Shown here: piece after piece, positions 1 through 34,461 of the stretch
Layout of the letters: each line of letters begins with the position of its first letter
How positions within the stretch are numbered: position 1 is the first letter of the stretch
Assembly: GCF_014696875.1 (NCBI RefSeq)
Contig: NZ_JACJQV010000114.1
Location: 1 to 34,461, forward strand
DNA from: Microcystis wesenbergii FACHB-1317
Lineage (GTDB): Bacteria > Cyanobacteriota > Cyanobacteriia > Cyanobacteriales > Microcystaceae
Reading direction: 5' to 3'
Length of the DNA stretch: 34,461 nucleotides
Program-made: the position numbers and the translations under genes
The notes under the pieces: model-generated
Seen by the model: only the letters and a program-made list of their open reading frames with translations
Told to the model about the DNA's origin: nothing
The model's database searches: none

Positions 1-87
1 GCTATTCTAAGTCTACAGAAATGTTAGGATACTCTATTCGTTTATTAATTCATTATCTGAAGTTTCAAGAAGTGCCTATTCCTTACT

Positions 88-113
88 GATTCATAGCTTA
101 ATTCAGCAACGCC
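88..113. repeat. Solitary MITE/IS terminal inverted repeat
   Basis: This 26-bp stretch ends in TTCAGCAACGCC and matches the right terminus of the complete MITE at 2253-2365, sharing GATTCATA and CAGCAACGCC at the same spacing. No matching left end is seen between base 1 and here, so this is either the right end of an element that starts outside the window or a decayed end. The family is not identified. Confidence 0.6.
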
Positions 114-194
114 AGGGTTAACAGAAATTTTATACATTGTTGTCACCTAGTCGTAAGATGCCTTTATTTTAGATCACATTGCACAAAAACAGCC

Positions 195-240
195 GTATAA
201 CAAGTCGCTGCACCGGAACGCCGTCATTTGGTTGGTTGAG
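195..240 (+). other. Truncated integron attC site (left arm only)
   Basis: GTATAAC followed by AAGTCGCTGCACCGGAACG is nearly the same as the left arm of the complete attC at 6367. Both copies then run through GGTTGGTTGAG or GGTCGGTTGAG. Here the next 38 bases of the intact site (equivalent to 6414-6451, containing the right arm and the GTT core) are missing, and the sequence joins directly to the shared flank TGCGATCG. With no R' core the site should not recombine. It marks the end of an earlier cassette array or a duplicated array end. Confidence 0.7.
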
Positions 241-255
241 TGCGATCGTCGATCT

Positions 256-328
256 TGTAGGGTGCGTTACGGCGAATTATTAATTTTAGTTTTTTGACTA
301 AATTGATAGCCGCCTAACGCACCCTACA
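256..328. repeat. TAGGGTGCGTTA inverted-repeat element, copy 1
   Basis: TGTAGGGTGCGTTACGGCG at 256-274 pairs with CGCCTAACGCACCCTACA at 311-328 around an AT-rich loop of about 36 bases. The same element occurs at 6467-6539, where it sits just past the stop of the FUSC gene. Such hairpins are common dispersed repeats in cyanobacterial genomes, and this one could fold in RNA as a terminator-like structure. Confidence 0.7.
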
Positions 329-390
329 CTCTACTGAATATACAGCCCTGAGAGCAGAAATCCTTCAGGCTGATAATATTTGCCTATTAC

Positions 391-757
391 CTATTGGGTG
401 TAGGCAGGTAAGTCTTGACTCATTTGGTTTAAGTTGCTGGCAATGGCTTTCATCGTCATAAAAGCCGAGCTAAAGGCGATTAGCTCATTTAAAGGATAAC
501 TTCGACTCTCAACCCCCAAGCTCAGTAATTGCTTCTCAAGAGATTCAATTTCTTCGATGAGCAATCCTAACTTTGGTGGGTTGAGAATGACCTGGGCAGC
601 GATCGCAGTCTGTTGTGCGGTCTCGCGTAGCGAGCGCGTTGCGACCGCTTGTAATTCATTTGGTTGCTAAAACTGTGGAAATTTGTTCGAGACTGGCAAT
701 CTTAACCGAGGCTCGCTCGACCCCGTGTCGGTTAAATGACAGTGACCACTGCACCTA
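391..757 (-). pseudogene. Decayed partial copy of the FUSC-family exporter gene (3' end)
   Basis: Bases 241-600 match 6452-6811 at a constant offset of 6211 with only about ten differences by eye, so this is a recent duplicate of the 3' end and downstream flank of the FUSC gene at 6602-8833. Beyond base 600 the copy is reduced to short blocks. About 30 bases are lost between two AGCGATCGC octamers. A palindromic insert near 618-650 replaces a short stretch. The equivalents of about 6872-6990 and about 7046-7500 are gone. The final block matches about 7501-7547. The match then stops and VapC-like sequence begins. No product is expected. Confidence 0.85.
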
Positions 758-876
758 CTATCTAACAAAAATAGCATTTTCTGAATTAGAAATTATTTGT
801 CTTGCTGACTTACTCAGAGTTTTATTATTATCTAACCACCAAAGCAAAATATGAGTATCTAGTAAATATTTTAAAA
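758..876 (-). pseudogene. VapC-type PIN toxin, N-terminal stump
   Basis: The minus strand encodes LKYLLDTHILLWWLDNN and then LSKSARQIISNSENAIFV before a stop at 758-760, where the FUSC relic begins. LLDTHILLWWL is the usual start of PIN-domain VapC toxins and holds the first catalytic Asp. About 39 residues remain of a family normally 120-140 long, and the expected ATG before KYLLDTH reads TTA here. It is a dead remnant cut by the rearrangement that joined it to FUSC sequence. Confidence 0.7.
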
Positions 877-936
877 TTACTCTCTTTCAAAACTGTTGAT
901 AATATCATCGGGTAAAACATCAAAATCATCAGCCAT
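877..936 (-). pseudogene. VapB-type antitoxin, C-terminal remnant
   Basis: The minus strand reads MADDFDVLPDDIINSFERE then stop, immediately before the VapC stump. Acidic MADDFD tails followed by a short helix are typical ends of cyanobacterial VapB-like antitoxins that precede PIN toxins. The usual DNA-binding N-terminal part is not found upstream. A separate 15-codon piece at 939-986 (MTATVIDIGTLI) resembles the start of some DUF433 antitoxins and may be another scrap. The assignment rests on the short motif and on order. Confidence 0.5.
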
Positions 937-1045
937 TTTTAGCTACTAATAATTAAGGTTCCAATATCGATAACGGTAGCAGTCATAATTTAATAATTCC
1001 CTAGTTTATTATGTAAATTATAGACTATCTGTCATCACCAATCAG

Positions 1046-2014
1046 TCAATCATCAAGGGGACTTCTCACACCTCTGCCACCTCTGGCTAAAACGTGGGTA
1101 TAAATCATCGTCGTCCTCACATCTTTATGACCTAACAATTCTTGAACGGTGCGAATATCATAGCCATTTTGCAGTAAATGGGTAGCGAAACTATGGCGAA
1201 AGGTATGGCAACTGACTCGCTTAGGCACGCCGGATTGCTGAACGGCTTGTTTGAGAGCTTTTTGGATGGTGCTTTCGTGGAGATGATGGCGGCGGGTTTC
1301 GCCGGAACGCGGGTCTTGGGATAGGGTGTAGGAGGGGAAAATATACTGCCAAATCCATTCACGGTCAGCTGTTGGATATTTTTGCGCCAGGGCGTAGGGC
1401 AAATAAACAGAACCGTAACCTCTTTCCAAGTCTTGTCGATGTAGGCGTTGTACAGTTTGGAGATGTTCTTTGAGAGAGGCTTGAATGCGTTGGGGTAGGG
1501 GGGTTACGCGGTCTTCTTTGCCTTTGGTATCGCGGATAATCAGTTGATTTTGAGCAAAATCCACGTCCTTGACTCGCAAATTGAGGGCTTCGGCTAATCT
1601 CAACCCGCTACCATAAAGGAGTTGAACGATAAGATGCTCTACGCCACTGAGGTGCTTGATGACGTTTTGCACTTCTTCTTTGGTGAGGACGGTGGGCAGA
1701 CGTTTGTGACCTTTTGCCCGTAAATATGAACCGATATTTTCCAGTTCAATTTTAAGAACTTCTCGATAAAGAAAGAGGATGGCGTTGAGGGCTTGGTTTT
1801 GGGTGGCGGCGGCAACGTTTTTGTCAACGGCAAGATGGGTCAAAAAGGCTCTAATTTCTTCACCCCCCATTTCACGGGGATGTTTTTTCTGATGGAAGAG
1901 CAGATAACGCTTAATCCAGTCCAGATATGTTTGTTCGGTGCGGTAGGAGTAATGCTTAAGACGGATCGTCTCTCGCACTACGTCTAGGAGTTTTCGGGGT
2001 GGGGGAGGGTTCAT
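1046..2014 (-). CDS. intI: Integron integrase IntI
   Basis: This is a site-specific tyrosine recombinase that should integrate and excise gene cassettes at attI and attC. With the start at the MNPPPP methionine it has 322 residues, the usual IntI size. The N-terminal SAM-like domain covers about 5-95. The catalytic domain shows R139 ([10 protein letters not shown]), K164/K166, H270-x2-R273 (HTFRH), H296 (LLGH) and nucleophile Y305 (TTMIYTHV). The diagnostic feature is the extra segment at about 196-243 ([18 protein letters not shown], then [11 protein letters not shown]), which is found in IntI and absent from XerC/D and phage integrases. The C-terminus [10 protein letters not shown] is also IntI-like. 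The reading frame stays open upstream to 2155, but that part is made of the repeated attI-region sequence, so I place the start at 2014. It is divergent from the cassette, the normal integron arrangement. It looks intact. Confidence 0.93.
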
Positions 2015-2047
2015 AAAAGAGTACGCTAATCGGCATAACACGCTTAT

Positions 2048-2150
2048 CGTAATATTATACGGAAAACTTCTTGCGATCACTCCATTTGAGCGTAATATAC
2101 GGAAAGATTCTTTAAAAAGTGCGTATTTAGCGTGATATACGGAAAATTTC
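2048..2150. repeat. Three direct repeats in the attI region
   Basis: The motif CGTRATATACGGAAA followed by TTC recurs at 2048-2070 (with two extra bases), 2091-2110 and 2131-2150, at about 40-bp spacing. It lies between the intI start and the GTTAGGT core at 2164. In attI1 of class 1 integrons, accessory direct repeats at this place bind the integrase. The same role, or transcriptional control of intI, is inferred here. No promoter is assigned with confidence. Confidence 0.6.
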
Positions 2151-2163
2151 CGCATAATATATA

Positions 2164-2170
2164 GTTAGGT
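2164..2170 (+). other. Putative attI core (GTTAGGT)
   Basis: GTTAGGT fits the GTTRRRY consensus exactly. It lies 150 bp upstream of intI and is followed by the cassette. Recombination would occur between G2164 and T2165, making the cassette about 2165-6447. The site is inferred from consensus, position and orientation. Confidence 0.6.
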
Positions 2171-2252
2171 TCTACGTGAACCCATCATGGGCTATATCAA
2201 ATCGTAGTCCCCTAGCATTCGATGTTCAACCTTCTTTCGATATTCAAACTTC

Positions 2253-2365
2253 GGCGTTGCTGAATCAAGGTATGAATGACAACCTTGGACCTATCCAAAA
2301 GTTAGTTTGGGTCTAGGTTTTAAAAATCCCACAAAAGAAGATTCATATCTCAAATCAGCAACGCC
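2253..2365. mobile_element. 113-bp MITE with 8-bp target duplication
   Basis: The terminal inverted repeats begin GGCGTTGCTGA at both ends and extend about 25 bp to TATGAAT. The element is flanked on both sides by an identical CAAACTTC (2245-2252 and 2366-2373), an 8-bp target-site duplication. It encodes nothing. It sits inside the cassette, 30 bp before the oxidase ATG, so it arrived after the cassette formed. The parent IS is not in this window. A single matching end occurs at 88-113. Confidence 0.9.
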
Positions 2366-2394
2366 CAAACTTCTAAAGATCAAACCTTGAACTT

Positions 2395-5300
2395 ATGAGC
2401 TACCTCTCCTTTCACTCACCCTCATCGGCATCCCCCCCGGTTACTGCTAACGTTGGCTCCTTGCGATCGGCGTTTTCTCGCTGGGTGTTGAGGAATTATG
2501 GTTCGGACTATCGTTTTACTGTCAGTAGGCAGCGCAGCCGTGAGAATGCACAGCGATTTCAGCAGACATTTGAGGCTTGCAGTCGAGAGAACCCTACCGA
2601 TCATCCGATGGTTGGTATTGTCGGCGGAGGTTTTGCTGGACTCTTCGCAGGGTTAATCCTGCGATCTCTCGGCATTGAGTGCGACATCTTTGAAAGCAGC
2701 GACCGGGTTGGGGGGCGGATCGACACCTGGTATTCCTCAGATTACGATCCGAATGACATGGAAAAGGCCGGTCTTTACGGTGAAGTCGGCGGTATGCGGC
2801 TGCCGCAATTTTCCGCAGATATGCTGCCAGTGCAACAAGTGGCGCTTGCTGTCAATGCTGTACTGGATCGCAACGGTTTAGGTGACAAAAAAGTCTACTG
2901 GCGGAAGTTCTATTACAACTCGCCCCAACAAAGACTCCGGTACAACAATATGCCAACGTTCACCACCAGCAGCCAGTCGGTGCTGAACGGGTTCAACTTT
3001 GGTCAATCAACTGGTGGCGACGTGCCCGACATTTGGCTGACACCCAAACTAGACTCCCAGAAAAATCAGTATTTGCCCATTAACCAGGTACTAGACCAAG
3101 TTAACAAGCCGTTCCTTGATGCCATCAACCGTTCCTTCGCGGAAGGCTTTGAACTGTTAATGCAATTTGACCAGTACTCGATGTGGGACTATCTCACCAC
3201 CCAGTTTCGGTTGGGTGATATGGGCGAATACTACGATCCACAGATGGGTACCAAGAACGACCTGCTGCCGTGGTCGGTCGCCAGTTTCCTAGAAACCACC
3301 AATGTTGGCAGCGGTATGTATGCAGTGTCATTTGTAGAGATGGTGATAGCTGTATACGATTGGGGCGGCAGCAAAGATCCCTATCGACCCGGGGATAATG
3401 CCATCTATATGTTGACGGTTGATAAGGGAATGCGGCATTTTCCCGATGCCTGTCGCATTGTCCTCGATCTGGCGGATGCAGTGTCAAGCAAGGATGGTCA
3501 GATCGCACAGATACAGGTCGGAATGCTCCCGGCAAAACCGGATGGTTCCTATACTTACAATCCACCAAATCTGACCCCAGATGCCGAACCACCCCATGCC
3601 AAGGACAGCCAGAATGTACAAACTGCTGGGTCCAGCCCGCCAGAACTTGTTAGTGCCAACCAGCGCCAGCGGGTCTACCTGCGGCACAAGGCGGTGTCAT
3701 TGCAGCACGATGCCGAGCTATATGATGGTCATGGTGGGATGCGGTTGGTCGTTCGCGACCTTGCTACCACACAGGATTCAGAACATGTATACCCTTATGC
3801 GATCGCCACATTACCCAACGGCTGCTACCTGAATGGCGCAGATCGGCTGAACCTGCTCAATAGTCTTTCCTTTGCCAAGGCGCAGGCAATCCGCGAATCC
3901 AACTATATGAGTGCATTCAAGGCATTTTTGACCTTCAAAAAACAGTTCTGGATTGAAGCCGGAGAGCGACAGGGGGGATACGGTGCTGCTGCCACCGACC
4001 GACCCAACCGCCAGATCATCTATCCATCCTATGGATACAATGCCCAGCAGGGCGTTCTACAGATCTATTGTTGGGCGATGGATGCCCGCAAACTTGGAGC
4101 GCTAAGCGATCGCGAACGTATCGAAGAATGCCTTAAAGGAATTCAGTATCTCTACCCAGATGTGGATGTTTACGAACACTTTGCCGGATACGACGACGGT
4201 AGAACCACAAAAACCTGGTTTTGGGACGAACACGCTGGGGGTGGCGCATTTGTGCTGTTTAACCCCAATCAATTTAAGTATCTCTACCCCACCCTGTTAA
4301 CTCCAGAATTCGATGGCTGCCTCAACTTTGCTGGGGAGGGTTGCTCTGTGCATCACGGCTGGATCGTCGGCGCGCTGGATTCAGCCTATAACGCTGTACT
4401 GAATATCCTCCAGCAGGCGGGTGCAAAGGAGAAAATTCAACAGATGAAGGAGATCTGGGGTACTTACACAACACCCGATATCGAAGGCGATCCTAGTACC
4501 GCAAACCAGATGAGTTATGCCTATCAATACAATCTGGTGGATCGCAATGCGGCGGCAGTGCCACCCAATGGCGATCGCAGCATTTATGGGAATACAAATT
4601 ACGTTTTTGAAGGTCTCGTCCCTGCATTCATTGCCGACTACAACACAGTGCCACAGACTATGAAAGCAACGACACAGGACAAGCAAGTCCTCAAGATGTT
4701 GAATGCACTGTGGGACGATAACGTGGCGCAGCGGGCGAAATTACCACCGAAGCCTATCCGCACGGACAATGCGGTAGATATGTTAGAAGACATCTATTAT
4801 GGCAACAATTTCCAGGCTATTCCCGCTCCAGAGTTCTGGCTGAAGGACGACGATGAATTCGCACGCCAGCAGTTAGCCGGTTTCATGCCGAACCTGCTGA
4901 CACGAGTAAATGTATCTGAGGTCAAACAGCTTATCGCCACGGCTGAGGTACCTAACCCGGAAGACCTGGGGCCAATCGAGAATGTTCAGTACATCGCAGA
5001 TTATCGTCGTTACTTGTCAGCATGTACAGTAATTCCCGAAGGCTACTACCTCGCCAAGCCAATCGTATTTTTCACAGTCACAGCGCAAAACGAACTGATG
5101 CCGCTGGGCATCCAGCTTGAATTGGGCGGCGAGCTATTCACCCCCAATATGACTAATGCCGCCAATGCCTGGTTGCTGGCAAAAATGCAAACCAATTGCG
5201 CCGGACAAACCCTCCATGATGTTGGCTTTCATCAATTGCTGACCCACCAGATCTGTGCGATGGTGTCGATCTCATTGTTCTCGGAAGAGGTATTCAACCC

Positions 5301-6372
5301 ACTCACCGAACCTGTTTCCAGCGAACCGTTCCAGCAACACCCTGTGTTCAAATTGCTGAGTCCTCATGTCGTCAAGACAGTCGAGTTCCAACAAACCATC
5401 TATAATCATGACTACGATCCGACAGCCCAACCATTCCCCACAACCCGAACTATCAATGGCACTCCCGGCGTATACAACATCGGCTTCATTTACGATTTAA
5501 TCTTCTCTTGCGGTCGTATTGGCAACTATCAATTGCAAAATCGGATTTACAACGATAGTGATTTTCGTTTCCTAGATCTAGCAATTCCGATCGATGCTGC
5601 GAAACGTGGGGTTTCCGAAACACCGTTTTCCTACCCCTATGTGCACGATGCCAGCTTGTGGTTCAAAGCAATCTTCAGGTTCGTCAACGCATTTGTCAAT
5701 GTGCAATATCCGGGGGGAGATCGCGAGATTGCAGCAGATGTGCAACTGCAACGATTCTTCGATAAGTTAATCCCGTCATTCAACTATATCGACGGCAACC
5801 GTCGGGCGCAGCGATTCCCCAGCGAGGTCAAGACCGCTGACTGCCTAAAGCAAGTGCTAACGATGTTTATCTGGCAGTTCTCTGTACAGCACACCGTGGT
5901 CAATGACGGTGCCTACAATCACGCTGCATTCGTACCGAACGCCTCCACCCTAATGTACGCCCCCCCGCAAGGCAAATCCTCTGCTGAATGGACATCCGCC
6001 GATGTATTGTTCTGTCTTCCATCACAAACTGCGACCTATGAGGATATCGGGAACATGACTTTTATGGATGTCCAGATCAACGCATCGGTTACTGGGCAGG
6101 GTCCTTATCCTGAAACCGTCTTTGGTCGAGGTGTGCTGGAGCCATCCATTGATGTGCTACAGGATAGCTATGGTTTTGTCGTACCAGCACTACGCGACAT
6201 CGTTGACAGTTTTTACCAAGACGTGCGCGAGGTGGGTCAGGCGATCCGCATCAGACAGGCAAAGGACATCGCCCGGTACCTCGAACTGTATCCAAACGCC
6301 GATGCGGTGCCAGAGACGGTTGTGTTTGACCTGATCTCGCCCGTGAACGTGATGAATACGATCCAGACCTAA
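2395..6372 (+). CDS. L-amino-acid-oxidase-like / lipoxygenase-fold fusion protein (integron cassette gene)
   Basis: A 1325-residue two-part protein. Residues about 70-670 form a flavin amine oxidase: dinucleotide motif G77-x-G79-x2-G82 followed by ESSDRVGGRIDT, GGMRLP, and the FAD-closing FAGEGCSVHHGWIVGA from 645, like L-amino-acid oxidases (oxidative deamination giving H2O2 and ammonia). Residues about 800-1325 match the lipoxygenase fold: PLGIQLELGG, WLLAKMQ, H946-x4-H951, HPVFKLLSPH, and H1166-x3-N1170. Lipoxygenases bind iron through His499, His504, His690, Asn694 and the C-terminal Ile carboxylate (soybean numbering). Aligned by eye, His504 is M956 and the last residue is Thr, so iron binding and dioxygenase activity are doubtful. 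No signal peptide is evident. The stop codon lies inside the attC. The gene looks richer in G+C than its neighbours, suggesting transfer. The fusion could oxidise an amino or lipo-amino substrate, which is inference only. Confidence 0.85.
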   Translation: MSYLSFHSPSSASPPVTANVGSLRSAFSRWVLRNYGSDYRFTVSRQRSRENAQRFQQTFEACSRENPTDHPMVGIVGGGFAGLFAGLILRSLGIECDIFESSDRVGGRIDTWYSSDYDPNDMEKAGLYGEVGGMRLPQFSADMLPVQQVALAVNAVLDRNGLGDKKVYWRKFYYNSPQQRLRYNNMPTFTTSSQSVLNGFNFGQSTGGDVPDIWLTPKLDSQKNQYLPINQVLDQVNKPFLDAINRSFAEGFELLMQFDQYSMWDYLTTQFRLGDMGEYYDPQMGTKNDLLPWSVASFLETTNVGSGMYAVSFVEMVIAVYDWGGSKDPYRPGDNAIYMLTVDKGMRHFPDACRIVLDLADAVSSKDGQIAQIQVGMLPAKPDGSYTYNPPNLTPDAEPPHAKDSQNVQTAGSSPPELVSANQRQRVYLRHKAVSLQHDAELYDGHGGMRLVVRDLATTQDSEHVYPYAIATLPNGCYLNGADRLNLLNSLSFAKAQAIRESNYMSAFKAFLTFKKQFWIEAGERQGGYGAAATDRPNRQIIYPSYGYNAQQGVLQIYCWAMDARKLGALSDRERIEECLKGIQYLYPDVDVYEHFAGYDDGRTTKTWFWDEHAGGGAFVLFNPNQFKYLYPTLLTPEFDGCLNFAGEGCSVHHGWIVGALDSAYNAVLNILQQAGAKEKIQQMKEIWGTYTTPDIEGDPSTANQMSYAYQYNLVDRNAAAVPPNGDRSIYGNTNYVFEGLVPAFIADYNTVPQTMKATTQDKQVLKMLNALWDDNVAQRAKLPPKPIRTDNAVDMLEDIYYGNNFQAIPAPEFWLKDDDEFARQQLAGFMPNLLTRVNVSEVKQLIATAEVPNPEDLGPIENVQYIADYRRYLSACTVIPEGYYLAKPIVFFTVTAQNELMPLGIQLELGGELFTPNMTNAANAWLLAKMQTNCAGQTLHDVGFHQLLTHQICAMVSISLFSEEVFNPLTEPVSSEPFQQHPVFKLLSPHVVKTVEFQQTIYNHDYDPTAQPFPTTRTINGTPGVYNIGFIYDLIFSCGRIGNYQLQNRIYNDSDFRFLDLAIPIDAAKRGVSETPFSYPYVHDASLWFKAIFRFVNAFVNVQYPGGDREIAADVQLQRFFDKLIPSFNYIDGNRRAQRFPSEVKTADCLKQVLTMFIWQFSVQHTVVNDGAYNHAAFVPNASTLMYAPPQGKSSAEWTSADVLFCLPSQTATYEDIGNMTFMDVQINASVTGQGPYPETVFGRGVLEPSIDVLQDSYGFVVPALRDIVDSFYQDVREVGQAIRIRQAKDIARYLELYPNADAVPETVVFDLISPVNVMNTIQT

Positions 6373-6453
6373 CAAGCGCGCTGCACCGGAACGGACAAAT
6401 ATGGTCGGTTGAGTTTAAAGGTTTTTTGTGTCCGGTGAGCGCGACCGTTAGTG
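6367..6453 (+). other. attC: Complete integron attC site
   Basis: R'' is ACCTAAC (6367-6373), an exact RYYYAAC. R' is the GTTAG of GTTAGTG (6447-6453). The arms pair as CTAAC/GTTAG, then three unpaired bases (AAG opposite ACC), then CGCGCT, a single unpaired G, and CACCGGA paired with TCCGGTGAGCGCG. The unpaired spacer and the extrahelical base are the structural marks of folded attC recombination substrates. The oxidase stop codon (6370-6372) lies in R'', as in many cassettes. At 87 bp it is of ordinary attC length. Confidence 0.88.
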
Positions 6454-6466
6454 CGATCGCCGATCT

Positions 6467-6539
6467 TGTAGGGTGTGTTACGGCGAATTATTAATTTTAG
6501 TTTTTTGACTAAATTGATAGCCGCCTAACGCACCCTACA
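6467..6539. repeat. TAGGGTGCGTTA inverted-repeat element, copy 2
   Basis: This is the counterpart of 256-328 at the shared 6211-bp offset, with TGTAGGGTGTGTTACGGCG as the left arm. It lies just beyond the FUSC stop on that gene's downstream side and may act as its 3' stem-loop. Confidence 0.65.
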
Positions 6540-6601
6540 CTCTACTGAATATACAGCCCTAAGAGCAGAAATCCTTCAGGCTGATAATATTTGCCTATTA
6601 C

Positions 6602-8833
6602 CTATTGGGTGTAGGCAGGTAAGTCTTGACTCATTTGATTTAAGTTGCTGGCAATGGCTTTCATCGTCATAAAAGCCGAGCTAAAGGCGATTAGCTCATT
6701 TAAGGGATAACTTCGACTCTCAACCCGCAAACTCAGTAATTGCTTCTCAAGAGATTCAATTTCTTGGATGAGCAATCCTAACTTTGGTGGGTTGAGAATT
6801 ACCGGGGCAGCGATCGCCTCAGCAATTTCATCAAAAGCGATCGCAGTCTTTTTTGCAATCGCTTGTAATTCAGGTAAAAACTTTTGTCGTATCGGTTCAG
6901 GAAGCGGTTGCTGTAGCCCATCTTGTAAAGCATCCAGTTGAGCCGAGAGTTTTTGTTCGTAGCCGATGGAGAAATTCCAAAAATTTTGGTGTTTAGTTGC
7001 TAAAACTGTGGAAATTTGTTCGAGACTGGCAATCTTAACCGAGGCTGGATGTTGAGCGATCGCCACTGTGATGGCCTGCTTCAGTTGGGCGATATCTGAC
7101 GGTGGTATCCTATCCTGAAAATAGCCTGACAGCAGTTTTTGATATAGCTGTCCCATTTTCTTAAAAGTCACAGAAAAATCTGTTTCCAGTTGGTTTGTAG
7201 CCGATTTTGTCATAAATACAGTGGTCAGCAACACCCCCAGAAACGCACCTACGGGAACTGAAATCAGTGCGGCCCAAATTCCTTGCTCGAAAAAAGGAAA
7301 AATATCCTTCCCGATGGCATCGGCTGCTACAATCGCACCGATGCGAGCGATTGGCGTAAACCCCAGCCAAGCACAACTGAAGTAGGCGAAAAAATAAGCC
7401 AGACTGCTACTAAAAGGATTATAACCAAAGGACTTGACCAACAAGTAAATACAGAGAATTGTCAAACTCAAGGAAACAGTGGCCGCCCAACCGATTGCGA
7501 TCGCTCGCCCCCTTGTCGGTTGAATGACAGTGACCACTGCACCTATGATCACAATATCTGCCACTTTTTCGTAAGCAGAAGGATAGGGAAACTCGATGTG
7601 ACGAATAATAGCCAGTAACAAACCAATAACCAGGCCAAGACTGACAATTTCTCTCAGGCGTTTTAGGGATATAGGGGCCCATTTGGGAAAGGTAATCAGG
7701 TGTCTTCGCCTGAAAGTTGCAGTTACTTTGGTTTTATCGATTATCCTGCCTCCTAATCCCTCGCATTGTTGGATAAATCGAGATACAAGTTGAATAAATT
7801 GATAACACTGTAGTGATTCTTGAACATCATACCGATCAATCTCTCCACTTGTTCGGAGATGATCAAGTTTACCCCCAATATTCGCTAAATCTTCTTCTAA
7901 TTCTGTCAGGTAAGGGGTAGCTAAGATTTTTTTGGCGTTACTCAGATCCCTCAAGCTATCAAAGCTGTCGGTAAGATGAGTCGCCAATTGGTGAAATTCC
8001 GCCCTGAACTGATGCACTAAATTTTGTTCATGCTTTTCGCCTTTAAAAGCCATCAGATCAGCTAATTGTCGAGTCAATTGGTTCTGAATTGCCAAGATTT
8101 CACTCCAATTTTCTGCCACCAATATCTCACTACCGAATTCATGGGTTGCTTTTGTGAGCATTGAAAGGCTAGTTTGTGTTGATTTTTTAATCTGATTGAG
8201 TAAGTTAAGCTCGTTCTGCTCAATAGAAAGAGGATAATCCCGCTCGTCGCCATCAGTTTTTAGGTAGCGATCGAGGATTTTTTGGAACAAGTGCGGTATA
8301 TCTTGAAGGATTCCCATCAAGTTCCGGTTGAGATCGGATCGAGTATTCTGGGGCCAAAATAGTAAGGCCACAGCAATTCCCACAGCGATTCCGATCCAGT
8401 TATCGATCAGGCGCGATCGCAAATAGAGCCAGATATTTTGTTGTGCTGATGTTCCTACCACTCTCATGGCAATTAAAGCGCCCAGTAGTGTGGCTTGGGA
8501 ATAAGCGGCTTGCCATCGGTAAGTTTCACAGATCAGGGCGGCTAAAATGTAGGTAAGAGAGGGAATGACAAAAAAACTTGAGCCTTGGATTCCGTAGGCG
8601 TTCACCAGGATAGCGGCAATGATTCCCCCCAAAGCACTTCCCCCCAAACGCCCCAAACCTGCCGCGATCGCACCTCCCATGGATGGCTCAATCAGTACAG
8701 ATACATACCCAAAGACGGGATAGACAAAGTTGTCTAATACATTTCCTCGGTGCCAAAAGAAACTCGTTAAGAGAGCAGCACCTAGGGAAAACTTCAATCC
8801 CTGTCTGATCATTAGCCCGTTTTTACTGTCCAA
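6602..8833 (-). CDS. FUSC-family inner-membrane exporter (AaeB/YccS-like)
   Basis: A 743-residue membrane protein with two hydrophobic blocks of several helices each (about 10-170 and 390-535). They are separated by a long soluble, coiled-coil-rich stretch (about 175-385), and a second soluble region closes the C-terminus. This duplicated layout is that of FUSC proteins, whose members include the AaeB efflux pump for aromatic acids. The upstream HlyD-type adaptor and tiny membrane protein are arranged as in an AaeX/A/B-type export operon, so export of an aromatic or other organic acid is likely but the substrate is unknown. The open frame begins at a TTG (8833), and an ATG at 8812 is the alternative. 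A decayed copy of its 3' end lies at 391-757. Confidence 0.82.
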   Translation of the reverse strand: MDSKNGLMIRQGLKFSLGAALLTSFFWHRGNVLDNFVYPVFGYVSVLIEPSMGGAIAAGLGRLGGSALGGIIAAILVNAYGIQGSSFFVIPSLTYILAALICETYRWQAAYSQATLLGALIAMRVVGTSAQQNIWLYLRSRLIDNWIGIAVGIAVALLFWPQNTRSDLNRNLMGILQDIPHLFQKILDRYLKTDGDERDYPLSIEQNELNLLNQIKKSTQTSLSMLTKATHEFGSEILVAENWSEILAIQNQLTRQLADLMAFKGEKHEQNLVHQFRAEFHQLATHLTDSFDSLRDLSNAKKILATPYLTELEEDLANIGGKLDHLRTSGEIDRYDVQESLQCYQFIQLVSRFIQQCEGLGGRIIDKTKVTATFRRRHLITFPKWAPISLKRLREIVSLGLVIGLLLAIIRHIEFPYPSAYEKVADIVIIGAVVTVIQPTRGRAIAIGWAATVSLSLTILCIYLLVKSFGYNPFSSSLAYFFAYFSCAWLGFTPIARIGAIVAADAIGKDIFPFFEQGIWAALISVPVGAFLGVLLTTVFMTKSATNQLETDFSVTFKKMGQLYQKLLSGYFQDRIPPSDIAQLKQAITVAIAQHPASVKIASLEQISTVLATKHQNFWNFSIGYEQKLSAQLDALQDGLQQPLPEPIRQKFLPELQAIAKKTAIAFDEIAEAIAAPVILNPPKLGLLIQEIESLEKQLLSLRVESRSYPLNELIAFSSAFMTMKAIASNLNQMSQDLPAYTQ

Positions 8834-8867
8834 GGTATCTCTATATCCTTTTTCGGCTTACTCATTG

Positions 8868-9044
8868 TTACTCATTAATCGCTCGCTCAATCCCATATAA
8901 AATCAGTGCCAAAAACGTCACCAACCAAAACCAAAGCTGAGGAGGCTCACTATGGATCAAGATTACTAAGACAAACGCTGCGGCGATAATCCACCACTTA
9001 AACCACCAAGTCCACCATTGAGAACGTCTTTTCGGATTTTCCAT
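8868..9044 (-). CDS. 58-residue two-helix membrane protein of the efflux operon
   Basis: Starting at ATG 9042-9044 the product begins MENPKRRSQWWTWWFKWW. It has two hydrophobic helices (about 18-31 and 37-51, the second with PQLWFWLVTFLALILYG) and ends ERAINE. It lies 64 bp after the adaptor gene and 34 bp before the exporter on the same strand, the place taken by the small AaeX/DUF1656 protein in related operons. The sequence is not clearly DUF1656, so a similar role is inferred from position and topology only. No clear ribosome site was seen. Confidence 0.6.
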   Translation of the reverse strand: MENPKRRSQWWTWWFKWWIIAAAFVLVILIHSEPPQLWFWLVTFLALILYGIERAINE

Positions 9045-9108
9045 ATTAGGTTTAACCGTTTATTCTAGTCGTTGTTTCTTTCAGCTACTTACGCTCGCAA
9101 GATTGTGG

Positions 9109-10641
9109 TTAACGGTCGTACACCCCTGTAATCCAGCGAAAAGCAGGGGTTATATAACTCACCAAAGAACGCTCTTCTACCACGGCATGGACATCTGCGG
9201 TAGTCCCGTTGGTAATTCTTTGGGGCGCTCCCTTGGCTTGAGTCCAGTAAAAACCACTCGGTGTATTGCGATCGACCTTCAGGGCTAAAGTGGCTTTGAT
9301 AACACTTGCATTGACGGGTATAGGCTTATCGCGATCGTCTTCATCTCTACCCAGAAACAGCTTGCTGGCGAGTTCATGACTTCCCACTATATTTGCCAGT
9401 TCTGCCACAGTTACTGGCTGCTGATCGACGGTAATTACCTTAGCAACGATACCCCCATAGCGTTCGCGATCATAGAGATCGGGAACGACTTCTACTTCCT
9501 GGCCCGGTTCTAATCGTTTGGCATCACCGCTCTTAAACAAGGCCACCACGTTGGTCTTGGCCTTTAGATTGGAGACTTCTAACGTACCTATGCGCCCCCC
9601 CGGAGCCAGGACTTCCCCCGGATTAACAGATAAGTCTAAAATCTGGCCGTTGTACAGACTCACTACATTTTTGTTGGCTTGAATAGTGGTTCTTAACGTA
9701 TTAATCTCTCGTTGCTGGTCAGCGATCGCATTGTAACGAAGAATATCACTGGCTGTATCTTGCAGGTCTATTTGCCGTTTTTCTGTGTTTAGTATATTAT
9801 TCTGTGCCGTCAATGCGTTCATCTGCGCTCGCAGGCTTTCATCAACCCCCTTCAGGCGGTCGAGTTCTATTTGGACGCGATTGATACTATTAGAAGCCTC
9901 TAGATTATTGAACTGAAATAAATAGGAGGGAAAATCTAGCTTGGCGACAGCCCCCTCTTCGATAAGTTTATCGTAGGCGGCTAGTCTTTCATCCGTTGAG
10001 TTCTGGAAATTTTTAAGGTATCGAGCATGGGAGAGATAGGCTTCTCGCTGTTTTTGATTACTGGATAATTGAACTTGAAGTGCTTTAATCTGAAGCTGAT
10101 TCGCCTTTTGCTGGCGATCTATTGAGGCTGCATTCAATTGGCGACGACTCACTTCAATAGAGTCAACTCTTTTATCCTGCTGCTTGAGATCTGCTAGTCT
10201 ATCCTTTTTATCCTTTAATTCTGTTTCTAACTCAGGAAACTCTAAAGTTGCCAGTAATTGCCCTTTTTTGACAGAATCTCCCGGTTGAATCAGGAGGGTC
10301 AACACCCGCCCACCTTGACGGGGTTCGATATTAACAATAGAACGAGGAATCAAAATGACCGCTCGTCCTTGAATAGGAGTCGGAATCTTACCAACTATCG
10401 CCCAATAACTCAGTCCTCCGAGCAAAAGACCCACCGGCATTAAGCGCAGGATTATCTCCCCTAATCTTCCTGTTGGCTCCGAATATTTAAACGGTTTTTC
10501 CGAATCAATTTTAGGATCAATTCCCGTTTTTATTTGCTTATCATCCTGACCTTCTATCCTAGCCTGCGTTGTTTTCTTCGCACCCATATCTGGCTGCTGA
10601 TGATTCTGATCAGACATAGATTCGGCTTGATTTTTTGCCAT
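9109..10641 (-). CDS. HlyD-family periplasmic adaptor (membrane fusion protein)
   Basis: After a polar N-terminus of about 70 residues there is one membrane anchor (IILRLMPVGLLLGGLSYWAI). A lipoyl/biotinyl-like half (GGRVLTLLIQPGDSVKKGQL), a long coiled coil of about 150 residues, the second lipoyl half (VNPGEVLAPGGRIGTLE) and a beta-barrel region follow. Such proteins bridge an inner-membrane exporter to an outer-membrane channel. The gene is first in a three-gene operon with the small membrane protein and the FUSC exporter. The frame opens at a GTG (10665), but I prefer ATG 10641 (MAKNQAES); ATG 10617 is also possible. The adaptor also resembles those of bacteriocin (NHLM-type) exporters, so the partner is assigned from gene order. 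Confidence 0.83.
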   Translation of the reverse strand: MAKNQAESMSDQNHQQPDMGAKKTTQARIEGQDDKQIKTGIDPKIDSEKPFKYSEPTGRLGEIILRLMPVGLLLGGLSYWAIVGKIPTPIQGRAVILIPRSIVNIEPRQGGRVLTLLIQPGDSVKKGQLLATLEFPELETELKDKKDRLADLKQQDKRVDSIEVSRRQLNAASIDRQQKANQLQIKALQVQLSSNQKQREAYLSHARYLKNFQNSTDERLAAYDKLIEEGAVAKLDFPSYLFQFNNLEASNSINRVQIELDRLKGVDESLRAQMNALTAQNNILNTEKRQIDLQDTASDILRYNAIADQQREINTLRTTIQANKNVVSLYNGQILDLSVNPGEVLAPGGRIGTLEVSNLKAKTNVVALFKSGDAKRLEPGQEVEVVPDLYDRERYGGIVAKVITVDQQPVTVAELANIVGSHELASKLFLGRDEDDRDKPIPVNASVIKATLALKVDRNTPSGFYWTQAKGAPQRITNGTTADVHAVVEERSLVSYITPAFRWITGVYDR

Positions 10642-10665
10642 TGTACTGAAATGAGTAAAAATCAC

Positions 10666-10963
10666 TTAATTTGTAACATTATAAGCATTCAGAGGATATT
10701 ACTTTAGATTAGAAAAATCCTCTGAAAAAATCGCTCAAGCTATTTTTGACATAAGATAACTAGGCTACCTCGAAAGATTTACCGAAGGCTCAAACCTTTA
10801 AAATTTCCTGTAAGAAACCTAATAAAGTATTACTCTTGATGTGACCTAAAACAACCTAATAGGCATCAAGTGTTTGAGTCCAACACTCCGACTAGAGAGA
10901 TAATCTATCGAACGAATTTACACCATTCCAGCTTTTAACTTACATAAGGCGTATAGTCTCATT
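10666..10963. other. Leader and promoter region of the efflux operon
   Basis: About 300 bp without a gene. A 9-bp inverted repeat, TCAGAGGAT (10689-10697) with ATCCTCTGA (10717-10725), would lie in the 5' leader of the adaptor mRNA and could form a hairpin. No confident promoter box, tRNA or small ORF was found. Confidence 0.35.
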
Positions 10964-11121
10964 GTAACCGTTCAGGGGGGGGATGTCAAGCCGCCAGTGG
11001 CATTGACTCCGTGGAAGGACTCTCCTGGGGCAGCACAGAGATGGATACTACTCTTTCACATTAGCCGCTCTTTTCCACGTCTTTTTAGATTACTAGATTT
11101 TGTCCCCCCCTGAACGGTTAC
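10964..11121. mobile_element. 158-bp MITE with GTAACCGTTCAGG termini
   Basis: GTAACCGTTCAGGGGGG at the left end is the reverse complement of the CCCCCCTGAACGGTTAC right end, giving inverted repeats of about 20 bp. No transposase is encoded. The flanks (GTCTCATT and TTCAAGGG) do not form a target duplication. A terminus starting GTAA is reminiscent of IS66-type ends, but this is a weak guess. A partial copy of the right half in the same orientation lies at about 19541-19603. Confidence 0.75.
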
Positions 11122-11146
11122 TTCAAGGGAGAAAAAGCGATCGGGC

Positions 11147-11152
11147 TATAAT
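11147..11152 (+). promoter_or_regulatory. Possible -10 box (TATAAT) for the nuclease-like gene cluster
   Basis: TATAAT lies 36 bp upstream of the first paralogue's ATG and just outside the MITE end. No good -35 box at 16-18 bp is visible, only TTCAAG 19 bp upstream. Tentative. Confidence 0.35.
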
Positions 11153-11187
11153 AGAGAAAATTTTATTTTAACTTGAGAAAATTCATT

Positions 11188-11790
11188 ATGACAGCCACTA
11201 TTGAAGACATTCGGGCAATACTAAAGGAATTGGCCCAATCCCAACAAGAGTTATCCCAATCCCAACAAGAGTTATCCCAAGCTCAAAAAGAGTTATCCCA
11301 AGCTCAACAAGAAACGGATAAACAAATCAAGGAAACAGATAAGCAAATTAACAGAGTTAGTAAGCAGATTGGGGAGTTGGGCAATCGTTTAGGAGAGTTT
11401 GTCGAGTGGCAAGTACGTCCTGCGGTGGTGCGTCTGTTTCAGGAGCGGGGTATTGATGTCCATGAGTTTCACCCCGGCATTTCGGTAAAACGGGATAATG
11501 AGGGTTTAGAGATTGATCTATTAGTAGTAAATGATACCGATGCCATTTTAGTGGAAGTCAAAAGTAAGTTAACTCAAAGGGATGTGGACGAGCATTTACA
11601 ACGTTTGGCGAAGTTTAAGCGGTTAATGCCTCGTTTTCGAGATGTAAAGGCCTTGGGAGCGGTGGCAGCGATGATTGTTCCCAATGAGGTGGCGAGTTAT
11701 GGTTGTCGTCAGGGTTTGTTTGTGTTGGTGCAGTCAGGGGAAAATGTAATAATTTTAAATGATGCGGAGTTTACGCCTCGGGTTTGGTAG
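11188..11790 (+). CDS. Coiled-coil PD-(D/E)XK nuclease-like protein, paralogue 1 (DUF3782-like)
   Basis: The product has 200 residues from ATG 11188; an in-frame TTG at 11173 is less likely. The first 65 residues are a heptad-repeat coiled coil (SQQELSQ, SQQELSQ, AQKELSQ, then ETDKQIK units). A globular part from about 68 carries a nuclease-like core: GLEID with D110, then E123-V-K125 in LVEVKSKL, the D...ExK signature of the PD-(D/E)XK superfamily. A helix with LAKFKRLMPRF and a final strand with GLFVLVQSGENVIILN follow. Similar cyanobacterial proteins are annotated only as DUF3782 or unknown function. This is the longest of three tandem near-identical copies, two heptads longer than copy 2. 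The position next to a TIR-STAND gene suggests defence, which is inference. Confidence 0.8.
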   Translation: MTATIEDIRAILKELAQSQQELSQSQQELSQAQKELSQAQQETDKQIKETDKQINRVSKQIGELGNRLGEFVEWQVRPAVVRLFQERGIDVHEFHPGISVKRDNEGLEIDLLVVNDTDAILVEVKSKLTQRDVDEHLQRLAKFKRLMPRFRDVKALGAVAAMIVPNEVASYGCRQGLFVLVQSGENVIILNDAEFTPRVW

Positions 11791-11800
11791 GTTTAGCTTT

Positions 11801-11893
11801 CGTTCCACCCCCTCGCTCTTGAGAAATATATCTTAAAATACATTTTACCCACCAAATCCAAGAGAGCCGATTCCATTCCTGCCAATAATCAAC
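11801..11893 (+). repeat. 93-bp intergenic direct repeat, copy 1
   Basis: This block runs from CGTTCCACCCCCTCGC to GCCAATAATCAAC and recurs at 12566-12658 essentially unchanged. It marks the duplicated unit that generated the tandem nuclease-like genes. The opening CGTTCCACCCCCTCGCT also appears a third time just before the STAND gene (about 13351). Confidence 0.85.
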
Positions 11894-11913
11894 TTAACTT
11901 GAGAAAATTCATT

Positions 11914-12474
11914 ATGACAGCCACTATTGAAGAGATTCGGGCAATACTAAAGCAATTAGCTCAATCCCAACAAGAGTTATCCCAATCCCAACAAGAGTTA
12001 TCCCAAGCTCAAAAAGAAACAGATAAGCAAATTAACAGGGTTAGTAAGCAGATTGGGGAGTTGGGCAATCGTTTAGGAGAGTTTGTCGAGTGGCAAGTAC
12101 GTCCTGCGGTGGTGCGTCTGTTTCAGGAGCGGGGTATTGATGTCCATGAGTTTCACCCCGGCATTTCGGTAAAACGGGATAATGAGGGTTTAGAGATTGA
12201 TCTATTGGTAGTGAATGATACGGATGCCATTTTAGTGGAGGTCAAAAGTAAGTTAACTCAAAGGGATGTGGATGAGCATTTACAACGTTTGGCGAAGTTT
12301 AAGCGGTTAATGCCTCGTTTTCGAGATGTAAAGGCCTTGGGAGCGGTGGCAGCGATGATTGTTCCCAATGAGGTGGCGAGTTACGCTTGTCGTCAGGGTT
12401 TATTTGTGTTGGTGCAGTCAGGGGAAAATGTAATAATTTTGAATGATGCAGAGTTTACGCCCCGGGTTTGGTAG
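11914..12474 (+). CDS. Coiled-coil PD-(D/E)XK nuclease-like protein, paralogue 2
   Basis: The product has 186 residues and is almost identical to copy 1 beyond the coiled coil, with the same D...EVK core and C-terminus ending FTPRVW. It differs by the loss of exactly 14 residues (two heptads) from the N-terminal repeat and a few substitutions, such as Y-A-C for Y-G-C near the end. The upstream AACTTGAGAAAATTCATT is duplicated with the gene. The low divergence shows the duplication is recent or kept uniform by gene conversion. Confidence 0.8.
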   Translation: MTATIEEIRAILKQLAQSQQELSQSQQELSQAQKETDKQINRVSKQIGELGNRLGEFVEWQVRPAVVRLFQERGIDVHEFHPGISVKRDNEGLEIDLLVVNDTDAILVEVKSKLTQRDVDEHLQRLAKFKRLMPRFRDVKALGAVAAMIVPNEVASYACRQGLFVLVQSGENVIILNDAEFTPRVW

Positions 12475-12565
12475 GTTTAGCTTTTTCTCGAAATCTTATA
12501 GGTTCTGTGCGATCAGTTTAACTTACAATATGAGCGATCTTTGTGTCCTTTGTGTCTTTGTGGTT

Positions 12566-12658
12566 CGTTCCACCCCCTCGCTCTTGAGAAATATATCTTA
12601 AAATACATTTTACCCACCAAATCCAAGAGAGCCGATTCCATTCCTGCCAATAATCAAC
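12566..12658 (+). repeat. 93-bp intergenic direct repeat, copy 2
   Basis: Matches 11801-11893. It is preceded by TTGTGTCCTTTGTGTCTTTG, which also precedes the STAND gene at about 13325, showing that the spacers were shuffled along with the genes. Confidence 0.85.
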
Positions 12659-12720
12659 GCTAAAATTATACTAAATCGCTTGAGTATAGGCTACATCACT
12701 TTAACTTGAGAAAATTCATT

Positions 12721-13260
12721 ATGACAGCCACTATTGAAGAGATTCGGGCAATACTAAAGCAATTAGCTCAATCCCAACAAGAGTTATCCCAAGCTCAAAA
12801 AGAAACAGATAAGCAAATTAACAGAGTTAGTAAGCAGATTGGGGAGTTGGGCAATCGTTTAGGAGAGTTTGTCGAGTGGCAAGTACGTCCTGCGGTGGTG
12901 CGTCTGTTTCAAGAGCGGGGTATTGATGTGCATGAGTTTCACCCTGGTATTTCGGTAAAACGGGATAATGAGGGTTTAGAGATTGATCTATTGGTAGTGA
13001 ATGATACGGATGCCATTTTAGTGGAGGTCAAAAGTAAGTTAACTCAAAGGGATGTGGATGAGCATTTACAACGTTTGGCCAAGTTTAAGCGGTTAATGCC
13101 TCGTTTTCGAGATGTAAAGGCTTTGGGAGCGGTGGCAGCGATGATTGTTCCCGATGAGGTGGCGAGTTACGCTTGTCGTCAGGGTTTATTTGTGTTGGTG
13201 CAGTCAGGGGAAAATGTAATAATTTTGAATGATGCAGAGTTTACGCCCCGGGTTTGGTAG
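12721..13260 (+). CDS. Coiled-coil PD-(D/E)XK nuclease-like protein, paralogue 3
   Basis: The product has 179 residues, the shortest copy, with a single SQQELSQ heptad before AQKETDKQINRV. The rest matches copy 2 except for VPDEVASY in place of VPNEVASY. The catalytic-type residues (D in LEIDLLV, E and K in VEVKSK) are kept. The gene ends 122 bp before the STAND gene, on the same strand, and could be co-transcribed with it. Function is unknown; a nuclease fold is inferred from motif spacing. Confidence 0.8.
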   Translation: MTATIEEIRAILKQLAQSQQELSQAQKETDKQINRVSKQIGELGNRLGEFVEWQVRPAVVRLFQERGIDVHEFHPGISVKRDNEGLEIDLLVVNDTDAILVEVKSKLTQRDVDEHLQRLAKFKRLMPRFRDVKALGAVAAMIVPDEVASYACRQGLFVLVQSGENVIILNDAEFTPRVW

Positions 13261-13382
13261 GTTTAGTTTTTTCTCGAAATCTTCTAGGTTCTGTGTGATC
13301 AGTTTAACTTACATAGGATCAATCTTTGTGTCCTTTGTGTCTTTGTGGTTCGTTCCACCCCCTCGCTAGGAGAGATGTATCA

Positions 13383-16106
13383 ATGATAGAACAGATGAAG
13401 AAGCAATTTTTTGTCAGCTATAATGGGCGTGATAAGCAGTGGGCAGAATGGATTGCCTGGATACTCGAAGAAGCGGGTTATTCTGTCATTATTCAAGCTT
13501 GGGATTTTCGCCCCGGCAGTAATTTTGTCTTAGAAATGCAGAATGCGACTGTTCAAGCTGAAAAAACGCTCGCTGTTCTCTCCAATAACTACTTAAATGC
13601 GCTCTATACCCATCCAGAATTGGCGGCAGCTTTCGCTCAAGATCCAAAAGGTCAAAAAAGAACTTTAATCCCCATTCGTGTCTCAGAATGCGAAATTAAG
13701 GGGCTGTGGCAACAGATTGTTTATGCAGACGTGGTTAATCTTTCGGAAGCTGAGGCGAAGGATGTGGTTTTAGCCGCATTGCAGGAGAGGGCAAAACCGA
13801 CGCAAGCACCGGGCTTTCCGGGAGTCAGTCTTCCCCCTGCTGAACGTATTACGCCGCAGCGAGTGGATTATCCGGGGGCAGAATTACCCAATAATCTCAA
13901 TCGAGCGCGTACTGGGGCGGTTAATTTCGTGGGGCGTGAAGATGCAATGACACAACTGCACCACCAGTTACAGCAACAAGAAAGAATTGCGATTACCGCC
14001 GTCGTGACGGGAATGGCAGGAGTGGGTAAGACAGAGTTAGCACTCCAGTATGCCCTATATCATAAGAAAAAATCGACTTATCCCGGCGGTATTTGTTGGA
14101 TAGGGGTGCAAGCGGAAACAGTGGGGGTACAACTATTAAATTTTGCTAAGTCGCTGTTGGGTTTGTTTCCCCCGGAAGATTTGAATTTGCGGGGGCAATT
14201 AGATTATTGTTGGGCGAGATGGCAACCGCCGGGGGATGTGCTGCTAATTTTAGATGATGTGCATCAGTATGAGGAAATCCAAGATTATTTGCCTCCCCAA
14301 GAACAACGCTTTAAGGTATTGATTACGACGAGGCAACATTGGCTGGCGGCATCTTTTGAGCAGTTGCGCTTACCCGTTTTAAGCGAATCAGCCGCCCTTG
14401 CTTTACTGGAATCTCTGATTGGTGCGTCGCGTCTGCAAGCTGAATTAGAGGTAGGGAAGGGGCTATGTGCGTGGTTGGGTTATTTGCCTTTAGGGTTGGA
14501 ATTGGTGGGGCGTTTCCTCAAGCGGCGTAATAATTGGACATTGGCAAGGATGCAGCAGCAGTTGATAGATAAGGGTTTACAGTTGTCTGCTTTGCAGAAT
14601 CCTTCGGGAGATATGACGGCGCAAAGAGGGGTAGAGGCAGCTTTTGAGATGAGTTGGGAGGAGTTGAATCAGCCAGCGCGGGATTTAGGCTGTTTCCTCA
14701 GTCTCTTTGCTTTGGCTCCTATTCCTTGGCGGTTGGTGATAGAAAGGTGTTTGTTTGCTGAGGATGAGGAGGAGTTGGAAGATATTAGAGAGGAGCAATT
14801 ACTCAACCTTCATCTGTTGCAAGCAGTAGAAGGAGAAGTTTATCAGTTTCATCCGTTGGTGCGAAAGTTTTTTCAAGCTAAGTTGGCACTGCGAGAGGAT
14901 GCTGATGAGTTGAAACGCTCCTTTTGTCGGGGTATGGTTGAGGAGGCAAAGACTATTCCTGAGACTCCCACCAAGGAGCAAGTAGAAGCCGTCGCCCTAT
15001 CTATTCCCCATATTGCGGAGTCAGCGACGGAGTTGGAACAATGGCTGGAGGATGAGGATTTAATCCCACCTTTTGTAGGATTGGGACGATTTTATGGGGG
15101 ACAAGGATTCTACGATTTAGCTGAACCTTGGCATGAGCAATGTCGAGAAGTAACTCGCCGCCGCTTAGGAGAAGAACATCCCGATGTTGCTACTTCCCTC
15201 AACAATTTAGCAGAATTGTACAAATTTCAAGGAAAGTACGAAGAAGCGGAACCTCTCTTTTTACAAGCATTAGAATTGAGGAAACGACTATTAGAGGAGA
15301 ATCATCCCGATGTAGCTCATTCCCTCAACAATTTAGCAGAATTGTACCGTTCCCAAGGCAGGTACACAGAAGCGGAACCTCTCCATCTACAAGCATTAGA
15401 ATTGAGAAAACGACTATTAGGAGACAATCATCCTCATGTGGCACAATCTCTCAACAATTTAGCAACATTATACGGTTTCCAAGCAAGGTACACAGAAGCG
15501 GAACCTCTCTATCTACAAGCATTAGAATTATATAAACGACTCTTAGGAGACAATCATCCTCATGTGGCACAATTTCTCAACAATTTAGCAACATTGTACC
15601 GTTACCAAGGCAGGTACACAGAAGCGGAACCTCTCTATCTACAAGCATTAGATTTGACAAAACGACTCTTAGGAGACAATCATCCCGATGTGGCAAGTTC
15701 CCTCAACAATTTAGCAGCATTGTACCGTTCCCAATGCAGATACTCAGAAGCGGAACCTCTCTATCTAGAAGCATTAGATTTGAGAAAACGACTCTTAGGA
15801 GACAATCATCCCGATGTGGCACAATCCCTCAACAATTTAGCACTATTGTACTATTCCCAAGGCAGGTACACAGAAGCAGAACCTCTCCTTCTAGAAGCAT
15901 TAGATTTGACAAAACGACTCTTAGGAGACAATCATCCCGATGTGGCAAGTTCCCTCAACAATTTAGCAAGCTTGTACGAATCCCAAGGCAGGTACAAAGA
16001 AGCGGAACCTCTCTTTTTACAAGCTTTAGCAATTGCCGAGCAAGCTTTAGAGGAGAATCATCCTACTACTGTTAAGATTCGGGAAAACTTAGAGTCGCTC
16101 CCGTAG
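13383..16106 (+). CDS. TIR / NB-ARC / TPR STAND protein (probable anti-phage or cell-suicide sensor)
   Basis: The product has 907 residues from ATG 13383, which has a good AGGAG 8 bp upstream; the open frame begins earlier at 13326 but lacks a site. Residues 6-135 are a TIR domain (QFFVSYNGRDKQWAEW, with E79 in HPELAAAF as the likely NADase glutamate). Residues about 180-480 are an NB-ARC ATPase: GREDAM, Walker A GMAGVGKT at 210-217, Walker B LLILDD at 287-292, LITTRQ sensor, and GYLPLGLELVG. Residues 599-892 are seven 42-residue TPR units (HPDVA-SLNNLA-LY type) plus a partial eighth. In such proteins the repeats sense a ligand, the ATPase oligomerises, and the TIR degrades NAD+ or signals. 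Three nuclease-like genes precede it and TA pairs follow it. The substrate and trigger are unknown. Confidence 0.85.
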   Translation: MIEQMKKQFFVSYNGRDKQWAEWIAWILEEAGYSVIIQAWDFRPGSNFVLEMQNATVQAEKTLAVLSNNYLNALYTHPELAAAFAQDPKGQKRTLIPIRVSECEIKGLWQQIVYADVVNLSEAEAKDVVLAALQERAKPTQAPGFPGVSLPPAERITPQRVDYPGAELPNNLNRARTGAVNFVGREDAMTQLHHQLQQQERIAITAVVTGMAGVGKTELALQYALYHKKKSTYPGGICWIGVQAETVGVQLLNFAKSLLGLFPPEDLNLRGQLDYCWARWQPPGDVLLILDDVHQYEEIQDYLPPQEQRFKVLITTRQHWLAASFEQLRLPVLSESAALALLESLIGASRLQAELEVGKGLCAWLGYLPLGLELVGRFLKRRNNWTLARMQQQLIDKGLQLSALQNPSGDMTAQRGVEAAFEMSWEELNQPARDLGCFLSLFALAPIPWRLVIERCLFAEDEEELEDIREEQLLNLHLLQAVEGEVYQFHPLVRKFFQAKLALREDADELKRSFCRGMVEEAKTIPETPTKEQVEAVALSIPHIAESATELEQWLEDEDLIPPFVGLGRFYGGQGFYDLAEPWHEQCREVTRRRLGEEHPDVATSLNNLAELYKFQGKYEEAEPLFLQALELRKRLLEENHPDVAHSLNNLAELYRSQGRYTEAEPLHLQALELRKRLLGDNHPHVAQSLNNLATLYGFQARYTEAEPLYLQALELYKRLLGDNHPHVAQFLNNLATLYRYQGRYTEAEPLYLQALDLTKRLLGDNHPDVASSLNNLAALYRSQCRYSEAEPLYLEALDLRKRLLGDNHPDVAQSLNNLALLYYSQGRYTEAEPLLLEALDLTKRLLGDNHPDVASSLNNLASLYESQGRYKEAEPLFLQALAIAEQALEENHPTTVKIRENLESLP
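15177..16058 (+). repeat. Seven tandem 126-bp repeats encoding TPR units
   Basis: Each unit encodes 42 residues starting with HP and ending with a short charged LLGDN or LLEEN turn. Units 2-7 keep long identical DNA stretches (for example GAAGCGGAACCTCTC), so the number of units can change by unequal recombination. The same unit type recurs in the small gene at 16652. Confidence 0.9.
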
Positions 16107-16126
16107 GATGGGTTATTAACCCATCC
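16106..16126. terminator. Palindrome after the STAND gene
   Basis: GGATGGG, TTATTAA, CCCATCC form a perfect inverted repeat that overlaps the last base of the stop codon. No T-run follows, so intrinsic termination is uncertain; it may protect the 3' end or be a dispersed repeat. Confidence 0.45.
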
Positions 16127-16178
16127 GATAATACAACAATATAAAATAATACAATCACCTTCAATCAACCAAACAATC

Positions 16179-16400
16179 ATGACTACACTCAAAGATATTG
16201 AATCCGCGATTCTCCAGTTGCCTGACGAAGAAATCCATCAATTATCAGCTTGGTTACAAGACTATCTTGATGATAGTTGGGACAAACAGATAAAAAACGA
16301 TCTCGAATCAGGGAAACTCGATCGACTATTACAAAAAGTCAACAATGATATCAGTAACAATCAAGTTAAGCCTTTAGATGAAATCCTTAACAACTCCTGA
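16179..16400 (+). CDS. Antitoxin of a ParE/RelE-type pair
   Basis: A 73-residue acidic protein. LKDIESAILQLPDEEIHQLSAWLQDYLDDSWDKQ is helical and typical of small cyanobacterial addiction-module antitoxins. The C-terminal part (about 45-73) is likely the disordered toxin-binding arm. It overlaps the toxin gene by 23 bp, so the two are translationally coupled. Assigned from pairing and style rather than a strong motif. Confidence 0.7.
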   Translation: MTTLKDIESAILQLPDEEIHQLSAWLQDYLDDSWDKQIKNDLESGKLDRLLQKVNNDISNNQVKPLDEILNNS

Positions 16401-16635
16401 TTTTTGGCAATGTTATGCCAACTTACCTCCCTACATTAAGCAACAGGCAAAAAAAGCCTATCGTCTCTGGATTAGTAATGTTTTCCATCGATCATTACAT
16501 TTCAAGAAAGTAGGGAAAAATGTCTGGTCAGTCCGAATAACTGAGAATTATAGAGCTTTAGCATTGAAAAAAGGTGAAGATTATTACTGGTTTTGGATTG
16601 GTTCTCATGATGAGTATGAAGAGTTAATTAAATAG
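16378..16635 (+). CDS. ParE/RelE-superfamily toxin
   Basis: An 85-residue basic protein. HFKKVGKNVWSVRITENYRA followed by LALKKGEDYYWFWIGSHDEYEEL is the usual C-terminal beta-sheet of RelE/ParE toxins, with a conserved R in VRITENYRA and H in SHDEYE. RelE members cleave mRNA at the ribosome and ParE members block gyrase; which applies here cannot be told from sequence. It overlaps the upstream antitoxin. Confidence 0.75.
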   Translation: MKSLTTPDFWQCYANLPPYIKQQAKKAYRLWISNVFHRSLHFKKVGKNVWSVRITENYRALALKKGEDYYWFWIGSHDEYEELIK

Positions 16636-16651
16636 AAGGAGAAAATTAACC

Positions 16652-17089
16652 ATGCTAGATACTAAAGAATTTCGCAATATTATCCACCAAGATTTTACTG
16701 AAGTTACCTCACAGGAATTTCTGGCAAATCTAAAAAAATACTGTCCAGAAATTTTTGAAGGCGATAACTATCCCAATGTCACTGAAAATCTTAATAATTT
16801 AGCAAAACTCTACCAATCTCAAGGAAGATACGAAGAAGCTGAACCACTCTTAATACAAGCATTAGAATTGAGTCAACGACTATTAGGGGAGAATCATCCC
16901 TCTGTTGCTATTTCCCTAAACAATTTAGCAGAATTATACTCATCTCAAGGAAGGTATGAAGAAGCAGAACCCCTCTATTTACAAGCTTTAGCAATTGCCG
17001 AGCAAGCTTTAGGGGAGAATCATCCTACTACTGTTAAGATTCGGGAAAACTTACAAACGCTGCGACAACAGCAACATCCATCGTCTTAA
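16652..17089 (+). CDS. Short TPR-repeat protein
   Basis: A 145-residue product from an ATG with AGAAGGAG about 10 bp upstream, immediately after the toxin gene. Residues 1-38 (MLDTKEFRNIIHQDF, then FLANLKKYCPEIFEG) are not recognised. From about 40 there are two TPR units and the same end as the STAND protein (ALAIAEQAL-ENHPTTVKIRENL). It looks like a TPR tail that has acquired a new N-terminus, perhaps by recombination with the STAND gene's repeats. It may be a partner, a decoy or a remnant. Confidence 0.7.
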   Translation: MLDTKEFRNIIHQDFTEVTSQEFLANLKKYCPEIFEGDNYPNVTENLNNLAKLYQSQGRYEEAEPLLIQALELSQRLLGENHPSVAISLNNLAELYSSQGRYEEAEPLYLQALAIAEQALGENHPTTVKIRENLQTLRQQQHPSS

Positions 17090-17168
17090 CTGTGATTGAT
17101 GGGATTATGTCAAGTTTTTAGGAAATTAAATCAGTTTATTCTTAATCAAACTTAAACGGAGAAAATTA

Positions 17169-17411
17169 ATGACAACCAACTTATTAAATAATGCTATTAC
17201 CATAGATAACGAAATTCAACATGGTAAACCAATCTTAACAGGAACCCGAATCCCGATCGCCATTGTTATTGGTTCCCTGGCAGGAGGAATGAGCTATGAA
17301 GAAGTCATGGAGGAATATGGAGTTACTCAAGAGCAAATTCTTGCTTCTTTAGCATATTTTTCTGAACTTTTAAATAATGAAATCATTTATCCAATGGAGA
17401 AAACCAGTTGA
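17169..17411 (+). CDS. DUF433 antitoxin
   Basis: An 80-residue protein. GKPILTGTRIPIAIVIGSLA and then GMSYEEVMEEYGVTQEQI are the hallmark of DUF433, a small helix-turn-helix family that pairs with DUF5615 toxins. An AACGGAGAAAATTA ribosome site precedes the ATG. Its stop overlaps the start of the next gene (TTGA), so the two are coupled. Confidence 0.85.
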   Translation: MTTNLLNNAITIDNEIQHGKPILTGTRIPIAIVIGSLAGGMSYEEVMEEYGVTQEQILASLAYFSELLNNEIIYPMEKTS

Positions 17412-17776
17412 AAATTCGCTTTTTAATTGATGAAGACTGCCCCTTAAGTTTAAGCAACTTGCTAAATTCTAAAGGTTATGACGCTATTCATGTAAAAACC
17501 TCTGGACTAAGTGGCACAAAAGACCCTGAGCTATTTCGATTTGCTCAACGAGAACAGCGAATTATTATTAGCCGTGATTTGGGATGGGCTAATATCAAAA
17601 ATTATCCTCCCAATACCCATTGTGGTCTGATTATTTTACGATTTCCTTTTGAGGCGATAGCGGTAGAAATTAGACAGGTTTTAGAAAATTTTATCAATAC
17701 CGTAGATATAGAAGAAATTATTGGCTCAACGGTAATTGTGGATAAAAATAAGTTTAGGATCAGAAAATCTGGTTGA
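17408..17776 (+). CDS. DUF5615 (PIN-like) toxin
   Basis: A 122-residue product starting at a TTG that overlaps the DUF433 stop. KIRFLIDEDCPLSLSNLLN provides the acidic pair of the PIN-like fold, and IIISRDLGWANI another acidic site, as in DUF5615/Mut7-C-like nucleases. It is a likely ribonuclease neutralised by the upstream DUF433 protein. Confidence 0.85.
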   Translation: MKIRFLIDEDCPLSLSNLLNSKGYDAIHVKTSGLSGTKDPELFRFAQREQRIIISRDLGWANIKNYPPNTHCGLIILRFPFEAIAVEIRQVLENFINTVDIEEIIGSTVIVDKNKFRIRKSG

Positions 17777-17912
17777 CAAATTAATAGTGTTCCTAATATA
17801 AATTAAACAGCGATCACCACTTTTAAACCTGATAGAAAAACAGCAATTCTTTTACAGTTCATTAAATTGTAATTGCTTTTTCACTACCCAATAAACCCAA
17901 CAGAATAAACCC

Positions 17913-18170
17913 ATGAATACAGCACCCCAAACTATCAAAGTCTATAACGAAATTATTGAACTAATTGCAAGGGGAACCACCCCCCAATCGGTGATTAACT
18001 TTCATCTTTCCGATACCGCTCAAAATCGCCTAGAAGACCTAATTTATAACGCTAAAAATAATGAACTTACCCAAGATGAAAAACAGGAACTCGATGCTTA
18101 TTTAATGCTAGAACATATTATGACCCTAGCAAAAGCAAAAGCTCACCAATATCTCAATGGAGCTAACTAA
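17913..18170 (+). CDS. Conserved small partner of an HNH nuclease (antitoxin-like)
   Basis: An 85-residue helical protein (VYNEIIELIARGTTPQSVIN, then QNRLEDLIYNAKNNELT and YLMLEHIMTLAKAKAHQYL). In cyanobacteria this family usually lies directly before a small HNH endonuclease, as it does here with a 1-bp gap. A regulatory or antitoxin role is inferred from that pairing. The biochemical function is not known to me. Confidence 0.7.
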   Translation: MNTAPQTIKVYNEIIELIARGTTPQSVINFHLSDTAQNRLEDLIYNAKNNELTQDEKQELDAYLMLEHIMTLAKAKAHQYLNGAN

Positions 18171-18171
18171 A

Positions 18172-18402
18172 ATGGCTCGACCTTACATTAGTGTAGAATT
18201 GCTAAAATTAGTTGCTGAACGTGCCGATTTTCTCTGTGAATATTGCTTAATTTCTGCTTCTGATAGGGTATCTGGCTGTCAGGTGGATCATATCATTAGT
18301 GTTAAACATGGGGGAGCAACTTCGGCTGATAATTTATGCTACGCCTGTATTTTTTGCAATTTACAAAAAGGTACAGACTTGCTGAATACAACACAATCAT
18401 AG
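18172..18402 (+). CDS. HNH endonuclease, C-terminally truncated
   Basis: Starts at ATG 18172 (MARPYISVELLKLVAERADF). The HNH core is complete: CEYC, QVDHIISVKHGG, then NLCYACIFCNLQKG with the second zinc pair. Family members usually continue for many tens of residues beyond CNxxKG. Here the frame runs straight into DLLNTTQS and stops, and those last codons belong to the direct repeat also found at 19360-19388 and 19464-19492. The gene has therefore lost its C-terminus by fusion to a repeat. It may still fold around the metal site, but activity is uncertain. Confidence 0.75.
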   Translation: MARPYISVELLKLVAERADFLCEYCLISASDRVSGCQVDHIISVKHGGATSADNLCYACIFCNLQKGTDLLNTTQS

Positions 18403-18463
18403 TATTCATTCAATCATTCAAATAATAGTTTATACTTATTATGGGATTATGGGATGGACTATA
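18370..18463 (+). repeat. Dispersed copy of the 104-bp direct repeat
   Basis: From ACTTGCTGAATACAACACAA through ATTATGGGATGGACTAT it matches the tandem repeats at 19325-19540. It forms the 3' end of the truncated HNH gene and the leader of the MNT gene. Together with those repeats it brackets the MNT/HEPN module. Confidence 0.8.
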
Positions 18464-18505
18464 TTGTTAATATTGTTTTGCAGTACAAAAAGGTCATAAA
18501 AAATC

Positions 18506-18820
18506 ATGGACAAACAACTATTACTCAATAAAATTAAACAAGCAGTACAAGCGATCGAACCACAAGCGCAAATATTTCTTTATGGTTCACGGGCGCGGAA
18601 TGATGCTCAACCAGACTCTGATTGGGATATATTAGTATTAGTTGATGGGATCACTAACCCTACTCGCACATCTCAAATCCGTCGTCAAATTTATGAAATC
18701 GAATGGGAAACAGAAGAGGTTATTTGTACCATTGTTCGCAGCAAAAATCAATGGGAACATCCCTTATTACAAACTACTCCTTTCTGGCAATCAGTTAACA
18801 AAGAAGCTATTATGCTATGA
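18506..18820 (+). CDS. mntA: MNT-type nucleotidyltransferase antitoxin
   Basis: A 104-residue minimal nucleotidyltransferase. FLYGSRARNDAQPDSDWDIL carries the GSRAR...DSDWD polymerase-beta signature with both metal-binding Asp residues. In MNT/HEPN systems this protein adenylylates the HEPN toxin to silence it. Its stop overlaps the next ATG (ATGA), which fits coupled expression. Confidence 0.85.
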   Translation: MDKQLLLNKIKQAVQAIEPQAQIFLYGSRARNDAQPDSDWDILVLVDGITNPTRTSQIRRQIYEIEWETEEVICTIVRSKNQWEHPLLQTTPFWQSVNKEAIML

Positions 18821-19215
18821 GTAAAAATTCCCCTCACGATCAACTAATTAGGTATCGTTTAAATCGTGCAGAGGAAGCTTATCAAGATGCTTGTTCTCTT
18901 GCTGATGGTGCAAGATGGAATAGTTGTATCAATCGTCTATACTATAGTTGCTTTTATGCTGTTACGGCTTTACTTGCTTATGATAATCTCTCATCTCCAA
19001 AACATACAGGTGTCCGTAGTCTCTTCAACAAAAACTACATCCGTAGTGAAATTATTTCAAAAGACTTTGGTGCAGTTTATAACGAATTGTTTGAATACCG
19101 TCTCGAAGCAGATTATACAGACTTTGCAGATTTTGATGAATTACAAGTTTTTCCTTTCATTGCAAAAGTGAGAGATTTTTTAAATATAATTTCAGACCTG
19201 CTTCCTACTGATTAA
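18817..19215 (+). CDS. hepT: HEPN-domain toxin (UPF0332-like)
   Basis: A 132-residue all-helical protein with RLNRAEEAYQDA, RLYYSCFYAVTALL, then KHTGVRSLFNKNYI and DYTDFADFD, the pattern of the UPF0332 branch of HEPN. HEPN toxins are usually RNases; the classical RxxxxH motif is not obvious in this branch, so catalysis is inferred from family. It forms a pair with the upstream MNT gene. Confidence 0.82.
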   Translation: MSKNSPHDQLIRYRLNRAEEAYQDACSLADGARWNSCINRLYYSCFYAVTALLAYDNLSSPKHTGVRSLFNKNYIRSEIISKDFGAVYNELFEYRLEADYTDFADFDELQVFPFIAKVRDFLNIISDLLPTD

Positions 19216-19249
19216 TTGTATGGCAATACATTAAGTAAAGAGCATCTCA

Positions 19250-19311
19250 ATACACAAATGATTCGTAATAATTTACAAATGATGCGACAACAGCAACAAT
19301 CATCATCTTAA
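19250..19311 (+). pseudogene. Relic of a TPR gene 3' end
   Basis: In one frame the plus strand reads LSKEHLNTQMIRNNLQ, then MMRQQQQSSS and stop, matching the C-terminus of the 16652 gene (ENHPTTVKIRENLQTL, then RQQQHPSS). The downstream CTTAACTGTGATTGATG is shared as well. No start or TPR body remains. Confidence 0.65.
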
Positions 19312-19324
19312 CTGTGATTGATGT

Positions 19325-19540
19325 GATTATGGGATGGACTATGATTGATCATTGATGAAGACTTGCCAAATACAACACAATCATAGTATTCATTCAATCA
19401 TTCAAATCATAGTTTAGACTGATTATGTGATTATGGGATGGACTATGATTGATCATTGATGAAGACTTGCTGAATACAACACAATCATAGTATTCATTCA
19501 ATCATTCAAATAACAGTTTAGACTTATTATGGGATTACCG
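19325..19540 (+). repeat. Two tandem copies of a 104-bp direct repeat
   Basis: GATTATGGGATGGACTATG begins at 19325 and again at 19429, giving a 104-bp period. Within each unit TTGATCATTGATGAAGACTT reads MIIDEDL then NTTQS-stop, like the first residues of a DUF5615 toxin (compare LIDEDCP at 17408), so the unit may contain a toxin 5' scrap. The block lies after the MNT/HEPN pair. Confidence 0.8.
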
Positions 19541-19603
19541 TAGGTGCTTCTCATCCATGCCTCTTAGATTACCGGATTTCGTCCCCCCCCTGAACGGTGA
19601 CAA
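19541..19603. mobile_element. Partial copy of the C-run MITE
   Basis: CTTAGATTACCGGATTTCGT and CCCCCCCTGAACGGTGAC match the right half of the MITE at 10964-11121, in the same orientation. The left end is missing. It forms the right boundary of the accessory island. Confidence 0.7.
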
Positions 19604-19604
19604 T

Positions 19605-20141
19605 TTATCGGCGTTTTCTACCTGTTTGTCGGCGGTGATGCCGTTGATGAACTAGGCGATAGCTAACAAAATAGGTTATCGTAGCAAATACCGTCGCTGA
19701 TAGTAAGCAACCAAAAAACAGGGTTAAAAGAAATTGGCCGCCAGAACTAGCTAACTTTTCGGTGAAGCTTTGATTAGTTTGAAAAATGTCGCCCAGATTC
19801 GATCGCCCGCTTTGACCAAGAATAAACTCTCCTAATTTATAATTAAACAGGAAAATTGGCAGATCGGTCAAGGGATTGCTGATATAAGTACCGGCAGCAG
19901 CCGCGATCTTGTTGGCACGAAATAGGGTGGCTAAAAAGATAGCGACGATGATTTGAAGGCCCATCCACGGGAAAAATCCCGAAAAAACTCCCAAGGCAAA
20001 ACCCCTGGCAATTTCTCTAGGATGTCCTTGTAATCGCATTAAGCGAATATACCAATAGCGCAAAAATCGCAGTAAGCGATTACTCGAATATTTGCGGCTT
20101 TTTCTCGCTTTTAATGACCGTGAGCGCATATTTTCGGGCAT
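19605..20141 (-). CDS. DUF2062 membrane protein
   Basis: Hydrophobic protein with GHPREIARGFALGVFSGFFP and then GTYISNPLTDLPIFLFNYKLG, the core DUF2062 signature, and three to four membrane helices. The C-terminus is strongly basic (HQRHHRRQTGRKRR). I prefer ATG 20141 (MPENMRS). The longer frame opens at a TTG (20180) that would overlap the ribosome site of the divergent mnmE. Molecular role unknown; the family is found beside glycosyltransferases in other bacteria. Confidence 0.8.
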   Translation of the reverse strand: MPENMRSRSLKARKSRKYSSNRLLRFLRYWYIRLMRLQGHPREIARGFALGVFSGFFPWMGLQIIVAIFLATLFRANKIAAAAGTYISNPLTDLPIFLFNYKLGEFILGQSGRSNLGDIFQTNQSFTEKLASSGGQFLLTLFFGCLLSATVFATITYFVSYRLVHQRHHRRQTGRKRR

Positions 20142-20194
20142 AAATGCTGACAAAATTGATACCAACTTCAATTTTAGCAAGGAGTGATTAAGAG

Positions 20195-21568
20195 ATGTTA
20201 AACACAGGGGATACGATCGCCGCCATCGCTACGGCGATCGTTCCGGAACAGGGTAGTATCGGTATTGTCCGTTTATCTGGTAGTCAGGCAGTGGCGATCG
20301 CTCGTAGGCTTTTTCATACCCGCAACCGTCAACCCTGGAAAAGTCATCGTCTTCTCTATGGTTATATCCGGCACCCCCAAAGTCAAGCAATTATCGATGA
20401 AGCTTTGCTGTTGCTCATGTTAGCGCCCCGCTCTTTCACCCGCGAGGATGTGGTGGAATTTCACTGTCATGGCGGCATTATGCCCGTACAACAGGTGTTA
20501 CAGTTATGTCTAGAAAATGGGGCGCGTTTGGCACAAGCGGGGGAATTTAGCCTGCGTGCCTTTCTTAACGGCAGAATTGACCTAACTCAAGCCGAAAGCG
20601 TCGTGGATCTCGTGGGGGCGCGTTCTCCCCAAGCGGCACAATTTGCCCTCGCTGGGTTGCAGGGAAAACTCGCGCAACCGATCCGCCATTTGCGTGCCAC
20701 CTGTCTCGATATTTTGGCCGAAATTGAGGCCCGTATTGACTTTGAAGAGGATTTACCGCCCTTGGATTGCGAGGCGATTCTCCATAGCATAGAACAGGTT
20801 TTTTGTCAAGTAAATTTAATTTTAGCTACCGCCGAGCGCGGGGAATTGCTGCGTAGTGGTCTGAAAGTGGCGATCGTGGGACGGCCGAATGTGGGTAAAT
20901 CCAGTTTGTTAAATGCTTGGAGTCGGAGCGATCGAGCGATTGTCACCGATTTACCCGGCACTACCCGCGATATCGTCGAATCTCAGCTAGTTGTGGCGGG
21001 AATTCCCGTACAAGTCCTCGATACGGCAGGAATTCGCTCGGCCAGCGATCGAGTTGAACAAATTGGGGTGGAACGTTCCCGTCAAACGGCCCGGTCTGCT
21101 GATTTAGTTCTCTTAACCGTCTCCGCAGAGTCAGGGTGGACCCAGGAGGACGAGGAAATTTATCGCTCTGTCAGCGATCGCCGATTAATTTTAGTGATTA
21201 ATAAAATTGATTTGGTTAATCCAGAAACGGTAATTTACCCAGCAGAAATTGAGCGAGTTGTCAAGCTATCCGCCGTCCAAAATCAGGGGATTGAAGACTT
21301 AGAAAAAACTATTATTAATGCTGTCCAAAATCAAGAACTACAGGCGGCTAATTTGGATTTAGCCATTAATCAACGACAGGCGGCCGCTTTAACTAGGGCG
21401 AAAATTGCTTTGGAACAGGTCAAAAAAACAATTGACGAAAATTTGCCTTTTGATTTTTGGTCGATCGATCTGCGTACTGCCATTCAAGCTTTAGGAGAAA
21501 TTACCGGCGAAGAAGTAACTGAATCGGTACTCGATCGCATTTTTAGCCGCTTTTGTATTGGTAAATAA
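20195..21568 (+). CDS. mnmE: tRNA modification GTPase MnmE
   Basis: A 457-residue protein of standard length. The N-terminal formyl-THF-binding domain has [10 protein letters not shown] and FHCHGG. The central helical domain is split by a G domain with G1 GRPNVGKSS from residue 229, LPGTTRD, DTAGIR and NKIDL. The C-terminus is the conserved CIGK, whose Cys is characteristic of MnmE. With MnmG it forms 5-carboxymethylaminomethyl-type modifications at the wobble uridine of tRNAs. AAGGAGTG lies just ahead of the ATG. Confidence 0.97.
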
Positions 21569-21611
21569 GCAATTAGAAAATCCGGTCAACCAGAAAGAAG
21601 CAAAATTATTT

Positions 21612-21676
21612 GTAGGATGGGTTAGCGGTAGCGTAACCCATGCAGGCGTTGGGTTTCATGCTTCAACCCAACCTAC
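21612..21676. repeat. TAGGATGGGTT double-hairpin repeat downstream of mnmE
   Basis: Two adjacent stem-loops, TGGGTTA...TAACCCA and TTGGGTT...AACCCAA, sit inside outer arms GTAGG/CCTAC. This is a common dispersed cyanobacterial palindrome and may form the 3' end of the mnmE transcript. Confidence 0.6.
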
Positions 21677-21756
21677 GTTCATCTTATATTTAATTCCACC
21701 CACCCACTTAGGAAATCCTGTCAACCAGAAACAGGGTTTTATCTTTTTGTGTTGGG

Positions 21757-22104
21757 TTAACTATAGTTTTGTTGAGAATTAGAGAACTCAGATATTACTG
21801 GAAAAAATACTTTCCAAGCGGCCGTAATAATGGCACTCCCCAAAAGGATAATTAATGTCCAGACCTGATTTTTTTGGGTTCCTTCCACTGATTTTAGCCG
21901 ATTGTCGATGCCTTCGATTTTCTCATCTAACACTTTAATATCCCCCTTGATATCTGCTTGTCCTATCTCAAGTTTTGTTAAGCGATTATCTAATCGATCA
22001 AACCGTTCATCAATCTTATCGAATTTCTGGCTAACTTCCTTGATGCTGTCTTTGATTTCTTTAAGGACGACATCCAGGGAATAAGTAACAGTTTCGTTAG
22101 ACAT
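21757..22104 (-). CDS. Small coiled-coil, single-helix membrane protein, copy A
   Basis: A 115-residue protein with AGGAG 8 bp before its ATG. Residues about 10-80 are a heptad coiled coil (VSQKFDKIDERFDRLDNRL, then VLDEKIEGIDNRLKSVEG). A membrane helix WTLIILLGSAIITAAWKVFF follows, with a short polar tail. It resembles the adjacent copy B. Such proteins are widespread in cyanobacteria without a known role; tail anchoring is inferred. Confidence 0.75.
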   Translation of the reverse strand: MSNETVTYSLDVVLKEIKDSIKEVSQKFDKIDERFDRLDNRLTKLEIGQADIKGDIKVLDEKIEGIDNRLKSVEGTQKNQVWTLIILLGSAIITAAWKVFFPVISEFSNSQQNYS

Positions 22105-22217
22105 TGGCTAAACTCCTATACTGCATCTGGTTAGAATATAATTTTATCTTAGTCTAGGCTTTAAGAAAATTTTCTTTCAGGAGCGGTTAACTGTAGTCTT
22201 GTTGAGGATTGGAGAAC

Positions 22218-22526
22218 TCAGATATTATTGGAAAAAAAGACTTTCCAAGCAGCCGTAATAATGGCACTTCCCAAAAGGATAATCAATGTCCAGACCTGAT
22301 TTTTTTGGGTTCCCTCTACCGATATTAGCCGATTGTCGATGCCTTCGATTTTCTCGTCTAACACTTTAATATCCCCTTTGAGATCGGTTAATCCTATTTC
22401 TAGTTTGGTTAACCGATCTTCTACCTTGTCAAATCTTTCGTTAACCCGCTTCTCAAGCGAGTCAATCTTCCCCTCAATCCTTGTGAGGACAGCTTCTAGG
22501 GAATAAGTAACAGTTTCGTTAGACAT
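22218..22526 (-). CDS. Small coiled-coil, single-helix membrane protein, copy B
   Basis: A 102-residue product from ATG 22526, chosen because the same AGGAG-MSNETVTYSL start is present as in copy A; the open frame to 22625 has no site. The coiled coil, TQKNQVWTL and TM helix are nearly identical to copy A. The middle of the coiled coil differs (RIEGKIDSLEKRVNERFDK). The copies and their flanks form a tandem duplication of about 430 bp. Confidence 0.75.
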   Translation of the reverse strand: MSNETVTYSLEAVLTRIEGKIDSLEKRVNERFDKVEDRLTKLEIGLTDLKGDIKVLDEKIEGIDNRLISVEGTQKNQVWTLIILLGSAIITAAWKVFFSNNI

Positions 22527-22837
22527 TGGGTAAACTCCTATACTGCATCTGGTTGGATATAATTTTATCTCAAGTCTAGGCTTTTTGGCATTCCTTACCC
22601 CACAGTTAACTTCACTTCTGTTCAACCACTGAGACAGTGTTAGGTGAAAACTTCGCTACTTTCTTGTCACTGATTACCCGTTACTGTTCATTCTCTACGA
22701 AAAAACCCTAACTGCCAATTTTTTCGGGAACTTCCTAACATCCCATTCATCTTAAAGCCCATATTCCCCAAAGAAAAAAGGGGGAAATCCAGAGGAGTTT
22801 CCGGCTTTTTTCCTAGCCTCTCGGTTTTCTTTTGGTT

Positions 22838-24166
22838 TGACACTCCCATCGCACTCATGCGAGGGATTCTTCATTCACGGGGAGATGCCTTGCAAAAGCA
22901 GTGCCTTTACTTGGTCTTACTCTCCCTCCAGAAGCAGTAGCGGTATGCCCTACCGCCAAAATTCGTAAACCTTCATCTCGAATATTCTTAGCAGCATTGA
23001 TGTCTCTATCATGACTTTCTCCACATTTAGGACATTGCCAACTGCGAATATCTAAACTCAAACTATCCAGACGATTTAAGCAGTTACTACAAGTCTTGGA
23101 ACTAGGAAAAAATCTGTCAACTTCTATATAGATTTTTCCTTCCCATTCAGCCTTGTATTTTAACATAGTACAGAATTGACCCCAACCAGCATCACTAATT
23201 GATTTTGCTAGTTTCTGGTTTTTGACCATGGTTCTGACTGCCAGATTTTCCACCACTATGACTTGGTTTTCGTCAACTAATTTACGACTTAGTTTGTGGA
23301 GGAAATCTTCACGACAACGAACAATTTTAGAGTGAATTTTAGCAACTTTAACTCTAGCTTTATTTCGGTTGTTAGAGCCTTTTTGCTTGCGACTTAATTT
23401 CTTTTGTCTCCTCGCTAATCTCTGTTCGTACTTACGGTAGTATTTAGGATTCCCGTGTTTAGTCCCGTCTGATGTAATAGCAAAATGGGTTAGTCCAACG
23501 TCTATCCCGATAGCTTTTCCTTCTGATGATTTTTCGGGTAAATCCTGACCATCATCATAGAGACAAGATGCGAAATATTCTCCTGATGGATTAACTGAAA
23601 CCGTAACAGACTTTAAGTTTCCCTCTGGTGGCCGTGAAACTTGGCAATGGACTTCACCAATTTTAGGCAATACCAAAACATCATTTTTTAACTTACAGTG
23701 TTGAGGAAATCTAATCGACTGCCTATTTTGCTTTTTCTTGAAGTTAGGATATTTAGCTCTACCTTCAAAGAAATTAAGGAAAGCACTAGAAAGATTTAAA
23801 GCGGCTTGCTGTAATACCTGCGATGGTACTTCGCTTAACCACTCATGCTCTTTTTTTAGGGAAGGCAGCAGCTTAATTATTTCGTCTCTGCTTAATCCTT
23901 TTCCAGTTTGCTTGTAAGTTTCAGATGTCAAGTTTAGGGCGTAATTGTAAAACCATCTAGCACAGCCAAACGACTTGGCAAGCAAAACTGATTGCTCGCT
24001 TGTCGGATAGATTCTGTACTTAAACGCTTTTAACATCTTGTTTACCAGACTATATTTACTATGTTAAACTAGGCAAGACTAAACTGTCAAGGATTTAATC
24101 GTGCTTTGCGGTTCTATTCTGGTCGGGGTTTCATCCCTTCAGTACGAGGGTCTTCACCCCGACATC
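22838..24166 (-). mobile_element. TnpB-only IS605/IS1341-type insertion (ends approximate)
   Basis: The tnpB gene occupies almost the whole element and no TnpA was found. At the 3' side a perfect hairpin TCGCA-CTCA-TGCGA (22849-22862) contains the tnpB stop codon, next to TTTGACACTCCC. At the 5' side GTCGGGGT...ACCCCGAC with an inner CCCT...AGGG stem (about 24119-24165) could be the other end's hairpin. IS200/IS605 elements have hairpin ends and no inverted repeats, so exact borders cannot be fixed by eye. Confidence 0.6.
22855..24036 (-). CDS. tnpB: TnpB RNA-guided nuclease (IS605 OrfB)
   Basis: A 393-residue protein with the RuvC-like triad D179 (GIDVGL), E263 (VVENL) and D345 (DRDINAAKN), and a zinc ribbon C316-x2-C319 / C335-x2-C338. 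The N-terminus (LKAFKYRIYPTSEQ) is standard for OrfB. TnpB proteins are ancestors of Cas12 and cut DNA guided by an RNA made from the element's 3' end. All key residues are present, so it is probably active if the guide RNA is made. It is inserted between a small gene pair and alr. Confidence 0.93.
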   Translation of the reverse strand: MLKAFKYRIYPTSEQSVLLAKSFGCARWFYNYALNLTSETYKQTGKGLSRDEIIKLLPSLKKEHEWLSEVPSQVLQQAALNLSSAFLNFFEGRAKYPNFKKKQNRQSIRFPQHCKLKNDVLVLPKIGEVHCQVSRPPEGNLKSVTVSVNPSGEYFASCLYDDGQDLPEKSSEGKAIGIDVGLTHFAITSDGTKHGNPKYYRKYEQRLARRQKKLSRKQKGSNNRNKARVKVAKIHSKIVRCREDFLHKLSRKLVDENQVIVVENLAVRTMVKNQKLAKSISDAGWGQFCTMLKYKAEWEGKIYIEVDRFFPSSKTCSNCLNRLDSLSLDIRSWQCPKCGESHDRDINAAKNIRDEGLRILAVGHTATASGGRVRPSKGTAFARHLPVNEESLA

Positions 24167-24204
24167 TGTGATAAATTGGGTTATGTGTGCAAAGGAGTGA
24201 GCGA

Positions 24205-25401
24205 GTGGTGTTTAGCATCGAACCAAAAATTATCAATCCGCCCAAAAACCGTCATGATTATCAATTGTCGGAAGTAATTCGCTATCGTGCTTGGGTAGAG
24301 ATTGATCGCTCTGCCCTACAACAAAACGTGCGAAAAGTCAAGGCCTTATTAGCCCCAAAAACGGAATTAATGGCGGTAATTAAAGCCGATGCTTACGGAC
24401 ACGGGGCAGTTAAGGTGGCTAACAGCGTTTTAGAAGCTGGAGCGCAGTCTTTAGCCATCGCGACTATCGGGGAAGGTATCGAACTACGGGAAGCGGGAAT
24501 CGTTGCCCCAATTATGATTTTAGGGGCAGTGAACACCCCGGAAGAAGTGGCAGCCTTAGCCCATTGGCAATTGCAACCCACCCTGGTGCAAATCGAACAG
24601 GTGCAAATTTTTGCCAGCGTGATGAGACGCTTAGAGCAGCGGCTGCCGGTCCATATCAAACTAGATACGGGGATGTCTCGCTTAGGTACACAATGGCACA
24701 ACGGCACCAAATTCGTCGAACAGGTTTTAGAGGCTCCTAACCTGAAAATTGCCAGTATATACTCCCATTTTGCCACAGCTGACGATCCCAATCCCGAGAT
24801 CATGCAGTTACAACGGCAAAGATTCCAACAAGCGATCGCCGAGTTAAGATCAAAAGGTTATCATCCCCCCTGTCTACATTTAGCCAACTCTGCCGCTACC
24901 CTAAGCGATCGATCTCTGCACTACGATCGAGTTAGAGTCGGATTAGCTCTCTACGGTCTTTATCCCGCCAATCATCTCACCGATAAAGTCCCTTTGCAAC
25001 CGGTGCTGCAAATAAAAGCACGCATTGCCCAAGTCAAAACCATTGCCGCCGGTTCGGGAGTGAGTTATGGTCATCAGTACATAGCGACAAAAGACACCCG
25101 TATTGCTGTGGTCGGTATCGGTTACGCTGATGGAATTCCCCGCAATCTCTCCAATCGTTTAAAAGTATCCCTGAGAGGACGTTTAGTACCCCAAATCGGC
25201 GCGATAACCATGGATCAGTTAATGATTGACGTGAGCGAGATTCCAGAGGTAAAAACAGGGGAAATCGTCACACTTATCGGTAAAGACGGCCCACAGTGCA
25301 TCACCGCCGACGATTGGGCGCGGGATTTAGGTACGATATCCTGGGAGATTCTCTGCGGTTTTAAGCATCGTTTGCCGCGAGTTATTATTAGCAATGGCTA
25401 A
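24205..25401 (+). CDS. alr: Alanine racemase
   Basis: A PLP enzyme interconverting L- and D-alanine for peptidoglycan. VIKADAYGHG contains the PLP-binding Lys (K60 from this start). GYADG with the second catalytic Tyr region and AITMDQLMIDV lie in the C-terminal barrel. Starts: the frame opens at GTG 24187, but AAGGAG at 24192-24197 points to GTG 24205 (or GTG 24208). At 398 residues it is slightly longer than usual through an N-terminal extension. The IS605-type element lies just upstream and may have altered its promoter. Confidence 0.95.
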   Translation: MVFSIEPKIINPPKNRHDYQLSEVIRYRAWVEIDRSALQQNVRKVKALLAPKTELMAVIKADAYGHGAVKVANSVLEAGAQSLAIATIGEGIELREAGIVAPIMILGAVNTPEEVAALAHWQLQPTLVQIEQVQIFASVMRRLEQRLPVHIKLDTGMSRLGTQWHNGTKFVEQVLEAPNLKIASIYSHFATADDPNPEIMQLQRQRFQQAIAELRSKGYHPPCLHLANSAATLSDRSLHYDRVRVGLALYGLYPANHLTDKVPLQPVLQIKARIAQVKTIAAGSGVSYGHQYIATKDTRIAVVGIGYADGIPRNLSNRLKVSLRGRLVPQIGAITMDQLMIDVSEIPEVKTGEIVTLIGKDGPQCITADDWARDLGTISWEILCGFKHRLPRVIISNG

Positions 25402-25837
25402 TTAGGGTTTGCGGCAAAAAGTTTTTCCTGGGGGCAGGGTGTGGGGTGTAGGGTGTAGGGTGTAGGGTGTAGGGTTTTAGCGATTTTGAGGGGGTCAATT
25501 ACCTAATTTTCAGGGAAAAAGTCCCGGAATTTTCCACCCGATCACTCCCATATCTGGTACTTTTTGGAAACCAAAAAGTCTAAAAGTCTTACCCAACAAG
25601 GTTTTCACATTTATTGAGCAAGCCCTAATTATGGCGGTGATCTTAAAAAATGTCAATTGGCGGCAATTCTTACTGTTGACTGGTGAGATGTGTAATTAAT
25701 TTTGCTTAGGTGCTTACCGCTGCCAAGTGCGATCGCTAATTGCTAGGCTAGATTAGGGGATGAATTCTCCAGTGCTTTAGGTTAGAATAAACAGGGTTAA
25801 TCGACGGCAAATGATTAGTTTTACCCTAGAGGCAGCG
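25402..25837. other. Intergenic region with minisatellite and hairpin
   Basis: Between alr and the P450 gene. It contains a TGTAGGG minisatellite (about 25436-25478, five or so 7-8 bp units) and a perfect 9-bp hairpin ACTTTTTGG-AAA-CCAAAAAGT (25559-25579). TTAGAATAA near 25781 could be a -10 region for the P450, with no clear -35. No further gene was seen. Confidence 0.6.
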
Positions 25838-27142
25838 ATGACTACAAGCAAAGATTTACCCCTACCCCCCGGCAGTTTCGGATTACCCCTATTAGGAGAA
25901 ACAATCGCTTTTTTGACCGATGGGGATTTTGCCAGTAAACGTCATAATAAATATGGTCAACTTTTCCGTACTCATATTTTTGGCAGTCCCACGATTATTT
26001 TATCCGGTACCGAAGCTAACCGTTTTCTCCTCAGCAACGAGAATAAATACTTTGCCGCAACTTGGCCTAAAAGTACCAAAACTCTCTTAGGTAGCGCATC
26101 TTTAGCGGTGCATACGGGAGATGTTCACGCTTCCCGTCGTCGTTTAATCTATCAAGCTTTTCAACCCCGCTCCCTAGCAAGTTATATCCCTACGGTAGAA
26201 ACAATTACCGCTCACTATTTAGAGCGTTGGCAAACCGCAAAAACCCTGTCATGGTATCCTGAATTAAGAAACTATACTCTCGATATCGCCTGTAAATTAT
26301 TTATCGGTCTTGACCAGGGTTCTGCTACCAAATTAGGAGAAGTTTTTGATACTTGGTGTGCGGGACTATTTACCCTTCCCCTTCCCCTTCCCTGGACAGC
26401 TTTCGGCAAAGCATTACGCTGTCGAGAAGAATTACTGCAAGCGCTCGAAACTATCATTTTAGAAAGACAAAAAAATGATGACTTAGGCCAAGATGCTCTG
26501 GCTATCCTTTTACAAGCTAAAGACGAAAACGGTCAAAGTTTATCCTTAGCGGAATTAAAGGATCAAGTGCTATTATTACTCTTTGCTGGTCATGAAACTT
26601 TAACCTCCGCTATCGCCACTTTCTGCCTACAAATGGCACTGCATCCCGATATTTTTCAGCTTGTATTGGAGGAAATAACTAATTTTGATCTATCCACTCC
26701 TTTAAGCGTTGATACCCTCAAACAGATGACCTATTTAGATCGCGTTTTAAAGGAAGTTTTACGTTTTACTCCCCCCGTGGGAGGAGGATTCCGTCGGGTA
26801 ATAGAAGACTGTCAATTTAACGGTTATCATTTGCCGAAAGGATGGGTAGTGCAGTATCAAATCAGCAATACCCATAAAGATAATAATATTTATTCCCATC
26901 CTGAAACCTTCGATCCCGATCGCTTTTTAGCCGAGGAAAAACCCTACGGATATATCCCCTTTGGTGCGGGATTGCGCGAATGTATCGGCAAGGAATTCGC
27001 TCGTTTAGAGATGAAAATTTTAGCCGTTCGTTTAGTAGAAAAATACGATTGGCAATTACTCCCTAATCAAGATCTCACCCTCACCACTATCCCCACTCCC
27101 CATCCTCGCGACGGTTTACAAGTCACCTTTAAACCCCGTTAA
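25838..27142 (+). CDS. Cytochrome P450, CYP120 type
   Basis: A 434-residue protein from ATG 25838 (the frame opens at 25811). Conserved P450 features: PPGSFGLPLLGETI at the N-terminus, I-helix LLFAGHETLTSA, KEVLR (ExxR), and the heme loop FGAGLRECIGKEFARLE with Cys382 as heme ligand. Overall it closely resembles cyanobacterial CYP120A, the Synechocystis member of which hydroxylates retinoic acid and related retinoids. No membrane anchor is seen, so it is probably soluble. Redox partners are not encoded nearby. Confidence 0.9.
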   Translation: MTTSKDLPLPPGSFGLPLLGETIAFLTDGDFASKRHNKYGQLFRTHIFGSPTIILSGTEANRFLLSNENKYFAATWPKSTKTLLGSASLAVHTGDVHASRRRLIYQAFQPRSLASYIPTVETITAHYLERWQTAKTLSWYPELRNYTLDIACKLFIGLDQGSATKLGEVFDTWCAGLFTLPLPLPWTAFGKALRCREELLQALETIILERQKNDDLGQDALAILLQAKDENGQSLSLAELKDQVLLLLFAGHETLTSAIATFCLQMALHPDIFQLVLEEITNFDLSTPLSVDTLKQMTYLDRVLKEVLRFTPPVGGGFRRVIEDCQFNGYHLPKGWVVQYQISNTHKDNNIYSHPETFDPDRFLAEEKPYGYIPFGAGLRECIGKEFARLEMKILAVRLVEKYDWQLLPNQDLTLTTIPTPHPRDGLQVTFKPR

Positions 27143-27190
27143 CCAGTTAGGATAAAAAAACTTTAAAAACAGTTTAGCGTTTTTCTCGTA

Positions 27191-27219
27191 GCCGTGAAAT
27201 TTATTTCACGGCCTTTATT
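27191..27219. terminator. Bidirectional terminator between convergent genes
   Basis: GCCGTGAAA-TTTA-TTTCACGGC (27191-27212) followed by CTTTATT lies between the convergent P450 and AarF-kinase genes. The 9-bp GC-headed stem and T-rich tail fit an intrinsic terminator. Confidence 0.7.
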
Positions 27220-27264
27220 GTCGGAAATGCTCAGATTTTGAGCCGTCGGTGGAACTGACAGAGG

Positions 27265-29256
27265 TTAATCGGCAGCGGGTAAAGCTTTCGATAATTCTCC
27301 ATTTTGCCGATGATTTGGTCTATCAAATTCGAGAACTAGGTAACGAATTAAACGCGCTAGGGATTTTTGTAGCAAACCTTCAGCAATTTTTTGTCCCATC
27401 TGTTGGGTTTCCGGTTTAGCGATTAGTTTCGTCATCACTGGCACCATAGCCATGGCATCAAATCCTTTTGTTTCCTGTAAAATACTAAAGATGTTGCGAA
27501 GATGCTCAAAACTCTTAGCATCACCCAACAATTCTGGGGGAGTTTCTTGTACCGCTAAACCCACCTGTTGCCGGAAATTAACCGTGAGATTAAACCAAGT
27601 GCGACGACCGAAATTATCGAGGGTATTTACTAACTCATTAACTAACTTTTCGCGGATAAATATACCCCTGTCTGACAGAAGAAAATCTAATGCTTGTTCG
27701 GTGACTTTCTCGAAGTTAAAATCATTAGAATCTTTAGCATTACGCAAGAGATTTTCTAAACGATTCCAGCGAAAAGTACCGTCTTTAAACAATAAATCTC
27801 GCAAGGAATCTCGCAACTCCGTGGAAGGATCGGTGAGCAGACGTTTAGCAATATAAGGATAGGCTTTACTCAGTACCTTAAAATTAGGATCGATGCCAAT
27901 TGCTATTCCCTCTAAAGTCACCATTGAGCGAATAATTAGGGCATAATAGGCAGGAACTCGAAAGGGAAACTCATACATCATCGCCGACATTTTATCGGTG
28001 ATACTTTTAAAGTTTAATTCTGCCACACTCGCCCCTAAAGCATTACCGAAAACTTCCGAAAAAGCGGGAACGATTGGCTCTAAATTGGTGGTTGGTGATA
28101 GGAAGTCTAACTTAACGTAATCCTTGGCCAAAGACTCAAAATCCCGGTTGACTAAATGGACCACCGCTTCGATTAAACCGTAGCGTTGATAGGGTTCAAT
28201 ATTGCTCATCATGCCGAAATCAAGATAAGCTAATTTACCGTCAGGAGTCGCTAATAAATTACCCGGATGGGGATCCGCATGGAAAAATCCGTGTTCAAGT
28301 AATTGACGCAAAGAACACTGCACCCCCACATTAACTAAGTGGGTGGCATCAATACCCTGAGCTTGAATTTCTTTGATATTAGTTAATTTTGTGCCGTCCA
28401 CCCACTCCATGGTTAAAACCCTTCGGCCGGTATATTTCCAGTAGATTTTGGGGATGTAAATTTCGGCAATATGACCATAAAGTTGAGCGAATTTTTCGGC
28501 GTTTTGTCCTTCGTGAAGATAATTAATTTCTTCAAAAATACGACCAGCTAATTCGTCGGTAATTGCCACTAAATCGGAGCGAAGTCTTTTAACATTAATT
28601 TTCGCCCAACTCGCCAAACTACGCATGATATACACATCTAAAGTTATACAGCGAATCAAATCGGGACGCTGTACTTTAACGGCGACTCTCTCTCCGGTTT
28701 TTAATTTACCTTTGTAAACTTGTCCTAGGGAAGCGGCCGCTATGGGATTGGGGGATAATTCTGCATAAATTTCTTCAGGAGAATAACCTAATTCTTCTTC
28801 GATAAAACGATAGGCAATTTCGTTAGGAAAAGAGGGAATTTGATCCTGGAGAGTGGTTAATTCTTCTAAATATAAAGGCGGTACTAAATCAGGCCGGGTA
28901 GAGAGAGCTTGACCGATCTTAATATAGGTGGGTCCCAATTTGGTCAACATTTCCCGCAATTGTACGGCCCGTCTAATTTCATTTTTTGGCGATTTTCCCC
29001 GCAGTTTATCCCACCAGATACCGATGACAAAAGATAAAACCGGTAGGGCAATTTCGATTAATCTCCCCACAACGTCTAGAGGTCGCCGACGGTAATAGTC
29101 GTTAATAACTTGGGGATTGTAGCGCCAACTCTCGGCTACGTTGTCATCCATGGGGCCGATATTTTCCCGATGCTCTTCGGGAATATGCACGGGCTGCACT
29201 TCAACAGTAATCGCTTCTTCGGGTTGCGTCTCTGGGGAGATCATCTGTTCGGACAT
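27265..29256 (-). CDS. AarF/UbiB-family (ABC1) atypical kinase
   Basis: A 663-residue protein. The KxGQ motif is in YIKIGQALSTRPDL, the alanine-rich loop is AAASLGQVYKG followed by VAVKVQRP with the catalytic Lys, and HADPHPGNLL and YLDFGMM provide the catalytic and metal-binding Asp residues. Members support quinone or prenyl-lipid metabolism; cyanobacterial and plastid homologues act on plastoquinone/tocopherol metabolism or stress responses. A hydrophobic segment (IALPVLSFVIGIWW) precedes the domain, and the C-terminal 150 residues are mainly helical. The precise substrate is unknown. Confidence 0.9.
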   Translation of the reverse strand: MSEQMISPETQPEEAITVEVQPVHIPEEHRENIGPMDDNVAESWRYNPQVINDYYRRRPLDVVGRLIEIALPVLSFVIGIWWDKLRGKSPKNEIRRAVQLREMLTKLGPTYIKIGQALSTRPDLVPPLYLEELTTLQDQIPSFPNEIAYRFIEEELGYSPEEIYAELSPNPIAAASLGQVYKGKLKTGERVAVKVQRPDLIRCITLDVYIMRSLASWAKINVKRLRSDLVAITDELAGRIFEEINYLHEGQNAEKFAQLYGHIAEIYIPKIYWKYTGRRVLTMEWVDGTKLTNIKEIQAQGIDATHLVNVGVQCSLRQLLEHGFFHADPHPGNLLATPDGKLAYLDFGMMSNIEPYQRYGLIEAVVHLVNRDFESLAKDYVKLDFLSPTTNLEPIVPAFSEVFGNALGASVAELNFKSITDKMSAMMYEFPFRVPAYYALIIRSMVTLEGIAIGIDPNFKVLSKAYPYIAKRLLTDPSTELRDSLRDLLFKDGTFRWNRLENLLRNAKDSNDFNFEKVTEQALDFLLSDRGIFIREKLVNELVNTLDNFGRRTWFNLTVNFRQQVGLAVQETPPELLGDAKSFEHLRNIFSILQETKGFDAMAMVPVMTKLIAKPETQQMGQKIAEGLLQKSLARLIRYLVLEFDRPNHRQNGELSKALPAAD

Positions 29257-29427
29257 AGTTCGGTGACAAGGCAGGGTGATTTGTAAACTATTGTAACAAG
29301 TATCGGCTTGCTGCCCGATCTTGTTTTTGTCTCCCCGAATGGTTATCGGTGTTTTTGACGATTTCGAGGCTGATAAGCTGTTCGTAATTTAAATTGCTTG
29401 TTGAGATCAGGCGGTCGGCAGGCTTCG

Positions 29428-30519
29428 TTAATGCCTCTCAAAGTATTCTACAATAGCTCTCGCTATCGATTCTGCACCATCTTTAGGCAGTTTAACCTTT
29501 AATCTTGGCGGTTGGGGAGCTTGCCGCAAAAAGTCCCAATTACCTTGAAAAAATTCTTCACTGCTAATAATTTGATGATAACTATAATCTTGGATTCCAG
29601 CCAATAAAATCGCTGATTCGGCAAAACCTTCTCGCATCAGAGAAACAATCGGAACCTCTAATTTTAAAGCCTCGGCAAAGGTACTATATCCCGGTTTGGA
29701 AATAATTCGATCGCACAGGGGCATAAAATCCACGGGACGATAGCTCCGATCTGGTTTATCCTGTAAGCGGACTAAATTGGGCAGTTCGGGGGCGTTTTTT
29801 TCAAAAGTGATAAATTGCCAATCGGGAAAACTGGCGAGATTATCATAGGGAATTGCTTCTAATCCTAACCCACCAAAACTCAATAAAATAGTTTTTTCTT
29901 TGGGGGCATTTAGCTTAAACTCCTGTCGCAATTCTTCTTCACTGTAGCGGGGTGTACCCCCAGTTAAATTTGCTTCTGTAACGTGAGGAAATGCTGTCAT
30001 CGCTTCTGCTAAAGGCAGTTTAAATAAGTGATCGCATTGATTATAACAACGACTAATCCAATCACTAATACTGGCAAATTCTTCACCCCAATCACGATAG
30101 ATAAAATCCCAGCCGAAGTTACCAATCATCCAACAAGGAAGCCCCGCACTTTTGGCAATTAGTGCCGCTAAAGGCGGTAAATCGGCCACAACTAAACCCA
30201 CACGATTAGTTTTAATAAAATTAACTTCACTGGCAATAATTGACCTTGATTGAGCAATTATTTGTTCTAATTTTTCTTTAGTAGCTAATTTATCCATCGT
30301 TAAACTATCCGATTGGATTACCCCCACATCAAACCCCCGGGGTCTTTGAATATATTCTCCGGATATATAGGAATCTAATAACCAGCGCGGGGCTGTGGTG
30401 ACTAATATCGGCAAAATTTCGGGATTAAGTTCAATAATATTAGCTACCACCGAAGCACTGCGGACAGCATGGCCAAAACCATGATTAGTAACGGCAAAAT
30501 AAACAACAGGACGAGACAT
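29428..30519 (-). CDS. MurG-like (GT28-type) glycosyltransferase
   Basis: A 363-residue protein from ATG 30519; the frame opens at a TTG three codons earlier. The N-terminal Rossmann half begins VVYFAVTNHGFGHAVRS, like the GHG loop of MurG. The C-terminal half has LLSFGGLGLEAIP and RIISKPGYSTFAEAL, the usual donor-binding site. It also resembles the N-terminal part of plant L-arabinokinase-like proteins. A nucleotide sugar is likely used, but acceptor and product are unknown. Confidence 0.78.
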   Translation of the reverse strand: MSRPVVYFAVTNHGFGHAVRSASVVANIIELNPEILPILVTTAPRWLLDSYISGEYIQRPRGFDVGVIQSDSLTMDKLATKEKLEQIIAQSRSIIASEVNFIKTNRVGLVVADLPPLAALIAKSAGLPCWMIGNFGWDFIYRDWGEEFASISDWISRCYNQCDHLFKLPLAEAMTAFPHVTEANLTGGTPRYSEEELRQEFKLNAPKEKTILLSFGGLGLEAIPYDNLASFPDWQFITFEKNAPELPNLVRLQDKPDRSYRPVDFMPLCDRIISKPGYSTFAEALKLEVPIVSLMREGFAESAILLAGIQDYSYHQIISSEEFFQGNWDFLRQAPQPPRLKVKLPKDGAESIARAIVEYFERH

Positions 30520-30593
30520 AAATATCAAGTAAGGTGAGAATAATAAGCGATAAATTTTGTTTTTCAGACCGTAGATAATAATTACCCTTAATT

Positions 30594-31283
30594 TTAGGGA
30601 GGCAAATGAGGCAGTATATAAATACTAGCAAAAGCATAATATTCCGCTCCCGGTTGACAAGCTTCTTGCAGTAAAGATAAAACCTCCGAGTCTCCTTGTT
30701 TGGCGTAACGTAATAATGCTAACAACTTTTTAATATATTGACTACGATGGTTGATTAATTCTTTTCGTCCACGCATACCATTGAGATCGAACAAATCTTC
30801 AACAATTTGACCACGCCGATCCCGACCATAAACACTGGCTAATTTTGCCATTTCATCCCAAACAAATTCAAGATGTGTATTCGGATCGGTTACTCCATCC
30901 GTGGGGTCTATTAACAGAGGATTTCCTGTGATATCATCGAGAGGAAAATTTGTGCCTTTGTGATTGGCATCATTACATTTATCACAAGAAAGCAGTAAAT
31001 TCTCCCAAGTAAAAGTCAGATTAGGATACTGGCTTTTTGGATAAAAATGTTTGATCGCTCCGTAAGTTACCACTGTAATCTTACTTTCACAGTAAGCGCA
31101 TTTCCCATTAAACATTTTAACTAATGCTTCTTTAACTTGCGGATGACTGTATTTATTTTGTGCTTTGTTAATTTGAGATTTAGTTGCCTTGTTGTCTGAT
31201 TTTATTGATTCTAAAGCCTCTAGCCAACGAGCGGCATTTTTAGCTAATACGCGTGGCTTTGATATTCTCGTGACAGGAATCAA
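30594..31283 (-). CDS. ptuB: Septu system HNH endonuclease PtuB
   Basis: A 229-residue protein of the TIGR02646-like HNH family. CAYCES (C-x2-C), IKHFYPKSQYPNLTFTWENL and LLSCDKCN give the HNH and zinc positions. The start TTG overlaps the ptuA stop (TTGA), so the two genes are coupled. In Septu, PtuA ATPase and PtuB nuclease assemble to restrict phage. No reverse transcriptase is nearby, so this is not the retron-linked variety. Confidence 0.88.
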   Translation of the reverse strand: MIPVTRISKPRVLAKNAARWLEALESIKSDNKATKSQINKAQNKYSHPQVKEALVKMFNGKCAYCESKITVVTYGAIKHFYPKSQYPNLTFTWENLLLSCDKCNDANHKGTNFPLDDITGNPLLIDPTDGVTDPNTHLEFVWDEMAKLASVYGRDRRGQIVEDLFDLNGMRGRKELINHRSQYIKKLLALLRYAKQGDSEVLSLLQEACQPGAEYYAFASIYILPHLPP

Positions 31284-32653
31284 GATAAACGCTCCTCTAG
31301 TAAGGCATCAATTCGGGATTCTAAACTATTAGGTTGACTAATTTCGCTAAAGGGTTTAACGTCTTGAACAAATAATGACAGTTGTTCATATTCTTGCTTT
31401 TCTTCTGCTGCCAGATTTTTATTTTTACGATTTAGTTGGTGGTAACGCTTAATTTTATTTTCTGTCTCAGTGGGAAAGGTTGATTTCAAACCAAAAGCAG
31501 AACTTGTTAAAGTACGATCAACATTAGCCGCTAATTCTAAATAAGGAATTTCTACAATCTCTAATTCACCCGCTACCAGATCGATTCGTAGGGTTAAAGA
31601 CTTTTCCCCCGCACCGGCAGCGATTAAAGGACTATGAGTAGCGACAAAGAATTGAAGCTTGGGAAAAACTTCCTGTAACCATCCAGCAATTTCCCTTTGC
31701 CAAGAAGGATGTAAATGAATATCTAACTCATCGATTAAGACGACTCCAGAAGCCTCTGTGGGGTTATCTAGATTGGGGAAGGATTGTAATAATCGCCAAA
31801 TTAAATCCCCAGCTAAAGCAATCATACTCCGAAAACCATCGGATAAACTAATGGTTGGAACTTTTTGACCGTTAACTAGAAACTGAATCAAGCCATCGGC
31901 AGTTACTTCAGCAATTTCTACATTACCGGGTAACAGTTTAGTAATTGCTTCTTCGCCGATTTTTTTCATTTGTTTGGCTTGATTATCTTCAGGATTTTTG
32001 GCTATTCGATAATCTAAATACACCATCCATCTCTCAAAAGAACTTAAAGATGTATCCTCATTAAATTGGCTGAAAAAGTTGCTAGAGCGTTTCGGAGGTT
32101 CAAGACTAGGAATAATCACTTGACTCACTCGTGTCAAACGACGGAAAGCTCCATAACCGACGGCAAACCAACCATGATTATCGGAGGCAAAAGCATTGGC
32201 TCGCAACCAACTCAAAATTTTGCTATTTTCTTCGATTAATGCTGGTTCTGTATAGGTTTGTTTGTCCTTACTGCCTCCTAACTCTAACCTTTCCTTGCCT
32301 GTAACAAAATAGGAATAAGCAAAAGTTTTTCGAGTTTTATCCGTACCAAATTTTCCTGCATCCCCATCTTCTTGATGAAGCACTGCGGTTAATTTACCCG
32401 GTGTCTTGGGATTACATATCCAACCAGTCGGACGTGGTAATAATTCTTTGGCTGCTTCTGGTCCTGCGAGCAGCAAAGCTAAAGCCTGTAAAATCGTGCT
32501 TTTTCCTACTCCATTTTCTCCTAATAAAGTGATCCAATGATAAGGTTTAGCTCGCCAATGACGTTGATTATTGGGATTACGAATAAATTTAATCTCTTGA
32601 TTCTGGAAGCATTTAATGTTTTCGAGTGTTATACTTTCAACCCACATCGACAT
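31280..32653 (-). CDS. ptuA: Septu system AAA-type ATPase PtuA
   Basis: A 457-residue SMC/ABC-like ATPase. Walker A is GENGVGKST at 45-53. LSDGFRSMIALAGDL is the signature region, VVLIDELDIHLHP the Walker B, and FVATHSPLIAAGA the switch His. It begins VESITLENIKCFQNQ, like OLD-type and PtuA proteins. It is the sensor/ATPase of the Septu phage-defence pair. It sits between the chlI gene, whose terminator lies just downstream of chlI, and a glycosyltransferase; insertion as a defence cassette is likely. Confidence 0.88.
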   Translation of the reverse strand: MSMWVESITLENIKCFQNQEIKFIRNPNNQRHWRAKPYHWITLLGENGVGKSTILQALALLLAGPEAAKELLPRPTGWICNPKTPGKLTAVLHQEDGDAGKFGTDKTRKTFAYSYFVTGKERLELGGSKDKQTYTEPALIEENSKILSWLRANAFASDNHGWFAVGYGAFRRLTRVSQVIIPSLEPPKRSSNFFSQFNEDTSLSSFERWMVYLDYRIAKNPEDNQAKQMKKIGEEAITKLLPGNVEIAEVTADGLIQFLVNGQKVPTISLSDGFRSMIALAGDLIWRLLQSFPNLDNPTEASGVVLIDELDIHLHPSWQREIAGWLQEVFPKLQFFVATHSPLIAAGAGEKSLTLRIDLVAGELEIVEIPYLELAANVDRTLTSSAFGLKSTFPTETENKIKRYHQLNRKNKNLAAEEKQEYEQLSLFVQDVKPFSEISQPNSLESRIDALLEERLS

Positions 32654-32737
32654 TCCCCCAGAGAATAACAGCGATCGATAAAATTCTAGCTTATTCGGTC
32701 ACATCTAGCCCTTTTTGGCCTTCATCTCTAAATCCAG

Positions 32738-32764
32738 TCAAAAACCCTCTCTTCGGGGAGAGGG
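32738..32764 (-). terminator. Intrinsic terminator of chlI
   Basis: Read on the minus strand, CCCTCTC...GAGAGGG (arms 32758-32764 and 32745-32751) with a CCCGAA loop is followed by TTTTTGAC. A stable GC stem directly followed by five T residues, eleven bases past the chlI stop, is a classic rho-independent terminator. Confidence 0.85.
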
Positions 32765-32774
32765 GGAATTAGAT

Positions 32775-33848
32775 TTAGGAATTTTCCTCTAATCCAAAGA
32801 CGCGATTAAAAGCTTTCAAGACTTTATAACCAGAATCGATCGATTCTAAGGGATCTTTCCGCAAACGGTGACGTAAACAGAGAACAATTACCCGACGGAT
32901 ATCATCTACCGTCACAGTTGTCCGTCCTTCCAAAGCGGCCAGAGCTTTAGCGGCGCGATTGGTAACGATATCGCCGCGCAATCCATCCACGTCTAACTCG
33001 GAACAAACCTCGGAAATTTTCACCCGCAGATCGTAATCAAGCTCAACGGAAGGCAAAAGATTTTGGGCCTCCACTAGCTTTCTTTGCAGTTCTTCCTGTT
33101 CTAAGTTGTATTTCTCTAAAAACGAGATCGGATTGCCATCAAATTCCGCACGCTGTTCCACGATTTTGACCCGTAGAGGTGGTTCTTTGACGGTGTGAAT
33201 CTCGGCGTGCATTCCGAAGCGATCGAGCAGTTGTGGGCGCAATTCTCCCTCTTCTGGGTTGCCCGATCCCACCAAAACAAACCGGGCCGGGTGACGGATG
33301 GAAATTCCTTCCCGTTCCACCGTATTCCAACCACTAGCGGCCGAATCTAATAGCACATCGACGAGGTGATCGTCAAGTAAATTGACTTCATCCACATAGA
33401 GAATGCCGCGGTTAGCTTTGGCCAGCAAACCAGGTTCAAAAGCTTTTACCCCTTCTGACAGGGCCTTTTCGATGTCAATCGTGCCACAGACCCGATCCTC
33501 CGTCGCACCGAGGGGCAGATCTACCATAGTGACTTTTTTCTTGGCAATGGTCAAGGGAATGGCTTCATCCACCTTTTGCCGCACCTCATCGCTCATTAAA
33601 TCGGGATCATTGGGGTCAGAATTAAAGGGATCGTTAGCAACTACGTCAATTTCTGGTAAAAGGTCGGCTAAAGCCCTAATTGTGGTCGATTTTCCCGTAC
33701 CTCGATCCCCCATAATCATCACCCCGCCAATTTTGGGGTCGATGACGTTGAGCATTAGGGATAATTTCATTTCTTCCTGGCCGACAATAGCGGTGAAGGG
33801 AAAAACCACGCGGCGAGTTTTCGGAGGAGCTTGGGGAGTCACGGTCAT
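32775..33848 (-). CDS. chlI: Magnesium chelatase ATPase subunit I
   Basis: A 357-residue AAA+ protein from ATG 33848; the frame opens at a TTG at 33860. Walker A is GDRGTGKS at 47-54, Walker [11 protein letters not shown], and [18 protein letters not shown] covers sensor 1 and the arginine finger. It forms the hexameric motor that, with ChlD and ChlH, inserts Mg2+ into protoporphyrin IX, the first step specific to chlorophyll. Length and sequence are normal for cyanobacteria, and it is the best marker that the host is photosynthetic. Confidence 0.97.
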
Positions 33849-33931
33849 AGGTGGATTCAAAAGTCAAGAGTTTTTGAGTAAAGAATTATATCTAGTGGGG
33901 GTTCTAGCCGTCAGCTTTCAGCAAAGCTTTA

Positions 33932-34321
33932 TCATTGTAAGTCTTTTTCCCTGCTTTTTAAGATCCAGCGCCAGAGGGGATGACCTGGCCCTTCGTCCCG
34001 AATTTTCTGCACCCGTTGCTCTAAGCGCAGTTTTTCTCTGGGGGAAAGTCCTAAAACAATATTGCGACTTTGCCAGACTAACACTGCTCCTGTAATGGCA
34101 ACACAAAAGGCTAGACCGATAGAAGGCCAGTAATTGAAAGCTAAAGCGTATCTAAGGGCTGTCCAAGTAAAATATTGCCGCATTAAAGCTATATCATCCC
34201 ATAAAACCCATAAACTAGCCGAACCAATCACTAACCAACAACCCAACACGAATAACCAACGACCCCATACCGTCAGTCGATGTAATCTTTGGACTTGTTG
34301 CTGTAGTTCGGAATCGGCCAT
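33932..34321 (-). CDS. Conserved membrane protein, three helices
   Basis: A 129-residue protein with a short polar start (MADSELQQQVQRLHRL), two strong helices (WLFVLGCWLVIGSASLWVL and WPSIGLAFCVAITGAVLVW), a possible amphipathic helix between them, and a basic coiled C-terminus (SPREKLRLEQRVQKI). It lies upstream of chlI on the same strand with an 83-bp gap. I do not recognise a named family. Confidence 0.75.
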   Translation of the reverse strand: MADSELQQQVQRLHRLTVWGRWLFVLGCWLVIGSASLWVLWDDIALMRQYFTWTALRYALAFNYWPSIGLAFCVAITGAVLVWQSRNIVLGLSPREKLRLEQRVQKIRDEGPGHPLWRWILKSREKDLQ

Positions 34322-34340
34322 TTCAGTTATCAGTTATTCA

Positions 34341-34461
34341 GTGGGGGTGTGGGGTGTGGGGTGTGGGGGAATGGGGAAGTGGGGTGTGGGGTGTGGGGTG
34401 TGGGGTGTGGGGGGTGGGGTGTGGGGTGTGGGGGGATGGGGTGTGGGGAGTGGGGTGTGGG
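34341..34461. repeat. GTGGGGT minisatellite
   Basis: From 34341 to the end of the window the plus strand is an almost pure G/T array of 7-8 bp units (GTGGGGT, GTGTGGG) with a few GGGAATGG or GGGAAGT interruptions. A similar TGTAGGG array lies at about 25436. The G runs could form quadruplexes. The array continues beyond the window. Confidence 0.9.

Follow-up and report, generated by a model that had tools for sequence, protein, structure and literature searches.

Integrons are usually pictured as a single attI site beside a single intI gene, with an array. The locus described here can be set beside the sedentary chromosomal integron, as represented by IntI4 (structure 2a3v). The two have in common an integrase of the IntI family with its extra domain, an attI core, an attC fold with covarying stems, and a cassette stop codon that lies inside the attC. 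They differ in that the Microcystis locus has one very large cassette beside intI, and in the genomic setting: of the 120 attC sites listed in 12 Microcystis genomes, 106 are outside the intI locus, and many attI-like blocks are likewise found elsewhere.

The first-pass annotation of this DNA had described integrons as rarely reported in cyanobacteria. This needs tempering, since the literature already contains cyanobacterial integrons (PMC2426708, PMC8618304) and an attC model specific to Cyanobacteria, used with an attC spacing limit of 4 kb (PMC8352920). SALIN and CALIN elements are attC sites without an integrase (PMC12690207, PMC9024848); the Microcystis attCs resemble them in being single or paired and away from any intI, but an attI-like block stands ahead of several of them, and such blocks are themselves dispersed. 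Insertion at attG sites (Loot 2024 Nat Microbiol, as cited in PMC12444791, PMC12901181 and PMC12690207) also places cassettes outside arrays of attI and attC. However, a paper citing that work describes attG sites as divergent from classical att sites, whereas the docks in Microcystis are attI homologues. Delta-attI-type gene cassettes (PMC12901181) share with the present case an attI sequence apart from its intI, but consist of pieces of attI1 or attI2 in mobile arrays, while the Microcystis blocks occur chromosome-wide. We found no publication on dispersed attC and attI-like sites across Microcystis genomes.

The window, that is the whole stretch of DNA analysed, comprises 34,461 nucleotides of Microcystis wesenbergii FACHB-1317. 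The analysis confirmed that intI, attI, one cassette of 4.28 kb and an attC are present (Table 1), and it supports the earlier reading of them as a chromosomal integron. On the sequence evidence, we consider it probable that this is a chromosomal integron at the Microcystis FUSC locus, and that it is one dock among a number of dispersed docks served in trans.

Table 1. Features of the integron locus and its flanks, in window coordinates.
Feature	Position	Strand	Remarks
Truncated attC (~193-240), then rearranged copy of the 3' part of FUSC	190-762	+	Beyond intI
intI, integron integrase, 322 aa	1046-2014	-	TIGR02249, IntI4 2a3v match, tree, M48
attI block, ~150 bp, ending at crossover core G^TT (2164-2166)	2016-2166	+	Recurs without intI elsewhere
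Three direct repeats in attI, 20 nt, exact 40-nt spacing	2053-2072, 2093-2112, 2133-2152	+	
Palindrome GGAAAATTTCC in attI	2141-2151	+	
-10-like CATAAT in attI	2153-2158	+	
Gene cassette, 4,283 bp, spanning TT of the attI core through G of the attC core	2165-6447	+	Start complements attC end
MITE-like inverted repeat in cassette 5' region	2250-2368		
Cassette gene (1325 aa) for a fusion of flavin L-amino-acid oxidase and lipoxygenase	2395-6372	+	Amino_oxidase and Lipoxygenase matches
attC, R'' ACCTAAC 6367-6373, R' GTTAGTG 6447-6453, extrahelical G in left arm (top strand)	6367-6453	+	
FUSC/YccS-like transporter gene, flanking the Microcystis locus on the chromosome	6602-8833	-	Weak family matches

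In a profile search, the open reading frame at 1046-2155 on the minus strand scored 471 bits against TIGR02249 (cut-off 265), far above the 157 for XerC and 146 for XerD. It matches the IntI4 structure 2a3v with an E-value of 1.3e-93 in a single-piece alignment, while for the two next best chains, XerC-like and XerA, the alignment splits in two on either side of the stretch of the extra domain. A phylogenetic tree places the protein inside the cyanobacterial IntI set with support of 97/93, and this, together with the TIGR02249 scores, rules out a XerC/D or phage integrase. The reading frame also contains the stretches GSGLR (from 182), TKGKEDR (210), HTFRHS (317) and LLGHKDV...MIYTH (340), which we take to hold the catalytic residues. 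By its sequence, then, the protein is a tyrosine recombinase of the IntI type that has both the extra domain and the catalytic residues, as the first-pass annotation had proposed. That annotation was also right about an intI and attI locus, but it had started the gene at 2155. The likely start is M48, at 2014; the first 47 codons of the longer frame overlap attI and are probably not part of the integrase.

The attI core GTTAGGT, noted at first pass as attI-like, lies at 2164-2170, and homology between strains breaks at its GTT. Counting one entry per genomic place, there are 48 attI places, of which 11 are intI loci; the attI of the main locus in two genomes (G312 and G387) has no motif match and falls outside these divergence counts and the complement counts below. 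Among the eleven intI-locus sites, homology is lost between -8 and +13 of GTT in 54 of 55 pairs, and the remaining pair has its first cassette in common. This is what an attI beside intI, with G^TT as the point at which cassettes start, would produce. The 20-nt repeats in the block are candidate binding sites for the integrase or a regulator.

The attC was analysed in several ways. Its bottom strand is predicted to fold with -17.7 kcal/mol (z -2.98), and 2 of 200 shuffled sequences folded equally well. A covariance model was built from seven other Microcystis attCs, one of them from another contig of the source genome. It found the site with 58 bits and an E-value of 1.8e-13 (model E-values being rough), and with filters off gave no other match up to E 1 in the 34-kb window. 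In 65 distinct attCs, in an alignment fitted to the structure, covariation was 0.403, against 0.130 when shuffled and at most 0.087 when slid, and 60 of the 65 have the top-strand extrahelical G. By these measures the cassette ends in an attC that can fold into R and L stems with an unpaired spacer and an extrahelical base, in line with the original description. A search of Rfam returned no families at gathering score. A simple palindrome scan proved unspecific: the attC scored 19.0, below two sites within the FUSC sequence (21.6 and 21.3), and shuffled DNA came to as much as 19.2, so the attC call is based on the covariance model. Such scores from shuffled DNA are what speaks for a chance palindrome beside a mis-called recombinase. 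There is practically nothing left of this explanation: the covariance model, built from other attCs, and the tree refute it, and the TIGR02249 score and the attC covariation are also contrary to it.

The start of the cassette fits its end. The attI core complements the attC end at 6367-6373 exactly, over 7/7 bases, a match that the first-pass annotation does not mention, and divergence between the window and NIES-4325 begins at the cassette start. An exact complement between cassette start and the next attC end is found in 6 of 7 intI-linked cases. Taking sites with the same core and the same first 20 downstream bases once, so that cassettes are not double-counted, the overall figure is 13 of 25 (shuffled mean 3.15, none of 20,000 as high). 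Among 11 attCs listed in a separate count, 7 had no exact start complement in the upstream stretch covered, of up to 5 kb. The cassette of the window does have a 5' end complementary to its own attC end. The cassette is longer than the 4-kb spacing limit used in PMC8352920, a rule that would overlook it.

The cassette gene is predicted to encode Amino_oxidase (1.2e-31) and Lipoxygenase (2.2e-21) domains, and its TAA stop sits within the attC. Searches of 385 other cyanobacterial genomes gave no strong match to it: with the best candidates per genome scored, the 386 genomes searched gave matches at E ≤1e-30 in its own genome only, and an origin native to cyanobacteria was rejected on this basis. 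Within the genus, other matches are partial (28-31%), in six further genomes and once more in its own. A Burkholderia stagnalis protein is 71.6% identical over the full length, and the window thus adds a cassette gene whose relative, at 72% identity, belongs to a different phylum. The gene is of foreign make-up. We make no claim that Burkholderia was the direct donor; the idea that its copy is itself a cassette was rejected, as the cyanobacterial model found no attC-like site around it (best E 0.67).

On the basis of the mechanism known for the family, IntI would fold and cut the bottom strand of the cassette attC and join the cassette at G^TT of attI, where the adjoining promoter-like element could make the first cassette expressible. 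In the window the slot holds one very large oxidase/lipoxygenase cassette.

An intI above cut-off occurs in only 4 of the 12 Microcystis genomes, and one of the four has an internal stop. Of nine intI-linked copies examined, seven, including that of NIES-4325, change frame near residue 65 of the reading frame, and only the copies of the window and of RI_101 (G080) read through in a single frame. With intI broken in most relatives, its activity there may be past. It might be supposed that the window's IntI is also a dead relic, intact in sequence but silent or inactive, and that the large cassette is simply fixed. The seven frame-shifted copies fit this, as does the truncation of the corresponding array-end attC in both NIES-4325 and the left-hand copy of the window. 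We regard it as unlikely: the window's intI is a single open frame throughout, and when the intI-locus attI sites are compared two by two, the first cassette differs in 54 of 55 comparisons.

Sites of integron type are found far beyond this locus. The first-pass annotation counted one cassette, which is correct beside intI, but the source genome has 16 attC-like sites over 12 contigs. All 12 Microcystis genomes, which are species representatives, have attC sites (4-16 each) and attI-like motifs (3-11 each; 0 in the reversed control), many of these sites being without an intI. The dispersed attI-like blocks without intI are about 75-150 bp long. When the cassette is the same and the flank differs, similarity ends between -9 and +4 of the attC end in 11 of 12 pairs. 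Where two dispersed attI sites have 250 bp or more of upstream DNA in common, the break falls between -8 and +7 of GTT in 17 of 21 pairs, and the other four share the cassette. Raising the requirement to 700 bp leaves 12 pairs, of which eight, at five loci, break between +1 and +5 and four have the same cassette, strain pairs and site pairs being non-independent. This points to intI-less attI homologues at orthologous loci, with apparent exchange of the downstream sequence at G^TT.

A doubtful but serious rival to the dock reading holds that the window carries an ordinary integron, and that the dispersed sites are debris of fragmented old arrays, scattered by IS, inversions and homologous recombination. 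Eight of the 12 genomes, the source genome among them, have an intI remnant (about residues 10-105) next to a fragment of FUSC, and the left flank of the window is itself a duplicated, broken array end. Six of 56 listed dispersed attCs adjoin one and the same repeat-element end. At a DUF29 gene the right junction coincides with G^TT, yet 25 kb of G386 yielded no left half of this gene, so this is no simple insertion. Random rearrangement would not stop at GTT, and the breaks in orthologous copies hence count against debris, as does the fact that the intI match of the dispersed blocks never goes past residue 63. Against the dock reading, a cleanly empty dispersed site showing both junctions was not found. 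In particular, G386:2419458, G389:4966315 and G389:448775 each failed to give a clean junction on both sides, homology of the first with seven genomes beginning at least 5 bases past the attC end. G386:2273031 compared with G235 was rejected as an empty site, the difference being a deletion inside the attC.

The blocks could alternatively be a promoter-bearing, MITE-like repeat unrelated to IntI, which stands before intI and some cassettes by chance. The block does have a TATAAT-like box and a palindrome, Microcystis genomes are rich in repeats, and in four closed genomes 20 of 25 sites with the attI motif lack a detected attC within 4 kb. This is nevertheless improbable. The remaining 5 of 25 compare with a mean of 0.08 in rotations, none of 20,000 being as high; the test omitted one of 11 attCs of G389 (5306386), which by its coordinates is more than 4 kb from any same-strand attI. 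Orthologous copies diverge exactly at the crossover, and 7 of 18 dispersed sites show an exact start/attC complement (2.50 on average after shuffling, with 83 of 20,000 shuffles as high). That only 7 do so, and that 20 motif sites lack a nearby attC, also weighs against the dock reading.

To return to docks served in trans, the window locus would be a single dock within a wider set of attI-like blocks and attC cassettes, at which an IntI from one place, or one occasionally present, most likely recombined cassettes. We infer recombination at attI and attC sites from their sequences, and the scattered sites suggest that gene capture is spread over the chromosome instead of a single array. More tentatively, it is quite possible that Microcystis, and perhaps its family, has a distributed integron, with one IntI, often broken or lost, and many attI docks with promoter-like boxes. 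If so, one integrase could plug cassettes into many promoters by way of chromosome-wide attI blocks, and natural use of IntI outside its own array would become testable in closed genomes. An attI model (R3) matches 52 of 100 genomes of the order; it also matches 5 of 27 genomes without attC, and its scores outside the family are mostly weak. The claim for dispersed attI is therefore limited to Microcystis and, less firmly, its family.

It is worth adding that an arm-like copy of the MITE-like repeat of the cassette is found at 88-113.

The integrase ORF matches the integron-integrase model TIGR02249 at 471 bits (cut-off 265), versus 157 bits for the XerC model and 146 bits for XerD. Its best match among solved structures is IntI4, with which it aligns continuously across the stretch where the alignments of the two next-best chains are split. 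A 63-row tree (22 cyanobacterial IntI, 25 other IntI, 15 non-IntI and the window) places it in an 18-row set, support 97/93, together with 16 cyanobacterial IntI and one MAG row labelled Tatlockia, which upholds the first-pass annotation of the protein as an IntI. One change on the tree suffices for the non-IntI rows, but as a single group they are weakly supported (74/43); two very long-branched rows among them are placed at an unresolved fork. The codons upstream of M48, the most likely start, overlap attI. Across the phylum sample the integron-integrase cut-off is exceeded in 23 of 386 genomes, and fragments or copies with stops occur in others. The genome (5.04 Mb) is in 248 contigs, of which the window is contig 18, and whatever lies to the left of the integron is cut off by the contig start at base 1.

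Positions of the integron parts and of associated features
Feature	Position	Strand	Remark
Integrase ORF	1046-2155	-	
intI from its most likely start	1046-2014	-	M48 at 2014
attI block	~2016-2166		
Crossover core GTT	2164-2166		
attI core GTTAGGT	2164-2170		
Cassette	2165-6447		4,283 bp
attC	6367-6453		
ACCTAAC	6367-6373		at attC
FUSC gene	6602-8833	-	chromosomal flank
Inverted repeat, full copy	2250-2368		in cassette 5' region
Inverted repeat, arm	88-113		contig start
Cut intI copy (locus L194)	~10800-11550		contig 241 of the same genome (G000)
attCs abutting the TGAATCGGTTTTTAA element end	G000:C176; G386:2006796; G389:438165; G389:3202907; G235:C21; G387:C9		genome handle, then site

Integrons of cyanobacteria are already in print, as passages of PMC2426708, PMC8618304 and PMC8352920 show. 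None of the matches listed in the open-licence literature is by title about an integron of Microcystis, and the sole match for 'integron integrase' with 'Microcystis aeruginosa' concerns HEPN domains.

The attI core exactly complements ACCTAAC at the attC, as expected for a cassette inserted by IntI, because the cassette circle closes through attC. The cassette is longer than the 4-kb spacing limit used in PMC8352920, a limit that the paper puts at double the largest annotated gene cassette. Its gene encodes a flavin amino-acid oxidase joined to a lipoxygenase, with the stop codon inside the attC. The gene has a GC content of 0.511 (0.570 at third positions), compared with 0.444 and 0.433 in the neighbouring FUSC gene, and finds no match at E 1e-30 among the 385 other cyanobacterial genomes searched. 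A full-length match of 71.6% to the protein is held by a Burkholderia stagnalis replicon, the sole one of 56 plasmid records whose match covers at least 80% of it; an attC-like site was sought near this copy and none was found. A TATAAT-like box ahead of the core may drive the first cassette, and the intI of the window may still be active. Also present is a MITE-like inverted repeat whose arm is of the GGCGTTGCTGAATC type.

A covariance model built from seven other attCs recognised the attC of the window at 58 bits, as its sole match with filters off, in agreement with what had been read from the sequence. Among eight Microcystis attCs, 10 of the 17 predicted pairs show compensatory change. 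Over 65 distinct sites, in an alignment fitted to the structure, 90.9% of cells pair, and the covariation score is 0.403 versus 0.130 when shuffled and at most 0.087 with the pairing slid. The extrahelical base is a top-strand G in 60 of the 65; the class 1 attCs, which are well studied, carry a top-strand C (bottom-strand G) there.

At E ≤0.001 the attC model finds 16 sites in the window's genome and 120 across 12 representatives of Microcystis species, with 4 to 16 in each; 14 of the 120 lie at the intI locus by count from the site list. In closed genomes they are spread around the chromosome, as in G386, whose 14 sites span 0.76 to 5.78 Mb. Of 100 genomes in the order, 73 carry one or more sites and the other 27 carry none.

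In its relatives the integrase is mostly degraded. An intI exceeds the cut-off in only four of 12 Microcystis genomes, one of these with a stop, while a remnant of about residues 10-105 adjoins a FUSC fragment in 8/12. In NIES-4325 the locus comprises FUSC, 8 kb of DNA with two or more model-found attCs, attI, an intI with a frameshift and a FUSC fragment. The window's own genome carries, besides the intact intI, a cut copy (about residues 10-105) with its own attI, two model-found attCs downstream and a FUSC fragment. In translated searches of nine intI-linked copies, one frame is kept past residue 65 only in the window and in G080 (RI_101, another genus). In the other seven (L033, L191, L118, L194, L119, L120 and L193) the reading frame shifts near ORF residue 65, as though a single old change were common to them. 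Among 11 intI-locus attI sites the strains diverge at the crossover itself: in 54 of 55 pairs the homology stops -8 to +13 from the final T of GTT, and the remaining pair (contig 241 and genome G357) has its first cassette in common. For intI-linked cassettes with a downstream attC, start and attC are exactly complementary in six of seven cases. These junctions would have been made by IntI.

The attI-end motif CGGAAARTTTCYGYATAATNNATAGTT (at most two mismatches, intI-linked copies counted too) occurs 3 to 11 times per genome in all 12 Microcystis and 0 times in the reversed control. An alignment of 35 attI sites has one architecture over about 80 bases; in the printed flanks many copies match the window attI as far as the bases just ahead of the intI start, and the lengths of the stretches common to the copies form clusters, at 70-80 and 130-150 bp. 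Translated searches at dispersed copies detect mainly the part before M48 (residues 1-50, one weak case to 63), with no intI match past ORF residue 63 in the 336 to 1,500 bases upstream. Of the 25 motif sites in four closed genomes, five are followed by a same-strand attC no more than 4 kb downstream (rotations: mean 0.08, 0 of 20,000 as high), or four if the intI-linked site is set aside. The start/attC complement is exact at 7 of 18 dispersed sites (shuffled: mean 2.50, 83 of 20,000 as high). On dispersed attI or attC, the matches listed in the open-licence literature hold nothing.

That these pieces are fragments of broken-up old arrays remains a real rival explanation, and such fragmentation accounts for some of them. 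Breaks at GTT of orthologous dispersed sites are harder to account for in this way. Of 21 dispersed attI pairs with at least 250 bp of common upstream DNA, 17 diverge within -8 to +7 of GTT and four share a cassette; with at least 700 bp (12 pairs), eight break between +1 and +5, at five loci, and four share a cassette. At the attC end the pair counts are not independent, some sites recurring in several pairs: 11 of 12 pairs with at least 100 bp of common cassette and a different downstream flank stop within -9 to +4 of the final R' base, the twelfth at -16. A further 12 cassette-sharing pairs continue 39 to 400 bases past the attC, mostly because the genomic place itself is common. IntI may have acted in trans on dispersed attI sites.

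One dispersed locus in five genomes (L231, L246, L252, L260 and L270) has a common left flank, differing content and common right DNA. In the three that were checked, an attI-like block marks the end of the left flank, and a model-found attC is present in four of five. In G386 the attC abuts a piece of a DUF29 gene exactly at GTT, where G235 reads on. The left half of this gene was not found in 25 kb of G386 around the locus, so a simple insertion is ruled out. At the other loci checked for empty dispersed sites, the common DNA either began a number of bases beyond the attC or lay on just one side.

At its left end the window attI block has GGCATAACACG / GGCTAACACG, resembling an inverted att core; the block might itself be a mobile unit. 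Directly 3' of six dispersed attCs, among 56 printed, lies the same repeat-element end, TGAATCGGTTTTTAA, as if it were a recombination target.
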